Shown: one piece after another, positions 1 to 64,000 of the stretch
Numbering within the stretch: position 1 is the first letter of the stretch
Layout of the letters: each line of letters begins with the position of its first letter
Assembly (NCBI GenBank): GCA_024195265.1
Contig: JAJLRJ010000002.1
Span: forward strand, 3,270,283-3,334,282
Length of the DNA stretch: 64,000 nucleotides
Source of the DNA: Dendrophyllia cribrosa
Lineage: Eukaryota > Cnidaria > Anthozoa > Scleractinia > Dendrophylliidae
Direction: 5' to 3'
Translations under genes and position numbers: made by a program
The notes under the pieces: generated by a model
Databases searched by the model: none
Seen by the model: only the letters and a program-made list of their open reading frames with translations
What the model was told of the DNA's origin: nothing

Positions 1-190
1 CCCATGACCTCTGTTTTCTTTGCGTTGAGCCATAGACCCACCTTCTTGCAATCGCCCTCCACGCAAAGCAGCAAAGCCTGTGCCTTCTATGACTCAGTCC
101 ATACGCGATGTCATCGGCGAAGTCGAAGTCAGTCTGGACCACAGGACCGACTCTTCTGCTTTTCCTAGGATTGATTGTGAACCTGTAATG
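1..190 (-). mobile_element. LINE reverse transcriptase fragment
   Basis: The minus strand encodes part of a non-LTR retrotransposon reverse transcriptase. The catalytic box reads DFADDI (107-124), followed after a one-base frameshift by VGLWLNAKKTEVM, the usual sequence after the RT catalytic aspartates in animal LINEs. The fragment runs off the left edge of the window, and the frameshift shows it is dead. The clade was not assigned. Confidence 0.75.
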
Positions 191-1239
191 CTCCTTTTTC
201 CCTTCAACCGTTCCAGTCGCAGGGATGATTATGAGGTAATGATAATATTAATAAATAACAATAATAACTGATAATAGAAGTATACATTGAACAATACAAT
301 AACCATATTAAAAAAAGTTGAGAGTTAGAGAAAGAGAAAATGCGTGGTCAAAGGTATTGGAGAAAGTTAGTTCGCAAGCGTAAGTATTCAGCTCGAAAAG
401 CTGAATATTAGACTTTAGAAAAGGTAAAACTCAAGAGACGGTTCAAGAAGTCGACAAGTAAGCTATATATAGTGTAGACCATGTGCAGCATCATGAAACT
501 AGGAACAGACAGAATCAACCAGCACTCCACCTATTCCGTCTACACCCGCCACGTGAACTTTCAGAAGGACATCTCACTTCAGAAATGCAGGCATGCACTA
601 AAACAAGGAAAGCAGAGCATTGTAACAGCAGGATATAAGAACATGGCACACCGGAACAGCCCAGAACACATATATTAGGCGGCCCTAGGTTAGCTGTTTA
701 GCTTTTGGTTTAGGCTAGGATTATTCGTTATATACAGTGTTCTGGGTGTCCCGGATCAAGTGCCAATATTTCTGATTCTGATTAGAGGCGCGCGTAAGAT
801 CATTGTTTTAAGAGACAGATGAGACTGGCCAGCAATGGACTTCAGCATGTATCAGGGCTTCTCTGATTCATCTTAGCTCAAATATTCCTTTATAAGCACC
901 TTATGGTCAACAATATTTGAGGCACTCTTCTTCTTGAGATGTCCTAATAACCACTGCGTCGACCTAACGGCGTCCTCCTACGAATAGTAACAATAATAAA
1001 AACAACAATAGAATAAAAACAATAATAGAATAATAAACCATGTACTACTAAAGAGTTTTTCGCTTAGATTTTGTTTTAAACCTCCTAGAGTCCATTGTGT
1101 TCAACACGAGCTGTACAAATCATTGTTCTTCATTTTCAAAACATGCAACCCAGCAGAGTAAATAAAGAAAAATAAACAATGTTAGTAGAGTTACACTAAC
1201 GTGTTACCACTGACAAGTTGTTTTTACTGAAAACGTTGT
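191..1239. other. No gene recognised
   Basis: AT-rich sequence with short AAT/AAC-rich runs (about 240-270 and 985-1040). A 65-codon open frame at 481-678 has no recognisable motif and is probably chance or an old repeat. I see no splice-compatible exon. Confidence 0.5.
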
Positions 1240-1244
1240 CAAGG

Positions 1245-1537
1245 CAGTGGCGTAGCCAGCCTATAGGCCCGTAGGCCCGGGCCTACAAATTTTTCAGCCC
1301 ACTAGCACTTGTGTTACATTTTTAAGAATTGGAAATGAAAAATTCAAATCCATTCTCTTTTATCAAATATTAGGATTTCGGTGCTGTCAAGATACACATA
1401 AAATCATCAGAAAGTGAAGAATAAAGCATTTTCATGGGCCAATATCGAAAATTTTTCCGGGGGAGCCCCCCTAGAAGCGGCCCTTGCGGACCGGATGGCC
1501 AGGCCTACAACTCTTCTAAAAGCTGGCTACGCCCCTG
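1245..1537. mobile_element. hAT-like MITE
   Basis: Inverted ends CAGTGGCGTAGCCAGC (left) and GCTGGCTACGCCCCTG (right) enclose 293 bp. The 5-bp direct repeat CAAGG flanks both ends (1240-1244 and 1538-1542). The CAGKGGCGTAGCC terminus is typical of hAT-derived MITEs; an 8-bp duplication would be expected, so the flanks may have decayed. No transposase is encoded. Confidence 0.7.
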
Positions 1538-1542
1538 CAAGG

Positions 1543-3238
1543 TACTTGGTTTCATCGGTTAAGCTGTCAGGTGATCCACAATCTAGTTGGGCTCGTCTTG
1601 TCAAAGTTCGTACGGTGGTCGCTTTGTGAGATGCAGGGTTGTACGAAGACTGGTCTAGTAATCTGTCTGTACGTATGAGACGGTTTCCTGCAGATAGAAG
1701 TCTGTAGTTTGTTAACATTTCGGTTAGTAATTAACATGTCGTTAAAATTCAAATTAACTGGCTTTTTAAAATACACACGGAAAAAATGGATTGTCCAAAC
1801 GGTCACCATGGAACTTGTGAAGTAGTTTAATTAATGAACACGCAACACCTGTCAGTTTGTTATACTTTATTTTATTTTACATTGTATTTTTATTTATTAA
1901 ATTTTTATATATATCCGCTTTCATGCCAACAGCTTTGCGGATTATAATATATAAATAAATAAATAAATAAATATATTTGAACACGGTTCAACTTTACATT
2001 TACGCAAACCGCCTCTTATTTTTTATCTACGTTAGTGAGCTCTTAAAAATTACGCGACATTGGAAATCTACCATAAAATAGAATTAGAAATAACATTACC
2101 TTAGCTGTAATATGCCAAAGTCAGTGTTGGACAACTTTCAAGTCACGTCTTTAATGATCTTTCTGTTAGCTTTTCAAGAACTTCGTGCACCGCTTACAAA
2201 CATTTGACACTTTAACGCAGCTCTGGAGGCCTCGAGCTTTCTTCCTGGTCCTGTAAACCTAGAAAAAATGGAAGGAATCTAATTTAAAGAGAAATATTAA
2301 CTTTAAAAAAAATTAAACATTACAAATGCAAATATGACTCAAGAGTTGAAGTAAAGTCTCTCGGGAAGTTCTCACCTTGTATCAGTAGTAACAAACTATA
2401 AATATTTTTATCGCAGCTCTTGAACATTCTTTCTGGTCGTGTAAAACCTAAAAATATAGAATTGATTTTAGGTTTTATGACAAATATTAACATTGAAAAA
2501 CCCAGCTGAAGCTTTTTACATGCAACGCGCAGAACTTACTCGGTAAGTTACTCGGTAACTCAGTTACTCGGTAAGTTCTTACCTTGTATCACGGAAAATA
2601 TGCCTCCGAGGTAAATTGTTGCCCCTTTCGTTTTTAGCGTACTGCGTGTAATACTTCTAAATAAGGTCTTCACTAGTTCTTTAGTAATACCTTCCTTAAA
2701 TTTGAATCAGCATTATTTTCTTTTAAGAGTTTGTGAAGTACGGACTGAACAGTGGTAAAAAAAAAATAAGCAAAAAAAAAAAAAAGACCGCGAATTCCGC
2801 ACGCGCGATCGACGGCTTGCTGCAACTCTTTCTTTTTTCTGATTGGTTGGGCGAAATTGCGGTGTCTTCCTATTGGTTGAATGGTGACATATTGTCATTT
2901 GTCTCAGAAAATAGTCTTTTGGGAATTCAATCGATAATTTTTTTCTTGGACTTGTTTAATGACAATGAGATTTTTTCGACCATAATGATGGTTTGGTGTT
3001 AATTTGGCGATGGAATATTAAATGACAATGCAATCATAGTCAAACCTGAATTTTAAAAAAATGGACATCGTATTAAGCCGACACCCTCTGTTAATTACGG
3101 CGTCTTCCTATTGGTTGAATGGTGACATGCTATCATTTGTCTACATACATGCATTGTCTTTATTTAGATGAGGTTAAAAACATCAGTTGCGGTGTCAAAC
3201 TAAAAAAAGTTTAAAGAATATTTTAAAAGAGTACTGTT
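1543..3238. other. No gene; short direct repeat with ATTGG boxes
   Basis: No exon seen. A segment of about 45 bp containing CTTCCTATTGGTTGAATGG occurs near 2865 and again near 3103, about 239 bp apart. The ATTGG motifs are inverted CCAAT boxes, but no gene start follows. The rest is AT-rich, with poly-A at 2757-2784. Confidence 0.45.
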
Positions 3239-3481
3239 TTATATGATTGCCGTTTGGGAATCCGATATGAAAAAGATTTGGTTGATCTTTCGTCTGAACT
3301 GTCCAGTAGAGCCAGCATTTCTCAATTCTTGGGGCAGATTGTTCCAAAAAAGGACCCCACTATAGCGGAAACTTTGTTTCAAATAATTTGTGTGCGGCTT
3401 AGGCAAGGCGAGTTTATTTTCTACGTTTCTCAGAATGTATTCAGCTGCGCGGCGGAGAGTGAATAGTTGCTGTAAATACAC
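3239..3481 (-). mobile_element. LINE 3' end (RT C-terminus)
   Basis: The minus strand reads LPKPHTNYLKQSFRYSG then VLFWNNLPQELR, the characteristic C-terminal end of CR1/L2/Jockey-type LINE ORF2 proteins (...RTNYxKxSFxYSGxxLWNxLP...). It is 5'-truncated and abuts a Penelope fragment in the opposite orientation. Confidence 0.75.
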
Positions 3482-3672
3482 TGGGGAAAATGGAAAAATG
3501 GTCTTTCACTTTGATCGAGCTCAAATTTGTTCGCAACGGGATGGAACTGCGATGGGCACAATGATGGCTGTTGCCTTTGCAAACATCTTTATGTCGGTGG
3601 TTGAAACTGAAATAATTGAAATTAGCAATACAATACTTGAGTGGAAACGATACATTGACGACATTAGTAGTC
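3477..3672 (+). mobile_element. Penelope-like element RT fragment
   Basis: The plus strand encodes GTAMGTMMAVAFANIFM, then ETEII and WKRYIDDI. These are the consecutive RT motifs of Penelope-like elements, with YIDD as the catalytic box. Only about 65 codons remain; the flanks are unrelated, so this is a truncated relic. Confidence 0.8.
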
Positions 3673-4203
3673 AGTCAGTAGTCAGTAGTTATTAGTTGAA
3701 ATAGAATACTGCAGTGAGTTCTAGTGAATGCTTTCGCGATCGTGACGAATGAGAATACTTCCTCATTAGTGTCATTTCATGCATGGTCGGTCTGAGTCAG
3801 TGTTCTACTGTGTTTCTACGATACTAAGACTGAGGCGAACTTGATGTTTATCAAAACATACAGTTGAAAAATCGAAGAGTCAAAGAAGATATGATTCTCT
3901 GTCAAAAGTGTATTTTCATCGTTAGGCAACTGGGCTGCGATCTACGAATGTTTAACGGACAAGACAAAACATTATCAGCATTTATGACGATTCCACTCGC
4001 CTGTTATGGCAATAATATCAACAAACTCGGAAAAATAGGAGGTTATGAATAGCACAATGCAAAAGAGAAATCCAATTGGCCCGTGGCGGAATCACCCACT
4101 TACCATTTGAAGATACCGCTTATTCAGAAGGTGGTCATATATAACAGAGGTTTCACTTGCTGTAATTTGGTTGTTGATCCGAAACAAAAGTATCAGTCAA
4201 GCT

Positions 4204-4335
4204 TATCGGTCTATCTGTTATCACTTAGACGTAGTATCACGATTGTCAGATACTTTTGCTTGCTTTTGAGACGTCAATATAAAGTTGTATTGACGTCTCA
4301 AAAATCTAGACAATGTTTAATCGTGATACAAAACT
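4204..4335. repeat. Foldback hairpin repeat
   Basis: Two perfect 16-bp arms, TTTTGAGACGTCAATA (4264-4279) and its reverse complement (4288-4303), are separated by 8 bases. Outside them GTATCACGATT (left) pairs with AATCGTGATAC (right), so the hairpin is the core of a longer foldback unit of about 100 bp. Confidence 0.65.
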
Positions 4336-4589
4336 AATTTCGATTTTGAGGCGTCAATATTGTATTATATTGCCGGCTAGTTGGGAGAAAATATATTCCG
4401 TATTGGGCGGAATTAATCGAAATTAGTTTATAGTAGGTAAGGCATAGAAGGTAAGCTTTTCAGAATGTAAAATAATGAATGATTTTATGTCTTATGGTCA
4501 TAAAGGCTGAAAGAAGATTTGATTTATCTGTCAAAAGGGTATTTTCTTCATTGCGCAACTAGCATGCCATATCCACAAGTGTTTTACCA

Positions 4590-4720
4590 GCGTATGAAAT
4601 CAATAAAATCGATGATCGATGACAATCGATACCATTGAATCGATATCAATATCAATCGATTAATATAGATCGATTGTATCCGGATTGCCATCGATTGTCA
4701 TCGAATGTCATCAGTAATTG
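4590..4720. repeat. ATCGAT-rich degenerate repeat
   Basis: Dense, irregular array of ATCGAT and ATCGATTG words. Similar sequence recurs at about 5560-5600 and 9140-9525, so it is a dispersed low-complexity family. Confidence 0.7.
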
Positions 4721-5004
4721 CATTTTATCCATGTGGAAGATTTAACTAATTTTAATTAAAATTTAATCAAATCAGCGATGAAATGATTTTATTTCGATAA
4801 CAGAACAGTTGAAAATGAAACTGAACAGCAGGCACAACGTGCTGATCGCTATCATTCAAAAATGAGCAAGATTTACGCTACCAGGCAGAAAAGCTACCCA
4901 TATCAATTTGAAAAGCTGTCTGTGCTAGAACACCAACTGAATAAACGGCTTAAAGCAAAAACATTGTCATGCGAATAGTTTTGAAGTCGCCAAAGGGGAT
5001 CGAC

Positions 5005-5264
5005 CCCGGGGGGGGGACTCCAAAAGGTACCAGAATCTTGTTTGATGGGCGTGGCTCAAAATAATTTTTACCCCTAAGAGTTACCAATTCGACAACAACA
5101 CATGTCATATTTTTTCGGCTCATACCCTAAAAGGTACCGCGATAATTCTAACGGTAGTCATTTCAGATTTTAGTACCCTAAGCGGTACCAATCTACAAAT
5201 TTTGACCCCTAAAAGGTACGACGAGCACCCCCGTCATTTTTATATGGGAGTCCCCCCCCCCGGG
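5005..5264. mobile_element. hAT-type MITE with 8-bp TSD
   Basis: Ends CCCGGGGGGGGGACTCC (left) and GGAGTCCCCCCCCCCGGG (right) are inverted repeats. The element is flanked by a perfect 8-bp duplication GGATCGAC (4997-5004 and 5265-5272), the hAT length. The 260-bp interior contains repeated (AG)GTACC words and no ORF. Confidence 0.85.
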
Positions 5265-5272
5265 GGATCGAC

Positions 5273-6509
5273 TAAATCCCATTGTAGGTGACCAAGTTGC
5301 TCGCGATCATCCGTCACCTAAAAAGCATTGCCGCGATCTTCCTTTTCTTAATTGAGGAAAATTTGTACCCATTTTAACAGAAAATGAACGTACATTCCTG
5401 GTACCATTTCACAACGACATCGGATATCGTAAGGGTAACTTGCCGCTCGCGATGCGGCGTGTCTTGACCACACATTTTGTTCGGGATTTTGTTACACGGG
5501 GCTCTGAGAAAACACGCATTAATCGAGGAAAATCGATAATTTGCGGGACATTTTTTGTGATCGATTGGCCAATATCAATCGATATCGATTAACTAATGCT
5601 AAACTATCAAAAGGATCGATAAAGTTACAAAAGTGTTGGAAAACTGGCAATGTAGAAAACCTACCCTGCTTGGGAAGATAACAGTTAAATAAAAAAAAAA
5701 TTCCTTGTGTCTCAACTGGTATATATTTTAACGCCACTTCCCACTCATACTGATTGTTAAAAAAGGTAAACAATCTGCTCTTTGACTTCTTATGGGATGG
5801 AAAAGGAAGATAAAATCCAAAGACGAGTAATGATCAATGAAACCTATAAAGGAGGCATAAAAATGATTGATATACAAGCCTTTAATACTAGGTCGTTAAA
5901 AGCCAGCTGGATAAGGAAATACCTCGATCGACCTTGCAAACAAAGGTAAATGGAAATTCGTTAGCCTCAAATAATTCGTCTGAGGAGGGCAGTTATTTTT
6001 TTCGGAGCCGTTTTTGTTTCTATCTGGATGAAATTTACTGTTACAGTGAATTTTTACTGTTAGTGTTAAAATGCCTAAAATTTTACTGTTTAATGTTACA
6101 TGGCCCAAAATTTAAGTGTTAAGTGTTATCGAGGTACCCGCATTTAGACCTTCATTGATTTTGACGTGAGCAATCAAGATAAAGATATGAAACAATCATT
6201 GTTTCAGCGGTGATTGCGCATTTCCTATTAACTAAAGCCCGGAAAAGATAAGCAAAACGCAGCAAATACCACAAAAAAATTATCCACACGTATTTTGAAT
6301 AGCTCTGACCACTGAAGTACTGCTTCGTCATGGACACAAGCAAAGAACGTGACCTTCTGTGATACGGGACGTATAAATACTAGGACGAAGAAACAATGTT
6401 CAGAACTTGAAATCCTCGCAGTCGAAAGAAGAATAACTACAAGCCCCTGAGCGGATAATTTGCAGTTCGATACGTTGGTGAGTTGTTAAGGCGATGGGGA
6501 ATTATTCCC
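5273..6509. other. No gene recognised
   Basis: Contains an ATCGAT-rich patch near 5560-5600 and short open frames without motifs. The poly-A at 5690-5700 suggests an old retro-insertion. Nothing else is supported. Confidence 0.4.
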
Positions 6510-6518
6510 TTCATAATC

Positions 6519-6612
6519 TAGACTGCGAATACAGCCGCCTCTCATCGCTCCCGGCCGCCAGGAAAGCCCCTAGCGGCCAGGAGCGATGAAAGGCGGCTGT
6601 ATTCGCAGGCTA
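6519..6612. mobile_element. Mutator-like foldback MITE (94 bp)
   Basis: Arms TAGACTGCGAATACAGCC (left) and the complement of TAGCCTGCGAATACAGCC (right) fold onto each other with a small loop. A perfect 9-bp direct repeat TTCATAATC flanks it (6510-6518 and 6613-6621), the Mutator (MULE) duplication length. A half-copy lies at 16237-16272. Confidence 0.85.
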
Positions 6613-6765
6613 TTCATAATCATGTTAAAAGTAACTCTAGCTTTAATACAAACCTTTTGGGTTTTTAACATTTTGAAATGCTTTTTATTTCAAATAGAAA
6701 GATAGTCCAAAGAAGTTTCATTAACTTTTTATCGTTTTAGTTTGTAACGTACCTGAAAACTAGCT

Positions 6766-6773
6766 TATAAAAA
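6766..6773 (+). promoter_or_regulatory. Candidate TATA box of first galaxin-like gene
   Basis: TATAAAAA lies about 145 bp upstream of the signal-peptide ATG (6915). A second candidate, TATATAA near 6870, is only about 45 bp upstream. Which is used cannot be decided from sequence. Confidence 0.4.
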
Positions 6774-6914
6774 AAGCGGCTATATAGCTAAGTGTAGTTG
6801 ACCACGTTAAATAAACGATTGATTAAAAAGCGTAATGCAAAAGACATCACAAGTTTATGATACAACCTAACATATATAACTGAAAATTGTCATCTACATA
6901 GGATTGAGGCGGAT

Positions 6915-9132
6915 ATGGAACAAAAGACGCGATTATTCCTGGTAGTTCTCATTGTGTACAGTAAGTACATTTTCATTGCACTACCATTACTTGCAAAAGC
7001 CTTTGACGTAGGCCAGTGCAAAATACGACAAAAAGTTCAGTCCAAATTTTGTTTCCGATTTAAGCCCAAAAGAAGTTAACTTCCCAGCGCTTATTATACC
7101 TCTTTTTCTAGCCTGTGAACAGGCTTCTTTTTGGGGAATTGGATTAGGTTAAAATCGGCGAGCGAAGCGAGGACTGGGGAAGAGGGAAGGGGCGGCGAAA
7201 CCTTCGCCGCCCCTTCCCTCTTCCCTAGTCCGCGCTTAACCTCACTCAATTCCCCCAAAAGAAGCCTGTTCACAGGCTACTGTTTTTCCAGTGGATTGTT
7301 AAGTATATTTATAAAAACATCTGTTTCATGGGTGTTTATAATCACAGCATTTGAATTTTTTTTCTTTACACGTACAGCTGTCATAGTAACGGTTAGTGGT
7401 GGAATTCCGGATGGTGACTGTTTTCAAAGGCGGCTTAAAAGAGCAGCTTGGAGATGTTGTGGTTCAAGTGACTTTTACAATCCCAGAACCCAGATATGCT
7501 GCGCAGGCTCCGTCTATGATCTGTAAGTTAAATCCTGGTGCCCAGTTCTCACTCTGTCGTGTAAGGTCTCGGCTAACTGTGGAGCTGTGTTGGAAAAGTT
7601 GACATTGCCTTGCCTTACGGCGAATTATACAGTCATCTCTCTCGTTTGCGACCACTCTTGGTGCAGTTGGTCGCTTAAAAGAAAAATCAAGACAAACAGT
7701 ATTTGACTGAGAAAAGAAACGGTAATTTTGTGGTCGCTTACAGAAGCCAAAGTTGAGTTAGTCAGTAGTTCGTTTTGTACATCAAATACTTCGATTTTTC
7801 ATAGACTCGACGCCTAAAATTTCGACATTTGGAGGTAGAAAATACCCACATGCGTTGCGGAATGTTGAATACAAAATTACCATTCTGTATTGCAGGAAAG
7901 TTTCAAAAGATTAACGAAAGACGAGTTTTTTTTTTTTTTTTTTTTTAATGTAATTTCTCATCTAATTTCTACACTAATCATGTCGCTTTGATGTGTCTGG
8001 AAGAAAAAGAAATGTACATTTATTTTCCTTCACAACCACCATTCAAAGGCGAAGATTTTTGTTCAACCCACTGAGAAATTATGCTTCTGAATTCATAAGT
8101 TACAAACGAAAGCCAAAGCTTTCAGTAGCCACGCACCTCTTCAGAACCTCTAATTTCATTGGACCTGGTTATCACGCACATGTATTGTTTTCAGGGCTAG
8201 GGTCCATTGTTCTGTTGTTTGTTCTATTGTTTTCTCAGCCAATCTTGTGAGGCGTTCAGAGAGGTGCGTACCGCCTCAAAGCTTTACTGAGGAATGTTAT
8301 AAGTGTACTTTTGACTGTGAGTCAGTTCCTTATCTGTAACATAAAATATTACTCTGTATAGATCCTCTGGCACCCGTTGTTGCGACAGGACGATTCCTTA
8401 TAACCCCTCGACTCACATTTGTTGCAATGGCGCCATACGCCGTTTAAGGCCTGGTAGCACAAGGTGCTGTGGACAGAGAGATTACAACCCTTTAACTGAA
8501 ACGTGTTGTGGAGGCCGAGTGGTGACCGCGAAAGGGCGATGCTGTGGGTAAGTGTCAATATGAAAAGTAGGTCCGCATTGTGTGATTTTGCCGCTGGTTT
8601 CTGTGTATCATGTCGCGCATTGCTTGCTAGAAGTGTTGCCTGTGAAACTGATAGAATAATGGAATGCGCAATTGCTGGTTCAGTGCGTTAGTTTTGGAAG
8701 GCCGTGTATTGGGTGGTAAATTGTTAAAATTTCATCTCATACATGTGAACTGATGCCGGAGTTCGATTCACGCCCACGTCTTTTGAACTGACAGTACCTT
8801 CAGGGAGACAACAACCCGCCTACGTGCTCTCAACGATTGTAGAAAAGTCTTAGTGCACGCAATGTAAATGTTAAACGTTTGAATATTAATATTTTGTTTT
8901 TAGGGGCCAGCCATTTATACCTCAAACCCAAGTATGCTGTGCCGGTAAACCTGTACCCAGGCCCCCACATGCCAGCATCGTTCGCTGCTGCGGTTACACT
9001 GCGTACGATCAAAGCAAACATTCCTGCTGTAGGGGAGGTATCCGGCCTCTTGGATTTCAGTGTGGATCTTGCCTTGGACCTTGTTGCGATGGGAAATGGC
9101 GGAAAGGTCACACAATGTTGAATCAGTGTTGA
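6915..9132 (+). CDS. Galaxin-like secreted protein (short paralog)
   Basis: Four exons, 6915-6960, 7378-7522, 8362-8547 and 8904-9132, join with GT-AG introns in phases 1, 2, 2 to give 201 aa. Residues 1-24 form a signal peptide (hydrophobic LFLVVLIVYTVIVTV). Next comes RRLKR, a furin-type RXKR site comparable to the processing site before the repeats in galaxin. The mature part has 11 CC pairs in the galaxin pattern CCG-x-YNP-x-TQ-x-CC-x-G (RCCGSSDFYNPRTQICCAG). Galaxins are coral exoskeletal organic-matrix proteins, so I infer secretion and a role in matrix or calcification. About half the CC pairs of the downstream paralog are present. Intron 1 hosts a MULE foldback. Candidate poly-A signals AATAAA lie near 9437 and 9733. 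Splicing is by eye; phase and repeat register agree at every junction. Confidence 0.87.
7109..7279. mobile_element. MULE-type foldback MITE in intron 1
   Basis: Near-perfect inverted arms of about 80 bp starting TAGCCTGTGAACAGGC and ending with its complement, with GC-rich centres (GGGGCGGCGAA / TTCGCCGCCCC). Flanking 9-mers CTCTTTTTC and CTGTTTTTC differ at one position, consistent with a 9-bp Mutator duplication. It sits inside the first intron of the galaxin-like gene. Confidence 0.82.
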
Positions 9133-9139
9133 ATCAAGA

Positions 9140-9525
9140 GTACTGATAAATCAATCAATCAATGAATCAATCAATACCATCAATATTAATCGAAATCAAT
9201 CGCCACCGGAATGTTCCTGTTAGTTGTTTTGTTCCTAGTATTTTGTTGATAATTGTAAAACTGACTTGCATGATATGAAGATTAAACGACTCAATGAAAC
9301 CATACAGACAAATTGTGCCATTGATTTTATAAGTGTAACTTATAAAAAGGCAAACAATTGATATTAATCGAAACCAATCGATGAATCAATCCTTATCGAT
9401 TTCTATCGGCATTCGATAGTTAAATCAAACTTTGTAATAAACTGTTTCGAAATCGATTTTCATCGATTGCTATCGGCATTTGATTGATATCGATTGTTAT
9501 CGATTATCGGTTTATCGATTGACTA
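9140..9525. repeat. ATCGAT/ATCAATCA degenerate array
   Basis: Begins just past the stop codon of the first galaxin-like gene, as (TCAA)n-like words, and grades into dense ATCGATT words up to about 9525. It belongs to the same family as 4590-4720. It probably overlaps the 3' UTR, because poly-A signals occur inside and after it. Confidence 0.65.
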
Positions 9526-9529
9526 TGCC

Positions 9530-12470
9530 TGAATTAAACTCGCCTTGTGTGCATGCCGCGTTTTCCCACAGGCATCCCAAGCCCAGTGTGAGAGTCAGTT
9601 ACGTGTGGTCAGGAGCCATGGGCTCCTGGCGTGGTACCGTATTTCGTAATATCAACATGGCTGCAAATATAAGGATTTGTATGGGAATCTCGGTAATAGA
9701 TTCAAGAAGATAATTATTCGCAAAATTTCTCAATAAAAAAGCCTTACCTTATTTTCATTGTGTGTTGCTTGCTTCCTGTGTGGTTTTATGAGAAAGGGGT
9801 AGCGTGTTCGTTGTGGTTAGTCCATCCCCCACCCCCCCCCCCCTCCCTCACCCCGATAGAAGCAATTGCCTAGCTCTTCACATGCTCAGCTCTTTTAATA
9901 AAACGAATAAATACATGGTTGAAACAATGCATGGTTGCCATATCGAGTTGAATCTCAGAGAGAAGATTTATATCTCCAAGCAATCACTTCATATCTGCAA
10001 GAAATCACTTTTTTTTAAAGTCAGTCTGATCATCTTTATAAAAATAAACTTTTTTTTTAAGTCAGTCTGACCATCTTTAAAAAAATAAAATGTCCCAATT
10101 GTTTGAAGACCATGCAATTTTTTCCCCATTATTTACTAAAAATACTTGCATTTGTTAGTGGACGTGACTTTATTCGATTGCCTCATCAAATCGTCGGCAT
10201 ATGCATTAATTTGTTTTGCACTCATGGAGATAAAATATAATATGTGTCACTGGCTTCAGGATTCTTCTTCAGTTCCGGTCATGACGCGAACGGAAGTAAA
10301 AATGTTTTGGACGTCTTCAGTTATCTTTATTTCTGGCTCGGTGGTGAAAAGGGACGTGCTTTCCGGCCATTGGAAACGTCACCTATCTGCTTCAGACGAA
10401 TCTGCGCCTACGCCGGAATTCCTACGCAACTGGTTGTGCATTATGATTGAATTGCTTAAAGCTGTGGATAAAATCCTATAGTGTAACCATTTAACTAAAA
10501 GCTAAGGAGTAGTGCTTTCCTGTATTCTCGTTTCTTCGCCTTATTTTTTTTTTTTGAGCGAAATGATTTGCAAAGGTATCAAAGTTATATCTCATTTGGC
10601 TTTTTAGCCTGGACGAAGTTAAAGGTCAGCTTAGTAGATTCTGGCAGCACTTAATCGCATAGCAGCACATTTCAGCTTAGCAGATCAGATTTATTATACA
10701 AAGACTTGAAATTGTTGACCTTAAGATGAGTTCCGGTGTTAAGTTCCTCAGTACAGTAGTTTAAATGAGGCGTTTTGGACAAAATCAATCTATCAGTCGA
10801 AAGCATTGATCATCGCAGCATCACAGATTCGGCGATACAGCGGTAAGTACAGACAGTAATAATAATAATGTTTACTCACAAATTCCATTAAGAAACGTGA
10901 AAAGGAGATAAAAGAGGTTATCCCTTTCTAGTTTATCTCCCTCCCGGCCCTAGACTCACTGGTGTCTTAATCAAGCGAAACGTGAACTACGTAACCCTAT
11001 TTGCTTATCCAAAATTTGAAACAAAATTAATCAACTAGTAACTCGAGGGGTTCTGAATACAATTTTATAGGGGAAGGCGAGCCCCTAAGTTCCCACACTA
11101 TACTATCCTTTCTTCCACAAATTTGTATCAAAACGCCAAAAACAGCGGATTATCCTATACGTTGTACACATACAATCCGGCTAATCAACATTGAGGCTTT
11201 CGCGAATCCTGCATAACTTTTCAATTCTTAAGAACGTTTTGGATATCTCTTTTACCCTACTGCATATTTTGACGGCCTTCAAAATACTAAAATAAATGCC
11301 ACCTCTTTATAGAATATAGTTCAAAATATGGAGTTATATATTGTTCGCCTCTTTTTCTTCAAGACCACTTTTCAAAAACAAACTTAAGAAACGACGACGA
11401 TTTTGAGATTTGGGATCTTAATTTTATGGCGATCGATCGCATGATCGATCGAGTGATAGGCGTGACAATTTTTCGTGGGAGTGCCAGTATTTCCGAAGGC
11501 GACACGGCCAAATCCGACTAAACTCGATCTATTCCGAAGATGATTGAAGTTGTCCAAAGATATTCCGAAGAATTAGGAAGATCGTGCGAACAGTTAAGGT
11601 TGTTAGCTCAAATCTGTAATTCAGGCGTGCGAAATTGCTCCATAGGCGTGAGTTGGAGTGGGAACATGGGAGTTTTAAGAAAATTCCCAACCGGCAATGC
11701 AAGAAAATCACAAGTGTTTTAGATGAGATACTCATAGTTTCGATTATATGATGTATTATTGTCTTCTTGTGGCATTGTAATTTAGATTTGATAGTAATGG
11801 TTGATAGTTGATAGTAGGCCGACTCACACTTGGGACCAAAGTGCACTTGAAGTGCACTTGAAAATCAAGTATACTTGAGGTCTTCTTTGGAAAGACGAGA
11901 CAATAGATTTTCAGGCATGACTGCTCACAGCTAAAACATAAATAGGTTTTTGTATGAAAGGTCAAAAGCGTTCTAAAGCTATTCAAGGAGCTGTTCGCGA
12001 GCTTAACACTAATGTGGTACAACCATTTTGTCACGCCGTTTATTAAAGAAAAATGGTAATTTTGTTTTGTTTGCGTGTTTAGATGTAAATTATTTGCGAG
12101 CGCATAACCAAAGTTACAGGACCAAAATAAGATATGCATAAAACGCTAAGTCGATAGAAAGAATAATTTTTCTTATCAACCCGAGTCTTATTTGAACTCA
12201 ATTCAGCAAAAATCGTCTTAGAGCCTGGTGTAACACTGCTCATATTTTGTTTCCTCGCAGCCTTTTTCCCAACGTTTACGTAGAATTCTTTATTCTAAGT
12301 CGGCTTAAAATACGCCTTCAAATACAATAGCTACATAGGGTTATTGCTGATAACATGGCACGCGAGCGTTACTTTTCGAAAGCCGATTTTTCTCTGACCT
12401 CAGACTTCCAGTTCACTCAAAGCTAACAAACTGTAATGTAATGTAATGTTACCCAAGTGCATTGTTATTA
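9530..12470. other. Intergenic; no gene recognised
   Basis: Lies between the two galaxin-like genes. It holds a poly-C run near 9830 and a direct repeat AAGTCAGTCTGACCATCTTT at about 10018 and 10060. A 111-codon open frame at 10146-10481 has no motif, repeat or splice context that I recognise. GATCGATCGCATGATCGATCG lies near 11435. No coding exon is supported. Confidence 0.45.
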
Positions 12471-12472
12471 AA

Positions 12473-12651
12473 AAGTGGTTTCACTCACGTGACCGGCGGC
12501 CATATTGGAGTGCTAATATAAAAGGAAATATTTGAATATGAATAGAGCTTTAAAAGTCTCATAGGATTCGTTTAGAACACCAATATGGCCACCATTTCAC
12601 GGACACCGATATGGCCGCCGTGACGTCACGTGCAAACGCTCTAAATAGTGT
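12473..12651. mobile_element. MITE, CACGTGA / GAGCGTTT family, copy 1
   Basis: Left end TTTCACTCACGTGACCGG and right end GTCACGTGCAAACGC are inverted, with inner inverted GGCCATATTGG / CCAATATGGCC. A better-preserved relative is at 44694-44845. Confidence 0.6.
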
Positions 12652-12884
12652 CTGCTAATGTTAGGTGTTTGAAGTAGTCTAGTCTTCTCTGACTACTCTC
12701 AATTGAAATTCCTCTCCATTAATTTATCATCAGTAGCTCAAAACGTAGGTCTAGGTAGGCCTGCGTATCTCGAATGAAAACACTCAATCAAAAAATCATT
12801 CAAAATCCAGCTAACTAAAAATTACAGTGAGATAAGAAAAGGGAATATTACCATTTTCTGCGGTCCTCATATAAAAACTATTTA

Positions 12885-13129
12885 CAGTATTTGTAAGCGA
12901 ACCCCATATTAAGCGGACACTAGCTGCTTTTGTCCCTAAATTTTCTTCCTATATTTACTGTAAAACGAACCTGTATTAAGCGGATCCCATATTAAGCGGA
13001 CACCAGCTGCTTGGGTCCCAAGATTTTGTTCCCTTATTTACTGTAAAACGAACCTGTATTAAGCGGATCTCTCTATTAAGCGGACACAATCGAGGGTCCC
13101 GAGGGTGTCCGCTTAATACAGGTTCACTG
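12885..13129. mobile_element. pogo/Tigger-like MITE abutting galaxin promoter
   Basis: Right end GCTTAATACAGGTTCACTG, with left end CAG...ATTAAGCGGAC in inverted orientation and TA on each side, as for Tc1/mariner/pogo elements. Inside, the unit CGAACCTGTATTAAGCGGAT is repeated two to three times. It ends about 40 bp before a TATA-like box and 127 bp before the next gene's ATG. Confidence 0.7.
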
Positions 13130-13170
13130 TATTAAGTATAACAAGATTAATAACACGATTAATGAAGCGA

Positions 13171-13178
13171 TATAATAT
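13171..13178 (+). promoter_or_regulatory. Candidate TATA box of second galaxin-like gene
   Basis: TATAATAT lies 85 bp upstream of the ATG at 13256, which has a strong Kozak context (GCCACCATGA). No other core promoter motif is evident. Confidence 0.4.
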
Positions 13179-13255
13179 TGACGAGGCTCATGTTTTTTCT
13201 TTTAATTTGTTAGATTTGTTTTACTGCTTTCTTGAGAGTGTAATAAACAGCCACC

Positions 13256-16200
13256 ATGACACAGTTTGTCTGTACGGCTTTGATAGCCGCTGTGCTTTTT
13301 ATTGTTGGTAAGTTAAAACTGAACCCTTTATATCCCATTAGTGCCAAAAATCAAAAGTTAAGAAAAATCCAAAATTGTATTTTGCAAAATATCGAAAAAC
13401 AAATGGTACAATGCAAAAGCACTGACGAAGAGATTTCATTTGAATGGTCACACAATAGGATTTCGTTGACAGGCGCAAAAGTTAGAACAAATGGTACCAT
13501 GCAAAAGTACTGCTGAAGAGATTTCATTTGAATGGTCACACCATAGGATTTCATCCACAGACTCAAAAGTTAGAACAAATGGTACAATGCAAAAGCACTG
13601 ACGAAGAGGTTTCATTTGAACGGTCACACCATAGGATTTCGTTGACAGACTCAAAACTTAGAACTACACTACATGTCTCTATAATTGCTTCCGTAAGTGA
13701 ATGGGTTAACTTTCGTTTTAAGTTTTTGGATCCGTAGCATTATCATTGTAGAAACCTTGCTTTCTGCTCATGAATAAACCATTACAGAGTTGGTTTGAGC
13801 GACGTTGTGGCATTGTGCAAAACCATTCATATTACAATGAGTTGTAGTTGCGTGTGAATTGTGTGCACCGAGCCTTGTAATGTTACTGAAAAACAGACAT
13901 TCCAAAATGGCCTTTTAAAGTGCGTCTAAACGACTACATTATTATATTTTATAAAATGAAATACACGTGAAGTGCTAAAATGCAATTAAATTAAACATTG
14001 CAGTGATAAAGGAAATTGAATGCAGATGCACCCGTGAGCTGCAAGTTGCCAGACGAGTCTGATAGTATTTAGCATCACAGTTTGGGAGCAGGCCGGGATC
14101 GAAATTAGCTGTTATAATAAAGTAAATAAATTGCTTTTTCTTCGTCAACGTGGCTCTCAATAGTTCGCAATATTTTTTATTACTTATACTTTGATGTAAA
14201 AATACTACCATTCTTTATTAGTTGATGCCGCAAACAAATGCCCAGTCACTGGTGATAAAGAATTATAGTGTTGATCCGATCAAAATATAGGGAACTATGG
14301 CGAGACACCTTAAGTTCAGTTTTTATACAAATTTGTCGACAGTTGAATCATCTTTACCTGGTCGCAGACCTTGCTACAACTTGCGCCGGAATGATAGAGT
14401 TGAGAAAGACCGCATATCTTATCCAGACCGCTGCTGTGGCAACTTACACTACAATGATCGTACCCAGCTTTGCTGCCGCAGTCGACTTTTCCACAGGAAA
14501 CCTGGCTATTTCTGCTGTGGTTCACAAACATACAATTTCAGAACTCAGTTGTGCTGTGGTGGTGTCGTGAAGACCAAAATAGGCTCCCTTAACGCCTGCT
14601 GTTGGCCCGCAAATACTCTGTATAACAGTAACACGCAGACCTGCTGTGCTGGATCTATTGTCCCAAAAATATCTGCTGGTCAAACAAGTAGCTGCTGCGG
14701 GTGAGTAAAGTGAATCCATCTCCGGACGGGCCCCCCGTGGGGACTCCCGTATAAACTTGACTGGGGTGATCGTCGGAGATTTCAAAAGCAAACTCTAAAA
14801 TAATTGTCGTTAAGGTGATTCCATCGAAAAAGAAGTTGCAATGAAAAGAAAAAGAAAAAGAGAAACTAATTAAATAATAGGGCAATTTCAGCATCTGCAC
14901 GCTCCCAGTGAAACGCTAAAAAGTGATTACATGAGAATATTTCAAAATATACTAAGGAAAAATTCTTCAAATATGGTTATAAAATAGAAAAAAATATTTT
15001 CTTCAAATACATGGAATAAAAAAGATAGGTCACCATGCTCGTTTAGGAAAAAACTTCTACTTATTTACTAAGGTAACTGAGTCCTCAAAGGAAACCTTTT
15101 TGCTTCGGAGTGCGCGCGCGCTCGTGCACGCGCAAATCACGCAATTTATTATGCGCAGTAGTGATGCGCAATGCAATACTAGAGAATCACCTTAAGTTTC
15201 TTTTATTTTTATTTTCAACAGAAAGAAAAGTTACAACCCCTCCACTCATGTATGCTGTTCTGGAAACATTTCTCGTAAGCCTGCTCGGTGCTGTGGCCGT
15301 GTGTCTTATAATCCCAGTACACATGCGTGTTGCGGAGGAAAGGTGTTGTCTGCCTCTGGCATCTCTTCGCCTGGTTGTTGTGGCAACAAAGTCTATGACA
15401 AAAATCAAAAGGTGCATAAAAAACATCTATTATTGTTGCTGCTGCTGTTACGTTTTCATAAGATACTTTCGAAAGCGGATTATGTGCAACTGATAAAGTT
15501 TTGAGGATTTTAAAGCTGTGTGTGCTGTGTTATCTGAAAAGTACCACGATATACAGTAAAAGATAGTTGCATTTCTTTTCTGTCGATCAATCAATTAATC
15601 AATCAATCAATCAATCAACCAATGAATCGATCGAGCGATCAATCAGTTAAAATTAATAGCCTTCCATTCATCCATCCATCCATCCTTCCATCCTTCCATC
15701 CTTCCATCCACCTGTCTGTTTTTCAGCCTGTCTGTCGATCTGTCAGATCAGTCAGTCTGTATGTCCGTCATTCAGTTAGTCGGTATGTCTGTCTGCCGAG
15801 AGTCTGTTAGTAAGTGAAAGTAAGCCTAATATATCCTTTACCTTTCAGCTTTGTTGCTGGAACATTCTTTATAACAAGCAGCCAAGTAACCTTCAATTAG
15901 GGTGTTGCGGTAGTACACGAATATTCACCGCGTACCAGATGTGTTGCGGGCTTCAAGTTACAAGTTTTCCAGGAAGTGTAAAGAACGCTCGCTGCTGTGG
16001 AAAAAGGAGCTATGATTCTGCTACCCAGGTGAATATTCCTTTAACTAACAGCCTGATCACATTCCCTCTTACGTGCCGAAGACAAAGTAAAAACCAGAAA
16101 CTTGGGGGTATCTGAAAGGATTCATTTCAAGCTGGATATATCACTAAATCTCGTACGCTGTGTTAACTAAAAACAAATTATTTGACGGAATATATGTCGT

Positions 16201-17969
16201 TTTGAGTAAACTAAGAAGACTTGTAAAAGGTACATGTAGTGCTGCGAACACAGCCACCTCTCATCGCTCCCGAAATACTTTTGTCAGAAGGTTAAGAGCT
16301 AAATCACAAAGTTTATGGCTTTGTAAGATATTCTTTAAGGAAAATACATAGGACACAGATTTTAGGCAACTGCCACTGATGTTGAAAGTTTTAATTTCCT
16401 AGAGGCTTATGAAAGGCGTTACTTTATAAGGCTCACGCAGATTTTCTTTTTGTAAAAACGTTCCCTCTTTTGTAAATCGCAATTAACAAAAATTGATGCA
16501 AAAGAGCACAAAGAGGATAAAACACTTGTTTCTCATTCCGGACTTTACTGTCTTGCAGTTGTGTTGCTCAGGCCAAGTCTCCACTAAACCAGCCGGTGTA
16601 CAGAACGCACGTTGCTGTGGAACACAAGGCTATAACCCAGCCACTCAGGTAGGACTTTTTTCAAAACTATTAGTTACTCATCTTAGTCTCTTGTTTTTTC
16701 AACACGAACCTCTTGGCCGGTCAATAACTCTAAGATTATGCGTTTTTAATTACTAAAGGATTCCCATTCCACCAAATAACCTTTCATTGCCTTTCTAGAA
16801 CGATCAAAAGGAATACTCGCAGGCAATTCTTGGTTTGTACTGACGCCATATCACTGTCATATCAAAATGCAGAAGCATTGAAAAACATATTTCGATTCCA
16901 AAATGTTTATAGAATTGTAGAGGTAAAACTACACATCTGGGCTAAGTTTTGAAGCGTAAGACTATTTCGTTCAAGAGTTATAGGCGAACGAGTATAAGAC
17001 ATTTTAAGTAAAAATGTATGGAGCGGCCATCTTGGTGTAACACTTCAGTAAACCAACATGGCAGCCAAAACTTAATTACAAGTCTATTACGCAAAAAATC
17101 TAATCACAAATTAGCATCTAAAATGCAAAAATAACGTTCAACTGGTTCAATGTTGCGTATTTTCACGGCTTATCTGAAATAGCGTGACGGATTGCATGAC
17201 ACATTTAAAACCTTTACAAATCGGAAGAAGCAAAACATTGTTAAAGGAGAGTATCACGAGGTTCCACGCGCGGCACTGTTCATTGTTCTTGCACCGGAAT
17301 TTTGGACATATCACTGTTAAAAGTGATTTTTTTTTTTCTTCCGGCTATCAAAACGGATTTTTTGATTCAACAAAAACCTCCACTTCTCGACGGCCTTTTT
17401 GGATTTGCCGAATCAAACTTGAAAACATGGGCCGGACGTTTTCAAGTTTCGCCCTCATGATACTGCCCCTTTAAAACCTGAAACTTTTTGTGAAGGATTG
17501 TGACACTGGTATCTACATACTATGTTAGAAACAGCTTTGTAGGATGTAAAGTTTAAATATTTGAATTTTTATGAAGTCAAGCTCGGGAGGGTCGTTCTGT
17601 CAACTTTTCTCACAGTTTCCATGCACACCAAAGTGTAATGCTTACATCTATTGCTGCATTTAAACATCCGTTTGTTCATACGTTATATTTTTCATTATAA
17701 CTGTTTAGGGATGCTGTGGAAGGATTAAGCGGGTCTACAACTTAGCCACTCAAACCTGCTGTAACGGGAGAGTTCACCTAAACAAGAAACAGGGAGGACT
17801 TCTGTCGAAGTCAGCCTGCTGCGGAGCATCGGTCTACAATCCAATGATCGAGGATTGCTGTCGAGTAGGTTACAGAAGTTACACAAGACCCATCGGCTGT
17901 TGCAACAACTATGGCAACCGACATCTGCAAAAAGGCCAAGGCTTCAGGCCATGCAGGGATCTGCAATAG
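13256..17969 (+). CDS. Galaxin-like secreted protein (long paralog)
   Basis: Six exons: 13256-13307, 14343-14700, 15222-15411, 15849-16028, 16559-16648 and 17709-17969. Junction phases are 1, 2, 0, 0, 0, all GT-AG; the total of 1131 bp gives 376 aa, close to published galaxin size. Exon 1 is the start of a signal peptide (CTALIAAVLFIV) after a perfect Kozak ATG. A basic stretch with GRR and LRR precedes the repeats. There are 22 CC pairs in galaxin register, for example SYNPSTHVCCSG and GYNPATQLCCSG. The C-terminus after the last CC pair is basic and ends GFRPCRDLQ. By homology it is an extracellular, disulphide-rich coral matrix protein. Oddity: at the exon 5/6 joint one half-repeat is missing (TQ is followed directly by GCCGRIKRVYN), so an exon in the 1060-bp intron may be lost or unseen. 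Exon 2 could begin elsewhere, since an open ATG exists at 14297, but the 14343 acceptor joins in phase with the signal peptide. Confidence 0.86.
13397..13664. repeat. 88-bp tandem repeat in intron 1
   Basis: The word AAATGGTAC recurs at 13401, 13489 and 13577, exactly 88 bp apart, giving about three copies with few mismatches. Each unit contains GCAAAAGCACTGACGAAGAG and CATTTGAATGGTCACACC. It lies wholly inside the first intron of the second galaxin-like gene. The open frames crossing it are chance. Confidence 0.88.
14814..15191. mobile_element. TTAA-flanked MITE in intron 2
   Basis: Inverted ends GGTGATTCC (left) and AGAATCACC (right) are each bordered by TTAA (14810-14813 and 15192-15195). 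The right part carries GATGCGCAATGCAATACTA, which matches the left end of the element at 18162 in the opposite orientation. It contains the motif GGTCACCATGC and an alternating CG run near 15110. The interior has no ORF. Confidence 0.78.
15584..15775. repeat. Microsatellite cluster in intron 3
   Basis: Consecutive (TCAA)n, (TCCA)n/(TTCC)n and (CTGT)n-like tracts fill about 190 bp of the third intron of the second galaxin-like gene. They are imperfect, so only moderate instability is expected. Confidence 0.8.
16237..16272. repeat. Half-copy of MULE foldback
   Basis: TAGTGCTGCGAACACAGCC and CTCTCATCGCTCC match one arm of the 94-bp foldback at 6519-6612; the second arm is absent. It lies in intron 4 of the second galaxin-like gene. 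Confidence 0.6.
17245..17470. mobile_element. TTAA-flanked MITE in intron 5
   Basis: Ends AGGAGAGTATCACGAGG (left) and the complement of AGGGGCAGTATCATGAGG (right), bordered by TTAA at 17241-17244 and 17471-17474. The subterminal GAAACTTGAAAACG (on the right arm's complement) recalls the element at 43937. It sits in the intron where a galaxin half-repeat appears to be missing. Confidence 0.78.
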
Positions 17970-18002
17970 GCAAAGAATCAAGATGTTTGTCGTTTGTTGT
18001 AA

Positions 18003-18008
18003 TTAAAA
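18003..18008 (+). terminator. Candidate poly-A signal of long galaxin-like gene
   Basis: ATTAAA, a common variant poly-A signal, lies 34 bp after the stop codon at 17967-17969. Confidence 0.45.
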
Positions 18009-18161
18009 GCAAAACATTTTAACTGATTAATCGACTATTCACTTTCTTTTACTGTATATTACCCCTCATTTTCCAAAGCTCCTGGTCACCGGTTGCAAGA
18101 TAGACTCAACGGGTCATCGATTTGACTTTTCATGGTCCGGAATTAAAGAAGCATTTATTAA

Positions 18162-20709
18162 GGTAATTCCTTAGTATTGCATTGCGCATCACGTTCTGCG
18201 CATAATTTCTTGCGTCATCAGCGCGCGCACGAGCGCGCGCACACTTCGAACCAAGAAGGTTTCCTTTGAGGATAAGCTGGCCAAATGAATAAGATATTGT
18301 TTTCTCCTGAACGAGCACGGTGACCCCTATTTTTTACTGATGTCATTTACTCGTAATTGGAACAAAAGTTCAGTGGTAGAACTGGTATTAATTACTTGGG
18401 CGGAGCGACCAAGTATTAAAATGCAGTTTGGTCGTCCACAAATGTGCAGTATTGCGCAACTCTGGGGATGGCGGGATTGTTCAAAACTTCACCGCGGTCA
18501 CATGTCCGAGGCGTTTTTCGTTTTATTTGGTGGGATTCATTTAGTATTAAGTGGAAACGTGGGCAAGGATGTATAAAATAATTAGTTTATGTAACTATCT
18601 TTTCATCTTTCCGGCTCAAAATAACGAGCTTCTTTTCGATCATTGAAAACTGATCAAAACGCTTCGTGCCTGAGCAAAATTGTGTTGGCAAATGGCGCCG
18701 ACAGTTCTGCGGTTCATAGTTTTCAAACGCTTAGAACCTTTTTTTAGTAAACTTTCAAAACGTTTGGTGAGTTGACAGTGTATTGTCAATATATGAAACT
18801 TTTAATAAACAGTGAAAATGACAACCTTAACTTTGAAGTACTTTGGTTAACTTTTGCAAATTTCTCTCGTTTAACCGCGGTGGAGTACACCTGTTGATTG
18901 TTGATGCGAGGCGAACGTCACAAAGTGCGAGTTGTGTTTTCTCTGTTGCATCAAACAGTTTCATATTCAATATGCGTAAAGAAATTACTCAAGAAGACGC
19001 TTCGAAAGTATTTGACACTCGCGATTAATTCTACGATACCTTCATGACGGAAACCCGCTAAAACATGTTAAAACGATTAGAAGAAGATAATTTAGACGAA
19101 TACATACATAGCGCTTATTTAATAAGAAGTGAACAGTGGACAGCGAAGAAAGAAATGTAAGCGTGGTAGGAATCCCAATTAATTTTACTTCTTTCGGTTG
19201 TTTGCCTTTCATTAATTTTTATTTCGTGAAGTTGAAGGAACAGAACAGCCAACTGAAACTTTGGGTGCAAAAATGCACGGCCGAGAGAAGATGCACGATG
19301 TAAACAATGCACGCGGTGTCTTGCGAGACGTTTCTTGCGAGTTTTGCTTCCGCTAGTGAATGTTTCTCGGGCGAAAATAACCTTAAAGTGATCACTTTTT
19401 CATTTAATTTTCTTTTCTGTGTTTCGGATACAGAGGAATAAAAACTGGATATATTTTCGTGTGACTGATTGCGAGATGTTTTATGAAACAGCTGCGTTAT
19501 GCGTTACTGGAAAGGTTTCAAATTACTTTCACATTATTCAAACATTTTTACCTCAACTGCAAAAATATGTTTCAAAGGGCTAAATTTGTTTCTCTCCTCC
19601 TAAATTATCACTTCTGTCGTTAAATTTGATTAAAGTTATAAGTTTCATTCAAACTTTATTATAATGACGGCGGGAATTCTTCCAGCAAAACTTTCAATTG
19701 GAAAAGTTGTTTTGATCTCGGGTCCGGACCAGGCAATAGGCCATTTCCGAGTTGCCTTTAGCCTCTCTATCAAAGCGAGGCTATGTGCGAAACCTTTCAT
19801 ATGAAAATGAGGTTTCATTCATATGCAAATAAGTTTTATTTGCAAGGTTTCGCACCTAGCCTCGCTTTGATAGAGAGGCTAAAGGCAACTCGGAAATGGC
19901 CTATTACATCATGGCTTCGAAAGGCCACTTTGCGGCTACATTTGCATTCACTTCAAAAGTGTCAGAAACACAGACCAGCTAGTTACAAGATTTAGCTAAA
20001 ACCAATAACAACCATCGGGAAACTCTGACATACGGCCTTTTTTTTCAACGGTAAGTACAAAGTAGGCATCGATTTGTATTTTTCAGTATGTACTCGTCTT
20101 TTGACACAGTGGACACGCTACTTTAATAATGCGTGCGATCTCGCACGCTAAGTGTACTGTGTCTTCTTGTTTTGACGGTTAACGCGCTTCTTTGTTAGAC
20201 TGCTCACACTATCCGAATACTCCCTATCATCAAACCGTGAAATAACGTGCATGCAGATTCCCAAGACAATTATTCTCCAATATGCCTAATACAACGACGC
20301 CCAAGTATACGCTTCCACAGCGTCTTGTTCTGTGTAAATCGCGTGAATGAAAACCTGTATTTGGGGCCAACGAGGAGTATGTGCTGATGACGAAGCGGTC
20401 CGATTTCCTTGCAAAATTTGCAAGACCGATCAATTCTGAAAGAATGTTGCAAAGTCAAATAAATAGTGTTAAAATTTCAATAATAATCATAGTTTTCTAC
20501 AGGCAATAAGGGTCCTTTTTTCGATGATCGAGTTTCGAACATTCCTCGCGCAATTACAAAAAGTCGCTATAAATAACGGGAGTACAGTGTAAAAACAAGC
20601 ACGGTGACTCCCTCTTTTTATTGCATTTTGCGAATACCCTAAGCATGGTTATCAATCGTACCAAGTTTGAAAAAAAGTTAAGTATAAGATCCTTTTCAAG
20701 GGAATTACC
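18162..20709. mobile_element. 2.5-kb TTAA-flanked non-autonomous element
   Basis: GGTAATTCC at 18162 and its complement GGAATTACC ending at 20709 are each bordered by TTAA (18158-18161 and 20710-20713). Left-end sequence TTAGTATTGCATTGCGCATC is shared, inverted, with the MITE at 14814-15191. The motif GCACGGTGAC occurs near both ends (about 18315 and 20602). No transposase-like frame is present, and a separate foldback MITE is nested inside. The two ends could also belong to separate copies. Confidence 0.55.
19735..19905. mobile_element. Foldback MITE (AATAGGCCATTTCCGAG)
   Basis: Arms of about 65 bp, AATAGGCCATTTCCGAGTTG ... and the exact complement, pair across a short centre rich in CATATG. 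Arms are almost identical, so the insertion is young. It is nested in the 18162-20709 element. Confidence 0.85.
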
Positions 20710-20713
20710 TTAA

Positions 20714-21856
20714 ATTTCCACCCATCCGAACTTTGATGGTTAGGCGCAACCCCGGTCGAGGGCCGTGTTTATATGATATCTGTATAATATATGAATATAC
20801 CGCGTTTATATGAAGGGACTCTGAAGAGATACGTCGTGTTCTTTCCTCATCTCTTGTCCATTGGGTGGCCATATTGGATTGGATAACGACGATTACGATT
20901 ACGTTACCCGTTCCAGTCTACCAGGAGACTGATTTCATACCCATTGAAACGAGTCATCGTAGAACGTTTACATGCCGGATACCAGTGCATGTTTTGGTAC
21001 CGGATCTAAAATCTCGATCCGTTCATTGCTGAATTTTATAGTGTTTGGTCGACATTTTGCTTGGTTTTGCAAAACGTTGCGGGCTTTGCAGGCTACCGGT
21101 ATGACTCGTACCGGTATGAGATTTTGTGTCAGTATCATGTAAACGCCGAATACGAATGGTTATTTAAATCGGTCAAAAATACTTTACATTTGTCGTCGTT
21201 GGATGGTAAAATTGTGAGCCTTTTGGTGGCTGACGGGTATCCCTTTTGAGACTTTGTTGAACGAGAGTATATTAAAGTACCGGACGAAACGAGCTTTGTT
21301 GAATACATGTAGTATGGCTGCATGTTAAAATAATGTTGCATCTTGAGCGAAATTAAGAATAAAACGAGCATCATCATGTACATTCAGTTGCATACTGCCC
21401 CATTCAACTTCAGGCGAGTGTATAACGTGTATGATGTGTGTCTGTTCAGTTATAGATCACAGATGACGTCAAAATGTGGTAAGAACAAAGAAATGGCGAG
21501 TTGGTCACTGATGTTCTTACAACATTCTTTAGTCTTTTGTGATCTATTACGGAACAGACGCGATGCAAAATGGAATCTATTTGTTTTATACAATAACTGG
21601 GAAGAAACATTCGTTTCGTAGCACTTGACTGTGATAATGACTGTTCGACTGGAGAGACTGTTTTACCTGACTAATTTCGCCATTTTCCACGTCAACGAAC
21701 TTGAATATCAAAATATTGCAATTTTTATGCTCTACACCGGTCTACAACTGCCAAGCACTATTATATCCGTAGGGTGCCCTTCACTGAAATTTCCCTCAGT
21801 GAAAATAGGTTCGAAAACTACAAAAATCTTATGAGTGCGCGCTGCAATGTCATTAA
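20714..21856. other. No gene recognised
   Basis: Short open frames only (the longest is 92 codons at 21343-21621), without motifs. A loose inverted pair around GTTTACATGCC (20968) and CATGTAAACGCC (21135) suggests an old foldback element. Confidence 0.4.
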
Positions 21857-22089
21857 TAGCGACCTTTAGATTTGACTACGAGTACGAAATCGAGTACGAG
21901 TACGACTTTGGAATTCCGAGATAATTGTATCCCCCGAACTATAACTCTTTCCTGTTGCTGACCTAACACATAAATAAACGTTAGGGATAAGATTGATGTG
22001 ATAATTAATTATATGAGGCACACGAATTTGGTTTGAAAACTCGTACTCGTACTCAATCTCGTACTCGTAGTCCAATCTAAAGGTCGCTA
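21857..22089. mobile_element. Foldback MITE with ACGAGT subrepeats
   Basis: TAGCGACCTTTAGATT (left) and AATCTAAAGGTCGCTA (right) are exact inverted ends. Just inside them each arm holds repeats of the hexamer GAGTAC/GTACTC (for example CGAGTACGAGTACGA). A clear target duplication is not visible. Confidence 0.8.
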
Positions 22090-22109
22090 GTGACAAGTCA
22101 GAATGATGA

Positions 22110-22430
22110 CGCTTTTAAAGCGGAGATTTCGCGGGCCGAAGGCCAAATATATTTGTGTATTTTTTGCAATTTTGATTTCCAAATCAGTTTCTCGGACAAT
22201 TATTGATGAGCAACAGGTGTATTTTATTTGGAAATTAGTCGTACTAGTTATTCTGGACGGAGAAAAAGTTATTGTGAACTTTTGTACGGTCTAAATGTAC
22301 TGTGCAGACGGTCGCGTAATTCTGTTTATCAGCCCGGTCGTCAATCTTACTTCTTGTGCTTCCGATCTTTCGCCTCAGTTAAGTTTACTATCGGCTTTCT
22401 GTTCAGAGAGCGACGCTGTTAGGCTCAGCC
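22110..22430. repeat. Dispersed repeat, copy 1
   Basis: Contains CAAATCAGTTTCTCGG, ACAGGTGTATTTTATTTGG, AATGTACTGTGCAGACGGTC and GACGTCAATC-like words. The same blocks occur, reverse-complemented and in the same order, at 57210-57510. No coding potential is shared between the copies. Confidence 0.7.
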
Positions 22431-22559
22431 TATCTATATGTATAAAAGAAGTCATTAAGACTGAATACTACAGCGCACTACAACAGCGCGCTTACTGCAT
22501 TGACAAGGATGTATGTTGTGAGCACGCGCGAAATTTGATCATTGCCGTCACGTCATGAA

Positions 22560-23596
22560 TTGAGCTTTTTCTCTAGTGCTCACTCACATAAGTTTTCGGA
22601 AAAGGGTGTTAGGAAGTTACAATTTTATTTAAGATCTATTCCTTCCCTAAGCGATTTTCAGAGGATGATTTTAGACATACTTTGTTTTAATCAAGTGCAT
22701 TTTTTTTTTCGTTTTCTCTTTTTGCCAAGGGCACAAGGGATATCTCTTTGCGACTTCGGTTGAATTTGAAGTCTCTGTGTGAATTAGTTTTGTCTGCTGT
22801 AGAATCGAGTTCTTGACCGATTAGCCAATTACGATTGTCTTGCAGCTCCGGTGATAACTGTCTTTGCGACTTGCAACATGATTGCATGACATTAGATCTG
22901 ACAAGTTCGTACGGATTCTTCTTTCTAGCTGGAATAAAGGACTTTCTGTACCTTTCAGAAGCAGTAAACAAGTTCCTGATCAAGCTTCGTTGTAAAAACA
23001 TTGCAGTTACCTGCAAAAGTGATTGAAATTAAACTTACCGAATACAGCAGAGGTGAGAAAAGCACGAAGGCACGAAGACATGAAGAAAGACCACTTCTTT
23101 GCACGTGGGGGAAAAAACATGCGCGCGCACCTTACTGGACGAGTCTATGACGTATTTCCGGTACTTAACCCATCCACAAAATCGAGTTTCTCTCCGCTAA
23201 ATGTTCGTGCCCAGGCCTCTTGCGGATTGAGTTTAGGTTGCGTTCTCTAAACGTCGAACGCAACAAATGAATTGGTCTTTTAAGATCACTTTTTAAACGT
23301 ACTCGAACTGTAAAATGTGAAAACGTTTGCGATAACTCTTACGTGATTTTGGAATGAAACAAAAAGAACAGAACTTTCTAATTCTCTATTGGCACCTCAT
23401 GACGTCACAAACCCTTTTGCTTTAATTAAACAAAGAGAAAAGTGCGCGATTTAATTTACTGACAATAAAGGGATATGTCGCGCCGATCACCGAAATTGTT
23501 CGGGGTTTTAAAAAAAAGATCAAAAGGTATCCAAGCATTTACTTGGTGCTTGCATCTACGAATCTTTGCTTTTAGTTAAGAACGTTAAAAGGTAAA
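22560..23596. other. Upstream region of TEX14-like gene
   Basis: No exon recognised. The last 100 bp before the ATG at 23597 shows no TATA box. TGACGTCA-like and CGCGCC words occur at about 23400 and 23480 but are not compelling. Confidence 0.4.
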
Positions 23597-26500
23597 ATGG
23601 CCGTAAGCTTGATTCATTATGCATTCAGAGGAAATTTAAAGAAAGTGAAACGTTGTATAAACAATGGTGTTGATGTGGATGCTTATGAAAGCTCAGGAAA
23701 TTCAGCGCTTTACTACGCTGTTGTCCGCAATCGACGAAAATGCGTGAAGTTTCTTTTAGAGCGTGGAGCAGACCCAAATAGGTAATAGTAAGTGATTATC
23801 TCGGCTTTTACTTTTAATGGTGTCGCGCTCCATAGAACGAAAGGCAACTTTCTGGGGAAATGCTCGTGCCAATGACGAACTTATTAAAGATGGCGAATTT
23901 CATTGTGCGATTTCTTTGCTGTAAATTTTTTTTTTCGCCTTTATTTGGCGTTACGATTCAACTATTGCATGGCATTGTTTTTTAATCTTTTTGAACATTT
24001 TCTCCATATTTTTGTGCATTTTGTATCAGTGTTTATACCGTAGTTTTCTTGTAAATTTGCTTTTCACTACTATAGATAGAACACGGCACAACTAAACATA
24101 AAGAAAGCCATTATCTCTTGAGGGTGCCACATGCAAAAGAACACACTATAACAATGGAAAATTAGTTTTTATAGCTTTTCAGTCTTGAATGGTCGCAGTT
24201 AGAAAGTTCGGGGAAGTACTGTTTTATCTGCAGACTCAAGACGTTAGAGCCGTTGTACACATGCAGCAACAAAAACGGAATAGGGTTATATAACGAAGTG
24301 ATCCACAAATAAATATTAAGGTTCTTAAAAAAACATTAAATTATTGGTTGAGTAAGGGCTGGTTCCCACTAGCAATGGTAGCGACGGAAGCGGAATCGGA
24401 AGTCAGTACATTTACAGTAGAACGTAAGGCTCCTGCGTTTCTGACTCCGACTCTGTTTCCGATGATTACGTGGAAAGTGGGAAGCAATCCTAAAGGTGAC
24501 CGTTTATGGAAGCTCAATAATGTAGTGTTTATATGCTGTTGGGAACACGACTGAGTGTCGGCTTGTGGCAGGATGTCGCGTGTTAGTATGGGAGGTGTAT
24601 AACGATCTAGATGTCTTTTGTTCACCTATAGAGTAAACAAGGAAGGCTTGACACCTGTAAATGCAGCTTGTCTGAACAACAACGTGGAATGCTTGGCATT
24701 GTTGGTTCAACATGGAGGTTCACTGGGAAAGGTTTCAACTCTCCATAAAGAGAGCGCTATCGTCACCGTCCGTAAAACCGGTTACGTTACATTAGCAAAG
24801 TTCATAAAGCTGTTAAAATGTGAGGCTCTTACCGACGACGGACGTGATTTGCTGGAATTAGCAACTGATAACAACCCAAAGGTGAAATGGTATTTTATAT
24901 GCACAATAAATATCACACATCCATGAAATTAAGGTATAATTGATCGTTTAGAAAAATAAAACCACTTGTTAATTTGGCCACCTAATCCACAAAGGTCAGT
25001 CCCAGGTTCATGATCGTCCAATTAGTACGCAATTAGAGCCTTTGGTGCCATTTAGAATTAAATAACAATCGGCGCAATCGGTGGGATCGCCTTGTAATCT
25101 CGTGGGCGTCCTGTGAACACAAGTGAAACGCTTAAGGATTTTTAGTTGGTTCGTCCGGCATCCATTAAGAACCTTTCAACATCCAATAATTGCAAACTGC
25201 TTTTGAAGTTAAACTAACAGTCAATCTTAGAAATTCTATAAAAAATGATTTATCCTCAAATAACTCGAACGCCCTCTTTAAACGTAAGATTACTACTGGT
25301 CTTGCAATTAAAATGAATATCGTTTGATAGCCAATAAAATTGCATGTATGCATGTATGTGTTGTAGTTAATTTTTTAGCTCAGGTAATTTTTATTTTTCC
25401 ATTGTTTTTGGGTATGGTAATATATGCTAATGAATTTGAAACAAAGGAAAAACAAAAATTACCTGAAATAAAAAAATAACTACAACATGCATGTGGATCC
25501 ATTTTTTTTATCTTCCAGGAAGGCGAGAACCAGCGATCTGCGTCCTTACCTGGACTTGCAGCTGTTGTGCCACAAATAACTGCTGACCACTTGAAAGCTC
25601 CTCAGACGAAGCTGCTCGACGATCTGCCCCACATGACCCTACAGAGTGCATCGTGGCTCTCCACGCCCGTAACAGTGAAGCGTTTTAAGGGAGAGGAGGT
25701 TAGGAAGAAGCTTATGATGAAAGAGGCTGATCTACTAAGGTGAAATATTTGAAATATAATTAAAATTATAATTAAAATTATAATTAAAATTATTAAAATA
25801 ATCAGAAAAAAGTAAGTAAGTAAGTAATAACTTTATTTATGAGGAATGGCTTAGTCTCACTCAAGAGTGTTGTGAAGCTCAGTGAATGGATAATCCAACC
25901 GGTGGTGAAATTTATTATTCATCTGAATTCAATTCATATTAGCCTGTTACATGTTGCGAGAATTCAATTAATTGCTAAGTACCTGAGACGACCTTCCCCT
26001 ACAAAGAAAATGTAAAAAAATTCCTTCCAAAATTGATCAGCATTTTCTCCTTGTACTATCACTGCTCCTTAAGGTTCATTTTTCTTGTTTTACATCCGTG
26101 CATGGCAAATACAGCTATTTCAATTAACGTTGTCGGATATTAAAAAGCTAGCCTACAAGTCACGATCGCAAGGTATTATGGGGTTTTTATGCATAAATTC
26201 GCCAAATTCGTTCTTGTTCCAATTTGTTTCGTTTGTTTAACGTGACTGGATTGTCCAGGAGCTTAATTTCTAGGGACGGCTTTCAAGTTCAAATAGAGAA
26301 AGGAAAATTAACCGCCGTGTGTTCACGTTCTCCACAAAAGCTATAATTTGATCATTTGACCGGTTGTTGTTTTGCAGTGAACAGCAAAGAAATGCACCAA
26401 AATGTAAAACGCACGTCCAGAAGCATTGATTTTGCTCATTAAACCTATTGTTTTGTGCCGTTCTCGCTGCCTCTGTCGTCGTCGCTGCTTAAAGGCAGTT

Positions 26501-28540
26501 ACACGAGACGATTCGCAACAACTATTTTTAGCGCAACAAAATTAACGACAGGTATGTTACACGAAACAACTAGAAAAAAAATTCGTGTTTCTGCGTTGTA
26601 CGTCTTTGAAGCTGATTCAAAAACTTCGCAACGCCAAAATTGCAAAGAAAATCGTCCTTGTTGCGCTAAAAATCGTCGTTGCGAATAATTCCGTGTAACA
26701 CCACCTTAAAGCTCCAAATGCTTTTTTCTCTCCACTACACGTGTTGCTGTTTTTGTCACGGTCTGATCATATGCGCTAGCGGGCAACAGTGAAAATGTTG
26801 CTTGCTTTCGCAAATGTTGCCCGCTCATGGAGGTTTGGCGGGAAACAGTTTGTTTGATAGCCGTCATGTGACCATGAATCAACAAATGAGAAAAACTCCA
26901 GCTATATAACAAAGTTACATGTAGGTAACCGACTGATTTCGATTCCAAGGTTACGGATACCATGACAGCCTAAACATCAGGGAACCGTGAAAGCAGACAC
27001 TCATCGATAGTTTCTTTTTACGTACCTAAGGACACTTTGCGTTTTAGATAATAACTACATGCAATGTACAGAAAATATGTTCTTCTTCTGTTCTGTTCAC
27101 CCTCAAAACAATGAGTTTCTGAGGGGTCCAGGGACATGCTCCTCCGGGATTTTTTGAAGTTTTGGGTCTCTGAAATAGCATTTCCAGCCTTCTGAGAGTA
27201 GTCTCCAGCAAGTTTTAACAGCTTTGAACTGTTAAAAAAATCTTGTGGCCTAAACGCAGGACATTTGAGGGGCTGTAGACTTTCTAGGCTTTCGCCCAAA
27301 TTTATAACGAATTGCTGGGTGCTCAGCTAGAATGTTGTTTTGTAATAGACCAATTCCGATATATTAAAATCATACTTGGCTCCGAGGCTTAGGAGAATAA
27401 AACAAAAGAAATAAATTATTCATACCTGAACCTCGATGTGATTTCTTTTGTTTTATTCCCCTAAGCCTCGGAGCCACGTATGAATTTTAATATATCGGAA
27501 TTGGTCTATTGGTTTGTGTTTGTGATGTATTAGATATGTGTACATAGAAACCTTTTATCGGACCAGGTTATAATGTTAATAAAAGCTTTTATAGCTCAAT
27601 GGTTATATTTATGTAGTGAAAGATAAGATTTTTTTGTATGCGTAAAGCACTGTTTCTTCCATTTGACTGAGTTCAACTAGCACTTCGATGTTTTACCAAC
27701 AATTTCTAGTGTTCAACTTTCAGTTGCATTAAAGGCAAAACCATGGATCAGATATGTTACTTAAACATAATTGTATTCATTCATTGAACAGGTTTATACA
27801 AATTAAATTATGCAACTAGTACTTATCATTGTTGTATGATGGATAAATGAACCAACTACGTAGACCTCACGGACACTAACGGTTCCATGGTTGCCTAACT
27901 GGATGTTTGAGTTGACTTCGACAGTAAACCCCCGGGCCCCTCCCCATGCTACGGCCCTGTGATATAAATTATTATAGTTTGATGCTAATTCTATCATGTT
28001 TGAATTATTATTATTATTATTATTACTATGCGACTACCATGTCATGGATCAGGGCGAGAGTGTCTTTTGCACTGTTGAGATCAGCATTACTTTGCCTAAA
28101 AGGTTCACGAGTTTCTAGGAGAGTCAATTTAGAATTGTTTGACATTGACTTTGATATCGAAAAAGGACATGCAAATATTCATTAATAAGGCATTGAGAAC
28201 ACTATTTCTATTTTTTTTTCTGATTTTTTATTTCTCTTGTAATTTTCTTTTGTTATTTTTGGTGATTTTTCTTAGTAAGATGAGGTTTTGTTGCATTCAT
28301 TAGTTAACATTACCAGACATAAGTTACTTTAGGGTATCCAGGACCTAGGTTGCCAAGGATTTACAGTGTTGCAGTCGCAGTTGCAGTGTTGCAATTTTAA
28401 AGTTTAAAATTACGATTATTATTATTATTTTTTATGACAATTTTAACACCATTTTCAAATGTACATATCTTATCGTATTTAGAATTTTTAATGTATTGTA
28501 AATAGTTATTTTAATTGTTAAATGATAATAAAGTGGTTGT

Positions 28541-28581
<41 letters not shown>

Positions 28582-31500
28582 TATTCCCTCCTTGGTGCTT
28601 ACGTATTAAAAAAATTGAAACAGAGTTTCTCGTAATAGGTTAATTCATTTTTTCAGCTGGTTACGTCATCCACGAGTCACTCTTCTCATGGCAGTGTGTC
28701 TGGATCCTAACCCACAGAACAGCTGTCTAGTTTTGGAACATTTTGAGCTTTCGTCTCTATACCGCCTCCTTTACAAGACCCAAATTGAGATGGACTTACC
28801 CGAGCGGATTCGTGTATTGTTAGATGTAGCTGAGGGAATGACATATCTTCACACTCATTCCATAGTGCACGGATTCCTTAACTCATACTCAGTTGTAATT
28901 TATGAAAAGTTCAGGGCGAAGATTGGCAGCTTGGAGTATTCCCAGGAGAATGGCGAACAAGCATATGACAACCCATGCGCAATTCATGAAAACTGGACGG
29001 CACCCGAGCAGCTCTTGCATGCGCCTCCAAACATGGCTAGCGATGTTTACAGGTTTGTTTATGCTGTGATTTGTTTGGATTTATCACCGGTCAGACTTTG
29101 TGCAGTCAACCTCCCGAAACCTCTATTAAGCGTCCCTCTGTTAAGCGGTCATCCTCTATTAAACGGTCACTCATCAAACCCCAGAAATGGCTCCCCATAT
29201 TAACTGTAATGTTGACCTCTTTTAAGCGGTCACCTCTATTAAGCGGACGCAGTCACCGTTTAGATTTCTTAATTTATTGGCGAATTTGATTGTATTTTAC
29301 CTCTATTAAATGGTCACCTAGTTAAATGGTCGGGAAGAACCGTCTCATTTGCACTAAACAAAGTGAGTTTCTTGCGTCACGAAATTAAGCTACGCGGCCC
29401 GAAATCACAGACGACCATAACTGATTTTTTCGTTTAATATAATGTTGAATGTGATGGCAAAACTTTTGATGATGTGGTTCACAACAAAGATTTGCCTCAC
29501 GAACAACATTATAAAATCCGATAGCCAGGCATGAATTTCCTTGAACACGTGGGGAGCAGGGATGGCGCAGTGTTGAGCGCTCGCCTCCCACCAATGTAGC
29601 CCGGGTTCGATTCCCGGACTCGGTGTCATATGTGGGTTGAGTTTGTTGTTAGTTCTCATCCTTGCTCCGAGGGTTTTTTCTCCGGGTCCTCCGGTTTTTT
29701 CTCCCTCCTTAAAAACTAACATTTCTAAATTCCAATTCGACCTGGAATTCGAGGGCCACAGGTTTGTCAGTTACATACGACTGTTAAGTGTTACCCTCGT
29801 TAAACAAAGTCGATTTATTTATTTTTATACCGGCAATTACGTACTTAATTTCTATTTGTCACATTTTGTATTACTGTTGCTGTTGGCAATAAAATATACA
29901 TCACGTGATCAATTTCGCATTCCAGTTCAATTTTTGCCATATTACATGCTAAATTTTAGAACACCTCTATTAAGCGGTCAACCTCTTTAAAGCTGTCAGT
30001 TGGCTATCCCCCGAGGGTGAGCGCTTAATAGAGGTTTGACTGTAGTTCACTTTGATTTGTATTCATTATCATATATTAACATAGAAAAGAACAATTAAAA
30101 TAAAAATTGAACCAAGGATAAAATTGAACTACAACAAAGACGATGGCTAAATAGGCAGATATGTATAGACAGACATTTAGAGAATAGTACATGCATGTAA
30201 CAAATTACATTAAAACCTTGCAACATGTTAACTGTTCTTTCTTCTCAGTTTTGGTTCCCTGATGTGGGAGATTCTGGCTAGAAAGGTTCCATGGTCCTGG
30301 CTCCAGAAGAGTACCATCAAACAAGTGCTGTGTGATCATCAAAGGTCCCTGCCTATGTTAGACATTTGGCCCAGCTACGTTCAGTCCATCATGAAAGAAT
30401 GCCTTCAGGATCCTGCAGATCGACCGGCTTTTTGCGATCTGCAGGGATACCTTCTGGGAATTAGGAATAGCAGGGAAGGTATGACATCGGAAGTCTTAGA
30501 TGGTGCATTTCCATATTGGCAGGAAGCTCAGCGTGGAGCCATATATAGCGAGATCCGTCCAAGTTCAGGGCTCCCAAGGGCGAACACGTGCAGGTCATCA
30601 AATATTCATGTAATGCGTAGGCGGTCCTCGTCCGCATCTCAATGGCATGAAAGACGCCGAAGTGCATGTGTTAAAGGAGGGCTAAAAGATATTTTAAAAC
30701 TGATATCAAATCGCGCCCAGGATTCGCCGAGGGAAAAAGAGATTGAACGATTCGGCTACAAGGTTGCAGAGCGGTTAGCGTATGTTCGAAACATCCGTCG
30801 ACATGCGCGGAACTACGATCGTACAGGCTGGGCGAAGGAAGTTGTTTTGACAAGAGTGTTAGAAGGAGACATAGAGAGAATTAAGAAGGAAGAGAAAAAA
30901 GCAAAGTCGGCTAAAGAGAAACGGAAGCAATTGAGCAGACGCGATCGGCAGTACAGTGTTTTTGATGAAGAAAGCTTCGAACGATTACAAATGATATCCT
31001 CCAAGTATAAGAAAAAGAATTGGTCAAAGATCTTACATGGAATGGAAAAATTAAGGAATTCGATGGAGGGATTTAAGGGACAGGTGTTTGAAGAGCTCAA
31101 TGTGCTTAACTACGAAAAGAAACAGCAGCTAACCGAGAGTTACAGTGTTCCAGAACACAGCAAAAGATGTGACCATTTCGGCGAGGTAATCAAAGCAATG
31201 AAAGAAAACATCGAAAGAGCTGGTTCACGACCAGAAGATAAGAGCGGCTATGAATATAAAATTGACAGGCAAAAGTTGTCATCGAATACAGGGACGTCTA
31301 ATAAAGGTTCTAAATTTCTAGACTCGTCACGTTCCAAAGGCCCACTGTTGCCGATATACGCTCAGCCCGATAAGAAAAAACGAACTGAGAAAGAGGGAAG
31401 TAACTGCGAGTTCCAGGCAGAAAACAACGAGGCCCGCAACAAAGAGACAACTGGGATAACAAGAATGGATGGAACAGACCTAACAACGATACGATCACAG

Positions 31501-32256
31501 TTAAGGAAAACAGCAGTGGAGAAGACCCCCAGCCAAAAGACATCTGGAATAGGAAGACTGGATGGAACGGACTTAACAACGATACGATCACAGTTAAGCA
31601 AAAGATCTGGGATAAGAAGACTGGATGGAACGGACTTAACAACGATACGATCACAGTTAAGCAAAACAGCAGTGGAAAAGACCCCCAGCCAAAAGACGTC
31701 TGCGATAGCAATACTGGATGGAACAGACTTAACAACGATACGATCACAGTTAAGAAAAACACCGATGGAAAACTCTACATCAGGCCGCAATGCTGACATG
31801 ACGGCAACAGTTAGAGGTGAGGCCGATAGCAACAATCAAGAAAAACCGAAGATGTCAGACAAGGATATTCATGATTCTAGCTCTCATGGCATGTATGCAA
31901 TATCAGACTTTTTACGACAAACGGACTCGTTTAGAAAAGAACATTTAGAAGCGATAGCTTTGAGAAGTCAAAACAATTCGACGGTAAGTGCAATTGTATC
32001 GGACAGAAGCGAAGAGGAAATTAATGGTCGGCCACGTGCACAGTCTGCTAGACAGCCACGTCGCAAGTCTCGGAGCAGAACAGTTTTATCAAATAAAGAA
32101 AGGGACAGCACAGATGACAATAGTCCTCATCGCTGGAGCGTTAGATTCGATAGATCACAGGGGCAACCAACATCAAGGCTACCAACAAACTCTGATGAAG
32201 AAGTTAATGACATTATAAAATCATTCGATCTAGGTAAATCCCTTGGAAAATTCTAG
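23597..32256 (+). CDS. TEX14: TEX14-like ankyrin/pseudokinase protein
   Basis: Five exons: 23597-23781, 24632-24881, 25519-25739, 28657-29052 and 30249-32256. Phases are 2, 0, 2, 2, all GT-AG; 3060 bp give 1019 aa. Residues 3-110 hold ankyrin repeats (GNSALYYAVVRNRRKCVKFL, EGLTPVNAACLNNNVECL). Residues about 195-420 are a kinase fold. The beta-3 lysine (TVKRF) and alpha-C glutamate (KEADLL) are kept, as are APEQL and DVYSFGSLMWEIL. The glycine loop is absent, HRD is HGF and DFG is replaced in AKIGSLEY, so it should be catalytically dead. Ankyrin repeats followed by a pseudokinase is the layout of TEX14, which stabilises germ-cell intercellular bridges in mammals. The remaining 600 residues are basic, with coiled-coil-like stretches, a four-copy repeat (757-853) and GPLLPIY (715-721). 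Human TEX14 is longer (about 1.5 kb residues). Function here is inferred from architecture only. Confidence 0.86.
24356..24490. mobile_element. PIF/Harbinger-like MITE in intron 1
   Basis: GGGCTGGTTCCCACT (left) and AGTGGGAAGCAATCC (right) are imperfect inverted ends, bordered by TAA (24353-24355 and 24491-24493). A 3-bp TAA duplication is the Harbinger signature. The interior has inverted CGGAATCGGAAGTCAG / CTGACTCCGACTC. It lies in intron 1 of the TEX14-like gene. Confidence 0.65.
25351..25496. mobile_element. Foldback MITE in intron 2
   Basis: Arms TTGTAGTTAATTTTTTAGC... and the complementary ...AAAAAATAACTACAA, then CAGGTAATTTTTATTTTTCC against GGAAAAACAAAAATTACCTG. The outer ends are CATG-rich. 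The element occupies the end of intron 2, about 20 bp before the exon 3 acceptor. Confidence 0.75.
26213..26384. repeat. Dispersed repeat, inverted partner of 40218-40395
   Basis: About 170 bp that reverse-complements to 40218-40395. Shared blocks (given for the 40-kb copy) are GGAGAACGTGAACACA, TTTTCCTTTCTCTATTTGAA and TCAAATGATCAAATTATAG. Both copies lie directly next to Harbinger-like MITEs. Confidence 0.8.
26493..26706. mobile_element. PIF/Harbinger-like MITE in intron 3
   Basis: Left end AGGCAGTTACACGAGACG and right end CGTGTAACACCACCT are inverted, bordered by TAA (26490-26492 and 26707-26709). Inner arms also pair: TTTTTAGCGCAACAA with TTGTTGCGCTAAAAA. Confidence 0.8.
27345..27509. 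mobile_element. Foldback MITE (AATAGACCAATTCCG)
   Basis: Long arms beginning AATAGACCAATTCCGATATA and ending with the complement, then GGCTCCGAGGCTTAGG against CCTAAGCCTCGGAGCC. The centre holds AAAACAAAAGAAAT / ATTTCTTTTGTTTT. The arms are nearly identical. It lies in intron 3 of the TEX14-like gene. Confidence 0.85.
27998..28580. repeat. (ATT)n microsatellites
   Basis: ATT runs at about 28003-28024, 28413-28427 and 28543-28580, the last being the longest (about 12 units). All are in intron 3 of the TEX14-like gene, within 120 bp of exon 4 at the nearest. Confidence 0.85.
29103..30042. mobile_element. Tigger/pogo-like element in intron 4
   Basis: Left part CAGTCAACCTCCCGAAACC and right end CTTAATAGAGGTTTGACTG are inverted. 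Many internal copies of CCTCTATTAAGCGGTCA occur near both ends. A tRNA-derived SINE and a Penelope-like tail are nested within it. The left end is diverged and lacks a TA flank. Confidence 0.65.
29553..29745 (+). mobile_element. tRNA-derived SINE, copy 1
   Basis: The head resembles a tRNA gene: A-box-like TGGCGCAGTGTTGAGCGC and B box GGTTCGATTCC. It is followed by a tRNA-unrelated body with GTGGGTTGAGTTTGTTGTT and CTTGCTCCGAGGG. A second copy lies at 60320-60515. It is not a real tRNA, because a matching 3' acceptor arm is missing. Confidence 0.82.
31462..31758 (+). repeat. Four-copy coding repeat in TEX14-like tail
   Basis: Four units of LDGTDLTTIRSQL (the first with M for L) separated by spacers such as KTAVEKTPSQKTS. 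Units start near 31465, 31558, 31618 and 31711. The third follows the second after a shortened spacer. DNA identity between units is very high, so the expansion is recent and may vary in copy number. Confidence 0.88.
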
Positions 32257-32468
32257 CTAGAAAAACATGTAAATCAGTAAAATCGGTGAATGGATCTGAC
32301 TACGATCGTGCGCTGTGATTCAATGCATGCTGAAAACAAACTTTCACCAAAGAAAATGGACACCATCTAGGAGGTTGGATTGTTCTCTTGAAAAGTTCAC
32401 ACGTCAGTGTATTAAGTTTAATGTTGACACTTATGCATCAGCTATAATCATGACCGAAAACCGAAAAA

Positions 32469-32474
32469 AATAAA
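32469..32474 (+). terminator. Candidate poly-A signal of TEX14-like gene
   Basis: AATAAA lies 213 bp after the TAG stop of the TEX14-like reading frame. Confidence 0.5.
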
Positions 32475-32479
32475 ATTGT

Positions 32480-33467
32480 TTCCCGCTTTAGTACAAAACG
32501 CTCACTTTTCCGTCCTTTCACCGCCAAAAAAATATCCCATTTGTGTGCTAAGCTTTGTTGTTTGGCGTTTCTCTTCATTGGTCGGAGTCATTTTTCAAGT
32601 TCTAAATTGTTTTCGTTTCAGTCAGTCACTATTTTTTAAATCCAAATAATATTTTAGCATTCATCCTCATGTTTAAATGAATATTTCGCTTCATTTCACT
32701 TCACTCACGTCTCCAATGATAACTTCCAACTAAGGTCAAAGCTGCCCGGTTGACCCTAACCCTAACCCCAGACCCCAGCAAGTTGGAAGTAAGCTGAATA
32801 TCAGGCCTTAAGATCGCGGGGGATACCTGGCCATGAATAAATTCATAAGGCAAAATTTTGGCAGAGGTGTCACTTTGTAAAACGTTGTATCGTGAATGTT
32901 TGAAAGCCGATTTCACTAAAATTTAACAGAGATATTGGCGAATAATGGAAGTTCATAAGGATTGTTTTTTATTGAAGGGATCGAGCTTTGTGGCAATGCT
33001 ATAAGCCACTAAAGTTATTATTATTATTTTTTTTTTAAAAACGTGGTTGTGTCCAAGTTTGCTCCTCGAGAAGAACACAAAGCACGGTTGATTTCACCAC
33101 TCACTGACCTGTCAAAACGTCTATTGTGTCATATCTGACTCCGATTTATTTATATCAACTTTAATTAACAGTTATTAGCTTTTAAAGGAGTAAAATTGTC
33201 CATGTTAGAATTTGAAGCCTCATATCTTTCCTTTGAAAGCCTATTTAAAAATTTTGAGTCAGATATGACAATCTATAATACACCTAGTTTACCTCCCTGC
33301 AGTGTCAACTCATGAAATTCTCTATCTGCGCTGAATTCTTGGACACAAAATTGCTTGTTTTTACGCTTCCGAAGGCTTCCCGAGCAAACACGAATGCAAA
33401 AAGTATATATTTATGGTAATTTGGCTCATTTAAATCCACGGGCTATTGCCAACACTTCATGCAGAAA
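32480..33467. other. No gene recognised
   Basis: Intergenic DNA between the TEX14-like gene and the DIRS-order element. It has a two-unit CCCTAA word near 32753 (too short for a telomeric block) and a poly-T run near 33030. Confidence 0.45.
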
Positions 33468-33650
33468 ATGTAATTTCTGACATCTGAGTGACGTAGGAGC
33501 GAACTAGTCAGAAATTATTATTCTGACGGCACGATATAGAGGTTTGCGTGTCGTCATGGGACATCTCGGGACTATTTAAAGGTTTGGCGGGAGATATTTG
33601 TCATTCTACGTCGGTCAGTCTTCTCGAACGTTGCCTTTTTTCGTTCAAGT
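33468..33650 (+). repeat. Split direct repeat A1
   Basis: Starts ATGTAATTTCTGACATC and ends GTTCAAGTTTTT. Contains a TATA-like CTATTTAAAGG at about 33574, so it probably holds the element promoter. It is nearly identical to A2 (38503-38687). Confidence 0.85.
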
Positions 33651-34479
33651 TTTTGTGTTTCCTGAGCTCGTGTTCCTATTATGTCGATCTCGCAAGATGT
33701 TCAAGCGTTTTGAAACAACAAAATCGTTATGAGAACAGATCTTAAAGTTAGTAGCTGATTCCGTCGATAAAATCAAGCGTTTTGGCGTCGAAGGTGTTGA
33801 TGAACCGAGTAACGAGAAAAATAGAAGTCCCGCCGAGAGGAGTCTAAATCGTTATGCCAAAGGGGAACAAAATACAGTACAAGTTCAATGCCAAACTTCA
33901 AATTCATTGGTCGGGGTTTAATCCCAACTTGGAACCAACGCGGTTTTTAAGGCCAAAGCGTCGGTGTCCGAAGGTGCGTCTTTCATCGCCGAAGGTCAGA
34001 AACTAATCTTGTTAGCAGCTCAGATTCATTGGATTTTGGATGAACGGCGGTAGAGTAGTACACACAGCATGCATGAGCTGGCTGATGATGAAAAAGATTG
34101 GCAAAAAGAATTGCTGCGCAGAGGAAAGAACTGAGAAGTCTGCTACGTCCACAGCTATCAGAAGATCCACCAAACAACCTTATTCTTCGTGTTTTCCCAC
34201 ACTCTCGTCCCACTTTTGCTGGTTCCCGAAACCTATAAGAGTGTGTTCATACTACTCGTTTATCGAAAGGTAATTCACACAGAAGATTACTGTTGACACA
34301 GGAACGAAGTAAGTTTGAGGTTTCATTTGTTTATTCCCTGATTGATTCGCTCGAGATAAGCCAAAGAGCCTAATCGGAACCTGAAGAACTTTGAATTTAA
34401 GATCCGCCCTACCTCCAATTTCGTCATTTCTGCGCACGTTTTGGTAGGGAAGATTATTTTATCCATTGAGTTTTGGCGA

Positions 34480-35010
34480 ATCATTGGCGGCCCCAATTTC
34501 ATTTTGAATGTTATCAGAGATGGTTACCAAATTCCATTTATTATGAGCTTCACGCCTCGGTATGATACCAACAATTCAACAGCTCTTGAGATCCAGGCTT
34601 TGTTGCATGGCGAATTTATCTAGAATTTTTGCGTTGCAATTGCGTTGATGGAATCGTTTCTTTTCCCTATATCCTCAACCGTTGAACTGCAATTGTTTCA
34701 GTTCAGGTAGTGGCTAGTTCTAGATGAGGCGTATCTTGGATCTAAGACACAAATCTTCATAATGTATCCCACAGGAATTTATGTGCGAAGGCTTGCATTC
34801 TATTAAGAATGTGTTTCCAAGGATTACTTTTGCTCTTTGATTTGAAATCAGGATTCCATCATGTGGATATTTTTTCCAGAGCATCGAAAATATTTGGCTT
34901 TCCCATGGGATTTTGGCACATGGCACACCAGATATTCTCAATTTATTGTGTTGCTGCTTGGTCTTTCCAGTGCATTTTTTACGTTCACCAAATTCCTGGA
35001 ACCTTTGGAA
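34480..35010 (+). pseudogene. DIRS-order reverse transcriptase remnant
   Basis: Translation in shifting frames gives FILNVIRDGYQIPF and NNSTALEIQALL (the N-terminal RT region of DIRS-type proteins). Further on come FDLKSGFHHVDIF, FGFPMGF and FTKFLEPLE. The catalytic FLDD box is lost where a LINE tail interrupts at about 35045. Confidence 0.78.
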
Positions 35011-35044
35011 CGCATCTGAAATCGCAGGGCATTCTGGAACCCAC

Positions 35045-35047
35045 ATT

Positions 35048-35083
<36 letters not shown>

Positions 35084-35290
35084 TGGTGTAACCATAAGAA
35101 TGGAAACTATTCAGAAAACAGCATTGTTGGGTACAGCAAAGATCCTGAGAAAGGTGCTGTCCTTGTAAGAGGAAAGAAAGAAAAGTCCTGGAACCCATGG
35201 TGACATGTTGGAACCCGCTTCCAGGGAATATCAACCAGACAGATCATTGTGCCTGAGCCTTAAAGGAATAAACATAATAATAATAATAAT
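35045..35290 (+). mobile_element. LINE 3' tail inside DIRS-order element
   Basis: An (ATA)n run at about 35050-35083 is followed by a segment whose frame ends QKTALLGTAKILRKVLSL. A second (AAT)n tract follows at 35273-35290. This looks like a 5'-truncated LINE or its 3' end with a simple-repeat tail. Confidence 0.5.
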
Positions 35291-35525
35291 ATAATAAATG
35301 TCTTTATTGCATAAGATGAAATACATATCCCATGTTACAAAGTAAAGTAAATAGCACAATTAACAGGAATATTAATATAAAGCTAGTAGTTCTAGTGGTA
35401 CAGGTCTTCATTAGAATTAGATGCTGGATCTTTCCCGTTCTGGTTGTCAAGTTGATTGCGAGAAGTCTAATTGGTAGCCAAATTACCAATTTTCGTGGAT
35501 CGGCTACAATATAATTGACACTCAT
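35290..35525 (-). mobile_element. LINE 3' tail, opposite strand
   Basis: On the minus strand the segment ends CAATAAAGACATTTATT followed by (ATT)n, a typical poly-A signal plus simple tail of coral LINEs. It is inserted between the RT and RNase H remnants of the host element. No motif of the ORF is left. Confidence 0.4.
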
Positions 35526-35929
35526 GGTTTGTTTCTTGTAAGTAAGCTTGATTTTAGAGTTGACAAGCTTTGTTAGAAACTTATGAGCTCTGTGTTAATT
35601 TACAGGTGTCTAAGTACGTCTATTGTTTGCCAGATTAATTCAATGACACCGAGGTATGGAATGTTACCCAATTTGACTGGCTGGATATTTGCATTTCATC
35701 ATTAATTCTCGGCATTCTTGGAATTATTTTTCGTGCACGATTGGGAAGAAGACCCCATATTTTATAATTTGAACTTTCAACAGCAGTGTTAGTCCGGCTA
35801 GTTCCGCTGCGACGCTTTTGTTCAGGATCCAGTTTAGTTTCTTACAGGAATCGCTCCGCGGAAGTGTCGCAAAAGTCTTTTAGTTAAGGTAGCTTGCTGT
35901 GGACAAGTTTTCCACTGGAGCTTTTGAAG

Positions 35930-36160
35930 CTAATTTAACTGGTTAGAGAGTGTGTTCGCACACTGATAATCAGAATGTTGTTAAATTGTCAGAGCCGGCG
36001 GTGTGGTTTGGGATCTACAGGAGATTGCCTTGAGCATTTTTCTTTCGCTTCGGAGCGTCATATGCAGTCGGACCTTAATTGGCTTCATCGAGTCCAGAAT
36101 TCTCAGGCAAATTATTTCAATACGATTTATTGATTTCGACGATTATTCTCCAATGGGGCG
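35930..36160 (+). pseudogene. RNase H remnant of DIRS-order element
   Basis: THTDNQNVV-like sequence (TDNQNVV, with the RNase H aspartate) at about 35963 and IDFDDYSPM at about 36129, in different frames. Both are landmarks of the RNase H domain following DIRS-type RT. Confidence 0.7.
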
Positions 36161-36329
36161 ATGTTCTATTTGCCAATCTTAATTAGCTAAGGGTTTTTTA
36201 TTTAGGTATCGGCTTATGCTTTATTAAGGGATTTATATTATTTAGTTTGTTTTGTATCCCCTGTCGATCTGTCTCTCTAGATCCCCTAGATGGTGACAAG
36301 TACTTGATTGCATTTTTTGTATGCCAACG

Positions 36330-37730
36330 AAGTCAACGCCCTCCGGTGGAAGCATGATTTGTTGTTAACACTCCCCGGTGGTGTGACAAGTACTTTGCCT
36401 CCGGTATTTGTATCCTGACGAACGCCTCCCAGACCTTCCAGCTAATAAGGTCATCATCTGGGAATCGAAGCATGGTAAGAGAGATCTTGGAAGACCAGCA
36501 AAGACAATGGTAAAGATGATGATTGAACATGCTGTACTTTGGCCTGTCTTATGACAGACCGTGATGCAGAGAGTGTTAAGTCTCGTTCGGTAGACGGAAC
36601 TGAGAGCTGAGCTGAACGCCCCCCGGTGGCGAGCATGATTTGTTGTTAACACCCCCTGTGTGGTGTGATAAGTTGTTTGACTCCGTTGTTTGTATGCAAC
36701 GAACGCCCCCCGGTGGCGAGCATGATTTGTTGTTAACACCCCCTGTGTGGTGTGACAAGGAGTTTGACTCCGTTGTTTGTATGCTAACGAACGGCCCCGG
36801 TGGCGAGCATGTTTTGTTGTTAACACCCCCTGTGTGGTGTGATAAGTTGTTTGACTCCGTTGTTTGTATGCAACGAACGCCCCCCGGTGGCGAGCATGAT
36901 TTGTTGTTAACACCCCCTGTGTGGTGTGACAAGGAGTTTGACTCCGTTGTTTGTATGCAACGAACGCCCCCCGGTGGCGAGCATGATTTGTTGTTAACAC
37001 CCCCTGTGTGGTGTGACAAGGAGTTTGACTCCGTTGTTTGTATGCAACGAACGCCCCCCGGTGGCGAGCATGATTTGTTGTTAACACCCCCTGTGTGGTG
37101 TGACAAGTTCTTTGACTCCGTTGTTTGTATGCTAACGAACGCCCCCCGTTGGCGAGCATCGAAGTGAAGTTATAAGCCAAAATATTAGTTTGGATTTGTT
37201 GGTTAGTATACGGGCTTAGATGCGGTCGTGTTGATGGAATAGGAATAGATGGAATCGGTAGTGAACGTAATTTGTCGTTCACACCTCCTGGTGATGTGAC
37301 CTGTTTCTCGAGGAGTCCATAATTTGTATGCTAGTGGACACCCTCTTGGTGGAGAGTTTGATTTGCGTGTGTTGTTGACACTCGCCTGGTGATTTGACAT
37401 GTACTTTGAGTCCGTTATTTGTATATTAGTTTAAGCACCCGCGGTAACGAGTTTAATTTGTTGTAAGCACCCCCGGTGGTGTTACATGAGTTTTGCGTCC
37501 ATATTTTGTATGCTAGTTTGAGCACCTAACACCTCCTGGTGATGTGACCTGTTTCTCTAGGAGTCCATAATTTGTATGCCAGTGGACACTTCCTTGGTGG
37601 AGAGTTTGATTTGCGTGTGTTGTTGACGAGTTTGATTTGTTGTAAGCACCCCCGGTGGTGTTACATGAGTTTTGCGTCCCGGTAATTTTGATTTGTTGTT
37701 GGCGAGTTTTATGTCTTATTAGCACTGGTC
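36330..37730. repeat. 87-bp minisatellite, degenerating outward
   Basis: The word CGGTGGCGAG recurs at 36624, 36711, 36798, 36885, 36972 and 37059 with exact 87-bp spacing, and as CGTTGGCGAG at 37147. Each unit contains TTGTTGTTAACACCCCC and TTTGACTCCGTTGTTTGTAT. Diverged units continue on both sides (36340-36420 and 37270-37730). Because 87 is a multiple of three, several frames on both strands stay open. I regard these as by-products of the repeat, not genes. Confidence 0.88.
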
Positions 37731-38419
37731 GATGGTGATATATATTTTGGGCCCTTAAGGGTATATCCTTCGAAGACCCTGAGTTCGTTTTGGAGCTGTT
37801 CCCATCATTCGTTTTACGTAAGGGTCCTCTTGTTTTATGCAGTTGTAGTTTTTACTAATTCTGTCTTTTTCCGTTTCTTTGTCTTTGCTTTTTTGTTTGT
37901 TTTTCTTTATTTGTTCGTTCCAGATGTTCTCAGCTGCGGTGTATGAGCACATTTCGCTGATTTCTGTGACCCGTCCTTAAAGAAGTTGGCGTTCAGGTTG
38001 AAGTCGGCAGTCATTGCTTCCAGAACCACAGGGACCACCTATTCATGCAGAGGGGCTTTTGCTGGAGGCTTTGAATTGAGATATTTTGCTTGACTTGAAG
38101 AATGTGTGTATTCATATACTTACCTTTGTGGTAATTTTCAGTATTGAGGATTAAATGTAGAGACATTAGTTTTCATAGTGGTTACGACACCATTATTATT
38201 GATCAGTTATTTTACTATTACGGATTATTTACAAATAGTTTAAATATAATTATTGTACCGGACAATTCTCTGTTTAGTACCCATTCGTTAATAGTCAGCT
38301 GGACGTCAGCGCCCGATAATGCTGGTGTGACAGTTTGGACTCTAGTTGGTTTTGGAAATGTTGGATATTTAATTTTCTTAATTTCCTATTTCATTCATTT
38401 CCCTTCCTTTGTCTCTAAT

Positions 38420-38500
38420 AAGATACATTCATCAGATGACTGACTGACTTATCCTAAATAAACTATTTGACATTGAATGTCTCGTGTTAGTGGAGTCAGA
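38420..38500 (+). repeat. Split direct repeat B1
   Basis: AAGATACATTCATCAGATG ... GTTAGTGGAGTCAGAAT, nearly identical to B2 at 38949-39029. Includes the poly-A signal AATAAA. Confidence 0.85.
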
Positions 38501-38502
38501 AT

Positions 38503-38687
38503 ATGTAATTTCTGACATCTGAGTGACGTAGGAGCGAACTAGTCAGAAATTATTATTCTGACGGCACGATATAGAGGTTTGCGTGTCGTCATGGGACATC
38601 TCGGGACTATTTAAGGGTTTGGCGGGAGATATTTATCATTCTACGTCGGTCAGTCTTCTCGAACGTTGCCTTTTTTCGTTCAAGTTT
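38503..38687 (+). repeat. Split direct repeat A2
   Basis: Nearly identical to A1 and directly joined to B1, as required for circular-intermediate integration in Ngaro/PAT elements. About 260 bp of unique sequence (38688-38948) separate A2 from B2, which may be a later insertion. Confidence 0.85.
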
Positions 38688-38948
38688 TTATTTATGTTAC
38701 GTTGGGAAATGAAATGTTACACAAGTATCAAGTAATGTTATCAGTTTTAGTACCTTTGCCCCCGAGGTCCAGTGCCACTGCATCGTTATAGGGGGGTATA
38801 CGTTTCCACATTTTTTTGGCCACTTCTAAAGGGTGGTTTTTTAGTGGTTTTTCGTGGCTGGCGTGGCACAATTTTCTGAACTTTTGAAACATAATGTAAG
38901 TGAAATGTAATTTAAAAGGGTCAGGAGAATAGACAGAATATGTTATTA

Positions 38949-39029
38949 AGATACATTCATCAGATGACTGACTGACTCATCCTAAATAAACTATTTCACA
39001 TTGAATGTCTCGTGTTAGTGGAGTCAGAA
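38949..39029 (+). repeat. Split direct repeat B2 (right end)
   Basis: Second copy of the 81-bp B repeat, with AATAAA, ending GGAGTCAGAAT. It marks the right boundary of the DIRS-order element. Confidence 0.82.
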
Positions 39030-39060
39030 TGAACAAGGGCTGCGGTCACATCTGGGCTAC

Positions 39061-39905
39061 TAGAGATTTCTCATAAAAGCACAGAACCTTATGCAAATTA
39101 GTTTCTCATTTTACGAAAATGCAAATAGACTTTCTTTGAAATTAAAACAGGCGTCTTTTGTGCGCACCGTGACATACAATTACAGTGAAAAAGACACCGG
39201 GAATTTTGGAAGCTGCTATTATCGAGGAAGGGTGGATGAAAGAGGGAACCAAAGGGTGGGAGGTAGTTTAAAAAACGGTGCAAAATCTCATTCTAGCAAG
39301 TTCACAAGTACCAGAGTGTTAAAGATTACTACCGGAAGTCAACAATCAGTACAATTGCAAAAAGCGTACAAAAACATGTCAACTCTATTAAGTGTCCGAC
39401 TGCCCCAAGTTCCCGACCAAAAGCAAAGAAGAAAGAGAAAAAAAAATGAAGGACTCGTTGAAGACGACGATGGGTTAGTCGACGCTTAAGACTCGGACTT
39501 GGATGTTGATATACAATACGCAAGACCCCAATGTTCTAGAGAAGAGACGTGACCAAGCACGGGAAGAAAAGAAAACTGACAAAAGCGAAGAAGTGGATGA
39601 CCCCATTCCGTAGGCCGAAAGACCAAAATCTAGCCGTTCAGACCTTCAAAAGGAAGCTCTGACTTCTCACACAAGTATGTGTGAGAGGGCAATGAGTACT
39701 CTTGAAAGGATGGAAAATCTTTTCGAAAAAATTGAAAAGACTGTTTAAATGACATGCATATGTGTAAGCTGTGAAAGAGAATTTAAAAAAATAACGGCAC
39801 AAAACGCTTTGTCCACTCATTTAACACAATTATTGGGTTTATTTGCATTTGTGTAAAACAATGAACTAATTTGCATAAGGTTCTGCGCTTTTATGAGAAA
39901 TCTCT
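39061..39905. mobile_element. 845-bp TIR element with ORF relic
   Basis: Long inverted ends of about 45 bp: TAGAGATTTCTCATAAAAGC then CCTTATGCAAATTAG, with the complement at the right. Inside, a 132-codon frame (39091-39489) ends in a basic KQRRKRKKN stretch. A separate later frame reads ERAMSTLERMENLFEKIEK. Basic/coiled-coil pieces like these occur in Myb-like proteins of Harbinger elements, but I could not identify the family. Confidence 0.65.
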
Positions 39906-39907
39906 AA

Positions 39908-40089
39908 AGGCTGGTTTTCACTAGCGCATGAGCATAAGCACAAGCCAACATACGCATACTCAGTAACGTGTTGATCATTAGTGCCTATTGTTCTGTTTTG
40001 TTCAAACAATTGGAACTAATGATCAACATGTTACTGAGTCTGCGTATGTTGGCTTGTGGTTATGCTAATGCGCTAGTGAAAACCAGCCT
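39908..40089. mobile_element. PIF/Harbinger-like foldback MITE
   Basis: AGGCTGGTTTTCACTAGCGC (left) and the complement (right), bordered by TAA (39905-39907 and 40090-40092). Arms extend about 80 bp, through GCCAACATACGCA. It was inserted at the very end of the 39061-39905 element. Confidence 0.87.
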
Positions 40090-40217
40090 TAATAGGGAGC
40101 TTATGCAACCACGACGGCGACGGCAGAGAGAACGGCACAAAACAATAGGTTTAATGAGCGAAAACAATGCTTATGCACGTGTTGCACGTGCGTTTTACAT
40201 TTTGGTACATTTCTTTG

Positions 40218-40395
40218 CCTTCCCTGCAAAACAATGACGTCAAATGATCAAATTATAGGTTTCGTGGAGAACGTGAACACATGACGGTTCATTTTCCTTT
40301 CTCTATTTGAACTTAAAGGCTGACCCTACAAATTTAGCTCCTGGAGAACCCGGTCATATTAGACAAATTAAACAAATTGGAACAATTGCAAAGTA
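40218..40395. repeat. Dispersed repeat, inverted partner of 26213-26384
   Basis: Shares about 170 bp of sequence with 26213-26384 in reverse orientation. Identity by eye is high, with a few small indels. No ORF. Confidence 0.8.
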
Positions 40396-40399
40396 GTTT

Positions 40400-41163
40400 A
40401 AAATAGAGGGTAAAATTGGAAAAATTTCCGAGCAGGCATGAACCCGGACCCCCCTTTCAGAAATCCCTGAATCCGCCTGTGTTTTAGCTCCTTGTTTTAT
40501 ATATAGTTCTGTTTCTGAGAAGTGTTTCTTGGAGCTTGAAGAACCTCCGTTGTTTCATCATGGCGTTATTGCATCCCGACATGGCTTGAACAGATATGGT
40601 GATCTGTATTGAAAATCTCACGGACGCTAGTGAAATCTTACGTTTTTCTTAAGCAAGACTTGAGTTTCGGTTCTTAGGTGAACCTCATCAGTTGCTCCCA
40701 TAAGTAACTGTCTCGCGGAATAATATGAAATTATTCCGTTGTACATGAAATGTTTGCCGCTTTTGTACTCTTGGGAAGGATCGAATGTTCCGTTTTCTCA
40801 CTGGCTCGTTTAATTGAACCAATAGCATTGGTGTAGTTTCGATTCGACGTTAAGTTGTGTTTCTTTCTTAGGCTTTATTCTTAATTTCATAGCATGTATG
40901 ATATTTTCTGACACAAAGAACAGTTCTTTTAGCGTTGTAGAGAGGAGGTCTCGTGTATGTCTCAATGAATTCAAGATACACTGCATATTTTTTCTACAAC
41001 AGGCGTGTAATTCTGGTGTCAAGTTGTGTTTGCTTCATGCGTTCCATAATAGGATATAGTCTTGTGCAACGTAGCGGACTATTCCTAATATATATTTTTC
41101 AAATATACGTAATGGTCAAAAACGGTTTTTAAGTATTACACCGTTTTTTTAATTAGTAAATGA
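40400..41163. other. No gene recognised
   Basis: No exon, repeat pair or motif stood out. The longest open frame is 70 codons (minus strand, 40810-41022) with no recognisable domain. Confidence 0.4.
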
Positions 41164-41282
41164 AAAACAAAGCAATATTTGTCTGAAAAAAAAATTCGTG
41201 CAGAGGGTTTCACCTGCAAAAAAAAAATCCTGCACAAGCAATGGGCGAAAAAAAAAAAATTCGTGCAAGCTGAAAATCCACC

Positions 41283-41313
<31 letters not shown>
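41164..41313. repeat. Poly-A blocks and long poly-C tract
   Basis: Three A-rich blocks separated by TTCGTGCA / CCTGCAC words, then a C homopolymer of about 31 at 41283-41313. The repeated (A)nTTCGTGCA unit suggests a degenerate repeat. The exact C count is likely uncertain in any assembly. Confidence 0.75.
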
Positions 41314-41315
<2 letters not shown>

Positions 41316-41431
41316 GCTAAGTTGTCACCATTTTGACATCCGCACGTATGATATCAAGAAACGAAGAAAAGCGCCCTACCTAAGCCGAATTGAAGAACTT
41401 TTGAAAAAATGTAGCTGTCAACAATTGTAAT

Positions 41432-41569
41432 CAGTGGCGCATCCAGATTCCATCGTAAAGGGCAGTGGAGGGGTGTAGTGAATTGGGTGAGACGTAGGGA
41501 AAATGTTAGAGACTGAAAAGTTGCAAAATAACCGTACTTAAGCGGGGCCCTCCCCTAGATCCGCCAGTG
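41432..41569. mobile_element. Short hAT-like MITE
   Basis: CAGTGGCGCATCCAG (left) and CTAGATCCGCCAGTG (right) are inverted hAT-type ends around 138 bp. Flanking 8-mers match only partly. Confidence 0.65.
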
Positions 41570-41699
41570 ATAATAAACTTATTCGTTTTGGGTCAGAGCT
41601 TAACAACCGCTACATCTTGCAAAAACTTGGGCGTCAGTAGAATTTAAGACACAACTTTCAAATCTTTTTCACTACTATCATTAGCTTAAGGACGGCGCC

Positions 41700-43788
41700 T
41701 CCTAATACCAAGGTATTTTTTCCGGTTTTTGACTATGTGGGAAAAGTGGATCTTACCAGGGGCTGTTGGAATCCAAAAAGAAAAGTGGGGGGTACCGTGC
41801 ATTTTTCAGAGATAATTGAGCTTTTCGAAAAAAAGAAAAGTAGATTTTTTTTCGCGGATTTCCTTAGAATTCGCCTTTACATACACAAAACACATAACGA
41901 ATGGTAACATAACAACTACTGTTTATGTGTTTTTTAGTACAAAATTATCGCAACGGGAGCCATCATGGGCCCTGAAAGCTTTCCCACGTTCGCCAAAACT
42001 ACGGTCTTAATAACGTTTGCCCACAACCAAAAATTAATTGTGTGCTTAAAAGGCTTACCACTTTCATTTTGTAACATAAAAGGTAGGGGTCACCGTGCGT
42101 TTTTTCAAGTTATATAAGTTTTTTTCAACTTTTACGGAATGGCTTTCGGGGTCCGCGACATTTTTTTCTATGCCCTCCCTTGTAAGTTAAATATTGTGCG
42201 TGTCTTTTTTCGGTGGCATGCTGGGATTTCCACTCGACGGCTTACCGTTCAAAACTTTTACTTTCAGGTACAATAAAAAGACATTCAAGCATTGTAGAAT
42301 TCAAAGTTAATTCTATTTGTAGCTGTAAGTTGCTCTTTTGAGAAACATTTTTCGGGGATTTCAAGGTCAAGCAGCACAGTAAAGGAGTAAAAACGCAAAA
42401 TCGGTTCACTTCCATTGATCTACAGTGGATCTACGGATTTATTATGTTCCTTCGGACACAAGAACTTTACATTGTGTGCATCTTCTTCCGATCCATTACC
42501 AACTTGAAAATATCAGTGCTATATCGAGGTGACTGGTCGGCTGCCGAAAAACTCTTGATTAGCAGGTTAGTCTTTTAACGGTTATTTGGAGTCAAAATGT
42601 AAGAAATATTTGTCGAAAAGTGCTTGAGTTTTGTAATTTTATTTGGCCGCGTGTTTATTTTCTTGTGAAGCTCCTGTAATTTTCATGGATTCTCTGATAA
42701 CTTTGGGAAAAATTAGTCGGTACACTTTAATTAAAAAAAAAACGTGAAATAATAAAACACTTTTTTTGGCGAAGTCTACGGCTTTATTTGATTTAAAAAG
42801 ATAAGATTTCTTTTCAGTTTATCACGTTTTTCACCTATCAAAATTTGTTCTAATGCAAAGAAGTTGATAACTGACACGATGCGACTTCGAAAAACATCAC
42901 TTGCCTATAAAAGAGAATAAAGGAAATCAAATGTACCTAAATGCACGAATGTGTTTACGAAAGATTACACTAAACACCATGCTTGCCAGCAAACGAGGGA
43001 GGGAAGACTTTAGTCGGATGCTTCCCGGCTTTGGAGCGGCCAGTTTTCTTTAGTTGCTGGCTTCAGCCTTGTTTTTATATCTTCATCAATTGTCAAAAAC
43101 GGTCTTTTTGAAAACGCTTTGCTTATCTCAATTCTCCTTTTCGACGTTTGTTTGATTTCAGTTGTTTTCTGCTTTTGTTATATACTTTTTTAATTCGCAA
43201 AAATGGCCACTGGCAAAAGATTTTTGCAGATATTAAACAAAAATTTCAAACAACGCGAGTTTGGCTGCCAAAACATAAACTTGTGCTAATTGGAAATAAC
43301 ATGCCAGCCTTTCCTTGGATTTTATGCCTTGAGGATGCTTGTTTTATATATATATATATATAAAAAAACACAAGTCTGGTTTGACTTGAAGTTTAGTTGA
43401 ATAGAATTTTTGAATGGAGAAAAGGAGCCAATGTAAACAATCTTCGTAAAGAAAGGCAAAACGTACGCGTTCTGCTAATCGAGGCGACATCGCCAATTAG
43501 CTCAAAATAGTTTCATTACCGAGACTCTGTTGTTTGCAAAATAGATAAAGAATTTAGCACTTTTAAGCTGCAGAAGGTCTATAAACACATTTTCATAGAT
43601 TTTTGAAAACTCTCTCTATCTTGTAAGTTTAGAAACTGAGCCAGGGAGTTGACAGTTTGACATGAAAAGTGGGCGGAACTTAGCCTTTACCTCGCGCGTT
43701 CGCGTTTAAAAAATAACCAGTGTCTCGCCCGGCTATCGCGCAATGCATGCGCAGAACGTATGCGCAATAACAATAGGAGGCGCCGTCC
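41700..43788. mobile_element. 2.1-kb TTAA-flanked non-autonomous element
   Basis: Perfect 15-bp inverted ends GGACGGCGCCTCCTA / TAGGAGGCGCCGTCC, bordered by TTAA (41696-41699 and 43789-43792). The interior contains two GGG-TACCGTGC / GGGTCACCGTGC motifs (41791 and 42085) related to those in the 14814 and 18162 elements. No transposase frame was recognised. Confidence 0.82.
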
Positions 43789-44030
43789 TTAATTTAAATG
43801 AGTGGGGCCGTTACTCATCACTGCAAGGCTGCGTAGCAGGCCGGTATAGGGAAGGGGCTGTTCTAAAGATCCCCTTTTGTATATTTTGCGGTCACTGGTG
43901 GGCACAGTAAGCAATGAGCAATTTATTCAAGTTTAAAGGGACACTGTCACGAGGACGCATGCGCGAGTTTTTCGAATCGAAACTTGAAAAGTTCAGCCTG
44001 AATTTTTCAAGTTGAACCGTCAATTTCAAA

Positions 44031-44260
44031 ATGGCGTCGACTAGTGGCGGCGGTGGAGGGAAAAGAACCAATTCGGGACGGAAGAGGAAGTTCGAGGATC
44101 AAGCAGAATATAAGATAGCGTGGTCTAGAAACCACAAACGAATATATTTGGAAAATCGGATATTTAGGTCGTGGCTTCAGGCTAAATTCGATGCCGGGTA
44201 TGAAGCTTCCAGTGACAGCGACTTCGTCGCCCATTTGTTGTCGTTGGAATATCGTCGAAG
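44031..44260 (+). CDS. Orphan N-terminal exon, possibly transposon-borne
   Basis: ATG with context AAAATGG opens a frame that begins MASTSGGGGGK, then a basic NSGRKRKFED and ends HLLSLEYRR. The segment ends at a good donor (AAG|GTATGC at 44261) in phase 2. The sequence is charged, with no membrane segment, and resembles a nuclear protein N-terminus. No second exon was found before 46000, and it sits within a TTAA-flanked element, so it may be a captured or element-encoded fragment. Function unknown. Confidence 0.4.
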
Positions 44261-44340
44261 GTATGCTATGTTTTCATGACTTTGGCTTCAGTTTGCCCTC
44301 CTCAGGACGAGTGGCTCCTTGACGGAACCAAAAAAATGAT

Positions 44341-44455
44341 GAGCCTACGACGCGAGGTATTCCCAGGCGGTCACCCATCCAAGTACTAGCCTCGCCCGAC
44401 AGGGCTTAACTTCGGTGATCGGACGAGAACCGGCGCATGTCAACCCGTGACCCCT
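44341..44455 (-). rRNA. 5S rRNA-like sequence, probable pseudogene
   Basis: On the minus strand the internal control region is intact: GAAGTTAAGC (A-box region) and GGATGGGTGACCGCCTGGGA then ATACC (C-box region), ending CGTCGTAGGCTC. A TTTTTTT run just downstream (plus-strand A-run near 44330-44336) could end Pol III transcription. The first 25 bases (AGGGGTCACGGGTTGACATG...) do not match 5S and cannot pair with the 3' end to make helix I. They coincide with the right end of a TTAA element. It is therefore a 5S fusion or 5S-derived SINE head rather than a working gene. Confidence 0.7.
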
Positions 44456-44693
44456 TTAATAGCGAGAACATCACAATAATAAGACAACGGGGAATTGAAG
44501 GGGACGTGTGAATTTAAATTTCATTTCTGTTTGCGTATTTACATTGAAATCTGTGCAAAAACTGTCTCAGTGAGTGAGCTTTTAGCTGGCAGCGATGTTT
44601 CAATGTTCTTCCGGCATTTCTTTCTCGCACTTGCCTCCTCAGGCCACCGTTAGAGTTGCAATTCTAATGACAATTAGAATGGATATATGTATT

Positions 44694-44845
44694 GAGCGTT
44701 TTCACTTGACGTCATAGCCGCCATATTGGTGTTCCCGTACAAAAGAATTTTAATTAACTTCTTTTGTTAGGAACACCAACATGGCTGCCATGGCCTTTGT
44801 CATTTGAGTCCCACGGGACTGAAGGTCACGTGAGTGAAAACGCTC
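44694..44845. mobile_element. MITE, GAGCGTTTTCACT family, copy 2
   Basis: GAGCGTTTTCACTTGACGTC (left) and CACGTGAGTGAAAACGCTC (right) are inverted ends. Inner CCGCCATATTGGTGTTCC pairs with GGAACACCAACATGGC. It belongs to the same family as 12473-12651. Confidence 0.82.
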
Positions 44846-44859
44846 TATAGAGTGTTTCT

Positions 44860-47360
44860 TTCGCCAGTAGATTTGATGTATTTTGTAATTGTCAATTTAC
44901 CTAATTCGAAATTGATTGAATTGATGTAATCGATCAAAACCACCATGATCGATTTCATTTTAATGCCAATCTGTGTGTAAGTGCGGGCAGATAGAAAGTG
45001 CAAAATAAAGTTATATTTCTGTTACAACGGAGTGCAAAAATTGTAGTATTCTGTGATCTGGAAAATAACAGAATCCATGTGGTATGCGTTACAGCCTTAT
45101 CTCATCAGGAGCGTGATGCATTACAGTGACAAGTCGTGACCCTTGACCGGCGGTATTATCAGCTTTGTTTACGGCTGTTTTAAACTCAGTCTCAAACTAA
45201 GGCATCACATAGACAATTACAGTGGACTGCGCATTTGAAAGTAACTCGTTCTTTATAAGTGGTAAGAGGATTTTGGAAACAATAAGTACAACCAAGACCT
45301 GAGTTTTTGGCACATATTCGAATGCGTGTCAAATGTCAACAAAATAGCAGAATTCGATGTCGTTTTATGAAGCGCTCGCTTAAAACCCAAACCGATTTTT
45401 ACATCTCGTATAAGAAGAGTGATTAGACACTTTACAACGTTAAAATTAACCTGATTGATGAAGATTGGCCACATATCGAAAAATCAGTTTGTAATTACAT
45501 GGTAAAATTCGTTTTCCAAGACTGTTGTCAAATCTCCATCGTATAATGTGTTTTCTTGCCGTAAAAAAAAATACCTCTAGGACCGAACAACAGGCATAGA
45601 TAAAGTGCCAAATGCCTCTTCTTTCAGTATTTGTTGTCTAATTCCTTTAGCCATAGCTTCTTCTGCCAACGAGAGTACGTTTTTGTTGCTAATTAATTCG
45701 GCCATTTTTGGCCAGCGAGAGCGCGAAATCGATTTTCGCAAATATTTTCAAAATTCGGCCGTATTTAAAAAAAATTAACCTCGAAAGCTTCAAAACCTTG
45801 TTAATACCTCTCTACAAACTCAAAATGAAGGTAACTTGATGTTTGACCGTGGCCGCGATTTTGTGATTTTGCTCGATATTTCTGTGCATTCGCTCTTAAG
45901 TATACAAGTAGTGTAATTGCTGCGGAACGAGCGCAGCGAGTGAGCAGCAACATAATCAGGATTTAAGAGAAATATATGAAAAAAAAATATAAGCCAGGAA
46001 AAATCTCGAATTGATCGCTTTTTACCAGAATTCACTGCGCCACGAACACATTTTGGGCCAGAATGCACTGCGCCACGAACAATAGCCTCGCTTGCTGCTT
46101 GATCAGGCTGTTGGCTGCGAGATTTGTAATATTTTGTTCCAACATGTCCCAAAATTCGGAACTTCGGAACAGAAGTGTCGAAGACTACCGCGAGTTGAGC
46201 GAGGACTGTGACGCATGGTGATAGGACCGTTGGATAGCAAAGATTTTCGAAGATTGTACGGAATAAAAGACAAATTTATTTTGAAATCACTCCGACAGCG
46301 GTCGATGAGACTGAACTGAGCTGAGCGCGTGGGGACGCGAAACCTGAGCTGAGCGCGTGGAGACGCGAACACGATACGGCTAGCTAGTAACGCAACATAC
46401 TCATTATCAACTAGTAGTAATCATAGATTATAGTGCGTCTCCTTATCCCGTGGCACCTCGTCTTAGCCTAGTACCTCAGTTTCATGAATTAATTCAGCTA
46501 CTGTTGAAAAGGGCTATGTCGCGAGATATGTCACGCAGGCAAAAACGTCAGGCCGTCATCAAACAAATTCACGCTATCGCCGTGGAATCGGGCAAAATCC
46601 TGCCGTGCTGTGTACTCCGAAAGGTCTCAGATTTTTCCGACATATAAATAGTATATTTGTCTTGATTTCATTTCGGTTATTTCTCCGATTCTGAAATCAT
46701 ACTCCTCAGTACATGTACCAATACCGGAACCGGAAATGAGAAATTTCGACGTTTAAGTCACGCAACATTCAACGTGAAATTTCGCAAGATTTTTCGGATA
46801 AAATTACAACTACCAATTGCAAGTAAGACACAAGACTGTTGAATGTAATTCCTTTATTAGCTAGACAAATTTTAGTCACAAAACTGCGAAATCTTTAGTC
46901 GCAAATGCGCCCGATACAGGCGCAATTTCGAGCACTGTAAAGTTAAATTATCTGCGTTCGCCTGGCGCGGCCGGTCAGTGAATTATTGCTACAAGAAATA
47001 AGCGAATTGCACCGTACCGTAGAACATCGCGAAGAACGACGTCGGTATTTAGGTGAAAGCTTCCCAAATCAGGCAGAGAACCACAGCAAAATCAAGATAG
47101 AACATTCAAAACATACCAGAACGGCAGCGAGGAAAATCTGTAACTTCTTGCAGTGATTCCAAAGAGACCCAACAACTTACTTGGTCCGGAGAAGAACCTT
47201 CGTCCAATTTTTCCACTGCGTACTTTTACTAGGCATTGAAATATTGAGCCGTACGATTCCAAAATCGGGAAAATATCCGAAACTAAATCAAGACAAATAG
47301 ATTATTCACATGTGACATTTCGGAATCCCAGCTCCCCAGGATGATGCCTGATTTCCACGC
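44860..47360. other. No gene recognised
   Basis: Holds a short direct repeat GAGCTGAGCGCGTGG (about 46315 and 46342) and an (A)n run at 45563. A 65-codon frame at 46450-46647 (basic, SRRQKRQ) ends shortly before a possible donor but has no partner exons. No confident gene. Confidence 0.4.
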
Positions 47361-47550
47361 GATGCTGGATACTATTGTGACGTTTCAAAATGGCGCAGAT
47401 TTGGTACCGACACTTTTCTCGATTCGTTCCGCTTAGCCTAGACGACGCGCTAAGAATGCTGTATACGCTAAGAATGATGGATACTATTGTGACGTTTCAA
47501 AATGGCGCAGATTTGGTACCGACACATTTCTCGATTCGTTCCGCTTAGCC
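47361..47550. repeat. Local tandem duplication (112-bp offset)
   Basis: A segment of about 70 bp, GGATACTATTGTGACG ... GATTCGTTCCGCTTAGCC, occurs at 47367-47438 and 47479-47550 with one or two mismatches. The spacer also repeats CGCTAAGAATG. Confidence 0.85.
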
Positions 47551-47704
47551 GACAAGATTAGGAAGCGTCTCCTTCGTCGACGCAATAATTAACCTAAAAT
47601 TTTCACACCTTCCTCGTGGTGAACGCGTCCTTTGCTCAACAATATTCTACAGACATTGCAAGAACTTGATGCGTGAATTACAAAACAAAATTAGTCTTAT
47701 CAGC

Positions 47705-48050
47705 TGGAGTTTTAATAATAACTTAATAATAACTTTATTTATTTATCCACGGGATCCTTATCACTAAAGAGTGGTCTTCTAAAGAGCCGTGCGCATTAAA
47801 CCTAGTACAAAAAAGCTAAGACTTAAAAATTACAAACATTATTAAAAAAGAAATCCTATAATAAGTACGAAACTAAGTTAAGAAAATTCTAATATACAAT
47901 AGCGGAATAAAAACTATTTAAAGTAGTGGCCTGCTTAGCCTCCGCTGACAGACTGTTCCATGTTACTGCACCCCTATAACGAAAACTTTTCTTGAGGGCC
48001 TCAGGTTATGTTGTGCACCTCGAAGATTTATATGTCTGTGAATGGTATTA
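47705..48050 (-). mobile_element. LINE 3' end (RT C-terminus and tail)
   Basis: Minus strand: KKSFRYRGAVTWNSLSAEAK, then a stop at 47889-47891, is the standard LINE ORF2 C-terminus. It is followed downstream on that strand by a tail ending AATAAAGTTATTATTAAG (about 47705-47740). Truncated at its 5' end. Confidence 0.78.
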
Positions 48051-48180
48051 ACGCTGGCGAGTTTTCGTCGATTCATCCCGGTTACATTTGCTTTGCTTGC
48101 CCTCAATAAACGAAAGAGAAAATTCTGTAATACCAGCAAGACGATAAAACAGCATTATTACAACAAATTTACCGCAGCAA

Positions 48181-49660
48181 TTACTACCTTTTGGATACAC
48201 TAGTAGAGTTCATATTTTATTCCTGTATCCATTTTTCAACTGATAATGTGCTGTATGTTTATATTTTAGTTATATCATGTTCATGTGATTCTAGGACATA
48301 CATAAAAGAGATCGATCGCGATCAAGTGGGGGTGTTAGGATTATCTCATTAATGTATGGTGGGATGCCTGTGTAACTTGTTATGATGCAATAAAAGGTCC
48401 CGGAAGTTGTCTTTCCTCGAGATGAAATGATGGTGTATTTGATGTACAGCCAGTAAGCGCAAATCCGAGTAATCTCCTTCCGTCATGAACGAAACATTTG
48501 ATGCGGCGGGCTAACTACAAGTTCCTAGTTTATTTATAAACGTAGGCCTTAGTGTCTTTATTTATTAACGTAGGCCTTACTTTAGTGTATTGGCCAAGAA
48601 GAAGATCAAAACGACAAACCGAAAATTTTCAGTACATTTCTATAAGATACCGCAAGAAAGAGCCAGAGAGTGGAAATAAAAACTCGTTGTTCAAATCGAA
48701 AATTAAATCAGTTTGAAAATAGGAATCAGAATTCCAATTTTTCATTTTCTTTGAAACTTTAAATAATTGTTTTTCATATTTCTTCGAAATCGAAGTTCGT
48801 TGTTTAATTTTTAATTTTTGTTTTCTTGGAACGTCATCTCTGGTTCCATAAATTAGCAGTTTTAGACAAATATTGACGCAATATTTATCCCAGAGCCCAA
48901 GCACTGTAGATAGACCAAACGGGTTGTTCTCTGGGATCATACAAATTCGGAGGTCCCTTCACAGGCTTTCGGTAAAAACAAAAACGCAATTTGTATTCGA
49001 CAAAGAATCGCTAAACTTAACTCATGATAAGGAAGTCAATTGTCAGGGCTATCGCGTGACATATTTAAATCCTGCCATTGTCATTCGTGTTATGACACTG
49101 ACACTCAGAGTTCGAATAAAAAATATTTGCGTCTGGGATAGCTTTTCCTCGAATTCCTGGAAGAAGCTTTTTGTGTTTATGTCTTTAGTAGGGTTCTAAT
49201 CGGTCTCTTTCACGGTTTGTGCGATAATTTCGTCGAACACCGCAGCTTTAATGCTGGAATATTGATCGTGACAAGTAAATGTGTACAAATTAATCGATTT
49301 CTAAAATTCGCTAGCTTAAATGAAAGCAAACAAGTTGAAGCTACAGATCTTTGTTGATCAAAGGCAGGTAGGAATAACTAAGAATTCGCGTTTATTCACT
49401 GTTCATCGTAGTTATAAGTACAAGTGTATTATGTATATTAGCGATAGCTTGTCTAGCATAATGTCCTCAACATGTAGACGTGCTTCCTTGTGCTTAGAGG
49501 ACTCCTCTGCGACTTCGGACTGAAGCAAAATTTGATAATCATTACAAAATGGCATACCTGCCTTTCTACGATGTTACTTTCTACTGATTGGAATGGTCTT
49601 GGTCAATGATACGTAATTGCTCTAACTATAACGTATACTCTCTTTGACTTTGAGGTGTTA
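48181..49660. other. No gene recognised
   Basis: A minus-strand frame of 103 codons (48629-48940) is basic and low complexity. A stretch around 48888-48985 resembles 53935-53990 (see findings). No splice-consistent gene. Confidence 0.4.
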
Positions 49661-49663
49661 ATG

Positions 49664-50195
49664 ACGCTGTGGCTAAATGCCCGGCAGCCGGGCACGGTCT
49701 CAAATAGACTAAATGCCCGGCAGTGAGAAATTTTCATAGAATTTTCACTGAAAGGCTCTTTCAAACCTTTTGAGAGTATTCGATGTTCGTTTAGAAATAT
49801 CAAGCGCTTCCAAAAATTATTTTGCTTTTCTAGTTGACGAAATATTCAAGCTTGGGCATACTATAAGATCGCTATGTTCAAGGAGACTGCCGGGCACGGC
49901 CTCAAATAGACTAAATGCCCGGCAGTCAGAAATTTTCACAGAATTTTGACTGAACGTCTCACTCAAACCTCTTAAGAGTATTCAAAGTTCGTTTAGAAAT
50001 GTCAAGCGATTCCCAAAATTATTTGAAAGTATCATCTAAAGTCAACTTCTGTGAAAATTTCTGACTGCCGGGCAGTGCCCGGCAGTCTCCGTAAACATAG
50101 CGATCTTATAGTCTGATCTTATAGTAAATTTCTCACTGCCGGGCATTTAGTCTATTTAAGACCGTGCCCGGCTACCGGGCATTTAGCCACAGCGT
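49664..50195. mobile_element. Complex foldback element (GCCCGGCAG repeats)
   Basis: Outer ends ACGCTGTGGCTAAATGCCCG and its complement, with arms of about 70 bp continuing through CAAATAGACTAAATGCCCGG. In the middle lies a second, diverged inverted pair with the same GACTAAATGCCCGGCAGT words (about 49908 and 50070). The whole thing looks like one copy nested in, or duplicated within, another. Confidence 0.82.
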
Positions 50196-50309
50196 AACAA
50201 AATCGCTGCTGTCTCTATCGGTTTTGAGGTTTTTACGTTATTGAGATAATTTTTTCTACTGTGCTCGGATTGAGAGGTTGTTTTCGCGATTTTTAGCAGT
50301 AGTAATCAT

Positions 50310-51500
50310 GCCATTCTCGTCCCCAGAGCTCCACGGTTTTTTTTTTAATTGCGTCTCGTGTAGCTCTGGTAACGGAAATAAATTTGAATTTTTTGATTGG
50401 CCGTTTAAAAATGAATGCGCAACAAGGTAAAAAATTTTACCCTTCTACGCATAAGGTTTTTCTTCCGGTTGAATTTCATATGTTGACTATGACGACTACA
50501 TCAACAAAACCAACGTTTTAATTTCAACGCATTCAACTACCAATGTCACCCAGTTTTGTTTGGTTTAGCAGGTAAAGATACGGCTGCTCAATTTCAAAGT
50601 ATAACGGGATCTGATTGTCGCTAAATATGAGCGATTCGTTTCCGAATATAATCAGTATGTCTTGGAAGACGAAGCTGTAAACGGCCACGAATATTAAAGA
50701 AGTATGTTGCTTGCTACAGGGACGAGTAAAGAGAGGCAGAAATCCCGAAGAAAGCCCAAGGGTGAAAAGAAATATTACCACTACGTTACCCATTTTAAAT
50801 AACAACAACACAACAACGCTATCAGCACTCTCGTATTAAGCAAGTTATATTTTCTTTATTAAATATTACTCTTTGCTACAACTTGAAATACAAATCTAGG
50901 GAAACGAAGGTCACTTGAAGCCCAATTAAAATAACATGAAACGAATGCAAAACAATAATTCCTCGATATTTCTTACCACTGTTCGATGAAATAAGCCTAA
51001 TCAATGACCACAGCGTGTCCATCAACAAACTCAGCTGTCCCATCAACTGATTTGGTGAGATATGATAGCGTTCAGTGGCGAAACATGATAATTACACAGC
51101 TCCCAAACGAAAGAAATCGGTTGACTTATCGAGGATTTTCTAAAACCAGTAGGCAAAATACAAAGACAATATTTCTTCTTAATAACAGCAGCACGTAAAG
51201 CTTTTCTTCTTTCTTTTTCAGCGCGATGTTTTCCTGTAGTTGTACAGTCCTTTCGAACGCCATTTCCACACACACAACATTCTCGTCTCCAGAGCTCAAC
51301 CAAACGAAACGAGAGCTCTGGGGACGAGAATGCACACACGAAAGGTTTTCTGGTACTGAGCAAGCGCAATAGTACATTAATGCATTAGGCATGCGCTAAC
51401 GGATGTCGTGGATTTTACGACATCCGGAAGGCTTTGGTCCCAGAGCCTTCGTTTTTTCCGCTGACCAAATGAAACGAGGGCTCTGGGGACGAGAATGTAA
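50310..51500. repeat. CATTCTCGTCCCCAGAGC repeat ends
   Basis: The 20-mer-like word CATTCTCGTCCCCAGAGCTC occurs at about 50313 and 51281 and, inverted (GCTCTGGGGACGAGAATG), at about 51315 and 51480. The pair at 51281-51334 faces itself across about 15 bp. These are ends of one transposon family. Which ends pair is unclear. Confidence 0.7.
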
Positions 51501-51761
51501 TCATACGATTTCGAGTTCAATTTGTATTTAAAAAGCCATCGTTTTTTCCTAATCTGAATTGCTGTCGATAACATTGAATCGACGACCTTTGAAAGGCTTC
51601 ACACTTAAATGACTGGTCTTGAATTGAAGACTTTGATCTCTTGTAGTTAAATGAATTGAAATTTAACAGTATTTGAAAGTGTTCAACAGTTTTGCTCTTG
51701 GCTGTCATAATTGTTGCAGAACTTTGGTTGAAGCCAAACGTTGATTAAGCGGTTTCAATTG

Positions 51762-51782
51762 GCACCCCCCCCCCCCCCCCCC
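51762..51782. repeat. Poly-C tract
   Basis: About 20 consecutive C residues, flanked by no recognisable repeat unit. Length is likely variable or uncertain. Confidence 0.8.
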
Positions 51783-51825
51783 AACCGTATAAGTTAGCGT
51801 GTACGTCCGAGGGTCAAAGGATAAG

Positions 51826-53690
51826 TATACTTTTTGTATACCCTATTTTCTACAAAAGGTGTACTCCTCGAGTATTTTTTTGTATAGTTTTAGCTCTTCT
51901 CAAAATTTTCATGAAGTATACTTTTTGTATAGTAAAAGAATACTCTAAGTAGGCACAAACAAAGCATAAAAAGTATACATAAACAGTATACAATACCTGA
52001 AATCTTTTTGCTACAAGAAATTGTATACTTTTTGTAGACAAAAGAGAAAATATACATTAAGTACAACAGAAGTAAAATTTCTGTATAAAATGTTTTAGTA
52101 GTGACCTTGTTTACATATAAGCAGTCATATTCAATCGGTGTTTATGAGATCCATGGAATTATCAAAGCATGCTATTGTTTATTGTTACTTTAGTTTCTCA
52201 ATTTTTTTTTAAAGCAACATGATCACTGACCTTTCAATGGCTCTCGGTAAAATTTCTTAAGACTTTAGAAAGCACATGTTATACTGGAACAACAACAAAA
52301 CTTTATTGTACCCAGAAATATTTAAAATAAAATAAATTACAAGAGATAATAGATAATTAAATATAAATATAATAATTAAAGGGCACCGGCACTGGATTAG
52401 ATAAAGTAAATTAAATGTTTGCAGCGGAGGTACAATATGGAGAGTATATACTAACATATACACCAACTATCATACACACAAACATAACATAAGCAATAAG
52501 TAAAATAATCTTGGAAAGTTGAACCTAACTACAGAGAATATGATGCAATATTTTAAGTTAAACCTAGCTACGAAAAGCATCATCAATATAATGAATGTTC
52601 CTTTCGACTTAATTTAAATTTTGAAAAAGAAGCAGTTTTAATCTGTTCTTTAATTGAATTCCAGATCATAGGCACCAGAAATCTTATATTAAATTTACCA
52701 TAGTTAGTTCTAACTCTGGGATGATATGATTGTTTCGCTGCAGATCTTGTATTATATTGATGAATCTCGCTCACTCCAGAAAAGAACGTATCAAAAACAA
52801 GAGGTAATAATCTATTTTTAAATCTATACATAAATAGTGCAATATGATAGGAGACTAGGTGATGTAGTTTAATAATATTTAATATTTTGAATAGAGGACT
52901 TGAGTGCTCATCGAATTTTGAAAATGTCATGAGGCGCAATATATAATGCGTTTTTCTGTAAAACAAATAGAGGTGGAACCTGAATGCTGCTTTGTACGTT
53001 TGTAATCCACTGACCAGGGAGCATTTCTAACGTGTTCAACGTATTTATTACATCAAGATCTGATCATATAGTTTAATACATGTAGCATATAACAGTGACA
53101 ACGATGGTATTGCAAAATGTTTAATTACACTGTATATTTGTTTTTGATCCAAATAAATATCTTACTTTTCACAAAGTCACTAAAATTCACCTTACATCAT
53201 TGAAGGAGTAATAATTGCCTGTTTTGTTTTGCTCGCATGCATACTCACAATGTTTGATTCTTAAATTATTAGCCATTCCATTCTGTCCAATTAAACTGAG
53301 CTACATCATTAAATATCAGATACACCATTAATTATCAGTGACATATATTATAACATGTATCCCTTTTGTCAATTTAACATGAAAAGGCCTTACCGTGATG
53401 TGAAAAAAAAACATTATAAAAAATTAGATTAAGTTATCATAATGACAGAATTGTACATATATTTTCAACAGAAAATTTGCTTTGAATTTATACACAGTAT
53501 AAAATTGTCATGAAGAAAACAAACTGTCAGAAGTAGTCCAATTATACAATACATTCTTGCAAAAATAATCATATTTATTATTGCTTTTATTAAATTATTT
53601 GAAGGTATACAAAAGGTATACTCAGAACTAAATAGCTGGTTCAAGTGTAGAGTTGGTGTATACTCATGGTATACCAAAAACTATAGTACT
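51826..53690. mobile_element. Possible GTATAC-ended element with LINE inside
   Basis: Left end AAGTATACTTTTTGTATACC and right end GGTATACCAAAAACTATAGT are roughly inverted. Palindromic GTATAC words recur in the first 250 and last 100 bp. A minus-strand LINE tail occupies the middle. The boundaries are tentative. Confidence 0.4.
52287..52966 (-). mobile_element. LINE 3' end (RT C-terminus and tail)
   Basis: The minus-strand frame 52966-52583 contains MYRFKNRLLP, YNTRSAAKQSYHPRVRTNYG and FLVPMIWNSIKEQI, the C-terminal region of LINE ORF2. It is followed by an AT-rich 3' tail to about 52287 (ATAAAGTTTTGTTGTTG on that strand). The frame is intact for 127 codons but 5'-truncated. Confidence 0.8.
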
Positions 53691-53985
53691 TATGACACAT
53701 GATTTTGTAAGCGATATTTGCTTGGTGAGAATCAAATCAAATAGCCGTCTGGACCTACCCGATTCTCTCTATATATGCTCGTCAAAAACGGAAAGAGAAG
53801 AAGAGGGAAAATTTCCATTTGATAGTGTAGACCCGCTTACTAAACGTCGCCGGGAGGGAGCCTCGCATGCTTGGATAGCAAATAAGTCTTTTCAAACCGT
53901 ATCTGGAATAGGAAAGAGACAACGGAAAAGCTTCAGCATAGACCAAATTGGTTCAAATTCGGAGATTACTTCAGGCTTTCGGTAA
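53653..53985 (+). CDS. Hypothetical open frame, basic C-terminal tail
   Basis: 110 codons ending TSGFR-stop. The last 60 residues are rich in K, R and S (KRRREGASHAW, GKRQRKSFSIDQIG) and look more protein-like than neighbouring frames. Its start overlaps repeat sequence and no upstream exon could be joined, so it may be a terminal exon fragment or chance. Confidence 0.22.
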   Translation: MVYTHGIPKTIVLMTHDFVSDICLVRIKSNSRLDLPDSLYICSSKTEREEEGKFPFDSVDPLTKRRREGASHAWIANKSFQTVSGIGKRQRKSFSIDQIGSNSEITSGFR

Positions 53986-54595
53986 AAGAGCGCAAACGCG
54001 AAAGTTATGTTGAAGGTATAACTTAAATCACAGCAGTAATCTCTTTCCCAATTAGACCGTTTTCGTTTTTGTCAGCATAATCAACTCGGCCCTACTTTCG
54101 GGGAAGGAACGAGTCTGCATATGAAGTCTTTTCATATTTGAAACTTGTCTAGTTATCTGTAGTACACTTTTCCTGTTTTTGTGATTTCTTGACCGTTGGC
54201 ATCCATGCTTCAGGAATTTCGATTCCATTAGTCCTGTTGATGTTGCCAGGGTGAAGAACAGTACTACAGCGGACCACGGAGTAAATAGCTCCTCACTGAA
54301 ATAATCATAGCTAATCAGTCGATAACAGGCGATAATCGTTTTACTAATGGTGACGCGTAATTAGTCGATCTCATCGCCTGTAAAGGACTTACATTAAACG
54401 GTCGAAACATCGCAATTTATAATACACTTTATTATAGTGCTAATACCACGATGAACAATAGCTAACTCTTTCAAGATATAAATCGATAGTTCATTTGCCC
54501 GACATGTTCTTACTTTGTTTGTTTGCTTTTTTGAAAATATGATAAAAATGTACACCACAGATGATGCGAGGGATTTGAGTTAGCAAATGTAAAGT

Positions 54596-55209
54596 ATGGC
54601 GGGAATTAACTGGAGCTTTGCCCCTCTTAAACTGAGCAAAAGACTTATTAACAACGAGAAGGAAGCAAACAAGGCTTTGCTGGAAATGAAGCAACAGCTT
54701 GAGCAACGCAGGACGGATTTTCAAACTGAAAAAGATGCCATTGATGGAAAACAAAAACGGCAACAAAAATGGTTTCAACAGGAACTGAGCACCTTAGCTG
54801 ACATACATCACCAAAATAACTTGCTGTTAACTGATATTATGCGACTGCGTGATGAAGAGCAGAAGGTTCTCTCTTCTTTAGGAGAACATAAAGTAAGTCT
54901 CGGCAAACAGCTATTTGTTTTATATCTATATCCGCAATTTTTTTTTACTTCTATCCTACTTGCGATTACTCGAATCAGCACACATATTAAAAAGTATAAT
55001 AACAAACTATATTTATTGTATTTCATGACACCAAGGTAGCGTAGTTAATTAAATGTATAATTAGGCAGCGATATTTAGCTTTTTACCATATATTGTTTTG
55101 TTGTTTGTAAAATGTATTTATTTCTTTTTTAACAGGGCCGTTCTGAAAACCACGTTCGTGACGAACGCACCTTCTATAAAGATTATTATTGTAATTATTA
55201 TTATTATTA

Positions 55210-55248
<39 letters not shown>

Positions 55249-56895
55249 TATTATGAAGGTAGTATTTCTTAGGGGGGTGTTTACATGACACCGGGGCGAC
55301 TTTCGCGCCGGGGCGAGTTCACTCCGGTTCCCTCTTATGGCTCTACATTTGTTTACATGAGTGGTGGTATCATGTAAACAAATGTAGAGCCATAAGAGGG
55401 AACCGGAGTGAACTCGCCCCGCGCGAAAGTCGCCCCGGTGTCATGTAAACACCCCCTTATGCCGAAATAGTGTCGCGTCTCAGCCTACAGCCTAATGTTG
55501 TTTTACATCGTGTATCTGCAGGTTTTTAATTCTATCTTTTTTATTCTAAGATATTGCAATTACTTGATGTTTATATTTTATTGCTCAGCACACTTTACGA
55601 AGTACGAAAACAATATTCCTTATGTCTCACGTTAGTTCACGTTCCAACACTGTTTTATTAATCAAATATATTTTCAGAACAAAATGACACAACCTTCGGT
55701 GAAAACAGAAGGAAACGACTTGCTCACAAAGAAATCAACGACATCATTTGGAAGTGTACAAACAGAAGTTAAAAGAAGCCAGGTTAATGAACGCTTTTCG
55801 AAGTTAAGTTGTCATTTCCCACCCTCAAAGCATATATTATACAAGTGGCACAACCTATAGAAAATGGGAAAAATTCGAGTCTCAGGGAAACGCAACTATA
55901 CTTGGGAAAACAGGGAACGAGGAGGAATTAAAGTGCTCTCCTGGGCAAAAATAAAAACATATCAGATGGTACCGCTGGTAGTTACCCTGGACTGAACGGT
56001 CCGGACCTATTTTTAGATGGGTAGGCTCAGTCAGACAGGACTAAGGGAACCTGGAGGGAGGTTTCCTACCTGGGGGAGTACAGATCAGGTGGAACCGGGG
56101 CTACTTACCCTGAAATGGATATGTTTTCGCAAGAGCCTCCAATTGCTGGGCTCTACTATGGAGAAAGTGTAGCAGATGGTTGCACTTCACATCTGGCAGA
56201 GCTCACGATGGCTATCAGCTCATACGTGGGACGCTAACTAAAATAATCCAATTATGGTAAGGTTGGAGGGAATAAACGTGGATGATTCGGTACCGAGACC
56301 CTTTATAGAATTAAATAATTATTATAAGGGGAGAAAAAGCATATGCTGAGCATGTCAAAATTGACCATTTTTTAGATCCACTGTGAAAAGTTTCAATTAT
56401 ATTGGACTTTGCTTAGGGAACAGAGATAGAACACGAGAAGCCACTGTGGATTGTACTGCTTGAACTTTGAACGTTATGTACATTCTATTTTAAAACTGCA
56501 GATGTTCCTTGTATGCTCATTGTATGACAAAACAACAATAGTATAGTAACTAAAAAATAAATGCCACAGGCCTCAGTACAGCTATCTGAGTCTGATTGTC
56601 TCAAGAATTATTAACAGCAGTTTGCTTCAAGTTAAGCTTACTCTTAGTAACGGTAAAAAAATTAGGCAGTGGGGTTATTCTGATGACAATTGCTATTTTT
56701 AAAGTAAAAGACTGAAACCATTAGGCTTCGGGTAAAGCAAAGACTGTTGTAATCTATTTTCAGCCTGGAAAGATAACACGACCTTTGAGGAGCACAAAAG
56801 GAAAAGACTTGCTTGCAGAGAAATCAACAGCACCGTCTATTGGAAGTGTGCAAACAGAAGTTAAAAGATACCGTTCCAAGTTAAACTCACCCTTG
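54596..56895 (+). CDS. Coiled-coil protein, 3' incomplete, duplicated exons
   Basis: Exons 54596-54892 (99 codons from ATG), 55678-55782 (35 codons) and 56764-56895 (44 codons), all phase 0 with GT-AG introns. Exon 1 is strongly helical: NNEKEANKALLEMKQQLEQR through IMRLRDEEQKVLSSLGEHK, a predicted coiled coil. Exons 2 and 3 are paralogous: NDLLTKKSTTSFGSVQTEVK versus KDLLAEKSTAPSIGSVQTEV. After exon 3 (SKLNSPL) a good donor follows, but no later exon or stop was found, so the model is incomplete. Family not recognised; no membrane segment or signal peptide. Remnants resembling the end of exon 3 lie at about 56634 and 59063. Confidence 0.6.
55188..55250. repeat. (ATT)n microsatellite
   Basis: About 20 ATT units with few interruptions, in intron 1 of the coiled-coil gene. 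Confidence 0.88.
55272..55456. mobile_element. Perfect-arm foldback MITE (TTA TSD)
   Basis: Arms of about 80 bp, GGGGGGTGTTTACATGACAC ... and exact complement, closing on CATGAGTGGTGGTATCATG. TTA on each side (55269-55271 and 55457-55459) fits a 3-bp Harbinger-type duplication. Arm identity is nearly complete, so the insertion is recent. In intron 1 of the coiled-coil gene. Confidence 0.88.
55800..56760. other. Intron 2 of coiled-coil gene
   Basis: No further exon copy with an intact frame. The segment at 56560-56660 (GCCACAGGCCT ... TCAAGTTAAGCTTACTCTTAG) resembles the end of exon 3 plus flank and is repeated, with an insertion, at 58499-59090. Confidence 0.5.
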
Positions 56896-56944
56896 GTAAG
56901 TACGGTAAAAACAAAAGCAACAAAACGTTAAACAACAAAACATA

Positions 56945-57160
56945 AAACCTAACAAAATAGTATCATCATCATCATCATCGTCATCATCATCAATGTTCCT
57001 TTATCTCCTAAGGGGAGAATAGGGCTGCTTGCAGTTTCCGTAATCCGCTTGATTTTACGGGATGGGGTGATTAGCCCCACGCCAAACCCCCAACCTTGAG
57101 GATCAGGGTTTTCCTTGCCTTAGCAACATTTATTTTATAGTTTACTACACTATTTTTAAC
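56945..57160. repeat. (ATC)n tract and unassigned repeat
   Basis: (CAT)n run at 56964-56992, followed by TTTATCTCCTAAGGGGAG and CCCCAACCTTGAGGATCAGG-like sequence. The latter looks like an old dispersed repeat, but no second copy exists in the window. Confidence 0.5.
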
Positions 57161-57209
57161 AAAATAGTATAGTAAACTAATATATATACATAGGCTTAGC
57201 TTAACAGCG

Positions 57210-57510
57210 GAGCTCTCTGAACAGAAACGATGATAAGCTTAACTTAGGTGAAAGGTCGGAAGCACAAGAAAAATTAGAATTAAGATTGACGACCAGGCTA
57301 TTTTTCAATTTTAAAAAGTCTCAAAAACGGTATTACGCGACCGTCTGCACAGTACATTTAGACTACACAAAAGCTCACAAACACCTTTTTCTTGGTCTAG
57401 AATAACTAGTGTGACTGATTTTCGAATGAAATACACCTGTTGCGATCGAAAATTGCCCGAGAAACTGATTTGGAAATCAAAATTGCAAAAATTCACAGAC
57501 ATCTTTGCGC
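57210..57510. repeat. Dispersed repeat, copy 2 (inverted)
   Basis: Reverse-complement relative of 22110-22430: ACGCGACCGTCTGCACAGTA, GAATAACTAGT and AATACACCTGTTG blocks match in order. No coding frame is conserved between the two. Confidence 0.7.
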
Positions 57511-57519
57511 AAGGCGACG

Positions 57520-58490
57520 CGAGTGAAGTTAGAACTACAAAATCCAACGGCAAGTCTTTTTTTGTTTACATAAAATCGCTTTTCAACCTATGTAATGAGT
57601 GAAGAAACACATAAAAATGGACAACAAAATCTTCTTTTGAAAAATTTTATTCAAATATCCGTTAGTTTATGTTTAAAAGCCGAAAAGCGTACCATTAGCT
57701 CATCGAGGAGCTGTCTGGCTGAGCATAAGATGTCAATCCGACTGAATTTGAGCACGTTTTATAAACATTTCTCCAAAACTAACGAGAACACAAAGAAAAA
57801 GTTAATCACAAATTGATATCAACATAAATTCCCATAGAAAAATGTAATTTCTTATACTTTTATTTTAAATGTGTGTTATTGCAAAATCACGGCCGGTTTT
57901 GGCCGGCACGGCCGTCAATGGAGTTTAGCTCGAAACAAACGCTTCGACGATCTACTAGCTTCAGTTGTCCTAAGACGAAATCAGGCTTAAAAATAAGCAC
58001 TTAGCTCTATATTCCTCCAAAAACGCTTGACTTGCAGAGTTACGCAGCCTCAAATGCGGTCTTCACCACTGTTTGAGAAATATGAAACCTGTCTTGAGTG
58101 GCAAACCGCGAAAAAATGCGGGGGAAAACGATTTTGCAAACCGTATTCTCCGCTAAACACAACGAAAGTGTTTATTGTAGCTGACGTACATCGGCCGTGT
58201 AGCCGCGTGAAGCACACGAAAAAGAAAGCCTCGCTTTGGTTTCAAAATTGCTAAGATTCCGGATGTTGCGCGACGTCGAACGCGCATGTTGCGCGAAGAG
58301 AGTTATACGCGCTCGCAAGCTAGCCCTGCGCTATGGACGGACGCGCCCGCGAGCTAACCTTGCGCGAGTTCGCGCCCGCGAAACATTCCGCTAGCCATGA
58401 CCATGAAAAATGACGGGCACAGGTTCTATGAGTATGGAGCTCCGCGAGCGGACCTTCGGCCCGCGAGAGCTCCGCTATAAAAGCTCCGCT
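57520..58490. other. No gene recognised
   Basis: Contains a GC-rich patch at 58260-58480 with repeated CGCGCGAG/GCTAGC/GAGCTCCGC words and near-duplicate GCTCCGCTATAAAA units (58468 and 58482). Open frames are short and without motifs. Confidence 0.4.
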
Positions 58491-58515
58491 ATAAAATCAA
58501 TGCCACAGGCCTTAA

Positions 58516-59034
58516 GTGGCAGTCCCGCCAAGAGCGGTCCGGTCAATTTTGGGTCGGAAAAAAGTTACTGCCTTTTTATTTTGTGGACGAAAAGCATTTG
58601 GTCGGCATACGTGAAAACCGGTGTATTTTGTTAAATTTCTTGCTTTTCTTTTCTGCTAAACACCGAAACGTCTGCAGGGTCCGAGGGGAGATTTTAGGCC
58701 GATCGGTTCAGAAGTAGAAATTTGCGACTTTTCGGGCTGCGCTACTTCAACACAGGTGACTTTTGCTTCACATAACAAGACCACGACATTCAGGTACATT
58801 TAAAGTTCTTTTTTCTGATATGTCGTAATGGTTGGAGAAAAGTTAGATAAACAAGGCAAAATCAAAGATACCCCCCCCCTCCCAAAAAAAAAAGAAAGAA
58901 AGAAAGAAAGCAAGAAATTGAACAAAATACACCGGTTTTAATATATGCCCACCAAATGCTTTTCATCCACAAAATATAAAGGCCTTTTAATTTCCGACCG
59001 AAATTGACCGGACCGCTCTTACCGGGACTGCCAC
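58516..59034. mobile_element. 519-bp foldback element with TTAA TSD
   Basis: GTGGCAGTCCCGCCAAGAGC (left) and the complement of GTGGCAGTCCCGGTAAGAGC (right), bordered by TTAA (58512-58515 and 59035-59038). Arms run about 130 bp with indels (AAATTGACCGGACCG, AAAGCATTTGGT, ACACCGGTT all pair). The centre has poly-C and (GAAA)n. A related unoccupied site exists at 56570-56585. Confidence 0.87.
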
Positions 59035-59099
59035 TTAAGCGTACAGCTCATTGTGTCTCAGATTAAACTCACCCTTGGTAACTGCAAAAAGAGGAAAAA

Positions 59100-59990
59100 C
59101 ATTTAGTCAATTCAGATGATCCTATGAAGTCAATCAACCAATCAATCAAGGCACTAAGTACAAGTTAAATTGAGGAAGCGACTGGGAACGAGAATGTCTC
59201 AACTTTAAATTTCGGGGCCATTGCCGGCAAGCAGCCCAACCTCTCCAGTCAAAAAAGAAATTCCATCTCTCCCACATCGCTAAAATTTTACAGAGCATCC
59301 TCCCCCGAGCTTCGCGAGGTTCTGCGAGACACGTATTTCTGGTTTAGATACATAACGTTTAAGTATTGTTCCACATGAGAACGATAGCAAACTTCATTGT
59401 TCTGCGGCATTAGCTCTTTCCCACATAGAATATCTTTGATTTCAAGAATAGAGGAGGAGCTGATGGTTAATAATTATATTTCATTATAAAAATAAAGAAA
59501 ATCCATTTGCGTCAAATAAATTTTAGGAAATGTTCGTGCTTAACCAATCAGAATAGCAAAAGACAACAGCTAATAATTTTGCTTCTTTGATGAAGTTCCC
59601 CAAATACAATTTCTTTTAAAAATTGTATGTTGTGCGATTGGGTCTCAAATTACTTGAAACCTTAAAAAAATTAGACAAAATGCACCTTGAACCTTAACTT
59701 TTTAGCGGTTTTTGAGTCTAGGCCAATGAGATCACTAGTTGTAACAATGAAAAATCTAGACATTCCATCGCGTTTGACATTCCATTGCCGTTCAGCGCTA
59801 TCCTTCTTATGCGGATCATTACTTAATAACGGAGGTTTTGGATAAACAATTAAGAATAAATAGTAGTGACGTAATGACGTTTCAATGACTCACTTATCAT
59901 TTGAACAAATTCGTGTAACTAAAGTCAGATGCTGGTGAGTTCATTATATAATAAATTGCGTGTGAAAGTCTTGTTGCATGTGATTAAAAG
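59100..59990. other. No gene recognised
   Basis: AT-rich, with no exon, repeat pair or motif that I can support. Confidence 0.4.
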
Positions 59991-59994
59991 AATT

Positions 59995-60169
59995 CAGTGG
60001 AATCCCGATTTTTCAAGCACTCGATTTTTCGAAACTCCCGATTATTTGAACCAAACGTCGTTTCCCTTGGATTTGATTTCAATCAATGCCACCTTCGATT
60101 TTTCGAACTCCCCATTTTTCGAACAAATTTCCGTTTCTCTTGAAGGTTTGAAAAATCGGGATTCCACTG
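59995..60169. mobile_element. Tigger-like MITE (175 bp)
   Basis: CAGTGGAATCCCGATTTTTC (left) and GAAAAATCGGGATTCCACTG (right) are exact inverted ends. TA follows the right end; the left flank reads TT. The interior repeats TCGATTTTTCGAA words. Confidence 0.88.
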
Positions 60170-60196
60170 TACAATGTGGAATATAAAGGGTGTTAA

Positions 60197-60310
60197 TTAG
60201 GTAAATAGTTTTGTTTTGATTGAGTTAGATTGAGTGTTCAGTTTAAGTTTCTTGTCTTTGATAAACAGCATTTCGTAAATTAAGCATTCCAGCTTTCCAC
60301 GGCATTTCTT
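60197..60310 (-). mobile_element. Penelope-like C-terminal fragment
   Basis: The minus strand reads LECLIYEMLFIKDKKLKLN then SNSIKTKLFT, matching the end of the Penelope-like frame at 61434 (CLVYEMFFIHDLRPSLN ... SIRTKVFT). It directly abuts the SINE at 60320. Confidence 0.72.
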
Positions 60311-60319
60311 AGATAGACA

Positions 60320-60515
60320 GGGAGCAGGGGCGGTGTAGTGGTGAGAGCACTCGCCTCCCACCAATGTGGCCCGGGTTCGATCCTCGGTCCCGGCGTCATA
60401 TGTGGGTTGAGTTTGTTGTTGGTTCTCTCCTTGCTCCGAGAGGTTTTTCTCCGGGTACTCCTGTTTTCCCCTCTCCTCAAAAACCAACATTCTAAATTCC
60501 AATTCGATCTGAATA
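60320..60515 (+). mobile_element. tRNA-derived SINE, copy 2
   Basis: Same family as 29553-29745: A-box-like GGCGGTGTAGTGGTGAGAGC, B box GGTTCGATCCT, then GTTGAGTTTGTTGTTGG and TTGCTCCGAGAGG. The antisense strand gives the open frame PGPRIEPGPHWWEASALTT, which is a by-product. Confidence 0.85.
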
Positions 60516-60569
60516 GAGGACCTGCATGAAAACCAGCTGCGGCTGATGTGGCTTTCCTCTCTAAATATA

Positions 60570-60587
60570 GTATATTATAGATAGATG

Positions 60588-60615
<28 letters not shown>
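60570..60615. repeat. (GATA)n microsatellite
   Basis: About nine GATA units, followed by TTAGATAACTTTATTTCATC, which resembles the 3' tail of a minus-strand LINE. Confidence 0.85.
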
Positions 60616-60618
<3 letters not shown>

Positions 60619-60744
60619 TAGATAACTTTATTTCATCTGAGGTTGATTAGGCCTCTAGCAAGATTATGCTAATTTACCGAGAAAGGTAATATAGAACAAT
60701 AAGAAAAATGAAATTAAAACATTCCAAAAAAAAAAACTTACTAA

Positions 60745-60907
60745 AGGCCTGGTCGCACTACAGTCGAAAACAAAAATTAGCCCGTGCAAAATGACATAAA
60801 AACAAAAATATTCCACAAAAAGAGTGTCCCACCGGAGCGGTTTCTTTTGTTTTCCTCGATTTTTGCACGGACTAATTTTTATTTTTGACTGTAGTGCGAC
60901 CAGGCCC
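60745..60907. mobile_element. PIF/Harbinger-like MITE
   Basis: AGGCCTGGTCGCACTACAGT (left) and the complement ACTGTAGTGCGACCAGGCCC (right), bordered by TAA (60742-60744 and 60908-60910). Inner arms AAAAATTAGYCCGTGCAAAA also pair. Confidence 0.86.
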
Positions 60908-60930
60908 TAAGCCCTAATTCTAATTTACAT

Positions 60931-61243
60931 TTGTATACAGCTGTTTGATTAAACGTTGTCATTGATCGGTCTCATCCCTACGCGACCAGGCCGAAAGGGA
61001 GTATGGGTGAATTAAAATGCATGATTAATTATTCTCTATCGCGTTTACAATGATGGAGAACAAAACTCACGTTTGTCTTCGCGTGTTACGCAAAGACAAA
61101 CGTGAGTTTTGTTCTCCATCATTGTAAACGCGATAGAGAATAATTAATCATGCATTTTAATTCACCCATACTCCCTTTCGGTCTGGTCGCGTAGGGATGA
61201 GACCGATCAATGACAACGTTTAATCAAACAGCTGTATTTACAA
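60931..61243. repeat. 313-bp near-perfect palindrome
   Basis: Each arm is about 155 bp and reads from ACAGCTGTTTGATTAAACG through CATTGATCGGTCTCATCCC to ACAAACGTGAGTTTTGT-complement at the centre (loop GTT within GCGTGTTACGC). Only a few mismatches are visible (GACCAGGCC versus GGTCTGGTC). It lies just past the 3' end of a minus-strand Penelope-like element. No target duplication was identified. Confidence 0.9.
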
Positions 61244-61244
61244 T

Positions 61245-61776
61245 AGAATATCTAACAGTAAAAACTAGTGGGATAAAAAATGCGACGTTTCGACCGTTCT
61301 ACGGTCATTATCAAGCAAAAGTGAGGATAAGAATTTACATCAGAAGTACTAAATATATGGTTGAACAAAGAAGTGAAATATGAAAAACGGGGTGTTAAAA
61401 ACAATAAAAGCATGTAGTAAGAAATAATTAAAACTATGTAAAAACTTTCGTACGAATTGAGTCACTTTGAACATTGAGACTTGGTCTCAAGTCGTGAATA
61501 AAAAACATCTCATAGACGAGACAGTCAAACATGTTCTTACATTTTTTAAGGATAGTGAAATTCTTGGTGAGATCATCCGGTGAACAGGAATGCTTATCAC
61601 GAAAATGCTTGCCAATAGACGAAGATGTGTGTCTGTGTTCGTCCCGATCCAGGCGTTGATGTAAATGCCGTCGTGTGAAACCAACATAACCTGCATCACA
61701 TATTTTAAACAAGACATTGTTGGTTAACAAGCGGCGGTTTAACTTCGCGCAATTTCAGATGTTATTTGATCTTCTG
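61245..61776 (-). mobile_element. Penelope-like element, GIY-YIG 3' part
   Basis: The minus-strand frame (61730-61434) carries AGYVGFTRRHLHQRLD, the GIY-YIG endonuclease start in its Penelope form, then SSIGKHFRDKHS and CLVYEMFFIHDLRPSLNVQS. A 3' untranslated part to 61245 includes a hammerhead-like motif. At 61776 it is interrupted by a foldback element and resumes at 63189. Confidence 0.82.
61287..61315 (-). ncRNA. Hammerhead-like motif in Penelope 3' region
   Basis: The minus strand reads CTTGATAATGACCGT-AGA-ACGGTCGAAACGTC. GACCGT/ACGGTC forms a stem II and GAAAC follows it, as in hammerhead ribozymes known from Penelope-like elements. The expected CUGAUGA is replaced by CUUGAUAAU, so it is probably inactive or only a relic. 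Confidence 0.35.
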
Positions 61777-63185
61777 GGGCCGTATTCACGAAATCCTACC
61801 TAAGATATATCTTAAGATATAACTTTAGAGAAAATTCAGGAGCTTCCTAAGATATGACCTAAGCGCTGTTCACGACCGATATCTTATGACCATCCTAAGG
61901 TAAGCGTAACTTGGCAGTCTTCTAAGTTTAATGATCGCGGGCAGTTATCAATTCGTAAAAGTAAACCAATCAGAGATAGTATATATGGCGCGCTCTTATG
62001 AATAATAAGTTATGAAAATTACATGAATGAATATTTTGTATTGTGTAAATTGTTGTTACAATGACAATACAATGACCTTTATTTCATCTCGAATTTAAGA
62101 TAGCAACACTGATATCTTCGTTCATGGTCAGTAGCGAACGCAACAAACAAATCTATCATCATTTTAATAGGCTAGCCACCCCCCTTTAGACCATCGGGCA
62201 CCGGGCAAATTGACCGGCTGTGAACACAATTTTGCCCGGCTGCTTTGAACATCTAAACGTTATTTTTATCACTAACAAGTTAAATAATTTACTAACTTGG
62301 CCTTTTTGATGTGTGTTCTAAAAAATAAAGCATATTTCAACTTACAAAACAACGAGGTTATTACTTATTTACCTCCCGTTGCTCCCTGTACTGAAGAAAC
62401 GTGACAAACAACTGAAATCGCCCCACAATGCATTGCCAGCTTAGTGCTCTGCATTATGTTCTGCATGATGTCACTGAGTTGCAAACAAGCTCCACGTGTG
62501 TTATGGCGACCGGAAAAAGGTCAGAACGGTCGATTGAACAATATTTTTGTACTCAACTTGATAACTTGATGTCCATGACTACAGATATCTGTATTCAGTT
62601 TATTGAACAAACAAAATACAATGTTTCAAGCAACAGTAAGATGCTTAAGTTCGTGCTTCAAAATGCAGGAAAATGCATCTCCGGGAGACTAAAATTTAAA
62701 AATTTTCCCGGGGAGCGCATGCCCCCGGACCCCCTAGAGGGGATGGGCCTTCGGCCCTTCCGCCCTTCCAATCATGTGTCCACCTACTCAAACTCATGAT
62801 TTGTTTAAAATCTTAATAGATCTTAATGAAATCCCTGCATCGGTTTTTAACAGGTTTTTTTTAATTGCAACAATTAAAAAAAAAAAAACAATTATAGACT
62901 TAAGCATATACCCGTAGCCACCCCCGATAAAAGAATCCTGGATCCGCCCCTGGTTAGGAGGTCAATTTTGACCTCCTAAATTTAGGTGAAAAATTAAGAC
63001 ATCTTAACTTAGGAGGTCTTCGTGAATGCCAGTTAAGACATGTCTTAAAAATTTAGGAGGTCCTAAGTTTAGGAGAAAAAAATAAAACATGTCTTAAAAT
63101 AGGAGGTATTCGTGAATACCAGTTATTTCCTAAGATATATCTTAGGAGGCTCTTTGGACTTAGGATGCTTTCGTGAATACGGCCC
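61777..63185. mobile_element. 1.4-kb foldback element splitting Penelope
   Basis: GGGCCGTATTCACGAAA (left) and TTTCGTGAATACGGCCC (right) are perfect ends, with CTG on each side (61774-61776 and 63186-63188). Subterminal arms are repeats of CCTAAGATATATCTTA and TTTAGGAGGTC. A hAT relic is nested inside. The Penelope coding sequence continues across it. Confidence 0.83.
62160..62952 (+). mobile_element. hAT relic nested in foldback element
   Basis: The right end GGATCCGCCCCTG (to 62952) is hAT-type. Inside, ATG at 62503 opens MATGKRSERSIEQYF, similar in style to the first residues of hAT transposases before the zinc finger. The frame then degrades into GERMPPDPLEGMG, a non-coding end region. 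The left end is not recognisable. Confidence 0.5.
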
Positions 63186-63188
63186 CTG

Positions 63189-64000
63189 GCTGACAAACAC
63201 AGGCTGGATGGCCTTCCCAATTTTCTGACTCAGATCTTTGAAGCATTCTTAAAATTTTTAATTGGCTTCCAAGCTTTTGAAGCAATGAAGGCCACTGTTA
63301 GTCCCATAACGAGTGGTGTTAACTTTTGGGAAGACAAACTTGTTAATGACTCTAAGATTCTTAATTTTCTCACGAATAATAAACAAGTCTTTTAAATATG
63401 TAGGAAGAAGATTGTTGACAGCTTTAAAATCTAAGATTACCATATCTTGTATACGTTGATCAGCTAGAGTGTAGCCAGTCCGTTCAGTTAATTCCCCAGC
63501 ATTCATAGGCGATCGGTCACTATAAATTTGTGAGCATCGCGCAAGTGTTTTCCAATAGTAGAGTGTTTGTGTTCCTCAATTCGCTGAAAAAGGTGTTGGC
63601 GTGTGACCAACATAATCTGCATCGCACAGATCACGATCTGAATTCGTCAACAACGCATTGTTGATTTATTAACGGTGGTTTGGCTTCTGCTACTTTGAGC
63701 TCATCGGCAATTTTCTTACTTGTAAACATTGGGCGCAGATAGCTGTTTATTTTCTTTCCAAGATCGGAAAGCTGTCTTCGTACAACGTCAGCCGATCTTT
63801 GATCTTTAAACGGCAAAATAATCCGAACGGGTGGATTTGCTTGAACATTACGAACTTGCTCTTGATTTTGCGACTCGATGAATCTAGTTATGGTGGAATT
63901 AATGAGCCTCTTAGGGTACTTCAGTTTCAAGAAGATCACTTTCAGGTTATTACATTCTTCAGCAAATAGATTAGATGAGGATGAGAGACAGTGGGCACGG
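63189..64000 (-). mobile_element. Mosaic of Penelope and LINE fragments
   Basis: Minus strand, from the right edge: Penelope linker (VRIILPFKDQRSADVVRRQL, FTSKKIADEL, KPPLINQQCV) with the GIY-YIG start CDADYVGHT, then a frameshift into QRIEEHKHSTIGKHLRD. At about 63490 it switches to a LINE-like C-terminus (NNLLPTYLKDLF, TTRYGTNSGLHCF). At about 63250 it returns to Penelope (FKDLSQKIGKAIQPVFVS), which continues at 61776. The Penelope element extends past the window edge. Confidence 0.75.

Follow-up and report, generated by a model that had tools for sequence, protein, structure and literature searches.

A long-dead, apparently trans-mobilised PAT-like retrotransposon family in Dendrophyllia cribrosa and the record of its insertion junctions

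Repeat architecture of the element

The window analysed here, 64,000 nucleotides of Dendrophyllia cribrosa contig JAJLRJ010000002.1 (assembly GCA_024195265.1, positions 3,270,283 to 3,334,282), contains a plus-strand element with the order A1-body-B1-A2-X-B2. The left split direct repeat, A1 (33468–33654, 187 bp), precedes a degenerate body. B1 (38416–38502, 87 bp) has an AATAAA and a 3′ end reading GTCAGAAT, and is followed without a gap by A2 (38503–38689, 187 bp), which holds an inner palindrome (38542–38562), TATTTAA at A106 and TCAGTC at A148. The spacer X (38690–38943, 254 bp) separates A2 from B2 (38944–39030, 87 bp), the right end of the element; A, X and B together make up the solo A-X-B unit. 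The B1|A2 junction, GTCAGAAT-ATGTAA-TTTCTGAC (38495–38516), would be the recombinase site of a circular form.

Both direct pairs were located by a direct-repeat search of the window. The raw B pair (38416–38502 and 38944–39030) spans 87 nt at 97% identity, and the raw A pair (33462–33654 and 38497–38689) 193 nt at 98%; the first six bases of the latter lie outside A and belong to the flank in the left copy and to the end of B1 in the right one. A1 and A2 differ at 2 of 187 positions, B1 and B2 at 3 of 87, bearing out the near-identity reported in a first-pass annotation, which had called a DIRS-order retrotransposon with split direct repeats. That call stands, both on the direct pairs and on a junction common to relatives with an open recombinase frame. 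Its A1-body-B1-A2-B2 order holds as well, with the 254-bp X between A2 and B2 left unmentioned, and its right end, 39029, falls one base short. The split repeats are far above chance, because the unit at 38400–39030 has 49 matches in its own genome and the 37-nt B1|A2 junction occurs at 14 genome places, versus none for a reversed control pattern.

A degenerate body and its better-preserved relatives

The body is a degenerate remnant of gag, reverse transcriptase (RT), RNase H and recombinase sequence; L049 and L050 are better-preserved relatives. The gag and RT part (33655–35040, +) carries FDLKSGFHHVDIF at 34836, and its RT portion (34239–35034) is 72.5% identical to L049. An insert flanked by an AAT microsatellite, (AAT)n, follows (35041–35320, +; the insert itself at about 35045–35300) and is partly missing in the copies L032, L034 and L035. 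The RNase H part (35761–36300, +) carries TDNQNVV at 35962; both this motif and FDLKSGFHHVDIF, noted in the first pass, lie in short, stop-bounded open frames. An 87-bp tandem array with diverged units occupies 36301–37700 (+), the array proper lying at about 36300–37160. L049 has an array in the same place, after the RNase H part and before the recombinase part, with units 82–91 bp apart; the array is therefore an old component of the element. The degenerate tyrosine-recombinase region (37761–38415, +) aligns to L049 in four pieces at 69–73% identity and lacks about 295 bp retained in L032, L033, L034 and L035. About 480 bp of L050 after RNase H, in the region of its Dam-like stretch, has no counterpart in the window. 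A Pfam search of seven open pieces of the window gave neither RT nor recombinase, only one weak unrelated match, and the additional L032 piece gave only short, chance-level matches to L050.

L049 has an open recombinase frame (PF00589, 1e-10) whose 17 matches to solved structures all bear the name of Cre or of Tre, a Cre derivative (best 4.4e-11), together with RVT_1 (3.2e-13) and zf-CCHC. L050 likewise has an open recombinase frame (PF00589), plus a Dam-like match. In both, PF00589 lies upstream of B1 and the RT is split across overlapping frames. The search for relatives with a tyrosine recombinase proposed in the first pass thus yielded open Cre-like frames beside the same B1|A2 junction as in the window, and with two mismatches allowed the junction pattern lies 3–23 kb downstream of four of five relatives. 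In L049 the two A repeats form a direct pair, as do the two B repeats, and no true LTRs or inverted terminal repeats were found; for L050, only the repeats on the right were seen. Such a relative is a candidate source of enzymes for the window family.

The proposed comparison of repeat and body divergence was also made. Between the window copy and L049, identity is 87–88% in A and 88–90% in B, 80% in X, and 72.5% and 72.7% in the RT and recombinase parts, respectively; A and B are thus more strongly conserved than the body.

Solo A-X-B units

Among 40 loci, 30 are solo A-X-B units and six are full copies. They would arise by loss between A1 and A2 after insertion; loss between B1 and B2 would instead leave A-body-B. 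Could the solo units be mobile in their own right, as a SIRE-like non-autonomous family, and not what deletion has left of full copies? Their number speaks for it, with 174 A starts in the genome versus 14 B|A junctions (the junction pattern being longer and stricter), and some units have an X that is 5–10% diverged beside an A often diverged by less than 3%. Set against this, a modestly supported tree places solo units among full ones, and a solo unit would have no B|A junction from which to restore its ends. Nor do solo units with a variant (V) right end form a family without a full-length source, as L052 is a full-length dead copy bearing that end. (In six V units the B part is misaligned by an inner duplication; their B figures were unused and the units kept in the tree.) We consider an independent solo family rather unlikely and prefer deletion from full copies.

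Probable PAT-like rather than Ngaro-like affinity

The first pass left the element as Ngaro or PAT; domain and repeat features favour a PAT-type (Pat1-like) assignment, on three grounds: a Dam-like stretch, although below the Pfam cut-off; a gag with a zinc knuckle; and internal repeats placed downstream of the recombinase. Split direct repeats are present in the window and in L049, and L049 and L050 have a tyrosine recombinase with internal repeats downstream. The gag zinc knuckle (zf-CCHC) scores 21.5 and 21.7 bits in L049 and L050, respectively, against a cut-off of 20.8. The Dam-like stretch of L050 matches PF05869 at E 0.0065 (16.6 bits; Pfam cut-off 28.1), and PF05869 is present in 10 of the 120 listed proteins related to it; comparison with solved structures gave nothing informative. 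A Ngaro-like element would also have split direct repeats, which are known in both groups, and would fit the sub-cut-off Dam match and the absence of much of that region from L049. The PF05869-bearing relatives of the L050 stretch and the gag zinc knuckle nevertheless make a Ngaro-like affinity improbable.

Two other classes were rejected. A DIRS1-like element would have inverted repeats connecting its two ends and an internal complementary region, but the A and B pairs are direct and none of seven listed inverted pairs connects the ends. An LTR retrotransposon is contradicted by a left end consisting of A only, without B, and by target-site duplication not above chance (one of 36 paired ends at 4 bp; 0.31 expected).

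A dead family that apparently kept spreading

A piece of the body is present at no fewer than 13 loci, the window included. In a comparison of lesions across five copies, one of which (L033) is covered only in part, 368 of 400 cells at the window's stop positions are also stops in the four other copies. The five copies are pairwise 96.4–98.5% identical, and the window has four private one-base indels across 2646 bp. Copies carrying the common stops sit in different flanks; most stops are therefore older than the split of the copies, and the window family, as far as these lesions tell, was dead before spreading. Recent segmental duplication was rejected as the source of copies, since among the first 30 loci, the set covered by this comparison, the flanking sequences outside the element have nothing in common beyond short repeat matches.

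Differences between A1 and A2 and between B1 and B2 are low within most copies, though L034 differs at 6 of 187 positions in A. At A columns 39 and 132, both A repeats of L032 carry a variant that does not occur in any of the other 11 in the comparison, as if they had been renewed at transposition. The first pass offered two explanations for near-identical repeats around a ruined body: mobilisation in trans, or homogenisation of the repeats. The shared stops and the L032 variants support the former. Of the latter, the likeness itself is explained by renewal at each transposition, with no need for a separate process of gene conversion. Ordinary conversion within a locus would equally place copy-specific variants in both A repeats, but different flanks, fixed ends and one target preference indicate that the copies transposed, and a single process covers both observations; conversion as the source of the likeness is accordingly given little weight. 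That the copies spread while coding and all decayed later, their A1/A2 likeness reflecting recent insertion only, would fit the low within-copy differences and the indels private to single copies (most of all in L034), but the stops common to differently flanked copies speak against decay only after spread, and this account was rejected as very improbable. The dead family thus apparently kept spreading with enzymes from a better-preserved relative, a clear case, supported by these comparisons, for trans-mobilisation in the DIRS order.

Target preference and crossover point

Insertions prefer AGAAA-N6-TTTCT, matching the element junction in arms and spacing. The left arm, AGAAA, agrees at 3.07 of 5 positions versus 1.39 (sd 0.15; n = 45), and the right arm, TTTCT, at 2.45 of 5 versus 1.37 (sd 0.15; n = 44), with the best offset at exactly six. 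Twenty further left ends, chosen by a pattern starting with ATGTAA and so a test of the flank only, not of polarity, gave 3.0 versus 1.35 (sd 0.22) for AGAAA; four further right ends were uninformative, and the expected right end of the copy at C16:6754231 (L068) had no match. A requirement for spacer homology was rejected (ATGTAA matches 1.95 versus 1.73, sd 0.18), as was the idea that the two arms of a site match each other (1.75 within loci versus 2.08 across loci).

The element's six bases are kept at 43 of 45 left ends, the other two being truncated (L053 lacks the first 12 bases of A, L058 the first seven), and at none of 44 right ends, which were accepted only with a terminal AAT, TAT or GAT. 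Were both strands exchanged in the normal way, six bases apart, the two junction types would be expected about equally often; a crossover fixed at one edge, with the element's six bases on the left and those of the target on the right, therefore hints that just one of the strand exchanges is inherited. Precedents for single-strand insertion, or for exchange resolved by replication, are provided by integron cassettes and CTX phage. We tentatively conjecture, at somewhat less than even odds, that the PAT recombinase either integrates a cDNA circle in single-stranded form or performs a single-strand exchange resolved by replication.

A proposed cycle

Taken together, the window very probably holds a copy of a non-autonomous, long-dead PAT-type family, for which the following cycle is proposed. 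Transcription would start in A1 and end in B2, and the RNA would be copied by the reverse transcriptase of a relative. With the internal B1-A2 junction as template, both ends could then be restored and a circle closed. A Cre-like recombinase, again from the relative, would join the circle junction to a host AGAAA-N6-TTTCT, possibly by exchange of one strand only.

Site choice and DNA joining by tyrosine-recombinase retrotransposons have so far been understood mostly through models. This family, with its many copies, offers natural junctions whose scatter records where and how this unusual recombinase joins DNA: at a palindromic target, with no detectable need for six-base identity and with a one-edge crossover. 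With such junctions, whether a single strand is exchanged can be tested by sequence comparison in every genome that carries these elements.

Comparison with known systems

In the DIRS1-like integration model outlined in PMC3266345, a circle junction recombines with the genome without target-site duplication, as proposed here. That model has a 3-bp identity between circle and target; in the present family it is the arms that resemble each other, and the six crossover bases differ. The Ngaro families of Cafeteria burkhardae, as portrayed in PMC8547959, share with the window family the A1-[ORFs]-B1A2B2 order and isolated AB repeats, likened there to solo LTRs, but are described with coding potential, unlike the window copy. 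Neither a target motif nor a crossover polarity is stated for Ngaro in the passages of PMC8547959 drawn on here, and the AGAAA-N6-TTTCT preference, with six element bases kept on the left only, appears to be new here.

The solo A-X-B units find a parallel in SIRE of Trypanosoma cruzi, which corresponds to the A2-B2 portion of VIPER and likewise stands alone as an A-(own spacer)-B unit, and whose origin and mobility are left open in the account in PMC6681497. SIRE belongs to another lineage and its spacer is about 30 bp, versus 254 bp for X. Another close counterpart is the echinoderm form of Pat1-like (PAT) elements, as characterised in PMC4157794, which shares the split direct repeats and the internal repeats downstream of the recombinase and, with L049 and L050, also the zinc-knuckle gag and tyrosine recombinase; the Dam-like stretch, below the Pfam cut-off in L050, may be a further common feature. 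Unlike it, the window copy is non-coding, has a 254-bp X parting A2 from B2, and carries an array between RNase H and the recombinase.

Structure of the window copy

The window (C12:3270283–3334282) carries a degenerate, probably PAT-type, tyrosine-recombinase retrotransposon copy with two split direct repeats, A and B. A1 (33468–33654) is followed by the body, B1 (38416–38502), A2 (38503–38689), a spacer X (38690–38943), and B2 (38944–39030), which forms the last part of the element. The DIRS-type repeat order described in the first-pass annotation is real, as is the near identity of the repeats: A1 and A2 differ at 2 of 187 sites, and B1 and B2 at 3 of 87. Within the body, GYQIPF (34522), FDLKSGFHHVDIF (34836), and TDNQNVV (35962) lie in three separate short frames bounded by stops. 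About 295 bp retained in the copies L032–L035 are missing here.

Another element, distinct from this one, begins 30 bp right of B2 (39061–39906); its 70-nt inverted arms are 89% complementary. The window also contains cysteine-rich CCG-repeat open frames (14291–16112), which we take to resemble galaxin, a coral skeleton protein, and open frames with a kinase-like appearance by eye (28619–29200 and 30232–32253).

A family of dead copies

The genome (627 Mb, 22 contigs) yielded 37 matches to a body piece (33655–35040). Scoring all 32 candidates identified 13 loci with window-like, dead bodies, including the window; the other 12 match at 92–98% in the main piece. Five further loci match at 70–74%, alongside weaker or shorter matches. 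The right end (38400–39030) gave 49 matches, corresponding to 40 loci (the best 40 of 498 candidates scored). B1 lies ahead of A2 in six of these best 40, namely the window copy (L001) and L002–L006, and one (L007/L036) is a tandem that reads (A-B)(A-B)(A-X-B) at L036 8376–9451, with exact B|A junctions.

Five bodies (the window, L032, part of L033, L034, and L035) share 96.4–98.5% pairwise identity. Over 2646 bp, four one-base indels are confined to the window copy; further indels occur either in just one copy or in several. At the window's stop-codon positions, the four other copies also encode stops in 368 of 400 cells (86/93, 138/148, and 144/159 by window frame), with gapped cells and 35031–35319 excluded. 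The body was thus already dead when these insertions arose, in keeping with the dead copy first proposed. Two copies carry additional sequence. The two body pieces of L033 are separated by an 832-aa open frame (5478–7976, minus strand) that resembles Gypsy by eye and is evidently a later insertion; a 1648-bp insert with inverted ends directly before B1 of L034 is probably a DNA transposon.

Renewal of the repeats and probable movement in trans

Repeats within other copies are likewise similar. The A repeats differ at 1 of 187 sites in L032, 6 of 187 in L034, and 1 of 176 in L035 (plus a 12-column gap), and B1 and B2 differ at 0/87 (L032), 3/83 (L034), 0/87 (L035), 5/87 (L033), and 0/87 (L031). 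Several A variants are copy-specific. For example, those at columns 39 and 132 occur in both L032 A repeats and in none of the 11 other A repeats compared, and that at column 28 is common to all three A repeats of L036. Variants at columns 98 and 109 are common to both L032, both L035, and all three L036 A repeats. The copy-specific variants thus trace all A repeats of a copy to a single template, in agreement with the split-repeat cycle. A body that was already dead would then have passed through this cycle with proteins supplied from elsewhere. Together, the shared stops and copy-wise renewal support the mobilization in trans suggested earlier, with the protein source itself a matter of inference.

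Relatives with an open recombinase frame

Two diverged loci encode open tyrosine-recombinase frames, as sought in following up the first-pass annotation. L049 (C16:57547000–57554900) has A1 at 1216, B1 at 5526–5613, A2 from 5614, then X, and a B2 ending at 6152. A 372-aa frame has matches to PF00589 (1e-10) and, in solved structures, to Tre (4.4e-11) and Cre (9.1e-10), and RVT_1 (3.2e-13) and zf-CCHC (2.4e-4) are found in other frames. An array with units 82–91 bp apart (3857–4370) lies between its RNase H and recombinase parts. L050 (contig C20) encodes a 388-aa PF00589 frame (9.6e-12), RVT_1 (4.9e-16), and zf-CCHC; its RNase H (3.4e-4) and Dam-like (0.0065) matches fall below cut-off, and 10 of the 120 listed relatives of the Dam-like stretch carry PF05869. 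The RT is split over overlapping frames in both loci, and we term neither a working helper. Among the matches listed, the few to the element proteins that bear a species name come from the stony corals Porites lobata, Pocillopora meandrina, and Montipora foliosa; together with the galaxin-like frames, they point to a probable anthozoan host. The B1|A2 junction pattern, with two mismatches, occurs 3–23 kb downstream of four of the five relatives (C12, C16, C17, and C20).

Comparison of the window copy with L049 gives identities of 87.3% (A1), 88.4% (A2), 88.5% (B1), and 89.7% (B2), versus 80.2% for X, 72.5% for the RT part, and 72.7% for the recombinase part. Better conservation of A and B than of the body would be expected of a passenger needing only its ends. 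TATTTAA (A106), TCAGTC (A148), and AATAAA (B42), at identical offsets in both elements, are putative promoter, start, and polyadenylation signals.

Solo units and other forms

Both ends are visible in thirty A-X-B units among the best 40 right-end loci, and six of these (L043–L048) share a longer X. Three more (L023, L024, and L039) have a truncated A; body pieces lie upstream on the same strand in L024 and L039, which may therefore derive from the right-hand ends of fragmented full copies. Genome-wide, a 30-nt A start occurs at 174 places (about 100 listed) and the 37-nt B1|A2 junction at 14 places in 13 loci (controls 0), a ratio inflated by the longer, stricter junction pattern. Twenty new A starts are followed by X (17), by body (L083), or by neither within ~650 bases (two); only four have a complete right end within the stretch. 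Three A starts on C5 (26595335, 26625304, and 26669491) share the same mismatch, lie 30 and 44 kb apart, and are probably a tandem segmental duplication. At L066 (C2), the body ends in a single B (250–336), with no further match to A, X, or B within 1465 bases after it.

In a tree of modest support, solo units are interspersed among full ones, and one full copy (L052) has the longer X. Most solos are therefore best interpreted as putative products of deletion between A1 and A2, analogous to solo LTRs.

Target preference and crossover polarity

Target-arm scoring gave a first signal from 40 loci and was extended to 45 left and 44 right ends, leaving out truncated ends, ends outside the stretch, and flanks under 60 bases; right ends were counted only when ending in AAT, TAT, or GAT. 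The five left-flank bases adjoining the element match AGAAA at 3.07 of 5 positions versus 1.39 (sd 0.15) inside flanks (n = 45). The right flank fits TTTCT best exactly six bases past the end (2.45/5 versus 1.37, sd 0.15; n = 44). Twenty further left ends, all new A-start places (17 exact matches, one single-mismatch match, and two of the type seen in the relatives), score 3.0 versus 1.35 (sd 0.22). Four additional right ends score 2.25 versus 1.40 (sd 0.52), which is uninformative.

The inferred empty site is therefore AGAAA-N6-TTTCT, which has the arms and spacing of the B1|A2 junction, GTCAGAAT-ATGTAA-TTTCTGAC. Recombinase sites usually comprise two inverted arms of 11–13 bp around 6–8 bp (PMC3212892). 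The target form is a preference and not strict, as one arm is missing at several sites. Mutual matching of the two arms at one site was not found, and target-site duplications were not above chance (1/36 at 4 bp versus 0.31 expected). A second recombinase-binding site may perhaps exist in A, where the palindrome GTCAGAAATTATTATTCTGAC varies at 7/794 versus 135/5961 in the rest of A past its first 14 bases (p 0.008); L049 has at least one change in it.

The element's ATGTAA directly follows the target arm at 43 of 45 left ends (one mismatch allowed); in the two exceptions, A is missing its first 12 bases (L053) or its first 7 (L058). ATGTAA, or a sequence within one mismatch of it, follows the element at 0 of 44 right ends, and none of eight later right ends reads ATGTAA. 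An A immediately precedes the crossover in 34 of 45 left flanks, and a T stands at 39 of 40 right ends, the remaining one being the misplaced L042 end. Since left ends keep ATGTAA and right ends do not, the junctions place the crossover at a single point. Staggered two-strand exchange across a six-base spacer is expected to leave the opposite junction pair in roughly half of insertions. Inheritance of one strand exchange would be the simplest explanation, and work by Malicki et al. reportedly points, by its title, in the same direction; strand-biased repair is an alternative source of a one-sided crossover.

Comparison with known systems

The first-pass interpretation is sound overall, and the element is a further member of an already known kind. 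In the open-access literature searched, we recognized no paper describing a target motif or the polarity of crossover in PAT or Ngaro elements, and claim no priority; the target preference and one-sided crossover deserve further attention. In the DIRS1 model, an identical 3-bp sequence recombines (PMC3266345), whereas the six target bases here match ATGTAA no better than chance (1.95 versus 1.73, sd 0.18). The A-X-B solos have known parallels in the solo units of Ngaro (PMC8547959) and in SIRE (PMC6681497).
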